A DNA stretch of 64,000 nt from Sulfitobacter sp. SK011 (GTDB lineage: Bacteria > Pseudomonadota > Alphaproteobacteria > Rhodobacterales > Rhodobacteraceae), in contig NZ_CP025803.1 of NCBI RefSeq assembly GCF_003352065.1, forward strand, positions 3,327,574 through 3,391,573. The letters are read 5' to 3'. The notes beneath the pieces are model-generated. The model searched no databases. It was not told the origin of the DNA and saw only the letters and a list, made by a program, of their open reading frames with translations. Positions 1 through 64,000 of this stretch are shown here, piece by piece. The first letter of the stretch is position 1, and each line of letters starts with the position of its first letter. Position numbers and translations under genes: made by a program.

Positions 1-30
1 AGCCCAACAACGGGCACCGACGACACACCT

Positions 31-1806
31 GTGGCGTTGACCTCGCCACCCGAGCCTGACCGCAGAACGCAAACGTCTGCGGCACGGCAACTGCTTTGCC
101 TCGCAATCGTCGACGTGGTCGGTTTCTCTGCCATGATGCGTGCCGACGAAGAAGGGACGTTTCATCGCTGGACGGGGCTGCGCGAAGAATTGATATTGCC
201 GCTATTGGCATCTCATGGCGGTGTTTTGGTCAACACCACAGGCGATGGCATCTTCGCGACATTCACAAACCCTGTAGACGGCGTGCAATGGAGTCGCGAG
301 CTTCAGTCCAAGGCAAGACAACGCCGTCAGGGGCTTTCGATGCGGGTTTCCCTGAATTACTGCACGGTCTTGCGCGATGGCAAGGATCTGCTGGGTGATG
401 GCATAAATGTCGCCGCCCGATTGCAGGAACTCACACCGACGGGCGGCGTGGTTCTGACCCAGTCCGTGCAGGAAGAAATCAAAGATCACGCCGAATTTGA
501 AACGCGCCCGTTTGGTCCCGTCACCCTGCGTAACATTGACGGCGATGTGATGGCCTTTGAACTGATGACTGACGGGCGCCACCACAGCGAACCGGCACCC
601 GGCATCACCAAATTACCCTCAATAGCGGTGATGCCGTTTGTGAACTTGGGCGGGCAGGAAAAGGACGACTATCTCGGTGCCGGCATCGTCGAGGACATTG
701 TCGTATCCCTTTCGAGCCACGAAGACCTGACCGTCATTTCGCGATCTTCAACGCTGGCATTTGCACGACAGCCGATAGATCCAAAGGCCGTTGGCGAAGT
801 TCTGGATGTCCGTTACCTGATCACTGGCACAATTCGTCGGTCAAACGACCGCATCCGTATTTCCGCCCAGTTGCTTGACGCGGGTGCCGGACAGCAGCTC
901 ACCAGCCTGCGGCGGGACTTTGAAGTAAAAGATATCTTTGCTGTTCAGGACGAGATTGTCGAAACAACGCTGACCCATTTATTGCCGGGAGTGCATTCGG
1001 CCGAACGACGCAGGGTCTTTCGAAAATGGCCCTCGTCCCTGTCTGGCTACGACAACTACCTCAAAGCCCTCGATCTGATCGGCAGTCTGCAACGAATACA
1101 GTTCGAGAGCGCCCTAAGCCATCTCAATCAAGCCATCAAAGCCGATCCGGGGTTTTCTTTGCCCTTGGCCTGGGCGGCACGGTGGTACAGTCTGAACGTT
1201 GGACAGGGTTGGTCCAAAGATCCTCAAGACGATTCAGCCAAAGCAGCCGAACTTGCCATGCGCGCTATTCGTATCGACGAAAACAACGCGCTGGCGCAGG
1301 CAACCTACGGACACGTAAGATCGTATTTGTTCGGCGATTTCGAAACCGCGATCACCCACATGGAACACGCGACCGAAATCAATCCCAACAGTTCAACCGC
1401 ATGGCTCTTGTCCAGTGTCACGCTATCCAGTCTCGGCCGGCATGAAGAAGCCATCGCAGCCGCCGAACGGTCACTGCGGCTGTCGCCATTTGATCAGTGG
1501 TTGTTCATTCACTACGCATTTCTGGGAATTGCGAATTACGATGCCGGAAATTACGAAAGAGCATTGATCTGGCTTTCCCGCGGCCTCGCTGAAAATCCCC
1601 GGTACACCAGCGCGCTGCGCACATTGGCGGTGACACAGATCGCTTTGGGAAATGGTGAAAAGGCGAACGAAGCAATCGCCCAACTTTTGGAACTGGAACC
1701 AAATTTTAATCTTTCGGCGTACGGGCGTACCCGAAGACTTTACAGCAACCCTGCGCAGGCGGACCTTTTTCGCGACCGTCTGCGTCAGGCTGGTGCTCCA
1801 CAGTAA
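31..1806 (+). CDS. Class III adenylate/guanylate cyclase with TolB-like and TPR regions
   Basis: Probable signalling cyclase forming a cyclic nucleotide. The class III catalytic domain covers about residues 20-180: first metal aspartate D28 in VDVVGFS, second D72 in GDGIF, and the transition-state pair N126/R130 in INVAAR. The position that usually holds the purine-selecting lysine (KTTGDG in many relatives) is N68 here, so substrate or activity may differ. A TolB-N-like domain follows at about 195-330 (LPSIAVMPF start), then TPR-like helices to the end; this architecture is common in rhizobial and rhodobacterial cyclases. The GTG at 31 is used as start, but the frame is open back to base 1, so the gene may begin upstream of the window. 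The next gene starts 29 bp downstream. Confidence 0.85.
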   Translation: MALTSPPEPDRRTQTSAARQLLCLAIVDVVGFSAMMRADEEGTFHRWTGLREELILPLLASHGGVLVNTTGDGIFATFTNPVDGVQWSRELQSKARQRRQGLSMRVSLNYCTVLRDGKDLLGDGINVAARLQELTPTGGVVLTQSVQEEIKDHAEFETRPFGPVTLRNIDGDVMAFELMTDGRHHSEPAPGITKLPSIAVMPFVNLGGQEKDDYLGAGIVEDIVVSLSSHEDLTVISRSSTLAFARQPIDPKAVGEVLDVRYLITGTIRRSNDRIRISAQLLDAGAGQQLTSLRRDFEVKDIFAVQDEIVETTLTHLLPGVHSAERRRVFRKWPSSLSGYDNYLKALDLIGSLQRIQFESALSHLNQAIKADPGFSLPLAWAARWYSLNVGQGWSKDPQDDSAKAAELAMRAIRIDENNALAQATYGHVRSYLFGDFETAITHMEHATEINPNSSTAWLLSSVTLSSLGRHEEAIAAAERSLRLSPFDQWLFIHYAFLGIANYDAGNYERALIWLSRGLAENPRYTSALRTLAVTQIALGNGEKANEAIAQLLELEPNFNLSAYGRTRRLYSNPAQADLFRDRLRQAGAPQ

Positions 1807-1835
1807 TCGGAGCGGCATTTAGTTAGGAGATAGCC

Positions 1836-2921
1836 ATGTCAGGACCAGGCGGACCGATTGGAACTTTTGATGCACGCGATGCCAGAGACGCACGAGATGC
1901 GCGCGACGCACGCGATGCGAGGGACGCAAGAGGGGAGGCACAATATGGCGGCAGCCCCGGTTATATTGGTGTCGGAATATCGCCACATACTGTGCCCGAA
2001 AACCCGGCAGCGCCCGCAGTTGAGGATTATTGGTGGGCAGGCCTTCAATGGCCTCAGACGTCGCCGGAAGTATTGGATGGCACGGGCGACCCAAAACGGC
2101 TGCACAAGATTTACAAATCCTACAACACGGCTGAATTCAAAAACTGGTCACCGGGCAATGACGCCATCGCTTTTCTGTCAGAATTCGCGGCCCTGTCCTC
2201 CAACGCGCAGGACAAGCCGGACTGGATAGACATCGTACTGCCAGACCCTGCGCGCACCACGAACAATCAAACGGGCGTGACCGACTTTGGTGCTGGTCAG
2301 CCCAAGTGGGATCTTGAGGATGAGCTTACCGAGTTGGTCGGCCTGATTGAGTATCGCGCCGGGGTCATGAGTGAAGCTTTGCAGCAGCGTGATACGCTGA
2401 TCGGATATTTTCAAGGGATCGTGCCGTTCACCTATCTGTCACATCCCTACACCTTCAAATTATGCCACAACGCATTGGTTGTTGCGCAATTTCTGGCATA
2501 CCATTTCAAAAAGAAATTCAACCGCCCGCGACCCTCGCAATTACACCCCGCTTTGATGCCGCCGATTGATGTCCCGCAACACGCCTCCTATCCAAGTGCG
2601 CATGCCACCGAGGCTTGGCTCATCGCATATTGTCTGGACGAGGTTATGCGCGATGGAAATGGTGCAAACGATAAGATCATGGAGACAGTCACCGCAGGCC
2701 AACCGGTCCGCAATGCGCTGCACGACATGGCAAGTCGCATTGCCAGAAACCGCGAAGTGCTGGGCGTACATTTCCCCTCTGACAGCGAAGCAGGAAAACG
2801 GCTTGCCTTTAGCGCGTTTCCAATCGTCAAAAAATGCCCCTCGGTTCTGGCGCTCGGCGACAATAAGCTTCTTGATAAGGCACGGGCAGAATGGGCGGGG
2901 ACGAAATCTGTGGCCCCTTAA
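1836..2921 (+). CDS. PAP2 / vanadium-dependent haloperoxidase-fold protein
   Basis: A 361-residue protein of the PAP2 acid phosphatase / vanadium haloperoxidase superfamily. The phosphate- or vanadate-binding motifs are visible: K225-K227 with R230-P231 near a K...RP motif, P253-S254-A255-H256 as the PSGH motif, and R306-x5-H312-x3-D316 as the final R-x5-H-x3-D motif. Which chemistry it performs (phosphatase, haloperoxidase or other) cannot be told from motifs. I see no signal peptide; the N-terminus is instead a glycine-rich start followed by seven Asp-Ala-Arg units (residues 12-32). AGGAGA about 8 bp upstream supports the ATG. It lies 29 bp behind the cyclase gene and may be cotranscribed with it. 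Confidence 0.75.
   Translation: MSGPGGPIGTFDARDARDARDARDARDARDARGEAQYGGSPGYIGVGISPHTVPENPAAPAVEDYWWAGLQWPQTSPEVLDGTGDPKRLHKIYKSYNTAEFKNWSPGNDAIAFLSEFAALSSNAQDKPDWIDIVLPDPARTTNNQTGVTDFGAGQPKWDLEDELTELVGLIEYRAGVMSEALQQRDTLIGYFQGIVPFTYLSHPYTFKLCHNALVVAQFLAYHFKKKFNRPRPSQLHPALMPPIDVPQHASYPSAHATEAWLIAYCLDEVMRDGNGANDKIMETVTAGQPVRNALHDMASRIARNREVLGVHFPSDSEAGKRLAFSAFPIVKKCPSVLALGDNKLLDKARAEWAGTKSVAP
1869..1931 (+). repeat. Seven in-frame Asp-Ala-Arg codon triplets (9-bp units)
   Basis: Seven consecutive 9-bp units each encode Asp-Ala-Arg at the start of the haloperoxidase-like gene. Codons vary (GAT/GAC, GCA/GCC/GCG, CGC/AGA/CGA/AGG), so the units agree better at protein than at DNA level. That argues against a very recent slippage expansion and for retention of the peptide. 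Its role is unknown; an alternating-charge tract could be a linker or a binding segment. Confidence 0.9.
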
Positions 2922-3183
2922 AGCCCGCTCCAATTTACAGAAACTTCAAGAACGTTGGATCATTTTTCTAACGAAGAACCGCCTGTAACCCAAATGCAGG
3001 CAATCGTTCGCTAAGCGAAACATCAACCTGCTGGACAACATACCAAACGCGGTCTTGCTGTCAGAGCCAGATACTGTTGACGAAAATGCAACAATCGACG
3101 CTTTCTTGCCCGAAATTTGCCATCATACTGCGATAGGAATGCGAAACCTTTGTTAGAGAAAGAAAAAATTGAGGACAGCAGCA

Positions 3184-4236
3184 GTGACGGATACAGCCAC
3201 CCCTAGCCAATCTTTCGCGGATCTTCCGTGGATCCGGAATGCCCGCTTTGATACGGGTTTCATATTTGGGCTTCTCGCACTTTCTTGCGTGACTGGCCTG
3301 GTCATCTTAATGGAGCCGACCCTTTTCTATCCAATCCTGGTGATTGATCTGTGGTTCTTGGGATATCATCATGTGATATCAACATTCACCCGGATCTGTT
3401 TTGACAAGGAAAGCTTTCAGGAACACCGTTTTCTGATGGTCGGATTGCTTCCGATTGTGATCGCCGTCACCCTGGGCGTTGTGTGGATCGCGGGCCTCTG
3501 GGTGATCGTGACCATCTATTTTTACTGGCAATGGTATCACTACACCCGTCAGAGCTGGGGTATTTCACGCGCCTATCGCGGCAAGGATCGGCAGGCGGCC
3601 TATGAAGATGGCTGGCTGGATCAGGCAATCTTTTATTCGATCCCTGTTTTTGGCATTATCGCCAGATCCGCAGAGCAGCATCCGACGTTCATCGGGATGG
3701 AATTGTGGTCTTTCCCTGTCCCGCCATTGGTGTCTGAAGCGTGCGGATTGGTTGCTATTGGCCTGTTGGCTTTCTGGGTGCTCGCGCGCGTCAAAGCGGC
3801 GTCCGAAGGGCGTCTGGCGGTTGTACACACGATGTACATGCTCACCCATTTCGCAATCTTCTATCTCGCCTATATCGCAACCAGCGACATCACCTTGGGC
3901 TGGCTGATGATCAACATCTGGCACAATGCGCAATACATTTTGTTCGTATGGATGTACAACAACAAGCGGTTCAGCGGCGGCGTCGACCCTGACGCAAAGT
4001 TCTTGTCCTACATCTCGCAGTCAGGTCGTCTGTGGCTTTACCTACTGACCTGTGTTGCGATCACCGGGGTCGTTTATTGGGGTGTTCTACGCACCATAGA
4101 CTGGCTGTTCTTTGCGGGACTTTCTGCAACGATTGTCCTCTACCAGATCGTTAATTTTCATCACTACATGATCGACAGCAAGATCTGGAAATTGCGCAAA
4201 CCAAAGATGCAAAAGACACTGCAACTTGGCGAGTGA
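3184..4236 (+). CDS. Histidine-rich polytopic membrane protein, function unknown
   Basis: A 350-residue integral membrane protein with about nine hydrophobic segments. I do not recognise the family with confidence. Histidines recur at membrane edges: Y61-H62-H63, WYHY (H119), a histidine in the HFAIFY segment, WHNAQY in a late segment, and NFHHYMID near the C-terminus. Such spacing recalls metal-dependent membrane desaturases or oxygenases or haem/quinone proteins, but this is only a resemblance. An upstream TTG at 3169 is possible, but GAGGA at 3171-3175 lies 8 bp before the GTG at 3184, so GTG is chosen. A 10-bp-stem hairpin follows the stop codon. No functional link to the neighbours is evident. 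Confidence 0.6.
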   Translation: MTDTATPSQSFADLPWIRNARFDTGFIFGLLALSCVTGLVILMEPTLFYPILVIDLWFLGYHHVISTFTRICFDKESFQEHRFLMVGLLPIVIAVTLGVVWIAGLWVIVTIYFYWQWYHYTRQSWGISRAYRGKDRQAAYEDGWLDQAIFYSIPVFGIIARSAEQHPTFIGMELWSFPVPPLVSEACGLVAIGLLAFWVLARVKAASEGRLAVVHTMYMLTHFAIFYLAYIATSDITLGWLMINIWHNAQYILFVWMYNNKRFSGGVDPDAKFLSYISQSGRLWLYLLTCVAITGVVYWGVLRTIDWLFFAGLSATIVLYQIVNFHHYMIDSKIWKLRKPKMQKTLQLGE

Positions 4237-4545
4237 TATCTTGTCAGCCATCAAGTCAGATGCCAGCCTCAAAAGGGCTGGCATCGGCACTTGCGCCACT
4301 GACGTCTGACACCTGTTGGCGGGCTTTTCTTTAGTCGCTTTCAGTCCCGCTGGCGCTGTTTTTCCAAGGCCAGTTTTCTCATGCAAACGTGCTGGCTGAC
4401 GCAAGGTAAAATCAGTTTTCACAAAGAAATGGCCACCGGTTTGGAACAAGGCCCGACCGCGTTCGTTTATCTGTAAATGGCAAGGCATTTGGCAAATGCT
4501 TCGTAAACCAACGCAACTGACAGAAAAACAAAAGGACGCATTCCG
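4237..4545. other. 309-bp intergenic stretch
   Basis: Between the membrane protein and the DJ-1/PfpI gene. It holds the hairpin at 4259-4285 and presumably the promoter of the downstream gene near its right end, where I see no good -35/-10 pair. Open frames on the minus strand run antisense across this region and have no family features. Confidence 0.5.
4259..4285 (+). terminator. Hairpin after the membrane protein gene
   Basis: A perfect 10-bp inverted repeat (GATGCCAGCC / GGCTGGCATC) with a 7-nt loop begins 22 bp after the stop codon at 4236. There is no clear T-run, so it may stabilise the 3' end or act as a weak terminator. Confidence 0.55.
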
Positions 4546-5220
4546 ATGAAAATTCTCATGGTTCTCACCTCCCACGATGAGTTGGGCGATACAGGCAAAA
4601 AGACCGGCTTTTGGCTCGAAGAATTTGCGGCACCTTACTATGTGTTCAAAGACGCGGGTGCGGACATTACTTTGGCATCGCCCAAGGGTGGTCAGCCGCC
4701 ACTCGACCCCTCAAGCAATACAGATGACGCCCAAACGGATGCCACCAAGCGGTTCAAAGCGGACGACGCCGCGCAAAAGCATTTGGCCAAGACCGAAGTT
4801 TTGTCCACCATTTCTGCCGAAGGGTTCGACGCGATTTTCTATCCCGGTGGCCATGGTCCGCTTTGGGATTTAGCCGAAGACAGCGATAGCAAGAAACTGC
4901 TTGAAACCTTCGCTGCCAGTGAGCGGCCCATCGGTGCCGTCTGCCATGCCCCGGCAGTGTTTAAGCACCCCAAAGGCTCGGACGGCAAGCCGCTTGTCTC
5001 GGGCAAGACCGTGACCGGCTTTACCAATACCGAAGAAGAAGGTGTCGGCCTCACCGACGTCGTGCCATTTCTGGTCGAAGACATGCTGAAAGAAAACGGC
5101 GGCGACTATCAGAAAGGCGACGACTGGGCCTCTTTCGTGGTGACCGATGGCAAGCTTGTCACCGGTCAGAACCCAGCATCATCCGAAGAAGCCGCGCACA
5201 AGTTGTTGGCACTTTTGTAA
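4546..5220 (+). CDS. DJ-1/PfpI family protein (Hsp31 / glyoxalase III-like)
   Basis: A 224-residue cytoplasmic protein of the type 1 glutamine amidotransferase-like superfamily. The nucleophile elbow GAVCHAPA places Cys133 next to His134, and an acidic residue near the N-terminus (E25 or E26 in GFWLEE) fits the Hsp31/YDR533C subgroup. Members of that subgroup act as glutathione-independent glyoxalases, chaperones or stress proteins; the exact activity is inferred from the family. Length matches the roughly 220-240 residues usual for the group. AAAAGGA about 9 bp upstream supports the ATG. It converges on the TRAP operon, with a strong hairpin between. Confidence 0.85.
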   Translation: MKILMVLTSHDELGDTGKKTGFWLEEFAAPYYVFKDAGADITLASPKGGQPPLDPSSNTDDAQTDATKRFKADDAAQKHLAKTEVLSTISAEGFDAIFYPGGHGPLWDLAEDSDSKKLLETFAASERPIGAVCHAPAVFKHPKGSDGKPLVSGKTVTGFTNTEEEGVGLTDVVPFLVEDMLKENGGDYQKGDDWASFVVTDGKLVTGQNPASSEEAAHKLLALL

Positions 5221-5226
5221 ATCGAC

Positions 5227-5261
5227 GCATTGGGGCCGTCCGAAAAAGGCGGCCCCAATGC
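5227..5261. terminator. Bidirectional hairpin between convergent genes
   Basis: A 12-bp perfect stem (GCATTGGGGCCG / CGGCCCCAATGC) with an 11-nt loop sits between the stop codons of the DJ-1/PfpI gene (5220) and dctM (5281). The position in a 60-bp convergent gap is typical of a shared terminator. There is no T-run on either side. Confidence 0.75.
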
Positions 5262-5280
5262 CCATACACCCTTTGAGGGA

Positions 5281-6540
5281 TTAAATCAGGATCGTCGACA
5301 AGCTGGCAAAATAACTCAGCAGGACCAGAACCAAGGCAACAGCAAGAAGAAACGGCCAAAGCGCCTTGAGGATCGCACCGGGCGGTGTGTTGCTCATCGA
5401 TGATGCGATATAGAGGCCGATGCCAACGGGCGGTGTCAACAGACCCAGAACCAGATTCAGGCAGATCACAACACCGAACTGATAGGGGCTGATGTCATAA
5501 GAACCCGTCGCGATCGGCAGCAGAATTGGTGTGATCAGAATGATCGCGGCGATGCCATCTATTACCATACCAACCAACAACAGCGCGCAATTCACAATCA
5601 AAAAGAACATGAACGGATCGGAGGTCACCGAAGTGATGAGCCCAGCCAGCTTCTGTGGCACCTCCTCATATATGATCACCCAGCCAAAGACGCTGGCCGC
5701 CGAGATCATAAAGATGATCATCGACGCATTGACTGCGGTGCGCTTGAACATTTCGCCCAGATGTCCGGGCTTCAGTTCTCCATAAACCAGCCAGCCCACC
5801 AGAAACGCGATCAGCGATGCGATGGCCGCTGATTCAGTCGGTGTTGCCACGCCAAACAAGATGCCGCCGATGATCGCCAGGGGGATCAACAGCGCGGGCA
5901 ACGCTTGAACTAATGCGCGGCCGGCTTCCCCGCGCGACATCCAAACGCCCTTTGGAAACTGCTGGCTCCACCCGACGATGGTAATCACCATGACAAAGGC
6001 CAGCGACAATAAAAGTCCGGGAATAATACCCGCAATAAACATATCGCCAATCGGTACCTGAGCCAGAACCCCATAGATGACAAACATCATCGAAGGCGGA
6101 ATAACCGGTGCCAACAGGCCACCGGCAGCGGTTGTGGCAGCGGAAAATCCCTTGTCATAACCTTCTTCTTCCATCGCAGGCACCATGGCCCGGGACATCA
6201 CCGCAATTTGAGCAGTGGCGGAGCCGATGATGGCCGCCATGAACATATTGGCCAGCAGATTGATATAGGCCAGACCGCCCCGAAACCCGCCGACAAACAC
6301 CCGCGCCATGTTGATTAGACGCTTGGTCATCCCACCTTCGTTCATCAGCTCGCCGGTCAGCATGAACAGGGGCACAGCCAGCAAGCCGTAATTTTCAAGC
6401 CCGGCAAACATCTTTTGCGCAAAACTGTCGTAAAGAACTGTGTTGCCGCTTTCCCAGATGTACCAGATGGCCGTAATCACCAACACGATCGCCACAGGAA
6501 CAGACAGGAACAATGCGGCAAGAAAGACGACCGGGCTCAT
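5281..6540 (-). CDS. dctM: TRAP transporter large permease (DctM)
   Basis: The large 12-segment membrane subunit of a tripartite ATP-independent periplasmic transporter, which drives organic acid uptake with the sodium or proton gradient. Family features include the early segment ending GLLAVPLFMLTGELMNEGG, a conserved PPS motif (VIPPSMMFV), and repeated hydrophobic segments over 419 residues. The frame extends upstream to 6609, but the ATG at 6540 overlaps the dctQ stop codon as ATGA, which is the normal coupling of dctQ and dctM, so 6540 is chosen. It is the last gene of an operon with a DapA-family lyase and a 3-hydroxyanthranilate dioxygenase, suggesting that the substrate is an aromatic or related acid. 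Confidence 0.92.
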   Translation of the reverse strand: MSPVVFLAALFLSVPVAIVLVITAIWYIWESGNTVLYDSFAQKMFAGLENYGLLAVPLFMLTGELMNEGGMTKRLINMARVFVGGFRGGLAYINLLANMFMAAIIGSATAQIAVMSRAMVPAMEEEGYDKGFSAATTAAGGLLAPVIPPSMMFVIYGVLAQVPIGDMFIAGIIPGLLLSLAFVMVITIVGWSQQFPKGVWMSRGEAGRALVQALPALLIPLAIIGGILFGVATPTESAAIASLIAFLVGWLVYGELKPGHLGEMFKRTAVNASMIIFMISAASVFGWVIIYEEVPQKLAGLITSVTSDPFMFFLIVNCALLLVGMVIDGIAAIILITPILLPIATGSYDISPYQFGVVICLNLVLGLLTPPVGIGLYIASSMSNTPPGAILKALWPFLLAVALVLVLLSYFASLSTILI

Positions 6541-7064
6541 GTTTTGGTCTCTGGCGGGCTGATCAAATGCATTGCCGAATGCAGCGTCGCGCCAAGCGCA
6601 AAGAGCCACATCACGCTCCAGAACAGATATTTCGGCACGCCGAGCGTTGAGGTGGGTTCGGCATAGATAAAGTTGAACGTCTGGCCCTGAAACGCAGTCG
6701 TATCAAAGCCCGCCCGGGCCAAATCCAGTGGCATGAACCAACGCCAGCAGAACCAAAGCATCGAAAGAGCAAATACAAAGATCACGGCATCAACGGTCTT
6801 GGTGATCACGGCTTTCAGCTGGTGCGAAACGGCATCGGGCAACAGCGTAATCGCCACGGAACTTCGATGGTGCAATGCGGCGGAAGCGCCAAGAAAGGTC
6901 ATCCACGCCATGGCATAGATAGCCAGTTCATCCACCCAAAACAGCGCGTTGCCAGCGGTGCGCGTCACCACATTGAGCAGGACAAGCAATGTCACGCAGA
7001 CGGCCAGTAAGGCTGCACACCATAATTCGACGCGCGCCCAGGCGGCAGATAGACGATAGAGCAT
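6537..7064 (-). CDS. dctQ: TRAP transporter small permease (DctQ)
   Basis: A 175-residue membrane protein with four hydrophobic segments, as usual for DctQ. Recognisable features are the NVVTRTAGNALFWVDELAIY region after the first segment and WMTFLGASAALHHRSSVAI before the third. It partners with DctM, whose start codon overlaps its stop by 4 bp. It lies 65 bp downstream of dctP, and that gap holds a hairpin. Confidence 0.9.
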   Translation of the reverse strand: MLYRLSAAWARVELWCAALLAVCVTLLVLLNVVTRTAGNALFWVDELAIYAMAWMTFLGASAALHHRSSVAITLLPDAVSHQLKAVITKTVDAVIFVFALSMLWFCWRWFMPLDLARAGFDTTAFQGQTFNFIYAEPTSTLGVPKYLFWSVMWLFALGATLHSAMHLISPPETKT

Positions 7065-7084
7065 TAACGTTCCCTCATGTGAAA

Positions 7085-7111
7085 AGGGGCGCTGGTTTGC
7101 CCCGCGCCCCT
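7085..7111 (-). terminator. Hairpin between dctP and dctQ (candidate attenuator)
   Basis: An 8-bp GC-rich stem (AGGGGCGC / GCGCCCCT) with an 11-nt loop lies in the 65-bp gap between dctP (ends 7130) and dctQ (starts 7064). Position within an operon suggests partial termination or mRNA 3'-end protection, giving more binding protein than permease. Confidence 0.6.
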
Positions 7112-7129
7112 ATACGTCATGTGTTAGCG

Positions 7130-8719
<1,590 letters not shown>

Positions 8720-8767
8720 CTAAACCGCAAAGAATCATTCCCTATTCAGGTATCAGAAATAGTTATA

Positions 8768-9721
8768 TCACAGCCTCAGACCACACTCTGCGAAACCTTT
8801 GCGAATGAGGTCTTTCTCGGCATCTGTCAGTTCCAGCATCGGCGCGCGAACCCGCCCGCCAACCTGCCCCAACAACTCTTGCCAATACTTGCCGAACGCC
8901 GTCGGTTTGCCCGGTGGCCGCGTTGCCTTCATCGCCTCTCGGACAGGATTGAGGCTGTCTCGCACCTTGCGCGCCTCATCAAACCTGCCTGAAAAGGCCA
9001 ATTGCGTATAGTCGTGCATCCGCAAATCATGGGCTGTTTGCAACTGATATGGCGGCGATGAACACAGATAAAGCTGCCATCCAAGTTCTTCGATATTATC
9101 GAGCCATTCGTCCTCGGCAGATGTCGAAACCTGAATTTTATCACCGATCATATGATGCAGCCTGACGTACATCTCGCGTGGAACCGAGTATTTGATCGCG
9201 ACAATGTTCGGCAGTTCAGCAATGCGCGCGCATTCTTCGGGTTGCATCAGATACCCGCTGTCAGGATGGCTCCACATGGCGATCCCGATATCAAGTTCAT
9301 CGCAAAACCGCTTGTAATACTGATATAGAACCTCGCCACGATCATGCACAAAGCTCAGGACGGGCGCGTGAAGAACGATATAATCAGCACCACAATTCTG
9401 TGCGTGATGCGCCAAGTCCAATGCCACCTCCATATTCTGGTCCGAGACTGACACAATCACCCCCGCTTTGCCCGCACATGCATCAACGGCAATCTCGAAA
9501 TTGCGCTTACGCTCTGGCACGCTCATCGAAAAAAATTCGCCCTGCTTTCCGGCCACAAACAATCCCTGAATTTTTAGTCCATCAATCCAATGGCGAATGT
9601 TTGACCGCAATCCGGCCTCGTTCAGCGACAGATCATCGTTGAACGGGTTCAGCGCAGCGGCCCATATGCCTTTCATGTTCTCACGCGCATATTCTTTTGC
9701 GTCGAATTTACTGTATTTCAT
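8768..9721 (-). CDS. DapA-family aldolase/lyase with non-canonical active site
   Basis: A 317-residue protein of the dihydrodipicolinate synthase / N-acetylneuraminate lyase family (class I aldolase TIM barrel). The Schiff-base lysine is K177 in NIVAIKYS. The usual GTTGE motif reads G58-K59-Q60-G61-E62, and the tyrosine that normally precedes N-x-P is W150 in AMWSHPDSG. It therefore lacks the catalytic Thr/Tyr of true DapA and is unlikely to make dihydrodipicolinate. The neighbouring dioxygenase, NadX and aldehyde dehydrogenase genes suggest a carbon-carbon lyase or hydratase-aldolase in a degradation pathway. A longer start at 9757 exists, but AAGG about 8 bp before the ATG at 9721 favours the shorter form. 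First gene of the minus-strand operon. Confidence 0.75.
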   Translation of the reverse strand: MKYSKFDAKEYARENMKGIWAAALNPFNDDLSLNEAGLRSNIRHWIDGLKIQGLFVAGKQGEFFSMSVPERKRNFEIAVDACAGKAGVIVSVSDQNMEVALDLAHHAQNCGADYIVLHAPVLSFVHDRGEVLYQYYKRFCDELDIGIAMWSHPDSGYLMQPEECARIAELPNIVAIKYSVPREMYVRLHHMIGDKIQVSTSAEDEWLDNIEELGWQLYLCSSPPYQLQTAHDLRMHDYTQLAFSGRFDEARKVRDSLNPVREAMKATRPPGKPTAFGKYWQELLGQVGGRVRAPMLELTDAEKDLIRKGFAECGLRL

Positions 9722-9879
9722 GAACGCGACCTTAGCTGGACAGATTGGTTTTTTCATGACCCAACAGGACGTAATTCACCGCAACAGCCAACGAGAAATG
9801 ACCAAATTGGCTATCAAAAATAAATATATCAAGCGCCTCTTAATTCAGGTTAGATGCTTTTCAGGCAAAAGGTATGGTC
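9722..9879. promoter_or_regulatory. Divergent promoter region of the dioxygenase and nadX operons
   Basis: A 158-bp gap between the divergent starts of the DapA-like gene (9721) and nadX (9880). It contains the 9-bp sequence CCAAATTGG at 9802-9810 followed by TATCA at 9812-9816. Nearly the same word, CCAAATTG then TATCA, occurs at 11611-11624 upstream of the aldehyde dehydrogenase. GTAATTCACC at 9771-9780 also resembles the GTATTCACC repeat there. These are candidate binding sites of the LysR regulator encoded at 10653. Confidence 0.5.
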
Positions 9880-10656
9880 ATGAAAATAGGTCTTATAGGT
9901 AAGGGTGCTATTGCGAACTACGTAAGCGCGGCCCTGGAAAAGCGGGGCCACTCGATTGCTGTCACCCTGCTTCGGCCCGTACGCGTGGCCGAAAACCCTG
10001 ATCACTATGTTGGTTCGGTTCAGGATTTGCCCACCGATCTTGACCTGATGATCGACTGCGCAGGACACGCGGCGCTGACCGAACATGGGCCTGCAATCTT
10101 GTCGCGCGGAACAGACCTTATCACCGTCTCATTGGGTGCCTTGGCAGATCATCACGTCTTTGCTGACCTCGAAACCGCAGCCAAACAAGGGCGGTCGAAA
10201 CTGCACCTCGCCAGCGGTGCCATTGGCGCGCTTGATTGCCTGCAAGCCGCCCGTATTGGGCAGTTGAACAGTGTCACCTATGTCGGGCGCAAACCGCCAA
10301 AAGGGTGGGCAGGGTCGCCGGCGGAACAAAAGCTGGACCTTCATGCGCTGACAAGCGGTGCCGTGACCCATTTTCAGGGCACCGCCCGTGACGCCGCATT
10401 GACCTATCCAAAAAACGCAAATGTTGCAGCTGCGGTGGCCTTGGCCGGGATCGGTTTTGATGCCACGCAGGTTCAGTTGATCGCGGATGCTAATGTCATC
10501 GAAAATATCCACGAAATCGACGCCTCGGGTGAATTTGGAAATTTCCACTTTCGGATCAGCGGAAAGTCTCTGCCTGATAACCCGCGCAGTTCGGCCCTTG
10601 CCGCGATGAGCGTGGTGAGCAAGCTGGATCAAATCATCCAGCCGATAAGCCTATGA
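9880..10656 (+). CDS. nadX: L-aspartate dehydrogenase family protein (NadX-like)
   Basis: A 258-residue NAD(P)-dependent amino acid dehydrogenase of the NadX family, which oxidises L-aspartate to iminoaspartate. The Rossmann motif GLIGKGAIANYV opens the protein; family motifs SGAIGALDCLQAAR, YPKNANVAAAVALAG and DASGEFGNF follow. An ATG at 9874 is in frame, but AAAAGG at 9867-9872 is 7 bp before the ATG at 9880, so 9880 is chosen. It is coupled to the LysR gene by an ATGA overlap. Two roles are possible: providing iminoaspartate for NAD synthesis, or acting on an amino-acid intermediate of the neighbouring ring-cleavage pathway. The gene context favours the second but does not prove it. Confidence 0.8.
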   Translation: MKIGLIGKGAIANYVSAALEKRGHSIAVTLLRPVRVAENPDHYVGSVQDLPTDLDLMIDCAGHAALTEHGPAILSRGTDLITVSLGALADHHVFADLETAAKQGRSKLHLASGAIGALDCLQAARIGQLNSVTYVGRKPPKGWAGSPAEQKLDLHALTSGAVTHFQGTARDAALTYPKNANVAAAVALAGIGFDATQVQLIADANVIENIHEIDASGEFGNFHFRISGKSLPDNPRSSALAAMSVVSKLDQIIQPISL

Positions 10657-11597
10657 TTGCCCGGCATTCCCGCATCGTTGACCGCGCTTTGACCCGGCTG
10701 AAACTGCGCCAACTGCGCCTGCTGGTAGCCGTCGGCAGCCACGGCAACATCCAAAGTGCCGCGCGTGAACTGGGTGTTTCCCAACCTGCAGCCACCAAAA
10801 TGATCCAGGATCTGGAACTCGACTTTGAGGTCAAGCTGTTCGACCGCACCAATCGGGGCGTTGTCCCGACCGTCTTTGGTGATACGCTGATCCGTCACGG
10901 CAAACTTATTTTTGCGCAGGTTTCAAACGCGGCACAGGAACTGGACGACCTTAACGAAGGCAATTCAGGCCGGGTCGTCGTCGGCACCCTGCTTGCGGCG
11001 TCCACAGGGCTGCTTCCGGCTGCGATTGATATCGTGCTAACCGAACGCCCCAAGGTTGCGATAAAGATCAGCGAAGGCACCAACGAGGTTTTAATGCCCG
11101 CGCTATTGTCAGGTGAAATTGACATGGTGCTCGGACGTCTTCCTTCGCATCGTCACCGCGACAAAATCAAACAGGAAAAACTGTTCGAAGATCGGGTGTT
11201 GGCCGTTGTGGGCAACCAACATCCGCTGGCAGGTAAACGGTCGGTGTCGTTTGAGCAGATCAAACCCTACGGGTGGATTTTGCCACCGCTGGAAACAACA
11301 TTGCGCCGGCAGATTGACCATTTTTTCGTAGGCCAGCAGCAATACCAACCCCCTATGGCAATCGAATCCGTATCCTACCTTGCCAACCGCGCGCTTTTAC
11401 AATCACGCGATTTGATCTCCCTCATGCCCGCCGAGGTCATCGCCCAGGATATCGAAAATGGTCATCTGTCGAAACTCGACTGGATCGTCCCCTTTGGTCA
11501 GGGCCCCATTGGCATCTCTTATCGCTCAGACACCAGCCTATCACCGGCAGGACAGGCTTTTATGCAAGCACTGCACCGCGCCGCCCGGGAAAGATAA
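10653..11597 (+). CDS. LysR family transcriptional regulator
   Basis: A 314-residue regulator with an N-terminal winged helix-turn-helix at about residues 17-75 (LRQLRLLVAV, then GVSQPAATKMIQDLE, then LFDRTNRGV) and a periplasmic-binding-like effector domain from about 95 onward. LysR regulators usually bind upstream of divergent or adjacent target genes and respond to a pathway intermediate. It overlaps the nadX stop codon by 4 bp (ATGA). The likely targets are the divergent DapA-like/dioxygenase/TRAP operon, nadX itself and the aldehyde dehydrogenase downstream, where repeated motifs are visible. Confidence 0.88.
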   Translation: MIARHSRIVDRALTRLKLRQLRLLVAVGSHGNIQSAARELGVSQPAATKMIQDLELDFEVKLFDRTNRGVVPTVFGDTLIRHGKLIFAQVSNAAQELDDLNEGNSGRVVVGTLLAASTGLLPAAIDIVLTERPKVAIKISEGTNEVLMPALLSGEIDMVLGRLPSHRHRDKIKQEKLFEDRVLAVVGNQHPLAGKRSVSFEQIKPYGWILPPLETTLRRQIDHFFVGQQQYQPPMAIESVSYLANRALLQSRDLISLMPAEVIAQDIENGHLSKLDWIVPFGQGPIGISYRSDTSLSPAGQAFMQALHRAARER

Positions 11598-11603
11598 CCC
11601 TTG

Positions 11604-11638
11604 GTATTCGCCAAATTGATATCAGTATTCACCCAATT
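11604..11638 (+). promoter_or_regulatory. Direct repeats upstream of the aldehyde dehydrogenase
   Basis: GTATTCGCCAAATT (11604-11617) and GTATTCACCCAATT (11625-11638) match at 12 of 14 bases and start 21 bp apart, two helical turns. The palindrome TGATATCA (11617-11624) lies between them. The site is 64-98 bp upstream of the start at 11702, where a LysR activator would be expected to bind. Confidence 0.6.
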
Positions 11639-11701
11639 CACTTGAAGTGATGTGCAGCTTTGAATGATCTGAACGCATCACCTGTAGGAGGCACATGATC
11701 T

Positions 11702-13132
11702 ATGTATCCCGAGCTCAAGCTTTTTATTGCAGGTGAATGGCGCACAACTGCCAGTGACATGCCGGTGGTGAACCCCGCGACAGAACAGGAAATTGGGCGT
11801 CTCCCACGTGCCGCAAAGAGCGATCTGGATGATGCGCTGGAGGCGGCGGAAAAGGGCTTTCGCATCTGGAGCCGCACATCGCCGCGCAAGCGGTCTGACG
11901 TCATCCTGCGTGCCGCTGCATTGATGCGTGCGCGTCAGGAAGAAATTGCACACTCCATAACCCTCGAACACGGCAAACCGCTGCCACAGGCACGGCTTGA
12001 GGTCATTCGCGGCGCTGAATTTTTCGAATGGGACGCTGGCGAAGCCATGCGCACCTATGGCCGAGTCATTCCCGCAGCCCACGGGCATAAGTTCTCGGTT
12101 CACCATCAACCTATTGGGGTTGTTGCAGCCTTCTCGCCCTGGAACTTTCCGATGAGCCAGCCCGCGCGCAAGATTGCCGGGGCGTTGGCGTCAGGCTGTT
12201 CCATCATCCTCAAAGCAGCCGAGGAAACGCCGGCAGGCGCGATCCATATTGCGCGCGCTTTTGAAGATGCAGGGCTGCCGCCCGGCGTTCTGAACCTGTT
12301 ATTTGGCGAACCGTCTGAAATTTCCGGTTATCTGATCCCACAAGAACCGGTCCGGCTGGTGGCCTTTACCGGCTCCACGGCCATTGGCCGTCACCTGACA
12401 ACTTTAGCCTCTGAAAATATGACGTCGGTTTTGATGGAACTTGGCGGCCATGCACCCGTGATTGTCTGCGAAGATACCGACGTCGACATGGCCGCGGTTT
12501 CGGGGGCCGTGCGAAAAATGCGCAATGCGGGTCAGGTCTGCACCTCGCCAACACGGTTTTTTGTCCATGAACGCATCTTTGATGACTTCGCCGCGACCTT
12601 TGTTGAACGGGCCGCAGCGACGGTCGTGGGCAACGGCATGGATGACGGCGTAGAGATGGGACCATTGGCCAATGAACGCCGTGTGCCGGTGCTGACCGAC
12701 CTGGTCGAAGACGCCCGCGCCAAAGGGGCAGATGTCGCAACCGGCGGCGCGCGTTTTGGTGAGACCGGCTATTTCTTTGAACCAACAGTGCTGATGAACG
12801 TGCCTGATGATGCCAGGATCATGCAGGAAGAACCATTCGGCCCCATTGCTGTCATCAACCCGGTTTCATCGCTGGATGACGCAATCGCAAAGGCAAACGC
12901 AGTCCCTTACGGCTTGGCCGGATACGCCTTTACCAACCGCGCGGATTACATTGATCGCATGATCGATGAAGTAGAGGTCGGCAATCTGTCGATCAACACA
13001 CTTGAAGCCTCAATGCCTGAAACCCCGTTCGGGGGCGTTAAATCCAGTGGCTATGGTCGTGAGGGTGGTGCCGAAGGGTTAGACAATTATATGACCGTCA
13101 AGCATGTTTGGCATTCTGCCAAAATAACCTGA
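11702..13132 (+). CDS. NAD(P)-dependent aldehyde dehydrogenase
   Basis: A 476-residue soluble aldehyde dehydrogenase, similar in layout to succinate-semialdehyde dehydrogenases. Catalytic residues are in place: N148 in SPWNFP, K171 in ILKAAEE, general base E246 in MELGGH, nucleophile C280 in GQVCTSP. The cofactor turn is FTGSTAIG. AGGAGG at 11686-11691 lies 10 bp before the ATG; another ATG at 11695 is out of frame. It follows the LysR gene by 104 bp, with repeated motifs in that gap. In this context it could oxidise a semialdehyde made by the dioxygenase or the DapA-like lyase; substrate identity is not visible from sequence. Confidence 0.85.
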   Translation: MYPELKLFIAGEWRTTASDMPVVNPATEQEIGRLPRAAKSDLDDALEAAEKGFRIWSRTSPRKRSDVILRAAALMRARQEEIAHSITLEHGKPLPQARLEVIRGAEFFEWDAGEAMRTYGRVIPAAHGHKFSVHHQPIGVVAAFSPWNFPMSQPARKIAGALASGCSIILKAAEETPAGAIHIARAFEDAGLPPGVLNLLFGEPSEISGYLIPQEPVRLVAFTGSTAIGRHLTTLASENMTSVLMELGGHAPVIVCEDTDVDMAAVSGAVRKMRNAGQVCTSPTRFFVHERIFDDFAATFVERAAATVVGNGMDDGVEMGPLANERRVPVLTDLVEDARAKGADVATGGARFGETGYFFEPTVLMNVPDDARIMQEEPFGPIAVINPVSSLDDAIAKANAVPYGLAGYAFTNRADYIDRMIDEVEVGNLSINTLEASMPETPFGGVKSSGYGREGGAEGLDNYMTVKHVWHSAKIT

Positions 13133-13247
13133 CTGGCCCCTTGATCCAGATCGCTGTCATCCAACCTGCCATCCGACTTTTTGATCAATCTGAATGCGCC
13201 AGCATTTTTGATCCTGGGTCTTTAGGCGAAACCTTCACTACGCACGA

Positions 13248-16200
13248 TCAGCGGCGATCCGGCCGGTCAAGATACCCGATCAGGCTCTGGATCAGTTTGA
13301 AACCCGTCCGTGCATCCGTTTCAAGAATAGACAGGAAATCATCAGCCTCGATACGCAGCAGGGTGATGTCACTGTCTGCACGCATGTCCAGACGCCGGGG
13401 ATCGTTCCGGATCAACCCCAACTCTCCTACAAGCGTGCCTTCGGTGGGATAGATGGCAAACGCCTCTTCTCCCGTTTCAGTACGCTCAATCAATGCGACA
13501 TTGCCTTCGTAAATCAGGAAAGCGCCATCGGGCAGGTCATTCTTGCGAAACACATACGATCCCGATTTGAAGGTGACCCAACGCGCACTAAACGCCAAGA
13601 GCCTGAGTTGTTGACGGCTGAGTTCGCGAAACAGCGGGGCGCGGCGCAACGCCTGTAATTTACGTTGCAGATCGCTTGTTTCCGGCGTCTGAACAGCGTC
13701 CTCGCCCTCTTGACCAACCGCCCTGAACTGTCCCTGACGCAATTCGATGTCACGGTCATGCAGGCCATCTTTCGGCGTCTCCGTTTCAAGCTGCAAGATG
13801 GTCGCGTCCGGCAGCAAGCTTCGAAATGTCGCCATTGTGCGGGTCCGTGCGGCAGGGTCATGGCTTGCCAATGCCCTGTCCAAAATCACCAAATCCGGTC
13901 CCTTTACCACCGCCTGAGCAATGCTGACCTGTTCAAGCACCTGCTGCGGCAAGTTCTTACCGCGCCGTGCGGTTGGCAGTTTATCGATCAAATCCATCAA
14001 GGTTGCGTGATCAACCTGCCCGTTCAGCACATCGACAACCACCCCTTTGATTTTCTCGCGGCGTGCCCGCGAGGTTGGCGCGATTTTTCCGAATATCAGG
14101 TTTTCAAGGGCGCTTATCCCAGGATGCCAAGCCGCCAAATCAAAGGCAACAAAGTCAGCGCTGAGAGATGAAGACGCATCGGCCGCTGCTTTTCGCGCAG
14201 CCACAACGGATGCCTTCAGGTCGTCTGAAAATACCCCATCAAGCTGTGCGGCAGCAATATTGACTGACAACGACAGAAAAAGCGCTTCGTCCGCACGCCG
14301 TTGGCGCGGCTTGGGCTGGGGCGACAATTCAGCCCTTTGCAGTGCCAGTTCAAGTTCCTTCATGGTCCCATCGGGCAGGCCAAGACGCTGAAACGGTACA
14401 TTTTGTGTTTCTACGGTATCGAAAACCTCAAGCAGGGTCTCGGCAATCACCTTGCCCTGCGCCAACACCGCATCGCGTAGTCCCAGGTCAGCCAGCAGCA
14501 CCTCAAACGCCGCTGCGGCCTTGGGGTCAAGCCAGCGCTTTTGGATTGCGGTTCCGCCCAGCAGGTTTTCCGGCAAGGTCAGCGCGTCCACATAAGTATC
14601 CGAGCCAAATCTCTGGACAGCGGTCATTAAATCCAGACGCTCAAGTTGCACCGCCACATGGGCCCGCGCGGCAACCAACGCTTCGAAAAAGGCAGCGTTC
14701 TGGGCCGCGTTCAGCGGATGATCCAGAACACGGGCCAGAAGCATCCGCTGGCCACCTGTCATCTCGATCAGCTCGCGCCAGCCGTCTTCTGCGCGCTTGA
14801 TGACATCCGCCGACACCTGCGCAGGATGCCATGCCGTCAACGCGCTATCGATGCTGTTTCCGCTGCGCTCTGCCTCGTCTCGCAAATTCCCCTGCAGCGC
14901 CTCGCTGGGCATTTGCCGCAAGGGCAGCATGACATTCTCACCCAGCGTTCCCTCAAAAATATGCGATGATGACGTCACATGCGCGATGCGCCCAACAATG
15001 GCCTGCTGCGACATGTCAGCCAAATTCACATCATCCCAAAGGACCTTGCCGGAATGCGCGGAAAGCTCTCTCATCAGCAAAAGCGCCAATGTCGTGCAAT
15101 CGCCGTCATCCTCTGCTGTCACGCAGGTCCAGCTTCCCGGTTCCAAGGTCAGCTCAGCTCCTGACAAGACATGCCTGCCATCACCATCTTCCAATTCCAC
15201 CCGGTCCAGCTTGATCGTTGGTGCCCCAGCATTTGTGGCAATCGGCTCAGCTTCTGTCGGCAGGGACTTCAGCAAATCAGCGGGCGCAAATCGGCGCACG
15301 ATCATGATGTAGCGTTGCGACACCTCCTGCACGGCGGTGTAATAGGTCAGCAGTTCCTTCCAGGGGCTCGACAGATCCTTGAACGCGGCGATTGCGGCGA
15401 CCAGCGCCCCAATCGTGAGCTGGCCGTTGATGACCAAAAGACCCCCGACGAGAAAGTAGAAAAACGGTGTCAGCTGAGTAAGGAAGTTATTGGTGAATTT
15501 CATGAAGTACTTGCGGTGATAGATTTCGAACCGGGTCTCAAAGAGTTTTCCGAGCCGCGCGCTCATCGCTGCCTGGCGGTACCGCCAGCCGCCATGCTGC
15601 CGCAAAACTGGTGCCCCTTCAGAAATCTCTCCGATTTCTGAAGACAGGCTGCGCATCTGCAAAATCCGACTGCGGTTCAGCACGTTGATTTTTGCCTGCA
15701 TCCGCGGGATCAGCCATGCCTGCACCGGAATAAGCGCCACTGCGGCTAAGCCGAACCAGACGTTTTGAACAAAGAGAAACAGCAGAATCGTGATCATTTG
15801 TCCCGCCTGCAGCAGCGGATTTGCAAATGCATCCCCCATGATCCCGCCAAGCGGCTCGGCCTCTGCCGTGACCATCGCCACAAGCTCGCCTTCGGACACG
15901 CGCGCCTGATAGCTTCGTGGAAAGCGCAGAATACGCCCCACCAGCGTATATCGAAACCGCCTGAGCAACCGTTCGGCCAAGACACCCTTCATGGTGTTGA
16001 CCCGCATCTTCAACAGCCCGTGCGCGATCACAGAGCCCAGAAACGCAAAACACAATGTCAGCAAGAGCGCCGTTTGTGAAATCTCAAACCCATAGAACAG
16101 GACCGCATCTGACTGAGCCCCGATGGCGTCATTGATGATCCGCTTTGGCAATTCCAACGTCAGATAGAGCAGCGGAAACAGCAGGAGCGTCACAAATACA

Positions 16201-16259
16201 AGGATGAATTGGTCGCGCCGGGAATGGTGCCAGATAAAAGCAATGAGGGATTTTTGCAT
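13248..16259 (-). CDS. ABC exporter-like protein with degenerate ATPase and C-terminal cyclic-nucleotide-binding domain
   Basis: A 1003-residue fusion. Residues 1-330 form a type I ABC exporter membrane domain with about six segments. From about 348 comes an ATPase-like region, but Walker A is lost (TAEDDGDCTT near 381-390, no lysine). A signature-like TGGQRMLLARVL lies at 501-512 and, after a long insertion, a second signature/Walker B-like stretch at 773-801 (VSIAQAVV, then LVILDRALASHD) with arginine where the catalytic glutamate should be. Residues 875-1000 form a CRP-like cyclic-nucleotide-binding domain (GELGLIRNDPRR as the phosphate-binding cassette). It probably cannot hydrolyse ATP itself. 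Role unknown; a cyclic-nucleotide-gated regulator or lipid-related membrane protein are possibilities. It converges on the aldehyde dehydrogenase gene. Confidence 0.75.
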   Translation of the reverse strand: MQKSLIAFIWHHSRRDQFILVFVTLLLFPLLYLTLELPKRIINDAIGAQSDAVLFYGFEISQTALLLTLCFAFLGSVIAHGLLKMRVNTMKGVLAERLLRRFRYTLVGRILRFPRSYQARVSEGELVAMVTAEAEPLGGIMGDAFANPLLQAGQMITILLFLFVQNVWFGLAAVALIPVQAWLIPRMQAKINVLNRSRILQMRSLSSEIGEISEGAPVLRQHGGWRYRQAAMSARLGKLFETRFEIYHRKYFMKFTNNFLTQLTPFFYFLVGGLLVINGQLTIGALVAAIAAFKDLSSPWKELLTYYTAVQEVSQRYIMIVRRFAPADLLKSLPTEAEPIATNAGAPTIKLDRVELEDGDGRHVLSGAELTLEPGSWTCVTAEDDGDCTTLALLLMRELSAHSGKVLWDDVNLADMSQQAIVGRIAHVTSSSHIFEGTLGENVMLPLRQMPSEALQGNLRDEAERSGNSIDSALTAWHPAQVSADVIKRAEDGWRELIEMTGGQRMLLARVLDHPLNAAQNAAFFEALVAARAHVAVQLERLDLMTAVQRFGSDTYVDALTLPENLLGGTAIQKRWLDPKAAAAFEVLLADLGLRDAVLAQGKVIAETLLEVFDTVETQNVPFQRLGLPDGTMKELELALQRAELSPQPKPRQRRADEALFLSLSVNIAAAQLDGVFSDDLKASVVAARKAAADASSSLSADFVAFDLAAWHPGISALENLIFGKIAPTSRARREKIKGVVVDVLNGQVDHATLMDLIDKLPTARRGKNLPQQVLEQVSIAQAVVKGPDLVILDRALASHDPAARTRTMATFRSLLPDATILQLETETPKDGLHDRDIELRQGQFRAVGQEGEDAVQTPETSDLQRKLQALRRAPLFRELSRQQLRLLAFSARWVTFKSGSYVFRKNDLPDGAFLIYEGNVALIERTETGEEAFAIYPTEGTLVGELGLIRNDPRRLDMRADSDITLLRIEADDFLSILETDARTGFKLIQSLIGYLDRPDRR

Positions 16260-16737
16260 CAGTCGGTCATGCGTTCATATCAGGGGACAGTGTCGAAGCG
16301 GCAATGCAGGAAACGGGATCGTCACAATGGCTCTGTTTCGCAATGACGGCGAAATCACATATGTTCAGCATCGGCTTTGAGTGATCCACATTTGGGTTAA
16401 GATAAATCTGAGCAGCAAAAAAATTCATTGTTACATCTAAACGGTAATGCATGAACAGCACTGCGTCTATGTTCCGACACACAATGCGCATCGGAATGGG
16501 GGCCGCCACAGCAAATAAACCGGGATCGCCGAATAAAATTCTACCTGAGGTTTCATTGTTGAGTTCTTGGGTATGACCAGTGGCACATCACTGTCAGGTC
16601 GATCACACCACGGGTCTCCACGTGACAATGTCGGTGAGACGGACCGGTTCAGTGTAATGGGGTGCCGTCATGACTTTCCCCGCAGCTTATCCAAAGCGCG
16701 CAGGTTGATGGCCCTCGTACTGACCTGACGGTCTCAC
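16260..16737. other. 478-bp stretch without a supported gene
   Basis: Between the ABC/cyclic-nucleotide fusion and the flavodoxin gene, both on the minus strand. A small open frame of 80 codons (16267-16509, minus) has no ribosome site or family features. I see no strong hairpin or repeat. It should contain the promoter of the ABC fusion gene near its left end. Confidence 0.5.
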
Positions 16738-17268
16738 TTACTTGTCGGCAGAAAGAAAACGCGTCACAACCCTGCCAAGCGCGTCCCAATCCGTAAACTC
16801 ACACTCTTGCGTGCGCGGATCAATGGTTTGGTGACGCAAGATCGCGTGGCGCAGAACCTCGGTTTCATAATAGCCATAGCTGCTGGGCCGAACCGCCCCG
16901 GCGACCAGCGCCTCTGCATTTGGCTTGAGCCCGGTGCGCATTTTCATTTCATCCATGTACTCTTGTGCCTCCCCCATTAGCTTAGGGAAAGCGGCACCCA
17001 GACTGACCGAGATCATCAGCGTGCGCCGCGCCTCCAGATCAGCCCGGCTTGCGGTCAGTAAGACCTCAAAGTTGGGTGGATGCCTGCGTTCATGGACAGG
17101 GGCGGCCAGAATGACGGTGTCAAACCCGTCAAATGTCACGTCGGCCATCTTGTCCGAGACATCTACGATCGTGGGATCATGCCCTGCGCTGCGGACTGTT
17201 TCCTCAATAAACTGGGCTATCTTGCGGGTCTGTCCTTCGATGGAGGCAAACAGAATGAGTACCGGCAT
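16738..17268 (-). CDS. Flavodoxin-domain protein (HemG-like)
   Basis: A 176-residue flavodoxin-fold protein resembling menaquinone-dependent protoporphyrinogen IX dehydrogenase HemG. The FMN phosphate loop is S9-I-E-G-Q-T-R, right after the first strand MPVLILFAS. The second strand TVILAAPVHERRHPPNF matches the HemG pattern of a glycine/proline-rich loop after AAPV. The C-terminal part (GYYETEVLRHAILRH) is also typical. Whether it supports haem synthesis is inferred; other electron-transfer roles remain possible. AGGAGA lies just upstream. It is a single gene with 262 bp to the next operon. Confidence 0.75.
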   Translation of the reverse strand: MPVLILFASIEGQTRKIAQFIEETVRSAGHDPTIVDVSDKMADVTFDGFDTVILAAPVHERRHPPNFEVLLTASRADLEARRTLMISVSLGAAFPKLMGEAQEYMDEMKMRTGLKPNAEALVAGAVRPSSYGYYETEVLRHAILRHQTIDPRTQECEFTDWDALGRVVTRFLSADK

Positions 17269-17530
17269 TTGGTCTCTCCTTGTCTATATTTGCGGCGCAT
17301 CAGGCACCAACTCTGCATAGACAATAAGGGGGTCAGCCCACGCTGGCTTTGTTCGAGATCAAATAGGAGCGGTTCTTTTTTGAATTCAAAAATGATTGGC
17401 GGACGATGCGATGTCCGAAACCGCAAGCGGCGGCACAGAACAAACCTGCCGGTCCTGATATTTGCAGCGCAACAGATCTGATCTGCGGCTTACCAGTCCC
17501 TTGCAGTGCAACCGAACGGGCTTCGCCAAC

Positions 17531-18262
17531 TTACAATTTGTAACTCGGCAAAAGCTGAAACGCGTCTCGCAGGGCATCGCCCCAGCCCGATGCGATTTCC
17601 TGATAAATGGCATCGTCGCTTTTGATCCGCGTCGTGCGATCACAGGTGAAGGTGTCGTTTTCGTACACCTGAAGATCAAAGGGCAGACCGACGGACAGGT
17701 TCGATTTTACGGTGGAATCAAAAGACACAATCAACAGCTTTATTGCATCCGCAAAGTCCATTGCACGATCATAGGCCCGCACCAGAATGGGCTTGCCATA
17801 TTTGGTTTCGCCGATCTGAAAAAACGGTGTGTCGTCAGTTATCTCGATAAAATTGCCTTCGGGATAGACCATAAAGACAGTTGGCTTGCCGCCCTTGATC
17901 TGCCCGCCCACGATGATCGACGCCCCAAACTGATCATCCGAGGTCTGACCCGTTGGAGATGAGCTTGTGATCACCTCTTTCAAGGTCGATCCAACCAGCC
18001 GCGCCACCTGAAACATCGTTGGCAGACGCAGGATGTTTGGATCGCGGTCTTGTTCGGAAATGGAACGTTCTTCAAGCAGGCTGATCAGTGACTGCGTTGT
18101 CGCCAGATTGCCGGCGGTCATGATGGTGATGGCCCGTTCATCCGGGACCTGCCAGGAAAACATCTTCTTGCTCACAGCAAAGTTGTCCACGCCGGCGCTG
18201 GTGCGTGTGTCAGACATGAAAACCAGACCGCGATCCAGCCGCATGCCAATGCAGTAAGTCAT
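17531..18262 (-). CDS. Proteasome-type protease Anbu
   Basis: A 243-residue Ntn-hydrolase of the Anbu family, a bacterial proteasome/HslV relative. The N-terminus MTYCIGMRL gives Thr1 after Met removal; mature D17 (SDTRT) and lysine at K32 (or adjacent K31; SKKM) complete the proteasome-type site. It is the last gene of a four-gene operon with an ATP-grasp protein, an alpha-E protein and a transglutaminase-like protein, the context known for Anbu. Family members form helical or ring assemblies; the substrate is not known. The set suggests peptide ligation and cleavage of a small peptide or protein tag. Confidence 0.88.
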   Translation of the reverse strand: MTYCIGMRLDRGLVFMSDTRTSAGVDNFAVSKKMFSWQVPDERAITIMTAGNLATTQSLISLLEERSISEQDRDPNILRLPTMFQVARLVGSTLKEVITSSSPTGQTSDDQFGASIIVGGQIKGGKPTVFMVYPEGNFIEITDDTPFFQIGETKYGKPILVRAYDRAMDFADAIKLLIVSFDSTVKSNLSVGLPFDLQVYENDTFTCDRTTRIKSDDAIYQEIASGWGDALRDAFQLLPSYKL

Positions 18263-18296
18263 CTTTTTCTACCTAAAAGGATTCGACGTGATCTCT

Positions 18297-19094
18297 TTAC
18301 TGCTGAACTTGCACAGATACCATCAATGTCTCATCCGCCGAACCCATGCGCAAACCTTCGATCGGTGCGGCATCCCGGGCATCGCGTCCAATGGCGATAC
18401 GCGTATACCTTTCGTCCGGCGAAACCCCGTTTGAAATGTCAAACCCGACCCAACCCAGGTCATTCACATAGGCCTCTGCCCAGGCATGGGTTGCGTCCTG
18501 TTCGACCCGGTCGTTGATCATCAGATAGCCACTGACATAGCGCGCCGGGATACCAGAAAGCCGCACCGCAGTCAGAAAAACCTGTGCATGGTCCTGACAC
18601 ACACCGCGGCTGCCCTGCAATGCAACTTCGGCAGGGGTGTTCACATCGGTCCGGCCAAACTCATAGGGAAGTGCCTTGAGGATGGCGGCGGACAGGCCGT
18701 GCAGACCGCTCAACTGCGCCCCCGTGTCGCCCGTGATGCGCGGCAACGCCTTGATCGCGTCGCCCGCTGTTGTCAGCACCGTTGGCTGAAGAAAATGCCA
18801 CAAAGGCGCGCGCCCGAAAACCTGCCCCAGAATGCCAGTGCTGTTGAGGGTCTCGACCATTCCACTTGCGCGAATGGTCAGCTTTTGCGCGCCACGTTCG
18901 ATACTGACCAGATCAACATGATTGCCGTAATGATCGGTATAGCTGGTCTCGATCTTGCCACCCGCGATTTCGACCGCCCAGTTGGGCACATTCTGCATGC
19001 TTGACGGTAAGGGCCGCAGCCGCACTTTTTGCAACGCGTAATCAACCGGGGCATCATAGGCATATTCGGTTGTATGACTGATCTGAAGTTCCAT
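18297..19094 (-). CDS. Transglutaminase-like cysteine protease family protein
   Basis: A 265-residue protein with an N-terminal beta domain (bacterial transglutaminase-like N, about 1-80) and a papain-like transglutaminase core. The triad is C166 (SRGVCQDHA), H203 (ATHAWAEAY) and D219 (WVGFDISNG). No signal peptide is seen, so it is probably cytoplasmic. In bacteria such proteins usually act as peptidases or amide-transfer enzymes. It directly precedes Anbu (34-bp gap) and is adjacent to the alpha-E gene with no intergenic base, so the three are cotranscribed. Confidence 0.88.
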   Translation of the reverse strand: MELQISHTTEYAYDAPVDYALQKVRLRPLPSSMQNVPNWAVEIAGGKIETSYTDHYGNHVDLVSIERGAQKLTIRASGMVETLNSTGILGQVFGRAPLWHFLQPTVLTTAGDAIKALPRITGDTGAQLSGLHGLSAAILKALPYEFGRTDVNTPAEVALQGSRGVCQDHAQVFLTAVRLSGIPARYVSGYLMINDRVEQDATHAWAEAYVNDLGWVGFDISNGVSPDERYTRIAIGRDARDAAPIEGLRMGSADETLMVSVQVQQ

Positions 19095-20036
19095 CTAACC
19101 AATAAACCTGTAATCACGTTCAATCTGTCCGGCGATATCCGCCGTTTTTTCCAGCACGCTTCCAACGAACTCGTGCAGGCCTTCTTCAAAAATCGAATTA
19201 ATATCTCTGTTCCTGAGGCGGGTGTTCAACGCATCCGCAAGCTCATGCGATGCCTCGCGACCGCCGTATTCCTCGGCAAGATGCGACAGGCATCCGACTA
19301 TCTGGCTCGCGCAATGCGACAATGATCGCGGCATGCGGCGATCAAGGATCAGGAACTCAGCGATGGCGGGCGCTGTAAAGTCATCCTCAACGGCCCAGCG
19401 AAAAGAACGGTGCGCGGAAACGGAGCGCAAAATCGTCTCCCATTGGACATTGTCCAGTCTGCTGCCAACGAAAGACGGCGACGGCAACAGCGAATAATAC
19501 TTCACGTCGATGATGCGCGCGGTGTTATCCATGCGTTCAATATACGTGCCAAGACGGCAGAAGTCATAGATATCATTGCGCAGCATGGTGCCATAAAGCG
19601 CACCGCGCACCAGCGCTGATTGTTGCCGAATGGTGGCGAGGACAGCGGGTAATTCAGTTTGCGGGATCGGCTCTTTCAGCAGATCGGTGAACAACATCCA
19701 GGTCTCGTTCACTGCCGACCAGACTTCGGTTGTCAGCGCAGTACGGACCAGCCGCGCATTGTCGCGTGCCGCCTTTATGACCGAGACGACTGAACTGGGG
19801 TTGGACAGGTCCCGCAGGAGGAAATCGACCACCTGCGCGCTGTCGTAGACATCATGCCCCGCCTCATAGCTTGCCTGCGCTGCAGACGTCACAATCACCG
19901 ACCGCCACTCCGCTTCCGCATTGGTGGACCGGGTCAATGCAATCCGAAACCCCGCCTCAATCAGGCGCGCAGTGTTTTCCGCCCGCTCCAGCGAACGAAA
20001 CATCCAATAAAGACCCCCTGCAGTTTTTCCCAGCAT
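19095..20036 (-). CDS. Alpha-E domain protein
   Basis: A 313-residue, mostly helical protein of the alpha-E family (COG2307). Typical are the start MLGKTAGGLYWMFRSLERAEN, arginines and glutamates along the helices, and the segment GTYIERMDNTARIIDVKY. No catalytic motif is known. The family is almost always encoded beside a circularly permuted ATP-grasp protein and a transglutaminase-like protein, as here; the start is 1 bp after the upstream stop codon. Function is unassigned; a scaffold for the ATP-grasp enzyme is an inference. Confidence 0.88.
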   Translation of the reverse strand: MLGKTAGGLYWMFRSLERAENTARLIEAGFRIALTRSTNAEAEWRSVIVTSAAQASYEAGHDVYDSAQVVDFLLRDLSNPSSVVSVIKAARDNARLVRTALTTEVWSAVNETWMLFTDLLKEPIPQTELPAVLATIRQQSALVRGALYGTMLRNDIYDFCRLGTYIERMDNTARIIDVKYYSLLPSPSFVGSRLDNVQWETILRSVSAHRSFRWAVEDDFTAPAIAEFLILDRRMPRSLSHCASQIVGCLSHLAEEYGGREASHELADALNTRLRNRDINSIFEEGLHEFVGSVLEKTADIAGQIERDYRFIG

Positions 20037-20037
20037 G

Positions 20038-21462
20038 TCAGTCTTCCAATACCCAAGTGTCTTTGGTGCCGCCGCCCTGGCTGGAATTTACAACCAAAGA
20101 GCCTTCTTTCAGTGCAACCCGCGTCAGACCACCAGGCGTGATGTTCACCCCCTTGGGCGAGACCAGCGCAAAGGGCCGCAAATCGACATGGCGCGGGGCC
20201 AGACCGCTTTCGCTGAAGATCGGCACAGTGGACAGCGCCAGCGTCGGTTGGGCGATATAGTTGGCAGGTCGTGCGCGCAGCTTGTCAGCAAAATCTGCCA
20301 GTTCTTTCTTGCTCGCCGCAGGCCCCACAAGCATGCCGTAGCCGCCCGAACCATGGACCTCTTTGACGACCAGATCAGCGAGATTATCGAGCACGTATTG
20401 AAGCCGATCAGGTTCAGAACACCGGTGCGTTTCAACGTTCTTCAGGATCGCCGGTTCGCCAGTGTAGAATTTAACAATTTCAGGGATATAGCTGTAGACC
20501 GCTTTGTCATCGGCAACGCCCGTACCGGGCGCATTTGCAATTGCGATATTTCCCGCGCGGTAGACATCCATGATCCCCGGCACGCCCAGCATGGACGCGG
20601 GGTTAAAGGTCAGCGGGTCAAGATATTCGTCATCCACCCTGCGATAAATTACGTCGATGGTTTTGTACCCACGGGTCGTCCGCATGGCGATATGACCATC
20701 AACGACCCGCAGATCATGCCCTTCGACCAGTTCGACACCCATTTGATCGGCGAGAAAGCTGTGCTCGTAATATGCCGAGTTGTGAATTCCCGGCGTCAGC
20801 ACAACAACTCGTGGGCGACCCGAACAAGATGTTGGCGCACAAGCCTCAAGCGAGCGGCGCAGGTTCTTGGGATAGTCACTGACCGGTTGCACCTTGATGC
20901 TGCTGAAAAGTTCCGGAAACATCTGCAGCATCGTTTCGCGGTTTTCCAACATATAACTGACGCCAGACGGCGTGCGTGCATTATCCTCCAGCACGAAAAA
21001 ATCGTCTTCGCCTGTGCGCACAATGTCGGTCCCGACAATATGCGTATAGACGCCACCCGGCGGAGTGAAATCGATCATCTGGGGCAAGAAGGCATCGTTC
21101 TGCGCTATCAATTCGGTTGGGATGATGCCCGCGCGCAAGATCTCCTGACGGTTATAAATGTCATGCAGAAATGCGTTGATCGCAACGACCCGCTGTTCGA
21201 TCCCTCTGGACAATTTCGTCCATTCGCGTCCCGACAATATCCGCGGCACCAGATCAAAGGGGATCAGCCGCTCTTCGGCATCACTTTGCCCATAGACGTT
21301 AAAGGTAATCCCGGTGCGGCGGAAAAAGGCTTCGGCCTCGTGTGATTTCTTCGCCAGACGCTCATTGTTCTGACCGGAAAACCAGGTGTTGTATTCCCCA
21401 TAGGGCGGGCGGGCGGCACAATTGCTGTGCATTTCGCTGAAAAAAGAGGTGGGTTTGACCAT
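20038..21462 (-). CDS. Circularly permuted type 2 ATP-grasp protein
   Basis: A 474-residue protein of the circularly permuted ATP-grasp family (COG2308), expected to form amide or peptide bonds using ATP. Recognisable regions are RTGITFNVYG, IPFDLVPRIL, GIYTHIVGTDIVR-like PPGGVYTHIVGTD, LEDNARTPSGVSYMLENR and KEVHGSGGYGMLVGP, which should line the nucleotide site. First gene of the operon ending in Anbu. Its product may ligate a peptide that the transglutaminase-like and Anbu proteins trim, but that is inference. Confidence 0.88.
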   Translation of the reverse strand: MVKPTSFFSEMHSNCAARPPYGEYNTWFSGQNNERLAKKSHEAEAFFRRTGITFNVYGQSDAEERLIPFDLVPRILSGREWTKLSRGIEQRVVAINAFLHDIYNRQEILRAGIIPTELIAQNDAFLPQMIDFTPPGGVYTHIVGTDIVRTGEDDFFVLEDNARTPSGVSYMLENRETMLQMFPELFSSIKVQPVSDYPKNLRRSLEACAPTSCSGRPRVVVLTPGIHNSAYYEHSFLADQMGVELVEGHDLRVVDGHIAMRTTRGYKTIDVIYRRVDDEYLDPLTFNPASMLGVPGIMDVYRAGNIAIANAPGTGVADDKAVYSYIPEIVKFYTGEPAILKNVETHRCSEPDRLQYVLDNLADLVVKEVHGSGGYGMLVGPAASKKELADFADKLRARPANYIAQPTLALSTVPIFSESGLAPRHVDLRPFALVSPKGVNITPGGLTRVALKEGSLVVNSSQGGGTKDTWVLED

Positions 21463-21560
21463 GACCCAACCTTAGAGGTTTGATTTGGGTTGGCAATGAT
21501 CACGCCAGAATGAGTGGCCAGCTTGGTTTTTTGCCTAAATATTAGGCAGTTCCAAGCGTT

Positions 21561-22751
21561 TCATGTCAGACCAGCATTTGATTTCAGAAGAAATTGCGAC
21601 CAGATCGGCCCGCAAGCGGCCCCGACTTCACGCGCCTTGCGCCCCATCTCACCTGCTTCGATCTGAGGGGGGATCAACCCGCGCGTGTCTTGGTTCGAGA
21701 TGTAGCGTCGGGTGCGCTCAACAAGGGTGCGTTTGACGTCTGGCGGCAATCCCCCGTCGATCAGAATGGCCTCAAAATCGATCACCGCGCAGGTGGACAG
21801 CGCCGCCTTTGCCAGTTCCTGCGCTGTCTGCCTGATCCAGGGTTCGACATAGCGTTCATAGGGGCTCCAGTCATCGCTGCTCCAAAGACCGCGAGGGTCC
21901 AGACCAACTTCGACCAGACGCGCCTCAAGAAGATGTATGGAAGCAATATCGATCAACTGGCGGCTTTCACCATTCGGCCCGACACTGCGCAATGATCCAA
22001 GTGCGCCGGCATTTCCCTGATGCCCTTCAAACACAGAATGGTTCAACACGACCCCGCCTCCGACAAAGGCGGCAACAAAGAAATAAGCGTAATCACGGAA
22101 TTCCTTGCCGCGCCCATAGACATGCTCTGCCCGGCAGGCCGCCGTTGCATCGTTTACAACATGGACCGGCAAATCGGAAAATGCGGCGACTTCCTCCTGA
22201 AAACTCACACCCTTCCAAAGCGCGAATTCCTCAGCGCTGGCACCAACCATTTCATGCCAGTTCCAAAGCTCAAAGGGGGCGGCAATGCCAATCCCGCAAA
22301 TGCGATCCTGCAAATTCTCTGGCAACACATTCGTCAGATCAGCACATGCTTCCTTTAAGAATGAAAATATCTCAGCCGGCAGCGGATACGGGAACGAGGC
22401 CGATCGTTCAGCGCGGACAACGCCGGTAAAATCCATCAAGACGATCTTTGCACTGCGCCGCCCAATGTTAGCGCCAAGTGAAAACACCCCATCCGGCGCA
22501 AGCCTCATCGGGACCGAAGGCTTTCCGACCTTCCCGCGAACTGGCGTACCGCGCGCCAGCAACCCGTCCTTCTCCAGTTTTCTCATGATCACGGAAACCG
22601 TCTGTGGCGACAGTCCGGCAACCCGCGCCAGATCGCTGCCCGGCATCGGACCGTTACGCTGAAGCATCGAAAGTAGCAGGCGTTCGTTATGATCGCGCAA
22701 ACCACTTTGGTTGACGCCACCACTAAGAGCTCTGATTTTCGACCCATCCAT
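21561..22751 (-). CDS. ROK family transcriptional regulator (probable frc regulator)
   Basis: A 396-residue NagC/XylR-type repressor. An N-terminal winged helix-turn-helix (about 20-80, with LARVAGLSPQTVSVIMRKLE) is followed by an ROK sugar-binding domain (FSLGANIGRRSAKIVLMDFTG, then GIGIAAPFE). The usual zinc motif CxCGxxGC is not evident; the matching region reads GNAGALGSLRSVG. It is divergent from frcB, with a 170-bp gap holding A/T-rich inverted repeats, so control of the fructose transporter is likely. AAGG about 8 bp upstream supports the ATG. Confidence 0.82.
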   Translation of the reverse strand: MDGSKIRALSGGVNQSGLRDHNERLLLSMLQRNGPMPGSDLARVAGLSPQTVSVIMRKLEKDGLLARGTPVRGKVGKPSVPMRLAPDGVFSLGANIGRRSAKIVLMDFTGVVRAERSASFPYPLPAEIFSFLKEACADLTNVLPENLQDRICGIGIAAPFELWNWHEMVGASAEEFALWKGVSFQEEVAAFSDLPVHVVNDATAACRAEHVYGRGKEFRDYAYFFVAAFVGGGVVLNHSVFEGHQGNAGALGSLRSVGPNGESRQLIDIASIHLLEARLVEVGLDPRGLWSSDDWSPYERYVEPWIRQTAQELAKAALSTCAVIDFEAILIDGGLPPDVKRTLVERTRRYISNQDTRGLIPPQIEAGEMGRKAREVGAACGPIWSQFLLKSNAGLT

Positions 22752-22803
22752 TCCTGAGGCCTTACATGCAAAGTCCGACCTGTTAAAGATGACACATCGA
22801 ATT

Positions 22804-22820
22804 AATAAATCAAGTTTATT
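22804..22820. promoter_or_regulatory. A/T-rich inverted repeat, candidate ROK operator
   Basis: AATAAA-tcaag-TTTATT, followed by more TTATTT units up to a TTGACG at 22827-22832 that could be a -35 box for frcB. NagC/XylR-type regulators often bind A/T-rich palindromes. It lies in the divergent gap between the ROK gene and frcB. Confidence 0.45.
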
Positions 22821-22864
22821 TATTTATTGACGCAGCGACAAGAATCAGTTCTTTTTAGAAGAGT

Positions 22865-22901
22865 TCCGCGAATACTGCGGATAGCCGCTCCGATATTCGG
22901 A
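22865..22901 (+). promoter_or_regulatory. Two short palindromes in the frcB leader
   Basis: TCCGC-N7-GCGGA (22865-22881) and TCCGA-tat-TCGGA (22889-22901) lie 8 bp apart, directly before the GGGAGGA ribosome site of frcB. They could be operator half-sites or small leader RNA hairpins. Confidence 0.35.
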
Positions 22902-22921
22902 TCAACGTCTGGGAGGACATC

Positions 22922-23941
22922 ATGAAGAAACTACTCGCCACCACCGCCGTTACCATGACTGCACTGACTGGTGCTGCTTTCGCTGATGGTCACGCTGTCA
23001 CCGCTTGCCTGATCACCAAAACTGATACCAACCCGTTCTTCGTCAAGATGAAAGAGGGCGCAGAAGCAAAAGCCGCAGAGCTTGGTATGACGCTCAAATC
23101 ATTTGCAGGCAAAATTGATGGTGACCACGAGACCCAGGTTGCAGCCATCGAAACATGCATTGCGGATGGTGCAAAAGGCATCTTGCTGACCGCATCCGAC
23201 ACATCCTCTATCGTTGCATCGGTACAGCAGGCGCGTGATGCAGGGCTTGTTGTTATTGCGCTCGACACACCGCTGTCACCCATTGATGCAGCTGATGCGA
23301 CATTCGCCACTGACAACTTCCTTGCCGGTGAATTGATCGGCAAATGGGCCGCTGCCAAATTGGGTGATGACGCCGCAAATGCGAAAATCGCGATGCTGGA
23401 TCTGGCCGTGTCGCAGCCAACTGTTGGCGTTCTGCGCGATCAGGGCTTCTTGCAGGGGTTCGGGATCGACCTGGCCGACCCCAACGTGAATGGCGATGAA
23501 ACCGACCCCCGCATTGTTGGCAACGATGTCACCGCCGGTAACGAAGAGGGCGGCCGCAAAGCCATGGAGAACCTGCTTGTCAAAGATCCCGAAATCAACG
23601 TGGTCTACACCATCAACGAACCTGCCGCGGCGGGTGCCTATGAGGCGCTGAAATCCATCGGCCGTGAAAATGACGTGCTGATCGTGTCTGTTGATGGCGG
23701 CTGCCCCGGCATCGCAAACATCAAGGACGGCGTCATCGGTGCCACCTCACAGCAGTATCCGATGCTGATGGCATCCAAAGGTGTTGAGGCCATCGCAGCA
23801 TGGGCCAAAGACGGCACCAAGCCTGCATTGACACCGGGAAAAGACTTCTTCGATACTGGTGTTTCACTGGTCACGGATGAACCCGTGGACGGCGTTGAAA
23901 GCATCGACACCGAAGAGGGTACGAACCTCTGCTGGGGCTAA
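22922..23941 (+). CDS. frcB: Sugar ABC transporter substrate-binding protein (fructose type)
   Basis: A 339-residue periplasmic-binding protein of the ribose/fructose class, close in layout to rhizobial FrcB. A Sec signal peptide ends at AFADG. Typical features are [18 protein letters not shown] at the start of the mature part, [22 protein letters not shown] and [12 protein letters not shown] in the ligand cleft, and [15 protein letters not shown] 6 bp before the ATG is a strong ribosome site. First gene of frcBCA; a hairpin with a T tail separates it from the permease. Fructose is the likely ligand; ribose or mannose cannot be excluded. Confidence 0.82.
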
Positions 23942-23973
23942 AATCGACCAAGCATCAGTGACCAACGTGAATG

Positions 23974-23999
23974 AAAGGGGCGGCTTGGCCCGCCCCTTT
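23974..23999 (+). terminator. Intrinsic-terminator-like hairpin between frcB and frcC
   Basis: A 10-bp stem (AAAGGGGCGG / CCGCCCCTTT) with a 6-nt loop, ending in TTTT. It lies 33 bp after the frcB stop codon and 22 bp before frcC, so it probably gives partial termination that keeps the binding protein in excess over the permease. Confidence 0.75.
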
Positions 24000-24021
24000 T
24001 CAGGTTAACGGGAGGGACCCA

Positions 24022-25062
24022 ATGTCGAATGCAGACACAAAAATGGACGGGATCGCAAAATTTGATGATCCCCACCGGGGGATCGTCGGCACGCTCCAGC
24101 ACTGGCTGCATACCAACCCGGCACTGGTGCCATTGATCGTTTTGCTGGCCTCTATCATTGTGTTTGGCTTTCTTCTGGGATCCAAGTTTTTCTCACCCTT
24201 TGCCTTAACCTTGATCCTGCAACAGGTGCAGATCGTGGGCATCGTAGCGGCGGCACAGTCGCTGGTGATCCTGACCGCAGGCATCGACCTGAGCGTCGGG
24301 GCGATTGCGGTCATCTCATCCGTTGTGATGGGGCAATTTACCTTCCGATATGGCATTCCCGTTGAAATCGCGGTCGTGTGCGGTCTGCTGGCTGGGACGG
24401 CCATCGGCTATGCAAACGGCTGGCTTGTTGCGGTCATGAAATTGCCGCCGTTCATCGTAACGCTTGGCATGTGGCAAATCGTGCTGGCCGCCAATTTTCT
24501 GTATTCCGCCAACGAAACGATCCGCAGTCAGGATATCGCAGCCAACGCCGCACTTCTCCAGTTCCTGGGGGCAAAATTCAACGTAGGTGCTGCGGTGTTT
24601 ACCGTCGGTGTCGTGTTCCTGGTCGTGTTGGTGATCCTGCTGGCCTATGTGCTAAAACACACCGCCTGGGGGCGTCATGTATATGCGGTGGGCGACGACC
24701 CTGAGGCAGCAGAACTGTCTGGCGTAAACGTCAAAGGCACGATCATCTCTGTCTACGCGGTCGCCGGCTTGATCTGTGCATTTGCCGGATGGGCCTTGAT
24801 TGGCCGCATCGGCTCTGTCTCGCCGACATCAGGACAGCTTTTGAACATCGAAAGTATCACCGCGGTGGTGATCGGGGGCATATCGCTTTTTGGCGGTCGC
24901 GGCTCCATCTTGGGAACATTCTTTGGGGCGTTGATCGTTGGTGTCTTCACGCTGGGCCTGCGTCTGATGGGTGCTGATGCACAATGGACCTATCTGCTGA
25001 TCGGCGTTCTTATCATCGCGGCGGTGGCCGTGGATCAATGGATCAGAAAGGTGGCAGCATAA
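24022..25062 (+). CDS. frcC: Sugar ABC transporter permease (FrcC-like)
   Basis: A 346-residue inner-membrane permease of the RbsC/FrcC family with about ten hydrophobic segments. The family signatures VILTAGIDLSVGAI and the late AELSGVNVKGTIISVYAVAGL ... GGISLFGGRGSILGTFFGAL are present. An in-frame ATG at 23971 lies inside the hairpin; GGGAGGG about 6 bp before the ATG at 24022 sets the start. The stop codon overlaps the ATPase start (TAATG). Confidence 0.87.
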   Translation: MSNADTKMDGIAKFDDPHRGIVGTLQHWLHTNPALVPLIVLLASIIVFGFLLGSKFFSPFALTLILQQVQIVGIVAAAQSLVILTAGIDLSVGAIAVISSVVMGQFTFRYGIPVEIAVVCGLLAGTAIGYANGWLVAVMKLPPFIVTLGMWQIVLAANFLYSANETIRSQDIAANAALLQFLGAKFNVGAAVFTVGVVFLVVLVILLAYVLKHTAWGRHVYAVGDDPEAAELSGVNVKGTIISVYAVAGLICAFAGWALIGRIGSVSPTSGQLLNIESITAVVIGGISLFGGRGSILGTFFGALIVGVFTLGLRLMGADAQWTYLLIGVLIIAAVAVDQWIRKVAA

Positions 25063-25832
25063 TGGAACCTATTCTAAAAGGCCGCGGCCTTGTGAAGCGC
25101 TACGGCAAAGTAACCGCACTTGATCATTGTGATTTTGATCTGATGCCCGGCGAAATTCTGGCTGTTATCGGCGATAACGGTGCGGGCAAATCATCCTTGA
25201 TCAAAGCCGTGTCAGGTGCCGTTATCCCGGATGGGGGCCAGGTGTTTCTTGAAGGCAAGGAGATCCAGTTCAAATCCCCCATTCAGGCCCGCGAGGCTGG
25301 GATTGAAACGGTCTATCAAACACTTGCGATGTCCCCTGCCCTGTCGATCGCGGACAATATGTTCATGGGTCGCGAACTGCGCCATCCCGGGATCATGGGC
25401 AAATGGTTCCGCAAGCTTGATCGCCCGAAAATGGAGCGGTTGGCCCGTGAAAAATTGACCGAACTTGGGCTGATGACAATTCAGAACATCAATCAGGCGG
25501 TCGAAACCCTGTCCGGGGGCCAGCGTCAGGGTGTTGCGGTGGCCCGCGCCGCCGCATTTGGGTCAAAGGTGATCATCCTCGATGAACCAACTGCTGCTCT
25601 GGGGGTAAAGGAATCCCGCAAAGTTCTGGAACTGATCCAGGACGTAAAATCGCGCGGCATTCCAATCATTCTGATCAGCCACAACATGCCCCATGTGTTT
25701 GAGGTCGCGGACCGCATCCACATTCACCGGCTCGGCAAACGTTTGTGTGTGATCAATCCAAAGGACTATACAATGTCCGATGCCGTTGCGTTTATGACCG
25801 GTGCAAAGGAAGCACCAGCCGAGGCCGCGTGA
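25062..25832 (+). CDS. frcA: Sugar ABC transporter ATP-binding protein (FrcA-like)
   Basis: A 256-residue single-domain ABC ATPase that powers the frc permease. Walker A is GDNGAGKSS, the signature LSGGQRQGVAVARA, Walker B VIILDEPTAALG. Ribose-type systems usually have a double ATPase of about 500 residues; the single-domain form is characteristic of FrcA. An upstream frame to 24984 exists, but the ATG at 25062, coupled to the permease stop and preceded by GAAAGGTGG, is the start. The gene ends 18 bp from the convergent peroxidase gene. Confidence 0.87.
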   Translation: MEPILKGRGLVKRYGKVTALDHCDFDLMPGEILAVIGDNGAGKSSLIKAVSGAVIPDGGQVFLEGKEIQFKSPIQAREAGIETVYQTLAMSPALSIADNMFMGRELRHPGIMGKWFRKLDRPKMERLAREKLTELGLMTIQNINQAVETLSGGQRQGVAVARAAAFGSKVIILDEPTAALGVKESRKVLELIQDVKSRGIPIILISHNMPHVFEVADRIHIHRLGKRLCVINPKDYTMSDAVAFMTGAKEAPAEAA

Positions 25833-25850
25833 CCACACCACGTTTGCCTG

Positions 25851-27155
25851 TCAGTCGCCTTCTGCAAGTGACCCATGATCGACCGGCAAACCACTGGGGA
25901 CCGACACGGGAATGCCAAGCCGTCCCGTGGTCGCGGCAGCACCCGTCAGGCTGTGCAAAAAGGCCTCGATGTCTGCAATATCTTCTTCGGATATCGCCAC
26001 TGGCATAAGATCATTTGCCGCCGCCTGACGTGCCATTTCCAACCGATCATTCCAGACAACAAAGTCGATGGCGCTGATCGCAGGCGCATCGGGCAGTGCG
26101 GCCATGGCAGGCGTCCAGCGTGCGAATGATCCCGCGGGATCGACGTGATGGCGGATGATACCTGCAAGCGTCGGATACGCGCCGTTGTGCCCATAAGGTG
26201 CTGTCAACGCCACATTGCGTAACATTGGCGTGCGAAACCGGTACGCGTCTTCCAACACATCACTTTCACCCATCCGGCCAACATCGCGGATCATCGGATC
26301 AAACCGTCGTGTACGACCCGGCCCAAACGGCGGCAGGCGCAGCGCATGAAATGACTGATCGGAAAACAGCGGGCCCGCATGACATTTTGCACATCCGCCT
26401 TTGCCAAAGAACATGTCCTTGCCCCGTCGCGCCGCATCCGAAAGCGCCGCCCCATCACCCGCCAGAAACCGGTCATAGGGGCTATCGATGCTTTGCCATT
26501 CCGTGCCAATGAACGCAGCAAGGGCATTGGCTATGTCGACAATCGTGACGTCCTCGGCCTTGTCGATATGCGCGAAAGCATCGACAAACCGTGCACCATA
26601 ATCGCCTGTGACCCGCACGCGTTTTGCCAAAATCGGCCATGCCGCATCAATCCGGTCATGCACCGCACCTGCGATTTCATTTTCGCGCGGGTTACCGGCC
26701 ATCTCAAATTGCGCAACAAGGGGAAACACCGCTTGCGCAGCAAGCAAAGAGTTGAAACCTGTGGGCAGCCATTCCTCAGCCGGTGAATCAAAACCGCTGG
26801 GATAGGCATCCGAAACACTCAGCCGACCATCATGAAACATCACCGTCAGCCCTTTGGCCCCAAGGTTCCAAAGTCCGGGCGCATTGCGGGGGATGCGCTT
26901 TTTGATGAGGCTGGCACCTGTCCCGGCGGTCCGCCCCGCCCCCAGACCCTCACCCCCCTCACCAATGCCAAGCGACAGACCATCGCCTGTGCCAAGATCA
27001 GGATGGTGGCAGGTCGAACACGCAATATTCCTGTTGCCCGACAGGATTCTGTCGTAAAAGAGAAGCTGACCCAGAGCAGCCTGTTTGCTGTCAAACGGGA
27101 TGAAATCATCTGGCCCAATCTGCTGTTCGGTCTGTGCACTGACCGGGACCGCCAT
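25851..27155 (-). CDS. Di-haem cytochrome c peroxidase / MauG family protein (copy 1)
   Basis: A periplasmic c-type di-haem protein with both haem motifs: CSTCH near the N-terminus and CAKCH in the second half. Family segments are LGQLLFYDRILSGN, RNAPGLWNLG and FRTPMLRNVALTAPYGHNG. Members reduce peroxide (CcpA) or modify proteins (MauG). The only in-frame ATG near the N-terminus (27155) leaves just MAVPVSAQ before the mature protein, while a hydrophobic signal core (AHLLTLFCLMAV) continues upstream without ATG, GTG or TTG. The true start may be a rare codon such as CTG at 27176, next to the ATG of the divergent Sel1 gene. A paralogue is at 41236; both end in the same tail, GRLGIPxxVPSGL. Confidence 0.78.
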   Translation of the reverse strand: MAVPVSAQTEQQIGPDDFIPFDSKQAALGQLLFYDRILSGNRNIACSTCHHPDLGTGDGLSLGIGEGGEGLGAGRTAGTGASLIKKRIPRNAPGLWNLGAKGLTVMFHDGRLSVSDAYPSGFDSPAEEWLPTGFNSLLAAQAVFPLVAQFEMAGNPRENEIAGAVHDRIDAAWPILAKRVRVTGDYGARFVDAFAHIDKAEDVTIVDIANALAAFIGTEWQSIDSPYDRFLAGDGAALSDAARRGKDMFFGKGGCAKCHAGPLFSDQSFHALRLPPFGPGRTRRFDPMIRDVGRMGESDVLEDAYRFRTPMLRNVALTAPYGHNGAYPTLAGIIRHHVDPAGSFARWTPAMAALPDAPAISAIDFVVWNDRLEMARQAAANDLMPVAISEEDIADIEAFLHSLTGAAATTGRLGIPVSVPSGLPVDHGSLAEGD

Positions 27156-27176
27156 GAGACAGAAAAGAGTGAGCAG

Positions 27177-27647
27177 ATGCGCAAGATACTGATGGGCTTT
27201 CTGCTGATGGCGGCACCTGCCTTTGCTGACATCGAAGCGGCGCGCGATCTGATGGAGGCGGGTAAATTTGCCCAGGCCAAAGAGGCGCTGTGGCCAGCGG
27301 CGCGGTCCGGTAATGCGGACGCCGAAGAGTTGATCGGCGTGATGTACGCGATGGGCCTTGGCGTGCCGCGCGACGATCAGCGCGCCTTTGAATGGTATCT
27401 GCGCGCGTCCCTCAAGGGGCATCCCGGCGCGCAATCGGGAATCGGCTGGTACTACGAGGTTGGCCGCGGCATGCCCGCGCCCGATCTGGTCCGGGCTTAT
27501 ATGTGGTACACGCTGTCGGCGATTGGCGGCGATCCCGATGCCGCCATCAGTCTGGAAGAGGTGGTCAAAAAGATGACCCCCGAAGAGATCGAAAAAGCGC
27601 ATGTCCTGATCGCTGACTACAAGGTCTGGATGTATCCGTTTCGGTGA
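27177..27647 (+). CDS. Sel1-repeat (TPR-like) exported protein
   Basis: A 156-residue protein with a signal peptide (MRKILMGFLLMAAPAFA) and two to three Sel1-like repeats: ARDLMEAGKFAQAKEALWPAA, GNADAEELIGVMYAMGLGVP, and HPGAQSGIGWYYEVGRGMP followed by YMWYTLSA. Such repeats bind protein partners in the periplasm. A longer frame reaching back to 26832 is antisense to the peroxidase gene and rejected; the signal peptide fixes the start at 27177. It is divergent from and almost touching the peroxidase gene, so the two may share control. A terminator hairpin follows. Confidence 0.8.
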   Translation: MRKILMGFLLMAAPAFADIEAARDLMEAGKFAQAKEALWPAARSGNADAEELIGVMYAMGLGVPRDDQRAFEWYLRASLKGHPGAQSGIGWYYEVGRGMPAPDLVRAYMWYTLSAIGGDPDAAISLEEVVKKMTPEEIEKAHVLIADYKVWMYPFR

Positions 27648-27669
27648 TGGGTGCCCAACCACCGGTCAC

Positions 27670-27697
27670 TGAAAATGGGCGTTGCCGCCCATTTTCA
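27670..27697. terminator. Bidirectional terminator between Sel1 gene and TRAP dctP
   Basis: A perfect 12-bp stem (TGAAAATGGGCG / CGCCCATTTTCA) with a TTGC loop lies between the convergent stop codons at 27647 and 27715. The A/T-rich stem bases give a T-run on both strands. Confidence 0.85.
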
Positions 27698-27714
27698 TAT
27701 TCCATTGTGCAAGA

Positions 27715-28773
27715 TCAGTTCAGGTCAGCGGACCGTGCTGCACTGACATCAGCCTCAGCCGCGGCAACAGCTTCTGTGAGGGCGGTAAAGACCTCTTCGC
27801 CGCGACCAACATTGCTTTTGAACCAGTCATAGACAGGCGAAGCGGCTTCTTTGAAGGCTGCTTTCTGTTCAGGTGTCGGGACATAGAGATCACCACCACC
27901 TGCAACAAATTCTTCGTATGCCGCAATGGATTTACGTTTTGGTGACGCAAAGGTTGCCTGCTGCAAGGCATAGAATCCATCATTCACAACCTGACGCATA
28001 TCCTCTGGCATGCCCATGAACTTCTCGTTGTTCATCCACCACAGCGCACCCATGTAGGCGTGACCGTCCAGCGTGACATATTGCAGACCCGCATCAGGGA
28101 ACTTCATGCCCATGATGTCGGTAATGCCGTTTTTGGAGCCTTCAACCACCCCGGTCTGGAAAGACGTAAAAAGTTCGGGCCAAGGGATCGGCGTTGGCGA
28201 CGCACCAAGCGCTTTGACCAACTCTTGCGGCAAGTCGGCAACCACAGTGCGGATTTTCAGACCCGCCATGTCCGCTGGTTCAGCCACCCGGCGCTTTGTA
28301 TTGGCAAAGTTGCGCCAGCCACCGGTGTTGCCAATGGTCATCAGACGGATGGAATTGTCTGAATCTTCAAGGGCCATGGCCCGCATCTTACGGGTAAAAT
28401 CGCCCGACAACACGCTTTCGGCAATCCGGTCATCTGCCATCAGATACGGCAGATCAAGAACCTGCACATAAGGGAAAATCCCCGACGCGCCGCCAGACGT
28501 GGAGATGTACACATCGACTGTGCCATCGGCGACACCCTGCAGGCATTCCGCGCCATTTGAGCAAAGCTGGGTCCCGATGAAAAGCTCCACTTCGATCGCG
28601 CCATTCGATGCCGCTTCGACGTAGTTCTTGAACACCACCAGACCATCATAATCTTCGTCGTTTTCATTGGAGTTTGCGGTCGCCCGGATTTTGTAATCCG
28701 CCGCCATCGCCGACACGGCAGCGCCCGAAAGCATTGCCGCGAGGGTGAGTGATTTGATCGTATTCTTGAGCAT
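27715..28773 (-). CDS. dctP: TRAP transporter substrate-binding protein (second system)
   Basis: A 352-residue DctP-type periplasmic protein with a signal peptide cut near SAMAAD. Family motifs include AGLKIRTVVADLPQELVKALGASPTPIPWPELFTSFQTG (read in two parts around residues 165-205), where the arginine of KIRT is the usual carboxylate ligand, and GVVEGSKNGITDI. It is unlike the 7.1-kb copy in detail and closes the operon after dctM (31-bp gap) rather than opening it, so no hairpin separates it from the permease. GGAGG upstream supports the ATG. The ligand is unknown; the monooxygenase partner genes suggest an organosulfonate or another acid. Confidence 0.88.
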   Translation of the reverse strand: MLKNTIKSLTLAAMLSGAAVSAMAADYKIRATANSNENDEDYDGLVVFKNYVEAASNGAIEVELFIGTQLCSNGAECLQGVADGTVDVYISTSGGASGIFPYVQVLDLPYLMADDRIAESVLSGDFTRKMRAMALEDSDNSIRLMTIGNTGGWRNFANTKRRVAEPADMAGLKIRTVVADLPQELVKALGASPTPIPWPELFTSFQTGVVEGSKNGITDIMGMKFPDAGLQYVTLDGHAYMGALWWMNNEKFMGMPEDMRQVVNDGFYALQQATFASPKRKSIAAYEEFVAGGGDLYVPTPEQKAAFKEAASPVYDWFKSNVGRGEEVFTALTEAVAAAEADVSAARSADLN

Positions 28774-28804
28774 GATTTCCTCCCTAGATACTCAGTTATT
28801 TTTG

Positions 28805-30094
28805 TTAATTCGCGAAACCCGTCAACCGCGGGATCGTCATCGATAGTGCCGGAATGTAGGTGATCAGAAAGATCACTATGACCTCAACCGCCAAAAACGG
28901 CAGGATCGCCTTTGAGATGGTCTCGACCCGTTCACCTGACACTGCAGAGGCCACAAACAACACCAGTCCCATCGGCGGTGTCGCAAGTCCCACGGTCAGG
29001 TTCACGCTCATGATGATGGCAAAATGGATCGGATCGACACCAAGGCTCACAAAGATTGGCCCCAAGATCGGACCCAGAATGATGATCGCAGGACCGGCAT
29101 CCAAGAACATGCCAACCACAAAAAGCAGAAGGTTGATCAGGAACAACAAGACCAGCGGATCCTTGGAAAGCGTCAGCACAAATTCCGCCAGATGTTCGGG
29201 GGTATGGCTCAGGCTGACCACCGTTTTGAACGCCATCGCCGCCCCCACCAGCAACATGACGACAGCAGACGTCAGACCAGCACGGATCAGAATGTCCGGG
29301 ATTTCCTTTATGGTCAGCGTGCGCAACACGAAAAACCCGATGATCAGGGAATAGGCGACCGCGACGGCAGCAGCTTCAGTCGGTGTGAAAACACCAGCCA
29401 GAATCCCGCCCAGAATGATCACTGGCGTTAACAGCGGAAAGAATGCCTTGAGGCTGGCCTGGCCCCGTTCGCCCCAGGAATACCTGCGGCTGGCAACCGG
29501 AAAATCGTACCTGTCGGCCATGAATTTGACCATGACCATCAGTCCTATCCCGACCATGGCACCGGGAACGATGCCCGCAAGAAACAGCGCGGCCACGCTT
29601 TCGCCCATGACATAGGCATAGATGATCATGATGCCAGAAGGCGGAATGATCGGCCCGATAACAGAACTGGCCGCCGTAATCGCCGCCGCAAACCGGGTGG
29701 TATAGCCCTGTTTTTCCATCGCGGGGATCAGCATCGACCCCAGTGCCGATGTATCAGCCACCGCAGATCCAGACAGCCCGGCAAACAGCATCGAGGACAG
29801 CACGTTCACATGGGCCAGACCGCCGCGCAGATGACCCATCAGCGCTTGGGAAAATTCGACCAAACGCATGGTGATGCCACCCTTATTCATCAGCTCACCA
29901 GCCAGCATGAAGAACGGAATCGCCATCAAGGGAAAGCTGTCCATACCATTGTAAACATTACGATAAAGAAGGGTGATGTCTTTTTCCTGACCGTTCAACC
30001 AAAGCAGCAAACCCGGAGCCGCCAAAAGGCCAAAAAAGACCGGCAGACCAACCAGCAGAAAGACCAGAAAAACAGGCAGGAACCAGACCAGCAT
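28805..30094 (-). CDS. dctM: TRAP transporter large permease (second system)
   Basis: A 429-residue DctM with about 12 hydrophobic segments. Recognisable are MAIPFFMLAGELMNKGGIT, the IIPPSGIMIIYAYV motif and TPTEAAAVAVAYSLI. It starts on the base next to the dctQ stop codon, and the dctP gene follows. It forms the transport channel with DctQ, using a cation gradient. Confidence 0.92.
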   Translation of the reverse strand: MLVWFLPVFLVFLLVGLPVFFGLLAAPGLLLWLNGQEKDITLLYRNVYNGMDSFPLMAIPFFMLAGELMNKGGITMRLVEFSQALMGHLRGGLAHVNVLSSMLFAGLSGSAVADTSALGSMLIPAMEKQGYTTRFAAAITAASSVIGPIIPPSGIMIIYAYVMGESVAALFLAGIVPGAMVGIGLMVMVKFMADRYDFPVASRRYSWGERGQASLKAFFPLLTPVIILGGILAGVFTPTEAAAVAVAYSLIIGFFVLRTLTIKEIPDILIRAGLTSAVVMLLVGAAMAFKTVVSLSHTPEHLAEFVLTLSKDPLVLLFLINLLLFVVGMFLDAGPAIIILGPILGPIFVSLGVDPIHFAIIMSVNLTVGLATPPMGLVLFVASAVSGERVETISKAILPFLAVEVIVIFLITYIPALSMTIPRLTGFAN

Positions 30095-30676
30095 TTACTC
30101 GGCTCCTGTCTTGGCACTAAAGGCAACCGGCGGCAGCGTGCCTCCCTTGCCAATGAGCGTGAAAAAAGCACGCAAGATCAGTTCGATGTTCACAAGCGTC
30201 AGCAGGACAACCCCCACCAGAAGCGATGCCATCATCCATGAACGCGGGATCCGAAACCATGTGTCAAACCCCAGGGACGTAGGCAGATAAAGCGCCGCCG
30301 TCTTGAACCGGCCGCCAAAGCCTGTGACCTCGCTCCAACCGATCTGAACCGCAACAATCAGCACAAGCAGGCAGATCAGCAGCAGCACGAGGTTCAGCAC
30401 TTGCCCGATTGAGGATGGCAGCGCGCGACCGAACATATCGATCGCTACAAATCCACCACGGCGAAACGCAGTCGGTGCCATCAGTCCGGTCATCCACAGC
30501 ATGCAGAACCGCGCGGCCTCGTCCGGCCAGGGCAACGCGTTGTTGAACCCATAGCGAAAGACGACCTGTATCAGGATCGCCAGCACCATCACCGCCATTG
30601 CAAACGCACCGATGCCGCGCCCGATGCGCAGCACAAACCGATTGAAATGAGCAAGATATGTGACGATGCTGAGCAT
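30095..30676 (-). CDS. dctQ: TRAP transporter small permease (second system)
   Basis: A 193-residue DctQ with four hydrophobic segments and the typical VVFRYGFNNALPWPDEAARFCMLWM-like region (around residues 37-61) after the first segment. Its start overlaps the flavin reductase stop codon (TAATG), so transport and oxidation genes are translated from one message. Confidence 0.88.
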   Translation of the reverse strand: MLSIVTYLAHFNRFVLRIGRGIGAFAMAVMVLAILIQVVFRYGFNNALPWPDEAARFCMLWMTGLMAPTAFRRGGFVAIDMFGRALPSSIGQVLNLVLLLICLLVLIVAVQIGWSEVTGFGGRFKTAALYLPTSLGFDTWFRIPRSWMMASLLVGVVLLTLVNIELILRAFFTLIGKGGTLPPVAFSAKTGAE

Positions 30677-31170
30677 TACCCTTCTAACGATCTGATTTGA
30701 CCCGCGAAGAAAGTGAGTGCGTCACCATCGCGCATTTCTGCGGCCATAACTTCCCCCACAACAATCTTATGATCGCCTCCGGGGTATACTATACGCTGCT
30801 CGCACTCGAATCTTGCAAGGCAATTCTTGATCAACGGCACGCCGTTGGCGCTTAGGTCCATGTCCAGCCCGTCAAATGCAAAGGCAGATTTGGAAAACCC
30901 GTGGCACAGTGCTTCTTGCTCCACCGCCAGCACATGGATGGCGTAATGTTTTGCGGCGGCAAAATACGGAAACCGCCGCGATTTCGCATCAGGCGACCAC
31001 AACACCAAAGGCGGGTCCAGCGACAGCGAAGAAAAACTGTTGGCGGTGATCCCGACCGGACCATCGTCTGACGCTGCGGTGACAATGGTGATGCCCGAGG
31101 CAAACCGCCCAAAGGCGTCACGCAAAGCGCGGGTGTTCGTGGGGTCCGGTTTGAACGCCTGCATCATCAT
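30676..31170 (-). CDS. Flavin reductase family protein (FMN reductase)
   Basis: A 164-residue flavin reductase of the HpaC/RutF/NTAB family. Typical are DAFGRFASGITIVTA, GITANSFSSLSLDPPLVLW and a late GGDHKIVVGEV with the conserved DH. It probably supplies reduced FMN to the luciferase-like monooxygenase encoded in the same operon. An ATG at 31191 directly follows the upstream stop codon, but GGAGG at 31178-31182 is 7 bp before the ATG at 31170, so the shorter form is chosen. It is coupled to dctQ downstream. Confidence 0.85.
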   Translation of the reverse strand: MMMQAFKPDPTNTRALRDAFGRFASGITIVTAASDDGPVGITANSFSSLSLDPPLVLWSPDAKSRRFPYFAAAKHYAIHVLAVEQEALCHGFSKSAFAFDGLDMDLSANGVPLIKNCLARFECEQRIVYPGGDHKIVVGEVMAAEMRDGDALTFFAGQIRSLEG

Positions 31171-31191
31171 TTCTGAACCTCCATCCGCCAT

Positions 31192-32082
31192 TTACGCAAC
31201 CTCGCGACCCAAAGCCGCCTCGTACAATTTGAACCATGTTTGACGATCCATCTTGACCTTCAACGCATCTGAAATGCCTTTGATGCGGTCGATGTTGTTG
31301 GTGCCCATCACTGGCAGGATTTTCGCCGGATGCGCCAACAAGAACGCAACGGCAACGGCGGCACGGTCAACGCCTTGATCGGCGGCGACCTTGTCCATCG
31401 CTTTTGCCACAGCACCTTGACCGGTCATCAATGATCCGCCCCCCAGTGGCGACCATGCCATCAAATGCGTGCCAAGCCGCTGGTGAAACGCCAGATCGCC
31501 ATTTGTGAAGGGAGAGATTTCAGCCAGGCTGATCTCAATCTGATTGGTGACGAGTGTATTGGTCATCGCTGATTGCAGCAGCTCCCAATCCCATGGTTTG
31601 AAATTCGACACCCCAATGGCACCCACTTTGCCCGATGCCACAACAGCATCCAGTGCAGCGCCGGTTTCATGATGATCCATAAACGGATCGGGACGGTGGA
31701 TCAGCAAAAGATCAATATGCTCTGTGCCCATATCAGCCAGCGATGCATCCACGCTGGCGTTGATATGCGCCTTTGAGGTGTCATAGTGCTTGACCGTCGC
31801 GCCCGCATGACGCCCTGCATCCACCACGATGTCGCATTTGCTGACAATCTCCATCCGGGCGCGCAGCGCTGGATTGGCTTTCAGCGCGCCCCCCATAATC
31901 GCCTCAGCCGTATAGCCGCCGTAGATATCGGCCTGATCAAAGGTCGTGATGCCCTGATCCAGGGCTGCCTGAATTTTGGCCTCGACATGGCTCGGTGATG
32001 TGTCTGCGTCGTCCGCAACGCGCCACATGCCATAGATGATGCGGCTAAAGCTCAAATCTTTTTTCAGGGCTACGCGTTCCAT
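31192..32082 (-). CDS. Aldo/keto reductase
   Basis: A 296-residue NAD(P)H-dependent aldo-keto reductase resembling the YdhF group. The catalytic set is D49, Y54 (ADIYGGYT), K82 (VSKCD) and a histidine in LLIHRPD. The C-terminal WSPLGGG and a late ILPVMGTNN region match the nucleotide pocket. It overlaps the monooxygenase stop codon by one base (TAATG). An aldehyde left after oxidative loss of sulfite could be its substrate, as for the aldo-keto reductase SmoB of the sulfoquinovose monooxygenase pathway; that link is inference. Confidence 0.88.
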   Translation of the reverse strand: MERVALKKDLSFSRIIYGMWRVADDADTSPSHVEAKIQAALDQGITTFDQADIYGGYTAEAIMGGALKANPALRARMEIVSKCDIVVDAGRHAGATVKHYDTSKAHINASVDASLADMGTEHIDLLLIHRPDPFMDHHETGAALDAVVASGKVGAIGVSNFKPWDWELLQSAMTNTLVTNQIEISLAEISPFTNGDLAFHQRLGTHLMAWSPLGGGSLMTGQGAVAKAMDKVAADQGVDRAAVAVAFLLAHPAKILPVMGTNNIDRIKGISDALKVKMDRQTWFKLYEAALGREVA

Positions 32083-33236
32083 TATGTACGATCTCCAGCG
32101 CCAAGGGGTGTCATGGGTGTGTTTGCGGGAACCCGGCCATAGACCTGAGGCAAAGAACAGGTTTCCAACTGGGGCAAAACGCGACTGCCAAAATGCACTG
32201 CTTCATCCAGATGCGGATAGCCCGAAAAGATGAAGGCGCGGATGCCCATCTTTTTATACTCTTCGATCTTGGACAAAACCTGATCCGTTGACCCGACCAG
32301 TGCTGCACCACATCCCGAACGTGCCCGGCCCACACCCGTCCACAGGTTTGGTTCAATATAGCCGAATTTATCCGCCAACTCGCGGTTCTTGGCCTGATGC
32401 GACACACCAAGCGAGGTGGAATCAAGCGCGCGGTCACGGATCATGCGGCCGTATTCATCGTCCAGTTTGGACACGATATGATCGGCGTATTCCTTGGCTT
32501 CCGCTTCGGTGTCGCGCACGATCATGTGCACCCGCAACCCATAGTCCAGCGTGCGACCATGGCTTTGCGCAACCGCGTTGACCGCCTGCATCCGACCTTT
32601 CAACTCTTCGATCTTTTCGGGCCACATCAGGTAGACATCGCAATGCTGTCCGCAGAGTTCCAAAGCCTGTGGCGAATACCCTCCGAAATAAAGAAGCGGA
32701 CCGCCCGTTTGATAGGGTTTGACCGGATCGGTGGTCAGTCCTTCAAAATTGTATATTTCACCGTGATGGTTGATCTCGTCCTGGGTCCAGGCCTGTTTGA
32801 GAATCTCAACCACCTCACGAGAGCGTTGATAGCGATAAGCGCTGTCTTCTTTCTGACCGGGGAAATCTGAGCTGATGATGTTCACCGTCAGCCGACCTTT
32901 GAGCATGTGATCAAGGGTTGCCAATGTCCGGGCCAGCATGATCGGCTGCATCTCGCCGCAGCGCACAGCAGCAAGCAGATTGATGGTTTCGGTGATCGGC
33001 GCACAGCCCGCGACAAACGACAGCGTATCCTGCCCCACCTGATAGGATGACGGGCACAGGATATTTCGAAAACCCTGCGCCTCGGCGGTCTTTACGATGT
33101 TCGAACAATGCTCCCAACTGGACCGCAAGGCACCATCAGGGACACCCAGAAACTGATAATCATCAGAGCATAATGCAGAAAACCAGGACACCTCCGTTGC
33201 GGTCAGATCAGCCGAGGTGATGGGGACGACAGACAT
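32082..33236 (-). CDS. LLM-class flavin-dependent monooxygenase (SsuD-like)
   Basis: A 384-residue luciferase-like monooxygenase of the alkanesulfonate monooxygenase type. Typical are DTLSFVAGCAPITETINLLAAV, RTLATLDHMLKGRLTVNII, and FGGYSPQALEL. Such enzymes use FMNH2 and oxygen to split C-S bonds of sulfonates or related compounds. A longer start at 33263 exists, but GGAG about 7 bp before the ATG at 33236 favours the shorter. It is first in an operon with an aldo-keto reductase, a flavin reductase and a TRAP transporter. That set parallels SmoC/SmoB/SmoA for sulfoquinovose but with a TRAP importer. Dimethyl sulfone or other substrates remain possible. Confidence 0.85.
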   Translation of the reverse strand: MSVVPITSADLTATEVSWFSALCSDDYQFLGVPDGALRSSWEHCSNIVKTAEAQGFRNILCPSSYQVGQDTLSFVAGCAPITETINLLAAVRCGEMQPIMLARTLATLDHMLKGRLTVNIISSDFPGQKEDSAYRYQRSREVVEILKQAWTQDEINHHGEIYNFEGLTTDPVKPYQTGGPLLYFGGYSPQALELCGQHCDVYLMWPEKIEELKGRMQAVNAVAQSHGRTLDYGLRVHMIVRDTEAEAKEYADHIVSKLDDEYGRMIRDRALDSTSLGVSHQAKNRELADKFGYIEPNLWTGVGRARSGCGAALVGSTDQVLSKIEEYKKMGIRAFIFSGYPHLDEAVHFGSRVLPQLETCSLPQVYGRVPANTPMTPLGAGDRT

Positions 33237-33285
33237 CAGGGTTCTCCGCGCATTGGTTCTCACTTAAGTATTGCGTAGCACCCGA

Positions 33286-33313
33286 ATTGATGTAGATCAA
33301 TAGTGTATCAATT
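33286..33313. promoter_or_regulatory. Candidate GntR operator (ATTGAT/ATCAAT repeats)
   Basis: ATTGAT-gtag-ATCAAT (33286-33301) is a 6-4-6 inverted repeat. A third ATCAAT follows at 33307-33312, 11 bp after the second. It lies in the 113-bp divergent gap between the monooxygenase operon and the GntR gene, where the regulator would be expected to bind. Confidence 0.6.
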
Positions 33314-33349
33314 TCGAAAACCGAGCCCTGTCTGAAAGGCAGACCTTCG

Positions 33350-34060
33350 ATGGCCTATACCGACCACCCACCGCACGCCTTGCCCCGGTTCGTGCAGATC
33401 AGCGAGTTCCTGATGCGCGAAATTGCATCAGGGCGATTGATCAACGGGGAACGTCTGGCACCAGAGCGAGAGATGGCAGCGGGCTTCAATGTCTCGGTCG
33501 GAACCTTGCGAAAATCGCTCAATGAGCTTGAAAAAAAGGGGCTGCTGGAACGGATACAAGGGTCTGGCAATTACATCAGACAGGGCGATGCGGTCGACAG
33601 TGTCTATGCCATGTTCCGGCTCGAATTGCGCAAGGGTGGCGGCTTGCCCCGGGCGGATGTCTTGGATGTGGCCTTGCTGACCAAACCGAAAGACCTGCCC
33701 GCATTTGGCACATCAACTCAGGCAACCCGCATCCGCCGATTGCGCTACCTGAATGATACAATTGTCGCAATCGAGGAAATCTGGCTGGATGAAAGCGCGG
33801 GAATCGTAACTGCCGGTGGGTTGTCAGAGTCTCTTTATCACCATTACCGCACCAAGCTGGATCTGTGGATTTCGCGCGCCGAAGATTACGTCAGCATCGA
33901 CACAGTACCCAACTGGGCCCCCACCCTTTTTCCAGTGCGCCCTGCCACAACGACCGGATTTATCGAACGGCTCAGCTGGGCAGATGCACCGATGCCGGTC
34001 GAATACTCCCGCACGTGGTTTGACACCAAACAGGCACAATACGTCCAACGATTGAAATGA
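33350..34060 (+). CDS. GntR family transcriptional regulator (HTH plus UTRA domain)
   Basis: A 236-residue regulator. The winged helix-turn-helix spans about 12-75 (FLMREIASGRLINGERLAPERE, then VSVGTLRKSLNELEKKGLLERIQGSGNYI, read as separate parts). The UTRA effector domain follows (TRIRRLRYLNDTIVAIEEIWLD). UTRA domains bind sugars, sugar phosphates or carboxylates. It is divergent from the monooxygenase operon and 7 bp before the Gfo/Idh/MocA gene, so it may control both. GCAGACC is a weak ribosome site. Confidence 0.85.
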   Translation: MAYTDHPPHALPRFVQISEFLMREIASGRLINGERLAPEREMAAGFNVSVGTLRKSLNELEKKGLLERIQGSGNYIRQGDAVDSVYAMFRLELRKGGGLPRADVLDVALLTKPKDLPAFGTSTQATRIRRLRYLNDTIVAIEEIWLDESAGIVTAGGLSESLYHHYRTKLDLWISRAEDYVSIDTVPNWAPTLFPVRPATTTGFIERLSWADAPMPVEYSRTWFDTKQAQYVQRLK

Positions 34061-34067
34061 GAAATCC

Positions 34068-35180
34068 ATGGGTACCACAATCAGATACGGCATGATCGGC
34101 TGCGGCATGATGGGCCACGAACACCTGCGCAACATCGCTTTGCTGGACAATGCAAGGGTCACAGTGATCTTTGAACCAGACCCGCAGATGGCTGCCTCTG
34201 CCCTAGAAACGGCCCCTGGCGCACGGCCTGTCAACTCTCTGGTCGACCTCTTGGCCCAAGAAGATGTGGATTGTCTGGTCATCACCAGTCCAAACTTTTG
34301 CCATATGGAACAGCTTTGCGAAATCGCCGCCACCCGCACATTGCCCATTCTTGTGGAAAAACCCTTGTTCACCAACATTGCTGATTTGGCCGCGTTAGAA
34401 GAGTTCGAGCGAGATTACCCTGCCCCCGTCTGGGTCGCGATGGAATATCGCTTCATGCCGCCCATCGCTGCATTTGCCCATCAGGTGGTGCAGGCCACAG
34501 GCGGGATCAAGATGCTGACGATCCGTGAACACCGCTTCCCCTTCCTCACCAAAGTCGGCGATTGGAACCGGTTCAATGCCAAGACCGGCGGCACATTTGT
34601 TGAAAAATGCTGTCACTTCTTTGACCTGATGCGGCTGCTGATCGGGGCAGAACCTGTGCGGATCATGGCCTCGGCTGGGCAGGACGTGAACCATCTGGAT
34701 GAGACCTACGATGGCGTGCACTCAGATATCATCGACAATGGCTTTGTCATCGTTGATTTTGAGAACGGTGCGCGCGCGATGTTGGAGTTGTGTATGTTCG
34801 CAGAAGGTGCGGAGTTTCAGGAAGAGATTTCGGCCGTTGGTCCACTGGGCAAGCTCGAAGCCAGGGTACCGGGTCCGGGGCGGTTCTGGCCGGAACATCT
34901 GGGTGCGCCACCGACGCCTTTGCTGATCGAAAGCCCCCGTGACCCGCGCGGCCCGCGCACCACCCCGATCCCTGTTGATCCCGCTTTGCTGGACGCGGGC
35001 GATCACAACGGATCGACCTTTTATCAACACCAGTTGTTTCTGAAGTTGGTGCGCGGTGAGCTTGATGCGCCCGGCGTCAGTCTCGATGATGGCAAAAAGG
35101 CCGTGTTGATGGGATTTGCAGCCCAGCAAAGTGCGCAGACAGGTAAAGCTGTTGAACTGGCAGATTGGTTCGAAAAGTGA
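34068..35180 (+). CDS. Gfo/Idh/MocA family oxidoreductase
   Basis: A 370-residue NAD(P)-dependent dehydrogenase of the glucose-fructose oxidoreductase/inositol dehydrogenase family. The Rossmann motif GMIGCGMMG is at the N-terminus, and the catalytic EKP motif (LVEKPLF) is at about residues 94-96. The C-terminal beta domain begins near residue 125. Family members oxidise sugars, inositols or their phosphates at a secondary alcohol. It follows the GntR gene by 7 bp and precedes a histidine phosphatase and an ABC importer, suggesting a sugar or polyol route. Confidence 0.85.
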   Translation: MGTTIRYGMIGCGMMGHEHLRNIALLDNARVTVIFEPDPQMAASALETAPGARPVNSLVDLLAQEDVDCLVITSPNFCHMEQLCEIAATRTLPILVEKPLFTNIADLAALEEFERDYPAPVWVAMEYRFMPPIAAFAHQVVQATGGIKMLTIREHRFPFLTKVGDWNRFNAKTGGTFVEKCCHFFDLMRLLIGAEPVRIMASAGQDVNHLDETYDGVHSDIIDNGFVIVDFENGARAMLELCMFAEGAEFQEEISAVGPLGKLEARVPGPGRFWPEHLGAPPTPLLIESPRDPRGPRTTPIPVDPALLDAGDHNGSTFYQHQLFLKLVRGELDAPGVSLDDGKKAVLMGFAAQQSAQTGKAVELADWFEK

Positions 35181-35225
35181 GAGGCGCGCAGGTCACAGTC
35201 CGTACTGCCATACATCTTTCAGCAA

Positions 35226-35828
35226 GTGATGATCATGCTTGAAAAGATACGCTATATCACCCATCCACAGGTCCTGATTGATCCTGAACTGGATGTACGC
35301 AAATGGTTGCTCAGTGATCTTGGCCGTTCCCGCATGGCATTGCTTGCCGCTTCGGGTGCATTGACCGGCACAACGACCATCATCAGCAGCGCAGAAACCA
35401 AAGCGCGCGAAACAGCCGCGCCTTTGGCCGAGGCTTTGGGATGCGACATCATCCTGCGCGAAGACATGCATGAAAACGACCGCAGCGCGACGGGATATTT
35501 GCCCAGCCATGCATTTGAAACCGCCGCTGACGAATTCTTTGCACACCCAACGATCAGCTATCATGGCTGGGAAACAGCGAGGGCGGCACAGTCGCGGATC
35601 GTGGCCGCGTTTTTTGACAGCCTGCGCTCTGCGACCGACGGTGACATTCTTTTTGTTGGTCACGGGGCGGTTGGCACCCTGCTCTATTGTCATCTGGCGA
35701 ACCTGCTGATCAGCCGTATCCACGACCAGCCACCGGGCGGTGGGTCATTTTTCGAACTCTCCTACGCCAATCAAACACCCATTTCCGGCTGGCGCACAAT
35801 CGAAGCCTTGGCGTTACAGGCCCCTTGA
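35226..35828 (+). CDS. Histidine phosphatase superfamily protein
   Basis: A 200-residue protein of the phosphoglycerate-mutase-like phosphatase family. The nucleophile histidine seems to be in YITHPQV, a change from the usual RHGE. The SSAETKARETA segment gives the second arginine, HEND a general acid, and FVGHGAVG the second histidine. Several starts (GTG 35226, ATG 35229, ATG 35235) lie close together and no ribosome site decides between them. Neighbours are a dehydrogenase and an AfuABC-type importer, so the substrate may be a phosphorylated small molecule. Confidence 0.75.
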   Translation: MMIMLEKIRYITHPQVLIDPELDVRKWLLSDLGRSRMALLAASGALTGTTTIISSAETKARETAAPLAEALGCDIILREDMHENDRSATGYLPSHAFETAADEFFAHPTISYHGWETARAAQSRIVAAFFDSLRSATDGDILFVGHGAVGTLLYCHLANLLISRIHDQPPGGGSFFELSYANQTPISGWRTIEALALQAP

Positions 35829-35924
35829 ACCGCCAACGGCCGCCTTCACAAATCTGTTGCCAGATCGCATGCCGGTTCTTAACCTAAGGTCACAAAAAAG
35901 AAAAAAGCTCTGGGAGGAATTACG

Positions 35925-36947
35925 ATGAACACACTGAAATTGATGCTGGGCGCGTCCGCGCTCGCGTTTGCAGCCGCAGGAAGCGCGCAGGCAGAAAAGC
36001 TGACATTCTATTGCAGCGCGCAAGAAGAATGGTGCCAGCTGATGGCCAACAGCTTTCAGGATGCAACAGGGATCGACGTTGCGATGACCCGCAAATCATC
36101 CGGCGAAACCTTTGCACAGATCAAGGCCGAGGCGTCAAACCCCAAGGGCGACGTCTGGTGGGGCGGCACAGGCGATCCGCATTTGCAGGCAGCCGAAGAA
36201 GGGCTGACCGCAGAATATATTTCGCCCATGCGTGACCAATTGCACCCTTGGGCAATCTCTCAGGCTGAAAGCGCTGGCAACAGAACCATTGGAATTTACT
36301 CTGGCGCTTTGGGGTATGGCTACAACACCGACCTGCTGGCCGCGAACAACCTGCCTGAACCGGCGTCCTGGGCCGATCTGACTAAACCTGAATACAAGGG
36401 CCACGTTCAGATGGCGAACCCAAATTCATCCGGCACAGCCTATACGACCCTAGCGACGATGGTGCAGTTGTTTGGCGAAGACGGCGGCTTTGACTACATG
36501 AAAGGCCTGCACGCGAACATCAACCAATATACCAAATCCGGCTCTGCCCCGATCAAGGCCGCAGGGCGCGGTGAGACCACAATCGGCATCGTATTCATGC
36601 ACGACGCCGTGGCCCAGGCGGTGTCCGGTTTCCCGGTCAAGGTGGTCGCACCTGCCGAAGGCACCGGTTATGAAATCGGCTCCATGTCGATCATCGAAGG
36701 CGCGCGGAACATGGAAGAGGCCAAAAAGTTCTACGACTGGGCGCTCAGCGCTGAAGCGCAAAATCTTGCCCTTCAGGTGAAGGCGTTTCAGGTGCCCTCA
36801 AATGTCGGTGCGGAAACATCGCCAAGCGCACCTGACATGAGTTCGATCAAATTGATTGACTATGACTTCAAGACCTATGGTTCATCCGATGAACGCAAGC
36901 GTTTGTTGAAAAAGTGGGACGATGAGGTGTCTGTGCTGCCGCAGTAA
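35925..36947 (+). CDS. ABC transporter substrate-binding protein (AfuA/FbpA class)
   Basis: A 340-residue periplasmic protein of COG1840, with a signal peptide ending SAQA. Early LTFYCSAQEEWCQ and later GDVWWGGTGDPHLQAAEEG, GYGYNTDLLA and PANPNSSGTAY-like ANPNSSGTAYTT are typical of the group. The iron-ligand tyrosine pair of ferric-binding FbpA is not evident. AfuA homologues bind hexose phosphates, and the surrounding phosphatase genes agree with a phosphorylated ligand; this is inference. GGGAGGA upstream gives a strong start. Only 2 bp separate it from the permease gene, unlike other importers here. Confidence 0.8.
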   Translation: MNTLKLMLGASALAFAAAGSAQAEKLTFYCSAQEEWCQLMANSFQDATGIDVAMTRKSSGETFAQIKAEASNPKGDVWWGGTGDPHLQAAEEGLTAEYISPMRDQLHPWAISQAESAGNRTIGIYSGALGYGYNTDLLAANNLPEPASWADLTKPEYKGHVQMANPNSSGTAYTTLATMVQLFGEDGGFDYMKGLHANINQYTKSGSAPIKAAGRGETTIGIVFMHDAVAQAVSGFPVKVVAPAEGTGYEIGSMSIIEGARNMEEAKKFYDWALSAEAQNLALQVKAFQVPSNVGAETSPSAPDMSSIKLIDYDFKTYGSSDERKRLLKKWDDEVSVLPQ

Positions 36948-36949
36948 AA

Positions 36950-39163
36950 GTGCGCACCATTACATCTGAGCAAACGTCCAACTCGGTTCTGGTCTTCTGG
37001 ATCATTGCCGGGTTGGTCGGCTTTTTCCTCCTCCCCTGGTACGGGGTGGAGGATTTTTTCACGTTTGAATGGCTCACGGACGGCTATCCGTTTGACGCGG
37101 ATTACGCCCCCGGCGCGTTCCTGATTGCCCAAGGCGAAAAGCTGTGGCTGGCCCCATTGATCGTGCCTCTGCTGGCCCCGTTTGCAGTGTTGAAAAAACG
37201 CAAGACAGATCCCGTTTACGCGAAAATCCTGATCCTTGCCGGGGCTATTGGCTTTGGCTGGTTGATCTTGCAGGGTTTTGCAATTGGCATTCGCGGGTGG
37301 AATTTCGAATGGGCGTCAGCCCTATATGGCGACCTTGGCGACCGGCAATTCGGCATGGGCTATGGCGCACTGATCGTCGCCTCAGCCTTCCTGTTCCTCT
37401 TCACCCAAGGCATCGCCGCGCGCGGTGCAATCAACGGCGATGTGTTCGTTGTCAGCTCGATTGGCGGCGTGGTGGTGATCGTCACCGTGTTTGTTTTCTT
37501 CCCCATCGCGAAGATGCTGACAGCGGCGTTCATCACTGAAGACGGTGGCTATTCCATCGCGGTCTTTGCCTCGAAATTCTTTGATGACAGGCTCTGGGGC
37601 CTTGGTTGCCTATGGGGGGCAAAGTGCGGTGTCGCGTGGAATTCATTGTTTTTGGCCGTCATGGTTGGATTTCTCACGACAGCATTGGGGTTGGTTTTCG
37701 CGCTTGTCGTGACCCGGTCAGGGTTCCGGTACAAACGCGCGCTGCGGGCATTGACCGTCCTGCCGATCATCACGCCACCCTTTGTGATTGGTCTTGCGCT
37801 GATCTTGTTGTTTGGCCTCTCCGGGTCAGTGAATGTGTACTTTTCGGAATTGTTTGGCACCCAACCAACACGGTGGCTTTACGGGCTCCCGGGTGTTCTG
37901 ATCGCACAGGTTCTGGCCTTTACCCCGATCGCCTTTCTGGTCCTGATCGGCGTCGTCGAAGGCGTATCACCCTCAATGGAGGAGGCAGCACAAACGCTGC
38001 GGGCATCAAAATGGCAGGTGTTCAAAACGGTATCCCTGCCGTTGATGCGGCCCGGTTTGGCAAATGCATTCCTGCTGGGTTTTATTGAAAGCATGGCCGA
38101 TTTCGGCAACCCGCTGGTCTTGGGGGGCAATTACGACGTGCTCTCGACCGAAATATTTTTTGCCATCGTCGGCGCACAATATGATCAGGGCAAAGCGGCG
38201 GTGCTGGCCATGGTACTGCTTTGCTTTACACTTGGCGCATTCTACGCACAGCGGTTCTGGCTTGGGAAAAAGAGCTACACCACCGTATCGGGCAAGGGCG
38301 ACAGCGGCGTGCATCCACATATGCCGCGCGCATTGTCGGTCCCGGTTCTTGTCCTTGCGATGATCTGGGCCGCTTTCACAGTCGTGATCTATGCGATGAT
38401 TTTTTACGGCTCAGTGGTCGAACTGTGGGGCGTCAACAACACGCTGACATTCAAACACTACGTCACCGCATTTTCTTTCCGCTTTGAGGATGCAGGCATT
38501 CGTTGGTCCGGGGCTGCATGGGACAGCTTTTGGACAACGCTAAAGATTGCAGCGATTGCCGCTCCGCTCACCGCGATTGTCGGGTTGATCACCGCCTACC
38601 TGCTGACCCGACAAACATTTGCAGGCAAGAACGCCTTTGAATTTGGCACGATGTTGTCCTTTGCCATACCCGGCACGGTCATCGGGGTAAGTTATATTCT
38701 GGCCTTCAACGTGCCCCCGATTGAAATCACCGGGACCGGCATCATTCTGGTGGTCAGCTTTATTTTCCGCAACATGCCGGTGGGTGTGCGGGCCGGGATC
38801 GCGTCGATGTCGCAGCTTGATAAATCGCTTGATGAATCATCCCTGACGCTGGGTGCCAATTCATGGCAGACATTCCGCCGGGTCATTCTGCCGCTACTGC
38901 GCCCGGCAATTCTGGCCGCCCTCGTCTACAGCTTCGTGCGCGCGATGACGGCCATTTCTGCGGTGATTTTCCTGGTGTCAGCCGAATACGACATGGCCAC
39001 CAGCTATATCATCGGGCGGGTCGAGAACAACGACTACGGGCTTGCGATTGCTTATTCCACCACGCTGATTTTTGTGATGCTGGGCGTGGTTACTTTAATG
39101 CAATTGGTGGTTGGCCGCATAAAAATCGGGCGGCGCATGACCCAGTCGCATACCAATGTTTGA
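36950..39163 (+). CDS. ABC transporter permease, fused double domain (FbpB/AfuB class)
   Basis: A 737-residue membrane protein carrying two permease halves. Each half has the ABC permease EAA loop: EEAAQTLRASKWQVFKTVSLPL in the first and DESSLTLGANSWQTFRRVILPL in the second. About 12 hydrophobic segments plus an unusual N-terminal extension of about four segments (residues 1-190) are present. The GTG start lies 2 bp after the upstream stop codon. Such fused permeases belong to ferric-iron, sugar-phosphate or phosphonate importers. Confidence 0.85.
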   Translation: MRTITSEQTSNSVLVFWIIAGLVGFFLLPWYGVEDFFTFEWLTDGYPFDADYAPGAFLIAQGEKLWLAPLIVPLLAPFAVLKKRKTDPVYAKILILAGAIGFGWLILQGFAIGIRGWNFEWASALYGDLGDRQFGMGYGALIVASAFLFLFTQGIAARGAINGDVFVVSSIGGVVVIVTVFVFFPIAKMLTAAFITEDGGYSIAVFASKFFDDRLWGLGCLWGAKCGVAWNSLFLAVMVGFLTTALGLVFALVVTRSGFRYKRALRALTVLPIITPPFVIGLALILLFGLSGSVNVYFSELFGTQPTRWLYGLPGVLIAQVLAFTPIAFLVLIGVVEGVSPSMEEAAQTLRASKWQVFKTVSLPLMRPGLANAFLLGFIESMADFGNPLVLGGNYDVLSTEIFFAIVGAQYDQGKAAVLAMVLLCFTLGAFYAQRFWLGKKSYTTVSGKGDSGVHPHMPRALSVPVLVLAMIWAAFTVVIYAMIFYGSVVELWGVNNTLTFKHYVTAFSFRFEDAGIRWSGAAWDSFWTTLKIAAIAAPLTAIVGLITAYLLTRQTFAGKNAFEFGTMLSFAIPGTVIGVSYILAFNVPPIEITGTGIILVVSFIFRNMPVGVRAGIASMSQLDKSLDESSLTLGANSWQTFRRVILPLLRPAILAALVYSFVRAMTAISAVIFLVSAEYDMATSYIIGRVENNDYGLAIAYSTTLIFVMLGVVTLMQLVVGRIKIGRRMTQSHTNV

Positions 39164-39172
39164 GGACCTGAA

Positions 39173-40246
39173 ATGAGCATTAATTCCAAAGCGTCGCCGG
39201 TCAGCTTTCGCAATGTCACTAAGATCTATGGCAAAGACGTGGTTGCCGTGGACAACATCAATCTTGAGATCGAAGCGGGCAAGCTGGTCACCTTGTTGGG
39301 GCCGTCGGGCTGCGGCAAGACGACGACACTGCGGATGATTGCAGGGCTGGAAATGGCCACCAAAGGCGCGATCCTGATCGGAGACCGGGATGTGACATTG
39401 CTTCCCGCGACCGACCGCGATGTGTCGATGGTGTTCCAGTCTTATGCCCTGTTTCCCCATATGACCGTGATGGAAAACGTGTCCTACGGCTTGGGCTTTT
39501 CGGGTTTTGACAAATCCGAGACAAAGGACCGCGCGGCGCAGGGATTGGACCTTGTCGGCCTCAAAGGCTACGGCGACCGGTTGCCGTCTGAGTTGTCTGG
39601 CGGACAACAGCAACGGGTCGCGGTCGCACGCGCGCTGGTCTTGGAACCGCAAGTTCTGCTTTTTGATGAACCCCTGTCGAACCTTGATGCCAAGCTGCGG
39701 CGTCAGGTCCGCGAGGAGATTCGCGAAATTCAGCAGAACCTTGGATTGACCGTGGTTTATGTGACCCACGACCAGGAAGAAGCATTGGCGGTATCAGATG
39801 AAATCGTGGTCATGCGCAACGCCGGGATTGCGCAGATCGGAACACCACGACAGCTCTACGATGCCCCCGCAGATCGTTTTGTGGCCGACTTTATTGGCGA
39901 GGCCAACATCATCCCCTGCGAGGTTATCTCGGTAAAAAACGAGACCGCGGAAATCGACATCGCAGGCTTCAAACACAGCCTACCCTCGCGCGGCCTGTCG
40001 GCGGGTCCCGCGCAACTTGCCGTGCGCCCGACACGGCTGAAACTTGGGGCCGCCAATGGCATTGAGATGCAGGTTGAGAAAGCAACCTATGTCGGCAGCC
40101 GTATGGAATATACGTTGAGAGCAGGCTTCGGAGAAATCTTTGCGGTGAGTGAAAACGTCGATGAACCGCTTGCCGTTGGCAGCACCATCAACGTCGGGCT
40201 CGACGCGATCGGCCCGGTTCTCTTGCCCAAGGATCAGGGTGTGTAA
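39173..40246 (+). CDS. ABC transporter ATP-binding protein (FbpC/PotA class)
   Basis: A 357-residue ATPase with Walker A GPSGCGKTTTLR, signature LSGGQQQRVAVARAL, Walker [12 protein letters not shown] and switch histidine in YVTHDQEEAL. A C-terminal TOBE-type domain covers about 240-355. It energises the upstream fused permease, 9 bp away. Its 3' end overlaps the convergent inositol-phosphatase gene by 13 bp. Confidence 0.9.
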   Translation: MSINSKASPVSFRNVTKIYGKDVVAVDNINLEIEAGKLVTLLGPSGCGKTTTLRMIAGLEMATKGAILIGDRDVTLLPATDRDVSMVFQSYALFPHMTVMENVSYGLGFSGFDKSETKDRAAQGLDLVGLKGYGDRLPSELSGGQQQRVAVARALVLEPQVLLFDEPLSNLDAKLRRQVREEIREIQQNLGLTVVYVTHDQEEALAVSDEIVVMRNAGIAQIGTPRQLYDAPADRFVADFIGEANIIPCEVISVKNETAEIDIAGFKHSLPSRGLSAGPAQLAVRPTRLKLGAANGIEMQVEKATYVGSRMEYTLRAGFGEIFAVSENVDEPLAVGSTINVGLDAIGPVLLPKDQGV

Positions 40247-41016
40247 GCGGCGTCTGCGATCCGCACCAATTCATCAAATACGCCCTTACTTCCTGCAACG
40301 ACACGCCCACCTTTGACGATCATCTCATCTGCGCTTTGCAGCTCAATCTGCCCCCCTGCTTCTGCAATCAACAGCTGACCTGCCAGACAATCCCACGCGT
40401 TCATATGTTCTTCGACATAGCCAAGCAGCCGCCCCGCCGCGACATAGGCAAGCGAAAGCGCGCCAGAGGCATTGCGGTGAAATACACCTTCTGCATTCAG
40501 CACCTCGTTGATCAGCCGCCGCACCCCGTCCGGGCTGGTCCGATTGGAAAATCCGGTCCCAACCGTCCCGCGTGTGAGGTCAGCGTCGGGCGGGCAGACC
40601 AACGGGGTGCCGTTCAGGGATGCCCCCTTGCCGCGTTCCGCAAGATAGGTCTCGTTGTGAATGGGGTCTCGGGTCACGCCGACAATCGTATTGTCATCTT
40701 TCACAATCGCGATCACCACCGTCCAGGCAGGAATGTTGTTGATGAAATTTGTGGTGCCATCAATCGGGTCGATGACCCAGGTGTATCCCGAAACCGACGG
40801 CTTTGGCGCATGTTCCTCACCAACGATCCCATCCTCAGGAAACGCCGCTTCAATGCCCTTGCGCACCAAAAGCTCAACCGCCTTGTCGGCCTCTGACACA
40901 AAGTCCTGATGGCCCTTGTCTTCGATTTTTAACGACCCGACACGTTGGAAAAAATCAAGCGCATAATCGCCTGCATCCGTCGCGATTTCGACGGCTTTTT
41001 GCGCCCGGTTATTCAT
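40234..41016 (-). CDS. Inositol monophosphatase family phosphatase
   Basis: A 260-residue Mg2+-dependent phosphatase. Metal ligands are E67/E68 (GEEH), D83 and D86 (WVIDPIDGTTNF), and a late aspartate in NAWDCLAG; the closing EAGGQIE is also conserved. Family members hydrolyse inositol phosphates, histidinol phosphate, fructose bisphosphate or similar esters. It lies beside an AfuABC-type importer and near a histidine phosphatase, hinting that imported phosphate esters are dephosphorylated. It overlaps the ATPase gene by 13 bp at the 3' end. Confidence 0.88.
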   Translation of the reverse strand: MNNRAQKAVEIATDAGDYALDFFQRVGSLKIEDKGHQDFVSEADKAVELLVRKGIEAAFPEDGIVGEEHAPKPSVSGYTWVIDPIDGTTNFINNIPAWTVVIAIVKDDNTIVGVTRDPIHNETYLAERGKGASLNGTPLVCPPDADLTRGTVGTGFSNRTSPDGVRRLINEVLNAEGVFHRNASGALSLAYVAAGRLLGYVEEHMNAWDCLAGQLLIAEAGGQIELQSADEMIVKGGRVVAGSKGVFDELVRIADAAYTP

Positions 41017-41235
41017 CGCAAGTGCTCCCTAGATTGGGCTGACGCCATATGCGCATGCCAACGTGATCAGACTACAGCGGTTGCTCAGGATATCCACGCC
41101 GAAAAAGATATACCCTCTGTGTTGCGCATTCTCCACGAATTGACAGCTTGATATTCGGCAACATACCCGCAACTGTAAGACCCTGTTCGGGCACGCATCA
41201 GCGCGCACTCACTCCTACCCAACAGGGTCTCATCC

Positions 41236-42561
41236 ATGCACTTTCCACTGGCCGCAGCGTTTTTTCTGTCGATTGTATCATTCGCCGGCGCGCAGACCCT
41301 GCCGCCACCAGTTGATGATGCCGCATTCATGCCCGTTGATCTGCAAGAGGCAAAGCTGGGGCAGCTTCTGTTTTACGATCCGATCCTGTCCGGCAATCGG
41401 GAAACGGCATGTGCGACCTGCCATCATCCCGATTTTGGCACGTCTGATGGGGTGTCATTGTCGTTGGGCGATGGCGGGATCGGGCTTGGCCCAAATCGGC
41501 ATGCAGACCCCAAAAACCGGCCAGAAGACCGCATTCCCCGAAATTCCCCCGGCCTTTTTAATCTTGGAGCGACCGAATTTACCGTGCTGTTTCACGACGG
41601 TCGGCTTGAGGCGGACCCCACCCGCCCCGGTGGCATTCGCACCCCGATGGACGCCGATATGGAAAGCGGATTTGCATCTGTCCTGGCGGCGCAAACCATG
41701 TTTCCGGTGCTCAGCCGTGATGAAATGGCGGGCTCCTACGCCGAAAATGACATTGCCCGCCTTGTCCGGCAGGGGCGGATCACCGGACCGGACGGCGCTT
41801 GGGATCTGCTGGCACGTCGCGTCGCGGAACTCCCCGCATACGCCGATGATTTTGCCTCAGTGTATCCTCATATCGCTCAATCAGATGACATTGCGTTCAC
41901 GGACATCGCTAATGCAATTGCGGCGTTTATTGCCTTTGAATGGCGTTCCGATACCGCGCCTTTTGATGAGGTATTGCGTGGCACCAGTGCGCTAAAGGGC
42001 CAGCAACAGGACGGTCTTGATCTTTTCTATGGACCGGCGGGCTGTGCCACCTGCCACGGCGGCCCATTTTTGACCGACCACCAGTTTCACGCGATGGCCG
42101 CGCCACAGATAGGGCCGGGCAAGGCCGCAACATTTGAGGATCATCAGCGCGACGAGGGCCGTTTTCGGGTGACCGGGCGCGCCACAGATCGCTTTGCATT
42201 TCGCACTCCCTCTTTGCGTAACATCGCTCTGACCGCCCCTTACGGACACGCGGGCGCGCACGCAGATCTGTCGCGGTTTATTGCAGATCATGCAAATCCG
42301 GCAGAAAGCTTGGCCCGCTATGACCGCACCCAGGCTGTTTTGCCAAATTTCAAGTCCGAGGATTTCGCGGTGCTTGATGACCCCGCCCAGGTTCAGCAAA
42401 TCGCCGCCGCAGTTCAGGCCGAACCCGTGGAACTGACCCCCGGCGATATTGCCGCGCTGGTGGCCTTCCTTGACACCCTGACGGACCCGGTGGCCATCAC
42501 CGGCCGTTTGGGTATCCCGAAAACTGTTCCCAGCGGGTTGGCCGTACCAAGGGTCGATTAG
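41236..42561 (+). CDS. Di-haem cytochrome c peroxidase / MauG family protein (copy 2)
   Basis: A 441-residue periplasmic di-haem protein with a clear signal peptide (MHFPLAAAFFLSIVSFAGA). Haem motifs are CATCH near the start and CATCH again in the second half. Family segments LGQLLFYDPILSGN, RNSPGLFNLG and FRTPSLRNIALTAPYGHAG match the copy at 25851. Both end in GRLGIPxxVPSGL, a tail not needed for haem binding. Peroxide reduction or MauG-type protein modification are the family roles. The stop codon overlaps that of the convergent CRTAC1-like gene by 4 bp. Confidence 0.87.
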   Translation: MHFPLAAAFFLSIVSFAGAQTLPPPVDDAAFMPVDLQEAKLGQLLFYDPILSGNRETACATCHHPDFGTSDGVSLSLGDGGIGLGPNRHADPKNRPEDRIPRNSPGLFNLGATEFTVLFHDGRLEADPTRPGGIRTPMDADMESGFASVLAAQTMFPVLSRDEMAGSYAENDIARLVRQGRITGPDGAWDLLARRVAELPAYADDFASVYPHIAQSDDIAFTDIANAIAAFIAFEWRSDTAPFDEVLRGTSALKGQQQDGLDLFYGPAGCATCHGGPFLTDHQFHAMAAPQIGPGKAATFEDHQRDEGRFRVTGRATDRFAFRTPSLRNIALTAPYGHAGAHADLSRFIADHANPAESLARYDRTQAVLPNFKSEDFAVLDDPAQVQQIAAAVQAEPVELTPGDIAALVAFLDTLTDPVAITGRLGIPKTVPSGLAVPRVD

Positions 42562-44042
42562 GGTTTGGTCAAACGAACCCGGTCACCCGCCATTGCCTGA
42601 TGGGTTGATCTGGTGCCGTCCGGCCATTCAACCTCAATCTGCACATCCACGTCCGCGCCCAAACCAAAGTGGCGCGGCAACATTTGCCCGCCCCCGTGAC
42701 CACCACCAATCACCTGTTGCAGCGTTTGGGTTAATGTTGCCGACCGCACCGTCATGACCGCGCCCACCGCATCGCGGTTTCCGCCTAACTGGTGCAGTGA
42801 CACGGTGATCCAGTTGCCAGTATCTGCCGTCACATTTCGATAAAGCTCAAGCGCGGCGCGGCGGTTCGACACGATCAGATCCAGACGCCCATCCAGATCA
42901 AAATCAACCAAAGCAGCCCCCCGCGACCGATCGGTTGTTGCGACACCTGCGCTCACGGCCACCTCGTGAAAAAAACCATCATCCGACTGCATCAACAGGT
43001 TATTCGGGTCGCGCGTCGCCATGCCCGGCATCTGGTCGACGTTGCCTTTTGCAATGAAAAGGTCAGCGCGCCCGTCATTGTCAATATCGCCAAATTCGGC
43101 ATGCCACCCGGTTGAAGGCCGCCCATCGTCACCCACATGCGGGCGTTGGGCATAGGTTCCGATGGCATAATCTGCGGCTGCATAGCGGCCGTCCGGCAAG
43201 GCAAATTGCAACAGTTGATCCCCCATTGAGGTCAACATGACTTCGTCGCGGCCATCCGCATTCAAATCACGACTGGCAATCCCCATGCCCCAAAGGGCGA
43301 CATTTTTCCAACCGTCCTCAGAGCCAAGATATCGCTGTTCTGCGATGTCCCACATCTGCTCGTGACCACCCTTGACGTAATAGTGCCGGTCATTGGACAG
43401 ACGCAGGGTTGGCCGGCCCCGCGCATCACGCGCTGCCAGCATCGACAATGGGCAAAACCCGGGCGTGAGAACATTTTCGGCATATCCTTGCGGTTTGGGG
43501 CGCAGGATCACATTGTCATCGCAAGCCTCAAATGGCCCGTCAGGGTCGGTCCGATCAACATAATTTCCAATCGCCAAGGTGGGGCGGTCCGCGCCGTCTT
43601 CCCACCATGCGGTGAACGCGGTGCTCCATGTGTCTGCCGGCGGAATGCCCATCGCCTCTGTCGCATCGGTGAACCGACATCCGCCCTGCCCCTTCAGAAC
43701 GCGATTGGCACCAACGCGCAGCACAAAAAGATCCATCAAACCGTCTGCGTCCAGATCTATCGGATAGGCACCAGTCACCCCCAGCACCTTGGGAATGGCA
43801 ACCTCTGAGAACCTGAAGTCGCCCTCATTGCGTATCATTTTCGCCGGGCTTTCACCGCCTGCCGCAAAAATATCCGCCAACCCGTCATCATCACAGTCAA
43901 AAACAGCCAGCCCACCGCCGACAAAATGTTCCCATCCACCATCATAAACATGGGTCGGCAATTGATCCGATCTGTTTTCAAACCTTGGATCAGCAACGGC
44001 TGGCCACGCCATTAGGCACATGAGATATGCAGCGTATTTCAT
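42558..44042 (-). CDS. CRTAC1-like exported protein with FG-GAP/VCBS repeats and UnbV domain
   Basis: A 494-residue exported protein (signal peptide MKYAAYLMCLMAWPAVA). It has several calcium-binding Asp-rich loops of FG-GAP/VCBS type: DCDDDGLADI, DLDADGLMDL, DLNADGRDE, DIDNDGRADLF and DFDLDGRLDL, as in beta-propellers. The C-terminal part (about 400-490) resembles the ASPIC/UnbV domain, with GWPDG-like EWPDGTRS. Its function is unknown; such proteins are often extracellular. The ATG overlaps the ROK stop codon as ATGA, and the stop overlaps that of the convergent peroxidase, so it sits tightly between them. Confidence 0.82.
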   Translation of the reverse strand: MKYAAYLMCLMAWPAVADPRFENRSDQLPTHVYDGGWEHFVGGGLAVFDCDDDGLADIFAAGGESPAKMIRNEGDFRFSEVAIPKVLGVTGAYPIDLDADGLMDLFVLRVGANRVLKGQGGCRFTDATEAMGIPPADTWSTAFTAWWEDGADRPTLAIGNYVDRTDPDGPFEACDDNVILRPKPQGYAENVLTPGFCPLSMLAARDARGRPTLRLSNDRHYYVKGGHEQMWDIAEQRYLGSEDGWKNVALWGMGIASRDLNADGRDEVMLTSMGDQLLQFALPDGRYAAADYAIGTYAQRPHVGDDGRPSTGWHAEFGDIDNDGRADLFIAKGNVDQMPGMATRDPNNLLMQSDDGFFHEVAVSAGVATTDRSRGAALVDFDLDGRLDLIVSNRRAALELYRNVTADTGNWITVSLHQLGGNRDAVGAVMTVRSATLTQTLQQVIGGGHGGGQMLPRHFGLGADVDVQIEVEWPDGTRSTHQAMAGDRVRLTKP

Positions 44043-45313
44043 GCGCCGGGCATCTCAAGACCACCGGCCATCGTGTTGGTCAGTGCGGCCAAAGCCGGTG
44101 CTGTCGCGCCACGTGCCCACACCAGATCGTCCCATTCATGGACCACAATCTTGCAGGGCTGGCGCACATCAGAAAGCGTCAGCTTTTGCATTTCTGCAAA
44201 GACCTCATCCGCATAGAAGTAATCATACTGCATCCGATCCCCCGACAGGATGATGAACGGCGGATCAAAAAGCTGCGCCACATTCGACAGCCCAACAGCC
44301 AGATAACGACCCGCACGGTTGAATATCGTCTCAGCCGCTGAATTCCCGGCCTTTGCATGTTGAAACAATACCGCCAGCAACGCCTCGGGGTCTTTGCCTT
44401 CGACAACATCGGGGCCCAACGCGGTTGCGGCCTCTCGGGTCAGGGCATAATCTCCCAGATAGGCCTCCAGGCACCCGCGCTGACCACAACGACAAAGTGC
44501 GCCATCAAGCTGTACTTTGGTATGGCCAAGCTCAAGCCCCACGCCATGTGTCCCACGGTAAAGCTGATTGTTGACCACCAGCCCCATGCCAACGCCATTT
44601 TCGATTGTCACGACGGCAAAATCGGTCATGTCACGCCCATCGCCGTACCACAATTCGGCAAGGGTCAGCATGTTGGTGTCGTTGTCGAGGAAAAGCGGCA
44701 TGTTGAACCGTTTGGCAAACCCCACAGTGATGTCTTGATTGGTGTCCTGCAAAAGAGAGCACCAGTTAATCAGCCCACTGGCATGATCAACGATGCCCGG
44801 CACACCGATACCAACCGCATCAATATCAGCGGCCCGTTTTCCGCCATTTTTCAGCACAAGCTCAATTAAAGCGGCGATTTCATCAAGCAATTGTGCCGCG
44901 CTGCGCCTTTTCCCAGATGACTTGGCCGTTGCTGTGGTTACAACATTGCCGGCGAAATCGGCCAAAACAGCCGAATGCCGTTTCGACGACAATTTGATCC
45001 CGATGACAAACGCCGCATCCGGCACGACCTCCAATGCGACGGGCGGGCGCCCGCGGGCCTGTTCGCGCGCCTGCTCCTCCACTTCGCGCAAAATGCCCGC
45101 AGCAATCAGGTCAGCGGTAAGCGTTGTTGCGCTGCCTGCACTTATGTCCAATGCCCGCGTAATGTCGGCACGTGCGGCACGCCCGCTGGCCCTTACATGC
45201 TGAAATACCTGCTGTCTGAGCGGTGCATCGCTGGCCTTGCTGCGTTGTAACAACGGGCCACACCCGGCCAGTTTCGAGGTCTTGGCCCCTGTGTCGTCTA
45301 TATATTTCACCAT
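44039..45313 (-). CDS. xylR: ROK family transcriptional regulator (probable XylR)
   Basis: A 424-residue ROK repressor. An N-terminal helix-turn-helix (about 30-85, ADITRALDISAGSATTLTADL) is followed by the sugar-kinase-like domain with a zinc motif C-x-C-G-x2-G-C (CRCGQRGCLEAY). It is divergent from xylF with a 202-bp gap, so xylose-responsive control of xylFHGA is likely. It is coupled by ATGA to the CRTAC1-like gene downstream, an uncommon partner for a sugar regulator. Confidence 0.82.
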   Translation of the reverse strand: MVKYIDDTGAKTSKLAGCGPLLQRSKASDAPLRQQVFQHVRASGRAARADITRALDISAGSATTLTADLIAAGILREVEEQAREQARGRPPVALEVVPDAAFVIGIKLSSKRHSAVLADFAGNVVTTATAKSSGKRRSAAQLLDEIAALIELVLKNGGKRAADIDAVGIGVPGIVDHASGLINWCSLLQDTNQDITVGFAKRFNMPLFLDNDTNMLTLAELWYGDGRDMTDFAVVTIENGVGMGLVVNNQLYRGTHGVGLELGHTKVQLDGALCRCGQRGCLEAYLGDYALTREAATALGPDVVEGKDPEALLAVLFQHAKAGNSAAETIFNRAGRYLAVGLSNVAQLFDPPFIILSGDRMQYDYFYADEVFAEMQKLTLSDVRQPCKIVVHEWDDLVWARGATAPALAALTNTMAGGLEMPGA

Positions 45314-45515
45314 TTGAATTTAATCCAAGCCTGCGCAGCGCAATTCAGGGGATATTGGCGGTAAAAACCACGTTTGGAAAGTCTTTTCGTATATTTTCGC
45401 CTGTTACGGTCAATTTTTACTTTGCAAACTGAATTAAATATGTGCAATCTGGCCAGTGAGTCGCAAGGCTCGTTGTCTGTTTTATACAGAGGACACACCT
45501 ATGGGAGGAATAACA

Positions 45516-46544
45516 ATGAACAAATATGTAATCGCGGCTGCGGTCGCAGTGTCTGGTTTCGGCAGCGCAGCTTTTGCGGATGGCCACGGCGTAACCGTCG
45601 GCGTCAGCTGGTCAAACTTTCAGGAAGAACGTTGGAAAACCGATGAAGCGGCGATCAAGGCAGCTCTTGAAGCGGCTGGCGCAACCTATGTCTCAGCCGA
45701 TGCACAATCATCATCCGCCAAGCAACTTTCAGACGTTGAAAGCCTGATTGCGCAGGGCGCTGATGCGTTGATCATTCTGGCGCAAGATGCAGCCGCCATT
45801 GGCCCAGCCGTTGACGCAGCAGATGCAGAAGGCATTCCAGTGGTCGCCTATGACCGCCTGATCGAAGACAGCCGCGCATTCTATCTGACCTTCGATAACG
45901 TCGAAGTTGGCCGGATGCAGGCGCGCGCCGTGCTCGAAGCACAGCCCGAAGGCAACTACGTCATGATCAAGGGCTCGCCCACCGATCCAAACGCCGACTT
46001 CCTGCGCGGCGGTCAGCAAGAAGTGCTGCAAGCTGCGATCGACAGCGGCGCGATCACCATCGTGGATGAGGCGTATACCGATGGTTGGTTGCCAGCGAAC
46101 GCACAGCGCAACATGGAACAGATCCTGACCGCCAACGACAACAAGGTTGACGCGGTTGTGGCATCCAACGACGGCACCGCCGGTGGTGCAGTCGCCGCTT
46201 TGACAGCCCAAGGCATGGAAGGCATTCCAGTGTCCGGCCAGGATGGCGACCACGCAGCACTGAACCGTGTGGCACTTGGCACCCAAACCGTCTCGGTTTG
46301 GAAAGACGCGCGTGAACTGGGCAAAGCCGCAGGCGAGATTGCCGCCGCTTTGGCAGCCGATGGCGCGGCAACCGTTGACGGGTCAAGCAAATGGACCTCA
46401 CCAGGTGGCACCGAAATGAATTCGATGTTCCTGGCACCGGTGCCGATCACAGCTGCCAACCTGCAGGTCGTAACGGATGCGGGCTGGATCACGGTCGAGG
46501 CACTTTGCCAAGGCGTATCAGGCGGCCCGGCCCCCTGTAACTAA
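45516..46544 (+). CDS. xylF: D-xylose ABC transporter substrate-binding protein
   Basis: A 342-residue periplasmic binding protein close to XylF. The signal peptide [23 protein letters not shown] is followed by [19 protein letters not shown], the XylF pattern for xylose contact. The segment [11 protein letters not shown] and [13 protein letters not shown] are also typical. An upstream frame from 45456 exists, but GGGAGGA about 6 bp before the ATG at 45516 and the signal peptide fix the start. First gene of xylFHGA. Confidence 0.9.
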
Positions 46545-46562
46545 ACCCACTGACGAAGCGTT

Positions 46563-46610
46563 TGGTCGGCTTGACCGACCAGCACGGGACCCCGCTTGCG
46601 GGCGGGGTCC
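46563..46610 (+). terminator. Two tandem hairpins between xylF and xylH
   Basis: TGGTCGG-cttga-CCGACCA (46563-46581) and GGACCCCGC-ttgcgg-GCGGGGTCC (46587-46610) follow the xylF stop codon by 18 bp. No T-run. Like the hairpins in the frc, smo and dct operons, they probably protect xylF mRNA or reduce read-through into the permease gene. Confidence 0.65.
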
Positions 46611-46695
46611 ACCCCCTTCGCCCATTTCGCATCACGGACATTTGTCAGCCTGAGCATTCCGGCTGATCGCCGCTGAATATCGATGGAGACATCCC

Positions 46696-47988
46696 ATGTC
46701 TGACCAAAACGCCCCCCAAACACAGTCAAAACGCAGCTTCCTGCAATCATTGGAAGTCGACACCCGGCTATTGGGGATGATCGGTGCATTTGTACTGGTC
46801 TGTCTCGTGTTCAACGTGCTGACGGAGGGTCGTTTCCTGACCCCGCGCAACGTTTTTAACCTGACCATCCAAACAGTTTCAGTGGCGATCATGGCCACCG
46901 GGATGGTCTTTGTGATTGTGACCCGCCACATCGACTTGTCGGTCGGCGCGCTTTTGGCCACCTGTACGGCCGTGATGGGCATGACCCAGACTGAATGGCT
47001 GCCGCAAATTCTGGGACTGGAACTGGGCCATCCGATGATCCCTTGGATCACCATCGCGATCGGACTGCTGACCGGCGCCGTCATCGGCGGTGCCCAGGGT
47101 TGGCTGATCGGTTATCAGGCGATCCCCGCCTTTATCGTGACGCTGGGCGGATTGCTGATCTGGCGCAACGTCGGGTGGTGGATGACGGACGGCGCCACAA
47201 TCGGCCCCCTTGATCAAACCTTCCTGCTGTTTGGCGGCATCAACGGCACGCTTGGGTCATTTTGGAGCTGGGTCGTGGGCCTGCTTGCAACCGTCGTAGC
47301 GCTTTATGCCCTGTGGTCGGGACGCAGCACAAAAAAATCACATGGCTTTCCGGTCAAACCCGCGTGGGCAGAGATGTTGGTCATGGGCTTTATCGCCGCA
47401 GCGATCCTTGGCTTCGTGGCGGTCCTGAACGCCTACACTGTGCCGGAACGCGTTATTGCACGTGATCCCGCGGCCTTTGGATGTGAGGTCGCAGAAGGCT
47501 GTGTTGCCGCATACGGCCTGCCCTATTCCGTCCTCGTTCTCATCGCTGTTGCGATTGTGATGACCGTGATCGCACTGCGCACCCGCCTGGGGCGCTACAT
47601 CTTTGCAACCGGCGGCAACCCGGATGCGGCAGAACTTTCGGGCATCAACACACGCCTGCTGACGGTCAAAATCTTTGCGATGGTCGGGGTTCTCTCTGCG
47701 CTTGCGGGCGTCGTGGCATCGGCGCGTCTGGGGTATCATACAAACGACATCGGTACGCTGGACGAACTTCGGGTGATTGCCGCAGCCGTGATTGGCGGGA
47801 CCGCACTTTCCGGCGGACTTGGCACCATTTACGGGGCCATCATCGGTGCCCTGATCATGCAATCGCTGCAATCGGGCATGGCCATGGTCGGGGTAGACGC
47901 GCCCTATCAGAACATCGTCGTGGGCGCTGTTTTGGTGCTGGCCGTCTGGATCGACATTCAATACCGCAAGCGAGTGGGAGCGAAATAA
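46696..47988 (+). CDS. xylH: Xylose ABC transporter permease
   Basis: A 430-residue inner-membrane permease of the XylH type with about 10-12 segments. Family motifs are VIVTRHIDLSVGALLA, PAFIVTLGGLLIWRNVGWWMTDG, and AELSGINTRLLTVKIFAMVGV. A loop with ARDPAAFGCEVAEGC between later segments is long for the family. GGAGA lies about 8 bp upstream. The stop codon overlaps the xylG start (TAATG). Confidence 0.9.
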   Translation: MSDQNAPQTQSKRSFLQSLEVDTRLLGMIGAFVLVCLVFNVLTEGRFLTPRNVFNLTIQTVSVAIMATGMVFVIVTRHIDLSVGALLATCTAVMGMTQTEWLPQILGLELGHPMIPWITIAIGLLTGAVIGGAQGWLIGYQAIPAFIVTLGGLLIWRNVGWWMTDGATIGPLDQTFLLFGGINGTLGSFWSWVVGLLATVVALYALWSGRSTKKSHGFPVKPAWAEMLVMGFIAAAILGFVAVLNAYTVPERVIARDPAAFGCEVAEGCVAAYGLPYSVLVLIAVAIVMTVIALRTRLGRYIFATGGNPDAAELSGINTRLLTVKIFAMVGVLSALAGVVASARLGYHTNDIGTLDELRVIAAAVIGGTALSGGLGTIYGAIIGALIMQSLQSGMAMVGVDAPYQNIVVGAVLVLAVWIDIQYRKRVGAK

Positions 47989-48737
47989 TGACAACGCCAT
48001 TGGTTGAAATGAAGAACGTCTCGATTGCATTTGGCGGTGTCAAAGCGGTCGATCACGTGAGCATCGAACTGCACGAAGGCGAAGTTGTGGGCCTGTTGGG
48101 CCACAATGGCGCGGGCAAATCGACCCTAATCAAGATGCTGTCGGGTGCTTACAAGATGGATTCTGGCGAAATCTGGATCGAAGGCAAACGCGCCACGATC
48201 AATTCACCGCGCGACAGCCGCAATTACAATATTGAGACGATCTATCAAACGCTCGCCCTTGCCGACAATCTTGATGCCGCGTCCAATCTGTTTCTGGGCC
48301 GCGAGTTGACGACACCGTTCGGCTTTGTTGATGACAGCCGGATGGAGGCAGAAACCCGCAAGATCATGGCGCGTCTCAATCCAAACTTCAAAAAGCTGAA
48401 AGAGCCGGTATCGGCCCTGTCAGGGGGCCAGCGGCAATCAGTTGCGATTGCGCGCGCCGTTTATTTCAACGCCAAGATCCTGATCATGGATGAACCTACC
48501 GCGGCCCTTGGGGTGCATGAAACCGCGATGGTGGCGGAATTGATCGGCGAGCTGAAAAAACAAGGTCTGGGGATTTTCCTGATCAGCCACGACACCCGCG
48601 AAATGATGGAACTCTGTGACCGGGTATCGGTGATGAAAAACGGCCAGCTGGTTGGCACTGAACGGGTAGAAGATGTGACCGAAGATGATATTCTGTCGAT
48701 GATCATTCTGGGCAAGAACCCAAAAGCCGCGGCGTAA
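47988..48737 (+). CDS. xylG: Xylose ABC transporter ATP-binding protein, single domain
   Basis: A 249-residue ATPase with Walker A GHNGAGKST, signature LSGGQRQSVAIARAV and Walker B ILIMDEPTAALG. Classical XylG is a double ATPase of about 510 residues; this is the single-domain form also seen in FrcA, so two copies must pair. Coupled to xylH. It precedes xylA by 66 bp. Confidence 0.88.
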   Translation: MTTPLVEMKNVSIAFGGVKAVDHVSIELHEGEVVGLLGHNGAGKSTLIKMLSGAYKMDSGEIWIEGKRATINSPRDSRNYNIETIYQTLALADNLDAASNLFLGRELTTPFGFVDDSRMEAETRKIMARLNPNFKKLKEPVSALSGGQRQSVAIARAVYFNAKILIMDEPTAALGVHETAMVAELIGELKKQGLGIFLISHDTREMMELCDRVSVMKNGQLVGTERVEDVTEDDILSMIILGKNPKAAA

Positions 48738-48803
48738 TCCGAAACCCTTCTCAAATTGGTTTCGTCGTTCTTGTCCCGATCAAACTACGAAAGGACCTGT
48801 GCC

Positions 48804-50105
48804 ATGACTGACTTTTTCAAAGGTATCCCCAGGATCACCTATCAGGGCATGGAGAGCGACAGCGATTTTGCGTTTCGTCACTACAATCCTGACGAAGTGG
48901 TGATGGGCAAACCAATGAAGGACCATCTGCGCTTTGCCTGTGCGTATTGGCATTCCTTTGCCTGGCCCGGTGGCGATCCCTTCGGCGGCCAGACCTTTCA
49001 GCGCCCGTGGTTCGACGACACCATGGCAGCGGCCAAACTGAAAGCGGATGTGGCGTTTGAGATGTTTCAGATTTTGGGTGTTCCCTATTTCTGTTTCCAC
49101 GATGCCGACGTACGCCCCGAAGGTGCGGATTTTGCCGAGAACACCAGAAACCTCCAAGAAATTGTCGATTACTTTGGCCAAAAGATGGACGACACCGGGC
49201 TCAAACTGCTTTGGGGCACTGCGAACCTGTTTTCACACCGCCGCTTTATGGCTGGGGCTGCCACAAATCCTGACCCGGATGTCTTTGCCTTTTCGGCGGC
49301 GACGATAAAAACCTGCATGGATGCCACGATCAAACTGGGGGGCGAAAACTATGTCCTTTGGGGCGGACGCGAAGGTTATGAAACCCTGCTCAACACCGAC
49401 ATGGGCCGCGAACGCCAACAGGCGGGCCGCATGTTGCAGATGGTTGTCGACTACAAACATAAGACCGGGTTCAAAGGTGCCATCCTGATCGAACCCAAAC
49501 CGCAAGAGCCAACCAAACACCAATACGATTACGATGTGGCGACCGTTTACGGATTTCTCAAGGACTTTGGCCTTGAGAACGAAGTGCGGGTCAATATCGA
49601 ACAGGGCCATGCCATTCTGGCAGGTCACACGTTTGAACATGAACTGGCACTGGCGCGTGAATTGGGGATCTTCGGGTCCATCGACATGAACCGCAATGAC
49701 TATCAATCCGGCTGGGACACCGACCAGTTTCCCAACAATGTACCAGAGATGGCATTGGCTTTTTACGAGGTCCTGCGGGCGGGCGGATTTACCACCGGGG
49801 GCACGAATTTCGACGCGAAACTACGCCGCCAATCCCTCGACCCCGAGGACCTGATCCTTGCGCATGTTGGCGGCATGGATGCCTGTGCGGCCGGGCTCAA
49901 GGCCGCTGCAGCGATGCTGACAGACGGCAAGCTCGAAGCCGCGCGCACTGCGCGTTACGCAGGCTGGGATACCGATGCGGGCAAATCGCTGATGACCAGC
50001 GACCTTGCAAAAATCCATGACCACGTGGTCGCAAAGGGCATCAACCCTGAGCCAAAGTCCGGACGTCAGGAACGGCTTGAAAATCTAGTGAACCGATATC
50101 TCTAA
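48804..50105 (+). CDS. xylA: Xylose isomerase
   Basis: A 433-residue enzyme converting D-xylose to D-xylulose. Active-site segments are [12 protein letters not shown] (catalytic histidine and aspartate), [16 protein letters not shown], and the metal/substrate site [16 protein letters not shown]. Size and motifs match the class II isomerase. An upstream ATG-like start at 48756 is in frame but lacks a ribosome site; AAGGA about 9 bp before the ATG at 48804 decides. No xylulokinase gene (xylB) is in the window. Confidence 0.93.
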
Positions 50106-50116
50106 GTCGCATGATC

Positions 50117-50143
50117 GCCGACACCCTGCGGCGCAGGGTCGGC
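50117..50143. terminator. Hairpin between convergent xylA and fructokinase genes
   Basis: GCCG, a 2-nt bulge, ACCCTGC, a 3-nt loop, GCAGGGT, then CGGC, forming an 11-bp stem. It lies between the stop codons at 50105 and 50207 and may serve both. Confidence 0.6.
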
Positions 50144-50206
50144 CTTGATGGGCAACATTAGATCAGGCTCTGAAATCGCTGGCGCAGGTTTTTCAGGCGA
50201 CACGCC

Positions 50207-51142
50207 TTACGCGCCATCCAACTCATGCGCCCAGGGTGGATTTGCACCGTGCCTGCTGACGGTGATGCCTGCAACCTTCGCACCCATCGCCAAAGCCGAG
50301 GCAACCTGTTCGCCCGTGATGTTTTGCAAGGCGTCCGTGCTCAGCAAACCCTGCTCAGATAGCCGCGCCAGAACACCTGCGTTAAAGGTATCGCCTGCGC
50401 CAACTGTATCAGCCACCGTGGTGCTTTGTGCGGGCACCTCAACAACACCGTCCGTCCCAAAAAGCCCGGTTGCCCCTTGGCTGCCACGGGTGACAATCAC
50501 CAACTGCGGCCCCCTGTTCAACAGCATGTCCGCTTTTTCCAGCATCGACAGCGGGCCGGGGACGATCCAATCCAGATCCTCGTCCGACACTTTCAGGATG
50601 TTGGTATGGGCAATCAGACGTTCCAGACGGGCGCGGTATGCCGTTTCGTCAGTGACAAAATTCATCCGAATGTTGGGGTCCGCCATGATCACCCTTCTGC
50701 CCGCCTCGCGCATTGCAAGGGCCACATAGAAATCCGCAGCAGGCAAATTGATCAGACTGATACCGCCCAGGTAAAGCGCCGTGGTTGCGTCAGGAATAGT
50801 AGGGAGATCTTTCGCATCCAACATCCGCCCGGCACTGTTTTCATCAAAAAACAGATAGCTCGCCTGCCCGTTCTTGAGTGTCACAAACGCCAGCGTGGAT
50901 CGGCGATCAGACATCACCACATTTGCGGTATCGACGTTGCTGTCGGTCAGACCCTGCCGCAGCATGTCACCAAACAGATCGGTTGAAATCCCCGACACAA
51001 AACCGACAGGCGCGCCCAAACGCCCAAGCGCAACCGCAGTGTTAAAAACCGCGCCACCCGCATGCGGCGTAAACGCGTCTTTGCCTGCCGCGTCCACGGA
51101 CGGGATCATATCAATCAACGCTTCACCGCAACAGATGATCAT
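50207..51142 (-). CDS. frk: PfkB-family fructokinase
   Basis: A 311-residue ribokinase-type kinase that phosphorylates fructose made by the upstream mannitol and sorbitol dehydrogenases. The first PfkB motif (AGGAVFNTAVALGRLG) and the second (DTVGAGDTFNAGVL, with the catalytic aspartate) are present. The start at 51142 with AAAGGGG upstream is preferred over the frame from 51163. It is the last gene of the smo/mtl operon, the place held by the fructokinase mtlZ in Rhodobacter. Confidence 0.88.
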   Translation of the reverse strand: MIICCGEALIDMIPSVDAAGKDAFTPHAGGAVFNTAVALGRLGAPVGFVSGISTDLFGDMLRQGLTDSNVDTANVVMSDRRSTLAFVTLKNGQASYLFFDENSAGRMLDAKDLPTIPDATTALYLGGISLINLPAADFYVALAMREAGRRVIMADPNIRMNFVTDETAYRARLERLIAHTNILKVSDEDLDWIVPGPLSMLEKADMLLNRGPQLVIVTRGSQGATGLFGTDGVVEVPAQSTTVADTVGAGDTFNAGVLARLSEQGLLSTDALQNITGEQVASALAMGAKVAGITVSRHGANPPWAHELDGA

Positions 51143-51192
51143 AGCCCGCCCCTTTTGCCGCATAGGCCTGTCCTGTCCCGAAAGGCATAGGC

Positions 51193-52668
51193 TCAGGCCA
51201 AATAGGTTTTCAATGTGTCTTCAGTACCCTTGGTTTGCACCGAATTCAGAGCCGATGCAAACGCCGCAACAAACCCCTCATGACGCCCAAGAGCCCCATA
51301 GATATCTTCTTGCGACAACCACGCCGCAGGATCGACCTCGGCGCGGCGCGCGGCGGTCTGCAGGTTGTCCCAGTCAGGATCATTGGCCGGAATGGGGTGG
51401 CCCGCATCCGTCTGCCCTTTGCAATACTGACACCACAACGCCGAACCAAGCGCCAGCCCCTCTGGCACATATCCCGCCGCCAAACCATCACGGATGGAGG
51501 GAATGACAAACTTCGGTTGACGGTTCGATCCATCATGACAAAGCCGCGTGGTTGTATCGGCCACACCGGGGTTTTCAAACCGCTCACAGATCGAGTCCAG
51601 ATATTGCGCGGGCGTGAACCCCGGCACCGGGTCTACGTGTTGCAAAACGTCATGGCTCAACACTTTGCGCAGGTATCCGCGGATCAGGTCATTTCCCATC
51701 GCATCATGCACAAATTCGATGCCCATCAAGGCGGACGGATAGGCCAAAATCGCGTGGCCCCCGTTCAACAGACGGATTTTCATCCGTTCAAAGGCGTGAA
51801 TGTCGTCCGTCAGGGTGACGCCGACACGCTCAAACTCGGGGCGGCCATTGACGAATTTATCCTCAAGCACCCATTGCCGGAAAGGTTCGCAAAACACTGG
51901 AAAGTTGTCTTTGATGCCAAACTTGGCGCGCAACAGGTCGCGTTCCCGCGCCCCCGTGGCTGGTGTAATCCGGTCGACCATCCCATTGGGAAAACTGACG
52001 TTATCTGCGATCCAATTTGCCAGATCAGGATCAAGCGCATGGGCCATTTCCATGATCGCCGCACGCGCCACGTCGCCATTACTGGGCAGGTTGTCGCATG
52101 ACATCACGGTGAACGCCGGTACACGATCCGCACGCCGCGCCGCGAGACTGGCAAGGATCGCCCCAAAGACGGTGTTGGGCGCAGCAGGGTTCGCGATATC
52201 TGCGGAAATGTCAGAGTGTGAGACATCAAAGCTGCCGGTTGAGGCATCCACGAAATAGCCGCCTTCGGTCACTGTCAGCGACACGACTCTGGTCACCGGG
52301 TCGGTCATCGCCGCAATCAGGGGCGCGTTGCCTTTTGGCGCGACGTCAACAAAGTCGATCATCGCGCCGACAACATCGGCCTTGTAGGTTTCATGGTCCA
52401 CCTCGACGACGGAATAAAGCCAGTCTTGTTCTGACAACATCTGCCGCATCTGCGCATCCGGCTGACGCACCCCCGCGCCGCGAATGGCCCAGGCCGGATC
52501 ACCCCCGGCGTTCAGCAGATCATTGAGGTAGACACCCTGATGAGACCGATGAAAGTTGCCAATGCCAATATGCAGGATACCCGCGCTCAACCGATCACGT
52601 GCATAGGTCGGTCGACCCACGCAAGCGGGCAAATCGTCCAGAGAAGATTGGCGTAGCAGAAATGTCAT
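51193..52668 (-). CDS. mtlK: Mannitol 2-dehydrogenase (polyol long-chain dehydrogenase)
   Basis: A 491-residue NAD-dependent enzyme of the long-chain polyol dehydrogenase family, oxidising D-mannitol (and often D-arabinitol) to the ketose. The catalytic K-x4-N-x2-H motif is visible in MKIRLLNGGHAIL. The N-terminal GIGNFHRSHQGVYL motif is typical of the family. It starts 2 bp after the smoS stop codon and lies between smoS and the kinase. Confidence 0.9.
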   Translation of the reverse strand: MTFLLRQSSLDDLPACVGRPTYARDRLSAGILHIGIGNFHRSHQGVYLNDLLNAGGDPAWAIRGAGVRQPDAQMRQMLSEQDWLYSVVEVDHETYKADVVGAMIDFVDVAPKGNAPLIAAMTDPVTRVVSLTVTEGGYFVDASTGSFDVSHSDISADIANPAAPNTVFGAILASLAARRADRVPAFTVMSCDNLPSNGDVARAAIMEMAHALDPDLANWIADNVSFPNGMVDRITPATGARERDLLRAKFGIKDNFPVFCEPFRQWVLEDKFVNGRPEFERVGVTLTDDIHAFERMKIRLLNGGHAILAYPSALMGIEFVHDAMGNDLIRGYLRKVLSHDVLQHVDPVPGFTPAQYLDSICERFENPGVADTTTRLCHDGSNRQPKFVIPSIRDGLAAGYVPEGLALGSALWCQYCKGQTDAGHPIPANDPDWDNLQTAARRAEVDPAAWLSQEDIYGALGRHEGFVAAFASALNSVQTKGTEDTLKTYLA

Positions 52669-52669
52669 G

Positions 52670-53443
52670 TCAGCTCATCCACTGTCCGCCGTCGACGTTA
52701 TACGTCTGCGACACGATATAGTCGGCATCTGATGAGGCGAGAAACACCGCCATGCCGGTCAGGTCCTCAGGCACGGCAAAGCGTCCGGCAGGGACGGATG
52801 CGGCAACCTCGGCTTTCTTCTGACCCGGTTTTTTGCCCTCAAGTTTGGCAAACATCGCATCGACATGGTCCCAATGTGCGCCGTCCACGACACCGGGCGC
52901 GATGGCGTTGACGTTGATGCCGTGCTTGATCAGGTTCAGCCCCGCCGACTGGGTCATTGAGATCACCGCAGCCTTGGTCGAGCAATAGACCAGCACAAGG
53001 CTTTCGCCGCGTCTGCCCGCCTGGCTTGCCATGTTGATGATCTTGCCGCCATGACCTTGGGCAATCATTTGTTTCGCCGCCGCCTGCATCGTGAAAAGCG
53101 TACCAGCGACGTTCACGGCGTAAAGCCTGTCATAGCTGGCGCGGGTGATATCGACGGTTTCAGCCACATCAAAAAGTGCTGCGTTGTTGATCACGATATC
53201 CAGCTTTCCGGCCTGTGCGACAACCGCTGCGATGGCCGCGTCAATGCTGTCCTGACGGCTGACATCCATCTGCACCGCATAGGCCCCGTCACCAAGCGCA
53301 CGGGCAGTTTCTTCGGCCGCATCAAGGTTGATATCCGCGATGCCAACTGTGGCCCCCTCTGCCAGAAAGCGTTCTGAAAACCCTTGCCCGATCCCGCGGG
53401 CCGCCCCGCTGATCAGCGCCGACTGCCCGTCCAGTCGCTTCAT
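52670..53443 (-). CDS. smoS: Sorbitol dehydrogenase (short-chain type)
   Basis: A 257-residue short-chain dehydrogenase, probably D-sorbitol to D-fructose (also galactitol). The nucleotide motif [10 protein letters not shown] and active-site tyrosine-lysine pair in VYCSTKAA are present; NNAAL and the NMAS serine also match. The start overlaps the smoK stop codon (ATGA), and gene order equals the Rhodobacter smo operon. Confidence 0.9.
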
Positions 53444-54444
53444 TCTATCCGCAGCCCCTGCGCGTCAAAGCGGTGCAGCTTGTCCATATCAGGTGACAGA
53501 TAGATGGTGTCGTTGTGGCGCACGTCCAGATCACCGCTGATCCGCACCGTGACCATTTCGGCAAGCCCGGTGTCATGCACATGCACAAAAGTGTCCGACC
53601 CCAGATGCTCCGCGACGCCCACGCGGCCTTTCCACTGACCTTCGGTTTTGGACACCTGCATATGTTCCGGGCGCACACCGATGGTGGTCGCGCCGTGTTT
53701 TTGTGCCTCGTCTCCGGTAAAGAGGTTCATATTCGGCGACCCGATAAAGCCTGCCACAAAGGTATTCTGCGGACGGTGATAAAGCTCAAGCGGGCTGCCA
53801 ACCTGTTCGATATTGCCCGCCTGCAACACAACGATCTTGTCAGCCATAGTCATGGCTTCAACCTGATCGTGGGTCACATAGATCATCGTTGTCTCAAGTT
53901 CATTGTGCAATTCGCTGATCTCAAGGCGCATGTTGACGCGCAAGGATGCGTCAAGGTTCGACAGGGGTTCATCAAACAGGAACGCCGCAGGTTCGCGCAC
54001 GATTGCCCGGCCAATGGCCACACGCTGCCGTTGACCGCCAGACAATTGGCCGGGACGACGGTCGATGTAATCAGCAAGGTTCAGGATTGTTGCCGCGTGG
54101 TCGACTTTGGCCGCAATCTGATCCTGCGGCATGCCTGCCATTTTCAACGGGAAAGCGATGTTCTTGCGGACCGACATATGCGGATAAAGCGCGTAGGATT
54201 GAAACACCATCGCCAGTCTGCGCTTGGCTGGCGGCAGATCCGTCGCGTCTTTGCCGTCGATGCTGATCGTTCCGGACGTCGTGTCTTCGAGACCGGCAAT
54301 CAGACGCAAAAGCGTGGATTTACCACAACCCGATGGCCCGACGAAAACAACAAACTCACCTTCGTTGATTTCAAGATCCAGTGGCGGAATAACCTGCACA
54401 TCGCCAAAGCTTTTCGTGACTTGGTTGAGCGTAATTTGTCCCAT
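53440..54444 (-). CDS. smoK: Sorbitol/mannitol ABC transporter ATP-binding protein
   Basis: A 334-residue MalK-type ATPase. Walker A is GPSGCGKST, signature [15 protein letters not shown], Walker [11 protein letters not shown], with a C-terminal TOBE domain ([10 protein letters not shown]). It powers SmoF/SmoG. It follows smoG by 12 bp and is coupled to smoS. Confidence 0.92.
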
Positions 54445-54456
54445 GTGTCAGGTTCC

Positions 54457-55287
54457 CTATTTCACCGCGCCGAACGTCAGGCCGCGGACAAGTTGTTTCT
54501 GGCTGAACCAGCCAAGGATGAGGATCGGCATGATAGCCATCGTGGATGCCGCGCTGAGCTTTGCGTAAAACAGGCCTTCAGGGCTTGAATAGCTTGCGAT
54601 AAACGCGGTCAGTGGCGCCGCTTTTGCCGCTGTCAGGTTGAGGGTCCAGAAGGCCTCGTTCCATGCCAGAATGAAGTTCAACAATAAGGTCGACGCGATA
54701 CCGGGAATCGCCATCGGCGTCAGCACATAAAGGATTTCTGATTTCAGGGTCGCCCCGTCCATCCGCGCCGCTTCCAGGATTTCACCAGGGATTTCACGGA
54801 AATAGGTGTACAGCATCCAGACAATGATCGGCAGGTTGATCAACATCAGCACAAACGTCAGACCATAGACATTGTCCAGCAGACCCAGCTTGATGAACAG
54901 CAGATAGATTGGGTAAAGAACACCAACCGCCGGCAGCATCTTGGTTGAGAGCATCCAGAGCAGGATATCCTTGGTCCGCTTGGATGGAACAAAGGCCATC
55001 GACCATGCGGCAGGCACCGCAATCATAATCCCAAGGATGGTTGACCCCCCCGCGATGAAGATCGAATTCCACAGGAAACGCCCGTAGTTCGACCGTTCCA
55101 TCACTGTTGAATAGTTTTCCGTCGTCCAGTCAAAGAACAGGAAGATCGGCGGATCGGAGATCGCCTGCGCTTCGGTTTTGAAACTGGTCAGGATGGTCCA
55201 CAGGATCGGGAAGAAGATCAGCAGACCGATGATCCAGGCAAGTGTCGTGTTGAACGCCTTGCGTTGGTTGGTAACTGAACGTGCCAT
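54457..55287 (-). CDS. smoG: Sorbitol/mannitol ABC transporter permease (MalG type)
   Basis: A 276-residue permease with six hydrophobic segments and the EAA loop (ILEAARMDGATLKSEILYVL). It pairs with SmoF in the membrane. GGGAGGA upstream sets the start; it is 13 bp after smoF. Confidence 0.92.
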   Translation of the reverse strand: MARSVTNQRKAFNTTLAWIIGLLIFFPILWTILTSFKTEAQAISDPPIFLFFDWTTENYSTVMERSNYGRFLWNSIFIAGGSTILGIMIAVPAAWSMAFVPSKRTKDILLWMLSTKMLPAVGVLYPIYLLFIKLGLLDNVYGLTFVLMLINLPIIVWMLYTYFREIPGEILEAARMDGATLKSEILYVLTPMAIPGIASTLLLNFILAWNEAFWTLNLTAAKAAPLTAFIASYSSPEGLFYAKLSAASTMAIMPILILGWFSQKQLVRGLTFGAVK

Positions 55288-55300
55288 GTGCCGTCCTCCC

Positions 55301-56167
55301 TCAGTTATCTAGGTTCTTGCCGACGATGCGCATCAAGAAGATGGCAACGATATTGGCAAGGATGATCGCGTAAACACCGCCCGCAGAGCCAAGCCCGATG
55401 TTCTGGCTTTCCAGCACCCGTTGGAAGATCAGATAGGACAATGTCCGGGTGCCGAATGCGCCGCCTGTTGTCACAAAAATCTCGGCAAAGACTGCCAAAA
55501 GGAAGATTGTCTGAATCAGGACCACAATGGTGATTGCACGGCTAAGGTGCGGCAGGGTGATGTAGAAAAAGCGTGACAGCGGTGACGCACCGTCCATTTC
55601 AGCCGCTTCAAGCTGCTCACTATCCAATGACTGAATGGCGGTAAGCAAGATGAGCGTTGCAAACGGCAGCCACTGCCAGGACACAATCAAAATGAGCGAC
55701 GGTACCGCCGCGTCTGAAAGCCAACTGACCGGGTCCGCGCCAAAGAACCTCCACAGATGCGCAAACAATCCGTTTGTCGGATCCATAAAGATGTTCTTCC
55801 ACACCAATGCGGAAACGGTTGGCATGACGAAAAACGGCGCAATGACCAGAATACGAACCGGGCCCTGACCCCACATCGGCTGATCAAGCAAGATCGCCAA
55901 AAGAACGCCCAAAGCGATCGTAATAGCCAGGACTCCGCCCAGAATGATGAGCGTCGTGTAAATAGCCGGCCAGAAGGCGCTTGATGTTACAAATCGGACA
56001 TAATTATCAAATCCTGTCCACCCTTGGTCGCCACCACGCAGCGGCAAATAAGTGCGGAACGAGAACCACAATGTCATGATCAGAGGCACCAACATCCAGC
56101 CAAGGAGCAAGATCACTGCGGGTGCCATCATCAGTCTGGCGGCGGATCGGGAAGCTTTGGTGGCCAT
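55301..56167 (-). CDS. smoF: Sorbitol/mannitol ABC transporter permease (MalF type)
   Basis: A 288-residue permease with six segments and the EAA loop (QLEAAEMDGASPLSRFFYI). The frame has an ATG at 56176, but GGAGGAG touches that codon directly; the ATG at 56167 has proper spacing (about 9 bp) and is chosen. A strong hairpin separates it from smoE upstream. Confidence 0.9.
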   Translation of the reverse strand: MATKASRSAARLMMAPAVILLLGWMLVPLIMTLWFSFRTYLPLRGGDQGWTGFDNYVRFVTSSAFWPAIYTTLIILGGVLAITIALGVLLAILLDQPMWGQGPVRILVIAPFFVMPTVSALVWKNIFMDPTNGLFAHLWRFFGADPVSWLSDAAVPSLILIVSWQWLPFATLILLTAIQSLDSEQLEAAEMDGASPLSRFFYITLPHLSRAITIVVLIQTIFLLAVFAEIFVTTGGAFGTRTLSYLIFQRVLESQNIGLGSAGGVYAIILANIVAIFLMRIVGKNLDN

Positions 56168-56255
56168 TGGATGCATCTCCTCCGTTGATGGGCGGCAAGA
56201 TCAGAGCCCCATCCTTACGTCGTATTGGAAAGCGGAAACAGTAGTGCAGTGAAAA

Positions 56256-56282
56256 GCAGAGGGCGGGCGAACCGCCCTCTGC
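56256..56282 (-). terminator. Attenuator-like hairpin between smoE and smoF
   Basis: An 11-bp stem (GCAGAGGGCGG / CCGCCCTCTGC) with a 5-nt loop, followed on the minus strand by TTTT. It lies 16 bp after the smoE stop codon inside the operon, so partial termination giving excess binding protein is likely. Confidence 0.78.
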
Positions 56283-56298
56283 TCTGGGTGGCAGTGGC

Positions 56299-57615
56299 TT
56301 ACTTGTAGCCGGCTGCTTCCATGGTTTCGTTGGTGATCGCCTGGGCTTTTGCCAGCGCTTCTTCCACGGTCTGCTGACCCGCATACGCGGCAGAGAATTC
56401 CTGGCTCACTTCCGTTGCCATACCGGCAAACTCGGGGATCGCGACGAACTGGATACCAACATACGGCACCGGATCAACTGTTGGGTTGGTCGGATCAGCC
56501 GCGTTGATAGAATCCAGGGTCATTTGAGCAAACGGAACTTCCAGATACTCAGGTGTCTCATACAGAGATGTCCGCGCACCCGGAGGCACATTGGCCCAGC
56601 CTTCCTTGCCAGCAACAAGCTCGATATACGCTTTGCCGGTTGCCCATTCGATGAACTGCTTGGCTTCAGCTTCCTTTTGCGTCCCTGCGGGAACCGCCAA
56701 GGCCCAAGCCCAAAGCCAGTTCGCGCGCTTTTCAACACCTTCGTGGTTTGGTGCCAAAGCGAAACCAACTGAATCAGCAACTGTGGAATCGGCACCGGTC
56801 ACGAAAGATGCCGCAACAGTCGCGTCAATCCACATGCCGCACTTGCCCTGGTTGAACAGCGACAGGTTTTCGTTGAAACCGTTGGTCGCATAACCTTCGG
56901 GGCCGTAATCGTTCATCAAGCTGACATAGAAATTCAGCGCTTCAGCCCATTCTGGCTGATCAAACTGTGCGTTCCAGTCCTCATCAAACCAGCGTGCACC
57001 GAAAGAGTTGCCAGTCACCGTGATGAATGCACCGCCTTCACCCCAGCCGGCCTTGCCCCGCAGACAGACACCGTTGATGTCTTTCTCAGGATCATCCATT
57101 CCAGCAGCTGCTTCGCGGATAAATTCCCATGTCGGGGCATCAGGCATTTCAAGACCTGCTTGCTCCATCAGGTCGGTGCGGTACATCACCATTGAACTTT
57201 CGCCGTAAAACGGTGCCGCATAAAGTGTGCCGTCATGGGACAGGCCATCGCGCATGGCGGGCAGAATGTCATCCACGTCGTATTCAGCAGACAGATCATC
57301 AAGCGGGACCAACCAGCCGTTGGCACCCCAGATAGGGGTCTCGTACATGCCGATTGTCATGATGTCGAACTGGCCACCTTTGGTGGTGATGTCCGTTGTC
57401 ACACGCTGGCGCAGTGTATTTTCTTCCAGTGTCACCCATTCGACGGCAATGCCGGTCTCTTCGGTGAAAATATCAGTGTAACCCTGCATGCGCACCATAT
57501 CGCCGTTGTTCACGGTAGCGATGGTGATTGTTTTTGAATGCCCATCTGCAAATGCCGTTCCGGCAACTGCACACATAGCTGTCGCACCCAACAGGGCGCG
57601 TAGTGAATTCTTCAT
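56299..57615 (-). CDS. smoE: Sorbitol/mannitol ABC transporter substrate-binding protein
   Basis: A 438-residue extracellular solute-binding protein (family 1) with a signal peptide cut near AFADG. Features include ETGIAVEWVTLEENTLRQRV and GLSHDGTLYAAPFYGESSM typical of polyol binders. First gene of the operon, about 110 bp after the SorC-type regulator gene, with a palindrome in that gap. GGGAGGA supports the start. Confidence 0.9.
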   Translation of the reverse strand: MKNSLRALLGATAMCAVAGTAFADGHSKTITIATVNNGDMVRMQGYTDIFTEETGIAVEWVTLEENTLRQRVTTDITTKGGQFDIMTIGMYETPIWGANGWLVPLDDLSAEYDVDDILPAMRDGLSHDGTLYAAPFYGESSMVMYRTDLMEQAGLEMPDAPTWEFIREAAAGMDDPEKDINGVCLRGKAGWGEGGAFITVTGNSFGARWFDEDWNAQFDQPEWAEALNFYVSLMNDYGPEGYATNGFNENLSLFNQGKCGMWIDATVAASFVTGADSTVADSVGFALAPNHEGVEKRANWLWAWALAVPAGTQKEAEAKQFIEWATGKAYIELVAGKEGWANVPPGARTSLYETPEYLEVPFAQMTLDSINAADPTNPTVDPVPYVGIQFVAIPEFAGMATEVSQEFSAAYAGQQTVEEALAKAQAITNETMEAAGYK

Positions 57616-57680
57616 GGTATCCTCCCGTTAAGATATGGGCTTTTGCCCACTACCTAGGCAATTACTCACAAATGGACAGC

Positions 57681-57696
57681 ATTTTGTCAACAAAAT
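57681..57696. promoter_or_regulatory. 7-2-7 palindrome, candidate SorC-type operator for smoE
   Basis: ATTTTGT-ca-ACAAAAT lies 66-81 bp upstream of the smoE start, in the 110-bp gap after the SorC-family regulator gene. The perfect symmetry and location fit an operator of that regulator. Confidence 0.65.
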
Positions 57697-57725
57697 TATC
57701 GAAAAGCACAACTCTTAAGGGATTT

Positions 57726-58679
57726 TCAGTGTTTCAGCAGATATTCCGCGCAGGCTTCATCTGTCACCAAACAGTTGATCAATTTACCTTTTAGCGCTGC
57801 AAGCAGGCCGGGATATTTGGCTTCCCCCACGGCGATGCCGATGTTTGGCTTGTCGGATGGCTCAACACGCACACCACTGGTGCATACGTCGGACTGATCC
57901 ATCATATAGGTCCCATTCGAATCAAAGGCCCAGCCGGCGATCTCTCCCACAGCACCGGCGGCCTCCAGCTCGGCCATCGCCTCGGCGGACATGAATCCAT
58001 CCATGACCATCGGTGCCTTTGCTCCAAGTTCACCCAACCCGACCAAGGTCACATCACAATTGTGGGCAAGCGCCCTGATCCGGGCAACATGCGGCAGGCT
58101 GTGAAGAAAATCGCGCTCCTCGCGGTTTGTCGCGATCACGGGCAAAGGCATGGGAAAATACCGCGCGCCGATCTTTTCTGCAAACCGCTGAAGCACCTCA
58201 TAAAGCGATGCCGATCCGTCAAAATTGGAATTGCCGATCAGCGACACAAGTTTGTGACCCGGACATTCCATTTCGGTCATCTCAGTCGCCACGGCCCGCA
58301 AGGTCCGCCCGGTGCCAACCGCGACGGTAAGGTCCGGCTGTCGCAGCAAGACACGTTCGACCTCGCCCGCCCCAACGGCGGCAACCGAGCGAAACGAATC
58401 TGCCCGATCCGGCAATGATGGCGCAACGCGCGCGAACTGAAGGTCGAATTTCCGCTTCAGATCGCGTTCCATATTCAGGCAGGCCGCAATGGGGTGATCA
58501 AGCCGCACATGCACCAAACCATCCGCAATCGCGCGGGCCACCAACCGCTGTACGCGTTGCCGCGACAGGTCCAGTTCTTCGGCGATCTGGCCCTGTGTCA
58601 TTCCGGCAAGATAATACATCCACCCCGCCCGCGCGGCGAGGTCATCCGTTGATCCGTCAACTTTGGGTTTTAACTTCAT
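57726..58679 (-). CDS. smoC: SorC/DeoR-type sugar-binding transcriptional regulator
   Basis: A 317-residue regulator with an N-terminal helix-turn-helix (about 20-55, MTQGQIAEELDLSRQRVQRL) and a sugar-phosphate-isomerase-like binding domain (GTGRTLRAVATEM, then GLGELGAKAPMV). SorC regulators sense sugar phosphates or polyols. It sits immediately upstream of smoE on the same strand and probably controls the operon through the palindrome at 57681. Confidence 0.87.
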   Translation of the reverse strand: MKLKPKVDGSTDDLAARAGWMYYLAGMTQGQIAEELDLSRQRVQRLVARAIADGLVHVRLDHPIAACLNMERDLKRKFDLQFARVAPSLPDRADSFRSVAAVGAGEVERVLLRQPDLTVAVGTGRTLRAVATEMTEMECPGHKLVSLIGNSNFDGSASLYEVLQRFAEKIGARYFPMPLPVIATNREERDFLHSLPHVARIRALAHNCDVTLVGLGELGAKAPMVMDGFMSAEAMAELEAAGAVGEIAGWAFDSNGTYMMDQSDVCTSGVRVEPSDKPNIGIAVGEAKYPGLLAALKGKLINCLVTDEACAEYLLKH

Positions 58680-58688
58680 GCGATCCAG

Positions 58689-58764
58689 TCCGAAGGTATC
58701 CCGGCACGTGCGCCTTGGCGGCCATGAATGCGTGAAACCAGAGTGTTTTTCAACCGCCTTCGGA
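58689..58764. repeat. Distant 8-bp inverted repeat before the regulator gene
   Basis: TCCGAAGG (58689-58696) and CCTTCGGA (58757-58764) are perfect inverses 60 bp apart, in the gap between nagA and the SorC regulator gene. It may be chance or a long-range hairpin ending the nagA transcript. Confidence 0.3.
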
Positions 58765-58780
58765 TTTAAGACAGGCGTGC

Positions 58781-59944
58781 TCAGCCCAAAAGCGATGCAA
58801 TGTGTCGGGGCTGATTGGTGGTCTTATCCAGATGCACAAGGCCGTTTTCCAGCCCGTCAATCCGTCCGAACCCCATGTCATCACGCAATAATTGCGCAGG
58901 CAGCGTCGTTGCCATCGCAACGACATCCTGCAGGCCAACACCCACCTGATCCATCACCACTGAAATCGCGCGCCCAAAATCGACGTCCGCCCCGGCCAAC
59001 GTGCCGTCACCGAGCGTCAATCGGCCGTTTTCGCGCCGCACAATACGCCCGTTCAGCGTGAATTCCTGTATGTCGCAGCCCCCCGTGGCCATCGCGTCCG
59101 TCACCAGAAAAATCTGACCCGGTCCATCTTTGGCCACCACGGATTTTGCCGACAGTGCCGCGCGCATCGTGGCTGGGTGAACATGAACCGCATCGGCAAT
59201 CAGCCCCGCACTCACCGCGGGATGTGTTAGGACAGCACCGACCAACCCCGGCTCCCTGTTGCCAAGCTGGCTCATCGCGTTGAACAAATGGGTGGCACAG
59301 GATGCACCGGCGTCGAATGCCGACATGCAGCGGTCAAAACTGGCGTCGGTATGACCCAGCGACACAATCACCCCGGCGGCGGCAAGGGCTGAGATTTGAT
59401 CGTCCCGCACATTTTCCGGTGCAACCGTCAGCATCACATTGGCTAATCGGTTGGCGGCGTCCAGCAACACAGCGATATCCGCGTCCGTCATCGGACGGAT
59501 CAAGCTGGGGTCATGCGCCCCCTTGCGGGCCACTGACAGATGTGGACCTTCCAAATGGATCCCGATGATCCCTGGCAATTTTTCGTCAATGGCACGCGCC
59601 ACCGCATCGATTGCCGCCCGGGTGCGATCGGGCGTATCGGTGATCAACGTGGGCAACAACGCCGCCGTTCCCGTCGTTGCATGGGCCTTGGCCATGACCT
59701 GCAATGTTTCGACGGTCTGGGCGTCATTGAACATCACGCCGCCGCCGCCGTTCACCTGCAAATCCACAAATCCCGGCGCAATGATACCACCGTCAAGGTG
59801 CTGTGTGGCACATCCCATTGGCACATCGTCCGATGAAACAACCGCAACCGACCCATCCGCACGCGCCATAAGTGCGGCACCCTTGTGCAACGTCAGACCA
59901 TCATGAATGTCTGCCCCAATGAGGGCCGTTTCGCGCGCTGTCAT
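58781..59944 (-). CDS. nagA: N-acetylglucosamine-6-phosphate deacetylase
   Basis: A 387-residue amidohydrolase removing acetate from GlcNAc-6-phosphate. Metal and catalytic residues: E132 (GIHLEGPHLS), H198 (SLGHTD), H219 (ATHLFNAMS) and D283 (VTDAMATGG). The ATG overlaps the upstream SIS-domain gene stop codon (ATGA). It acts after uptake and phosphorylation of amino sugars or after MurQ. Confidence 0.92.
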   Translation of the reverse strand: MTARETALIGADIHDGLTLHKGAALMARADGSVAVVSSDDVPMGCATQHLDGGIIAPGFVDLQVNGGGGVMFNDAQTVETLQVMAKAHATTGTAALLPTLITDTPDRTRAAIDAVARAIDEKLPGIIGIHLEGPHLSVARKGAHDPSLIRPMTDADIAVLLDAANRLANVMLTVAPENVRDDQISALAAAGVIVSLGHTDASFDRCMSAFDAGASCATHLFNAMSQLGNREPGLVGAVLTHPAVSAGLIADAVHVHPATMRAALSAKSVVAKDGPGQIFLVTDAMATGGCDIQEFTLNGRIVRRENGRLTLGDGTLAGADVDFGRAISVVMDQVGVGLQDVVAMATTLPAQLLRDDMGFGRIDGLENGLVHLDKTTNQPRHIASLLG

Positions 59945-60972
59945 ACGGTTTCTGTTACCTTCTTTAGGTGCCGTGGTGCATCCGGGTTGATGCCGCGCGA
60001 TGTTGCGACCTGTTCAACCATCGCATAAAAACTCGCAATCAGTGCAATCGGATCGGTCAGGCCATGCCCGGACCGAACGGTCGGCAACGCTGTCGCCTTC
60101 TTGACCTGATCTGTGGTGGCAAAAACCGCCGCACCCTTGTCTGCAATCTGGTCCGCGACACCCGCCAAAGCCAGTTCCGCCTCATCCGCTGCGCAAAGCG
60201 CCAGCACTGGAAATCCCGCGTCCACAATCGACACCGGCCCGTGCAGGACCTCAGCCGAAGAATAGGATTCCGCGTGCAACTGACAGGTTTCCTTGAATTT
60301 CAAAGCCGCCTCATTCGAGATCGCAGAAGCCGGGCCGCGGCCCAGACAAAAGAGCGAATTGCGGCTGCCCAGCGCGTCGATAACCTGGCTCCAGTCTTGG
60401 CGCACGGCCTTTTCCAGATGGTCAGGCAAGCCATGGATCGCTGCCAAAAGCGCCGCATCCTGCGCGCATTCAGCCAAGAGCCAAATGCCGACAACTGCAG
60501 AGTTCACAAAGGTCTTTGTCGCCGCCACGCTCAGTTCCGGTCCCGCCTCAAGGTACAAGGTATGATCGCTGACCTGTGCCAGAGGCGACGCAGGATCATT
60601 GGTGAGTGCAATCGACAACGCACCACCTGCGCGCGCCATCCGCGCCATTTCAACGATATCCGGGCTTTGACCGGACTGAGACACCGACAGGCATGCGCTG
60701 CCCGCAAGGTTCAGCTTGCGGTGATAGACCGACGCGATTGACGGCCCCACCGATGCGATCGGCGTCCCGCTTAACAGTTCGGATGCATATTTCAGATAGG
60801 TCGCCACATGGTCGGATGAACCACGGGCCACGCTGACCAGAAATCCCGGGTTGCGCGCGCGAAGCGCATCGGCTGCGGCCCGCACGGCATCGCCTTGAGT
60901 GTCCAGAAGCCGCGCCGCAGCTTGTGGGATTTCCAGCACCTCCTGGCGCATCTGGGTTTGGGTGGCACTCAT
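59941..60972 (-). CDS. SIS-domain protein, probable glucosamine-6-phosphate deaminase (NagB-II type)
   Basis: A 343-residue protein with two SIS sugar-phosphate isomerase domains: SVSQSGQSPDIVEMARMARA in the first and GRGPASAISNEAALKFKETC in the second, followed by ESYSSAEVLHGP. It resembles the isomerase half of GlmS and the NagB-II deaminases that convert GlcN-6-phosphate to fructose-6-phosphate and ammonia. AgaS-like activity is an alternative. It lies between GntR and nagA, each overlapping by 4 bp. Confidence 0.85.
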   Translation of the reverse strand: MSATQTQMRQEVLEIPQAAARLLDTQGDAVRAAADALRARNPGFLVSVARGSSDHVATYLKYASELLSGTPIASVGPSIASVYHRKLNLAGSACLSVSQSGQSPDIVEMARMARAGGALSIALTNDPASPLAQVSDHTLYLEAGPELSVAATKTFVNSAVVGIWLLAECAQDAALLAAIHGLPDHLEKAVRQDWSQVIDALGSRNSLFCLGRGPASAISNEAALKFKETCQLHAESYSSAEVLHGPVSIVDAGFPVLALCAADEAELALAGVADQIADKGAAVFATTDQVKKATALPTVRSGHGLTDPIALIASFYAMVEQVATSRGINPDAPRHLKKVTETV

Positions 60973-61736
60973 GTCTCTGGTTCCTTTGCAAGGCGCAGCT
61001 CTGCCACGAAATTATAGGCATCGCCGCGATAAATGGATTGGGTGAATTCGACGATACGGCCATCTGCCAGATACGAGGTCCGCTCGATCCGCAGGCCCGC
61101 CTCGCCTTCGTTTACCGCCAGAAGCTCTGCATCCGCAGGCCCCAGATTGATCGCTGAAATTTTCTGAAGTGCGCGCACCGGGCGCAGGCCAGTTGCCTCA
61201 AGAACTTCGTAAAGCGAGGTGGTCACCTCCAGCGGATTTGGCAAAATCGTTGTGGGCAACGACGCCCGTTCAATTGCCATCGGCTTACCATCTGCCGTGC
61301 GCAAACGCGCGACCCGCGACACGGATGCATCCTGCGACATCCCAAGCGCCACCACTTCGTCGGGCGAGGGCATGAAAACCCCCCGTTCCAGCCAAACACT
61401 GGTCGAGGCCATGCCGCGTCTGGTCATATCCTCGGTAAAGGATGTGAGCCGCGACAAAGATTGCTCGATCTGCGGTGTATCTGTCGCCACAAAGGACCCG
61501 AACCCTTGTTTCTGAACAACGATTCCATCTTCAGCCAGCGATTTGATTGCTTTGCGCACCGTCACCCGCGACAGATCAGTGATCGTCGCGATGATCCGTT
61601 CAGGCGGCAATGACGCACCGGGCTTCAGGATACGCTGGTCAATGCCGTCGGTCAGCCGCTGACGCAGTTGAACATAGCGCGGACCCGCATCGGGTCGCAA
61701 CCAAAGTGCCGGGTCCAGAAATTCTGGAACATTCAT
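60969..61736 (-). CDS. GntR family transcriptional regulator (amino sugar type)
   Basis: A 255-residue regulator with a winged helix (about 20-85: LKPGASLPPERI, then LSRVTVRKAIKSLAEDGIVVQKQG read in parts) and a UTRA domain. Relatives such as NagR and DasR bind GlcN-6-P or GlcNAc-6-P. A GTG start at 61766 exists, but AAGGGG 7 bp before the ATG at 61736 favours the shorter form. It heads the GntR-SIS-nagA operon and is divergent from murQ; two inverted 16-bp sites lie in the gap. Confidence 0.85.
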   Translation of the reverse strand: MNVPEFLDPALWLRPDAGPRYVQLRQRLTDGIDQRILKPGASLPPERIIATITDLSRVTVRKAIKSLAEDGIVVQKQGFGSFVATDTPQIEQSLSRLTSFTEDMTRRGMASTSVWLERGVFMPSPDEVVALGMSQDASVSRVARLRTADGKPMAIERASLPTTILPNPLEVTTSLYEVLEATGLRPVRALQKISAINLGPADAELLAVNEGEAGLRIERTSYLADGRIVEFTQSIYRGDAYNFVAELRLAKEPET

Positions 61737-61822
61737 ACGCGCACCCCTTTCAGACACGTCAGGCACCCCACAAAAATGGAAACTCCGGCGGCGAGCATGG
61801 CTTCAATGGAATCGAACATACG

Positions 61823-61838
61823 ATACCTTTATAATACC
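61823..61838. promoter_or_regulatory. 16-bp operator copy A near the GntR gene
   Basis: ATACCTTTATAATACC, the exact reverse complement of the copy at 61913-61928. It lies 87 bp upstream of the GntR start at 61736. With the second copy it frames the divergent promoter region. Confidence 0.8.
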
Positions 61839-61912
61839 TTTTCCAAGAAAGGAAGGCCAATTGTCAGGAAAACATCGTTATTTGCGACCATGAAACTAAA
61901 TTCTGGACAAAT

Positions 61913-61928
61913 GGTATTATAAAGGTAT
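61913..61928. promoter_or_regulatory. 16-bp operator copy B near murQ
   Basis: GGTATTATAAAGGTAT, the exact inverse of the copy at 61823-61838. ATGGTATT is repeated directly at 61911-61918 and 61927-61934. It ends 26 bp before the murQ start, where a bound repressor would block transcription. Confidence 0.8.
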
Positions 61929-61954
61929 GGTATTTCCAAAGAGGATAGAATCGC

Positions 61955-62836
61955 ATGCTGCTGCGCCAGACAGAAAACCTGCCAGATCACCCTGCCATTG
62001 ATGCAGTTGGTCCTGACGTGGCCGCAAAGATGATGCTCGACGCTCAGGTTGCGGCCGTTGGGGCCATCGCAGGGGCAAGCGACGCCATCACCCGCGCCGC
62101 ACAGGTTATGGCGGACACCATCACGTCTGGTGGCACGCTGATTTATGCCGCCGCAGGCAGTTCAGGCTTGATGGCTTTGGCCGATGTTTGTGAATTGCCC
62201 GGCACCTTTGGCATCCCCACCGATCAGTTGCGCCTGCATATGGCCGGCGGTGTCCCTGCGGACGGACACATGCCCGGCCAGACCGAGGATGACACTGACC
62301 AAGCTGATGCAATTGCCGCTGATATCACGCAAAACGATTGCCTCATCGCACTCAGCGCCAGCGGATCAACGCCTTTCCCGGTTGCCATCGCCGAAAAAGC
62401 CGCCGCGCGCGGGGCATCTGTGATCGGCATTGCCAATAACCCTGACACGCCCCTGCTTAACATCGCGGACATTGCGGTCTGCATTCACACCCCGCCAGAG
62501 GTGCTTGCCGGGTCCACCCGGTTGGGCGCGGGGACGGCACAAAAAGTCGCCCTGAATATGATGTCGACGCTCATGGGTCTGCACCTTGGTCATGTGTATC
62601 AGGGCCGCATGGTCAATCTGATCGCCGACAATGCGAAACTGCGCGAACGCGCCGCAGGCATCGTGCGCACCATCGCAGGTGTAACGGACCAAAAGGCGCA
62701 AACCGCGCTCGAAACGGCCAACGGCAATGTAAAGGTTGCCATCCTGATTGCCTCGGGTCTGGACCCTGTCCAGGCCCAACAGGCATTGAAAGTCCACAAG
62801 GGGCACCTTGGCCCCTGCCTGGCACGAAACGACTAA
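61955..62836 (+). CDS. murQ: N-acetylmuramic acid 6-phosphate etherase family protein
   Basis: A 293-residue SIS-domain etherase that splits D-lactate from MurNAc-6-phosphate to give GlcNAc-6-phosphate, the NagA substrate. Catalytic acid E80 (DVCELPGTFG) and a second glutamate E111 (QTEDD) are in place; ALSASGSTPF and GSTRLGAGTAQK match the family. The phosphate loop reads AAAGSSGLMAL, where typical MurQ has GAGTSGRLG, so the protein is divergent. AGAGGA precedes the ATG by about 10 bp. It is divergent from the GntR operon and followed by an ABC binding protein, pointing to recovery of amino sugars. Confidence 0.85.
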   Translation: MLLRQTENLPDHPAIDAVGPDVAAKMMLDAQVAAVGAIAGASDAITRAAQVMADTITSGGTLIYAAAGSSGLMALADVCELPGTFGIPTDQLRLHMAGGVPADGHMPGQTEDDTDQADAIAADITQNDCLIALSASGSTPFPVAIAEKAAARGASVIGIANNPDTPLLNIADIAVCIHTPPEVLAGSTRLGAGTAQKVALNMMSTLMGLHLGHVYQGRMVNLIADNAKLRERAAGIVRTIAGVTDQKAQTALETANGNVKVAILIASGLDPVQAQQALKVHKGHLGPCLARND

Positions 62837-62869
62837 GATCAACGAAGACCACCCAAAGGGAGAAACCAA

Positions 62870-64000
62870 ATGAACAAACATACTTTCACCGCCACTCTGC
62901 TGGCCACAACCATGTTGACGGGCGCGGCCTTTGCCGAAGATGTCACGCTGACCATCGAAAGCTGGCGCAATGATGACCTTGCCATCTGGCAGGACAAAAT
63001 CATTCCTGCATTTGAGGCTGAAAACCCTGGCATCAAAGTCAAATTCACCCCTTCCGCACCTGCAGAATACAACGCTGTGCTGAACTCCAAGCTCGATGCA
63101 GGCTCCGCTGGTGACATCATCACCTGCCGTCCGTTTGACGCGTCTTTGGCGCTGTTTGAGGCCGGACATCTGGCCGATGTGACAGACCTGGAAGGCATGA
63201 AAAACTTTTCCGACGTCGCCAAGTCCGGCTGGAGCACCGATGATGCCGCCACGCAATTCTGTGTGCCGATGGCTTCGGTGATCCACGGCTTCATCTACAA
63301 CAAGGACGCCTTTGCAGAGCTGGGTCTTGAAGTCCCAAAGACCGAAGACGAGTTCTTTGCAGCGCTCGAAACGATCAAGGAAGACGGCACCTATATTCCA
63401 ATGTCGATGGGCACCAACGACCAGTGGGAAGCCGCCACAATGGGCTATAACAACATCGGTCCAAACTATTGGAAAGGTGAAGAAGGCCGCCTTGCATTGC
63501 TGGCAGGCGACCAGAAACTGACCGACGAGGCATGGGTTGCCCCTTACCGCCAGTTGGCAAAGTGGGGTCCGTATCTGGGTGACGGTTACGAGGCGCAGAC
63601 CTATCCTGACAGCCAGAACATTTTCACCCTTGGCCGCGCTGCGATTTATCCAGCGGGATCATGGGAAGTGTCTGGGTTCAACAGCCTTGTTGATTTTGAA
63701 ATGGGCGCGTTCTATCCGCCTGTCCAGGCCGCGGGCGACACATGCTACATTTCGGATCACACCGACATTGGCATCGGCATGAACGCAAAAACGGCGCATC
63801 CTGAGGCGGCCAAAACCTTCCTGAACTGGGTTGGCTCGACTGAGTTTGCGACACTTTATGCAAACGCGCTGCCCGGCTTCTTTCCGCTGTCAAATGGCGA
63901 AGTCGCGCTCGAAGATCCGCTCGCGCAAGAGTTCATCTCATGGCGCGGCGAATGTGAAAGCTCGATCCGGTCCACCTATCAGGTCCTGTCACGCGGCACG
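62870..64000 (+). CDS. Sugar ABC transporter substrate-binding protein (3' end outside window)
   Basis: The first 377 residues of a family 1 extracellular solute-binding protein; the frame is open to the last base. A signal peptide (MNKHTFTATLLATTML, cut after AFA) is followed by LTIESWRNDDLAIWQDKI and repeated binding-lobe patterns such as MASVIHGFIYNKDAF and WEVSGFNSL. AAAGGGAG precedes the ATG by about 6 bp. It follows murQ by 33 bp in one probable operon, so an amino sugar or a chitin/peptidoglycan fragment is a likely ligand. Confidence 0.88.
   Translation, partial: MNKHTFTATLLATTMLTGAAFAEDVTLTIESWRNDDLAIWQDKIIPAFEAENPGIKVKFTPSAPAEYNAVLNSKLDAGSAGDIITCRPFDASLALFEAGHLADVTDLEGMKNFSDVAKSGWSTDDAATQFCVPMASVIHGFIYNKDAFAELGLEVPKTEDEFFAALETIKEDGTYIPMSMGTNDQWEAATMGYNNIGPNYWKGEEGRLALLAGDQKLTDEAWVAPYRQLAKWGPYLGDGYEAQTYPDSQNIFTLGRAAIYPAGSWEVSGFNSLVDFEMGAFYPPVQAAGDTCYISDHTDIGIGMNAKTAHPEAAKTFLNWVGSTEFATLYANALPGFFPLSNGEVALEDPLAQEFISWRGECESSIRSTYQVLSRGT

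Follow-up and report, generated by a model that had tools for sequence, protein, structure and literature searches.

An alphaproteobacterial ABC-exporter fold with degenerate ATPase motifs joined to a cyclic-nucleotide-binding domain, and its putative link to a glycosyltransferase operon

The window analyzed here is a stretch of 64,000 nucleotides from the genome of Sulfitobacter sp. SK011. The gene of interest occupies positions 13248..16259 and lies on the minus strand (16259 to 13248), a detail left unstated in an earlier note on this DNA; all features described below are on the same strand. It is a single open frame of 1003 codons with an ATG start and a TGA stop, and the GC content at its three codon positions (63/42/65%) is typical of a coding gene. 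Pfam searches with the 1003-residue protein returned ABC_membrane (PF00664, residues 39–293, 46 bits), a weak ABC_tran match (PF00005, residues 369–506, 25.7 bits against a cut-off of 25) and cNMP_binding (PF00027, residues 895–982, 61.8 bits, E = 6e-17). The fusion of an ABC exporter to a cyclic-nucleotide-binding (CNMP) domain, proposed in the earlier note, is thus borne out by Pfam domains lying within one frame. As shown below, it is a pseudo-ABC exporter, in that its ATPase motifs are degenerate.

The AlphaFold2 model of the single chain, computed from 52 homologues, has a mean pLDDT of 82.9 and a pTM of 0.72. Residues 1–330 (15270..16259) form an exporter-type transmembrane domain, as indicated by PF00664, by the model and its fold matches, and by a hydropathy profile consistent with six transmembrane segments. 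The closest PDB folds to the model are the exporters TM287/288, TmrAB and Sav1866 (E = 1e-14 to 1e-12). The TM-scores of these matches are modest, as they should be if those exporters lack equivalents of the insertion and the CNMP domain. The order of domains, an exporter-type transmembrane domain followed by a nucleotide-binding domain (NBD), is that of the type IV ABC exporter fold.

The NBD comes in two parts. When the family profile was compared with solved ABC proteins, the matches split into two pieces, about 340–453 and 722–870, indicating that one NBD has been opened between the Q-loop and the signature. The N-terminal half comprises residues 347–452 (14904..15221), supported by PF00005 and by a profile match of residues 340–453 to P-glycoprotein-type NBDs. 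The C-terminal half comprises residues 723–850 (13710..14093), supported by the match of residues 722–870 to solved NBDs. Alignment with homologues revealed that the defining motifs of an ABC ATPase are missing from both. At the Walker A position (residues 380–392, VTAEDDGDCTTLA; 15084..15122) the glycine loop (GxxGxGK[ST]) is lost and Cys388 takes the place of Lys. The signature position reads NLPQQVLEQ (residues 769–777; LPQQVLEQ, residues 770–777, at 13929..13952) where relatives have LSxxQRQK, and does not conform to LSGGQ. In Walker B (LVILDR, residues 790–795; 13875..13892) Asp794 is retained, whereas Arg795 stands in for the catalytic Glu, and the His of the H-loop is replaced by Thr826 (13782..13784). 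The missing Walker A lysine and the arginine in Walker B had both been read correctly from the sequence alone. The same reading counted two signature-like regions. The second is the degenerate site at 769–777. The first, MTGGQRMLLAR (residues 500–510; 14730..14762), is seen only in this copy among the aligned homologues, which read, e.g., EGMGSGTALFRR there; we therefore reject it as an ABC signature and regard it as a chance resemblance.

A single ATP site is composed of the Walker A and B motifs of one NBD and the signature of the other (PMC7756269). With Walker A and signature both lost, a complete site would not form in a homodimer, and pairing with a normal partner in a heterodimer would not restore one. 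From these motifs we infer that the protein lacks ATPase activity.

The two halves of the NBD are separated by a family-specific insertion of ~270 residues (453–722; 14094..14903), placed by profile comparison between the Q-loop region and the signature helix. A long insertion had been noted earlier at about 512–773; it is real, but its boundaries are better set at about 453–722. The insertion has neither a Pfam match nor a PDB fold match (best E = 0.8); residues 420–765 are modelled at pLDDT 87. Two repeat units, R2 (residues 528–612; 14424..14678) and R3 (residues 679–760, containing ALENLIFGK; 13980..14225), display in the model the same order of elements: a long helix, a strand, an ENLL(FG)-type helix, a strand and two helices. 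A comparison with hhalign likewise relates the two units, with a probability of 98.9% and E = 3.5e-17. The Q-loop strand and EN helix of the NBD itself (unit R1, residues 425–446; 14922..14987), delineated by hhalign and the model, match R2 and R3 with probabilities of 89–90%, so that the kinship of R1 to the other two is suggestive, not proven. The insertion likely arose as the Q-loop/helical part of the NBD itself was multiplied in tandem. We also considered a second ABC NBD inside the insertion and rejected it, as the profile corresponds to one split NBD, the searches above gave no match and the region consists of two related tandem units.

The CNMP domain covers residues 859–997 (13269..13685), as defined by PF00027, the model and structural matches, which include cGMP/cAMP kinase domains and the SthK domain. 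In addition to the fold, it has the Gly-Glu...Arg phosphate-binding cassette (GELGLIRNDPR, residues 945–955; 13395..13427) with both Glu946 and Arg955 present, which makes cyclic-nucleotide sensing by this copy plausible. Across fused homologues, Gly945 and Arg955 are invariant (53/53 each), and Glu946 is found in 32/53, the remaining 21 having Asp. The domain is complete, as had been claimed for a "CRP-like" domain, but without a helix-turn-helix: there is no Pfam match for one, and the protein ends at residue 1003, right after the CNMP helix. It is therefore not a member of the CRP/FNR type.

The earlier note had proposed a survey of homologues for the degenerate motifs, reasoning that intact Walker motifs in homologues would indicate a copy that is simply decayed. 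The survey gave the opposite picture. The source genome encodes three full-length family members. Full-length homologues are present in 31 of 150 sampled genomes of the taxonomic family, usually two in each, and matches were found in 54 of 58 genomes of the genus. In 53 fused homologues, all full length, the Walker A Lys position is occupied by Arg (49), Leu (2), Cys (1) or Ala (1), and never by Lys; the catalytic Glu is retained in two, and the H-loop position is never His. Mean pairwise identity among them is 72% in the membrane domain, 53% and 46% in the NBD halves, 44% in the insertion and 53% in the CNMP domain. An ordinary exporter from genomes of the same genus, taken as a control, gave 71% vs 67%, a set more closely related than the fused homologues, so that only the ratio is comparable. 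The strongest constraint thus falls on the membrane domain and, in the pocket, on Gly945 and Arg955.

A decaying pseudogene, or a relic of a normal exporter, might be suspected from two observations. The source copy groups with its relative from Roseobacter sp. GAI101 in a sublineage that is rare, occurring in 2 of the 58 genus members sampled, and the N-terminal half of the NBD has diverged more from the nearest relative (39% identity) than has the membrane domain (74%). However, the 1003-codon frame is intact, there is a full-length relative at 54% identity, the CNMP domain is 68% identical to that of the nearest relative, and motif loss is common to all fused homologues. The last point, together with the membrane domain being best conserved, argues against simple decay. 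We therefore reject the pseudogene reading, which conservation contradicts and to which we assign hardly any probability. The protein instead represents an old, maintained design across alphaproteobacteria that is apparently undescribed.

How widespread is this design? With the insertion as a query, the family was detected in 98 of 289 sampled genomes of the class Alphaproteobacteria, and in a sample of the phylum all matches fell within this class; these samples are draws and represent partial sets. Most members outside the roseobacters are ~880–910 residues long and do not include a CNMP domain. It turned out that in 27 of 30 such outside loci retrieved with flanks, a separate CNMP gene lies directly downstream on the same strand, and in 26 of these 27 it lies no more than about 130 bases from the end of the ABC match (gene order and spacing being taken from tblastn ends). 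Of the other three loci, two (L133 and L169) are fused and one (L170) has no CNMP gene in the flank. The fused form, distinguished from the separate one by profile coverage and tblastn, also occurs in Azospirillum B510 and A. lipoferum. A tree built from the membrane domain alone places 27 of 28 fused rows in a single supported group (SH-aLRT 97) and L133 outside it, suggesting one main fusion and perhaps a second. The fused gene is best explained as the product of two ancestral genes, one for the ABC protein and a separate one for the CNMP protein.

The two-gene relatives also bear on the fate of ATP use. Among 34 separate members, the Walker A Lys is found in 19 and Arg in 10, and the catalytic Glu is found in 19. 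In normal NBDs the Ser/Thr after the Walker A Lys is a Mg ligand; in 30 of the 34 this residue is Asp/Glu, and in 24 the Walker B Asp is changed to Asn/Ser. Across the whole set, mostly exactly one of these two positions is acidic. A charge swap may underlie the alternation, yet its distribution tracks the main branches and does not count as independent evidence. One two-gene member, L131, is nearly canonical (GNSGKT, LSGAQKQ, VLDEATS and an H-loop His). Since the more distant two-gene relatives keep parts of the motifs, the loss was stepwise across the family. The ancestor may have used ATP, given that about half of these relatives have the Walker A Lys and the catalytic Glu and that at least one of them, L131, departs little from the canonical motifs. 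Judging by the motifs, the family as a whole probably changed its use of ATP, and the fused branch probably gave it up.

These same relatives are one reason to consider that the protein may still be an ATP-dependent transporter, either through a non-canonical site or as half of a heterodimer with a catalytic partner, with the CNMP domain only modulating it. Moreover, the nearest folds include TM287/288 and TmrAB, degenerate-site exporters that are active as heterodimers, and the degenerate site of ABCG5/G8 also has Lys changed to Arg (PMC7756269). On the other hand, Walker A and the signature are lost together both in this protein and throughout the fused family, such that no partner would be expected to complete a site, and no canonical ABC exporter gene was found adjoining the gene, although a partner might be encoded elsewhere. 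We therefore consider continued ATP dependence unlikely and favor an ATP-independent exporter fold.

The immediate surroundings of the gene offered no partner. The neighbors (an aldehyde dehydrogenase, a LysR gene, a flavodoxin gene and an Anbu-type cluster) were rejected, as none is conserved beside homologues. The class III cyclase claimed to be encoded about 11 kb away was not confirmed. The ORF at 31–1806 is part of a 643-residue protein with TPR repeats in which cyclase-like motifs can be seen by eye, but neither the ORF nor the 643-residue version with the upstream part matches PF00211 at E ≤ 0.001. The source genome has 23 PF00211 matches, the closest of which lies some 20 kb away from the gene, so that a cyclase-like neighbor would be unremarkable. 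We accordingly rejected the local ORF as a partner, and a nearby cyclase is weak evidence for a cyclic-nucleotide link. In other genomes, cyclase homologues lie near the ABC/CNMP pair in 3 of 30 loci; the Rhizobium etli CIAT 652 cluster includes redA, redB and an adenylate cyclase gene, and that of S. meliloti R28 includes a cyclase-domain gene.

Is a cyclic nucleotide the ligand? The CNMP domain might instead bind another ligand, such as ppGpp, or none at all, and serve as a different sensor or as a dimerization module. A published CNMP–ABC exporter fusion, HetC, binds ppGpp in vitro (PMC10986499). In addition, Glu946 is replaced by Asp in the clade II paralogues, and position 956, usually occupied by a small residue, is Arg in this copy; for both reasons the ligand or affinity may differ. 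Against this stand the retention of Glu946 and Arg955 in this copy, the textbook cassettes (GE[IM]AILCDVPRTATV-like) in the separate CNMP proteins of most relatives, and the adenylate cyclase genes in several clusters. Another ligand, or none, thus seems unlikely, and we retain cAMP or cGMP as the putative ligand.

A different genomic association concerns glycosyltransferases. The retrieved flanks contain a glycosyltransferase gene, GTd, at 24 of the 30 outside loci; in most cases it belongs to a divergent operon with the order GTd-GTc-GTa-GTb followed by a polysaccharide-deacetylase-like gene (PDA, a label given from sequence and without a Pfam match). In many loci an Opp-type importer gene follows the operon. 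The source genome has GTd-GTc-GTa-GTb-PDA at 3422516–3428527 together with an Opp-type importer, ~80 kb from the ABC gene. In the class sample, the ABC family and GTd occur together in 91 genomes, ABC alone in 7, GTd alone in 2 and neither in 189. In the taxonomic family, GTd is present in all 31 genomes with the ABC gene, GTd alone occurs in 10 (5 at a strong score) and neither in 109. The Fisher p-values for co-occurrence (7e-64 and 9e-24) are inflated by shared ancestry. The stronger point is that co-occurrence survives physical separation: in the taxonomic family the ABC and GTd genes are unlinked, and the operon is not adjacent in roseobacters. Neither this co-occurrence nor the two-gene ancestry nor the tandem units of the insertion had figured in the earlier note.

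Taken together, these findings point to an ABC-exporter fold that does not hydrolyze ATP, is gated by a cyclic nucleotide and serves a surface-glycan pathway, a proposal whose chances we regard as evenly balanced. The protein, presumably dimeric, would be controlled by its C-terminal CNMP domain. The Glu946/Arg955 pocket would bind cAMP or cGMP supplied by some of the genome's many class III cyclases, and the resulting movement of the CNMP domain would be transmitted through the enlarged, ATP-independent NBD scaffold to the strongly conserved membrane domain, setting its state. The output would serve the surface-glycan pathway of the four-glycosyltransferase operon, by gating the passage of a lipid-linked sugar product or by control of membrane enzymes. 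The earlier idea of a transporter fold turned into a cyclic-nucleotide-sensing protein thus gains partial support from the motif loss of the fused family and from the pocket residues, even though its first signature was wrong and its local cyclase weak. A bolder generalization, which we put forward tentatively and consider somewhat doubtful, is a class-wide alphaproteobacterial module in which a cyclic nucleotide would drive or gate an ATP-independent exporter fold whose NBD has been reshaped by Q-loop-related tandem units, and in which this fold would directly control glycan synthesis or passage for a dedicated glycosyltransferase operon.

ATP use is a defining trait of ABC exporters. If the proposal is correct, the family would be a clear example from bacteria of a pump converted into a ligand-gated device, with the ATPase motifs dropped and the membrane domain nearly frozen. 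Alphaproteobacteria can have many cyclases, and the family would offer them a candidate membrane target of cAMP/cGMP; it would also suggest a function for a widespread, apparently unstudied glycosyltransferase operon of rhizobia, azospirilla and roseobacters.

The closest known systems include direct homologues, the two-gene loci of R. etli (RHECIAT_PA0000037/36) and S. meliloti (Q1M62_09075/09080), annotated only as an ABC transporter and a Crp/Fnr-like regulator. They share the insertion but differ in having a separate CNMP protein and, in many members, a partly kept Walker A. The type IV exporters with a degenerate site (TM287/288, TmrAB, TAP and BmrCD) resemble the protein in membrane domain, overall fold and degenerate NBD motifs. 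However, their heterodimers keep one complete composite ATP site, whereas in our case a single polypeptide has lost the Walker A, signature, catalytic Glu and H-loop elements alike and carries in addition the ~270-residue insertion and the CNMP domain. In SUR1/SUR2 and CFTR the ABC exporter fold has a regulatory or gating role instead of working as a classical pump, but these proteins bind ATP, keep a working site and have no CNMP domain; their kinship to this protein is no closer than the superfamily. In the open-access literature on this protein, on Rhizobium redA/redB and on CNMP–ABC fusions, HetC of Nostoc PCC 7120, a peptidase-containing ABC exporter with a CNMP domain, was the only relevant case (PMC10986499). 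It shares the fusion of a CNMP domain to an ABC exporter but has an N-terminal CNMP domain, a C39 peptidase, an essential working ATPase and ppGpp binding (PMC10986499), whereas our protein has its CNMP domain at the C-terminus and no peptidase match in Pfam. Finally, the SthK and MloK1 (Mll3241) channels offer a parallel in layout, a membrane domain followed by a homologous C-terminal CNMP domain, although their channel-type membrane domain is unrelated and they have no NBD.

In the two-gene members, the ABC protein and the CNMP domain are encoded by separate genes. In the nucleotide-binding domains of those from loci L129-L174, the Walker A Ser/Thr position is occupied by Asp or Glu in 30 of 34 members, and the Walker B Asp position mostly by Asn or Ser. 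It is possible that an acidic side chain has been swapped between the two motifs.

Near one ABC-CNMP pair we observed a DUF3095 gene (PF11294) and a gene for a metallo-beta-lactamase-fold protein (both within L137:4334-8540). The roseobacter clade II paralogue has a conserved location, adjoining accD-like and folC-like genes (L127, L143 and L144). Elsewhere in the Sulfitobacter genome, the glycosyltransferase operon region (L213; G000:C1:3412500-3431500) carries, upstream of the operon, an Opp-type importer that has two NBDs and a large binding protein. Operon and importer are paired in this way at further loci too, among them those of Azospirillum and rhizobia.

The window itself encodes a TPR/FlgO-like protein of 643 aa (31-1806, plus strand; extending upstream beyond the window start), whose N-terminal part contains cyclase-like motifs that are not recognized by the Pfam cyclase profile PF00211. 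A MauG/di-haem peroxidase-like protein of 603 aa, with a GTG start, is encoded at 25851-27662 (minus strand). Four neighboring minus-strand genes at 17531-21462, encoding a proteasome-fold protein (243 aa), a transglutaminase-like protein, an Alpha-E protein and a circularly permuted ATP-grasp protein, look like an Anbu-type proteasome cluster.
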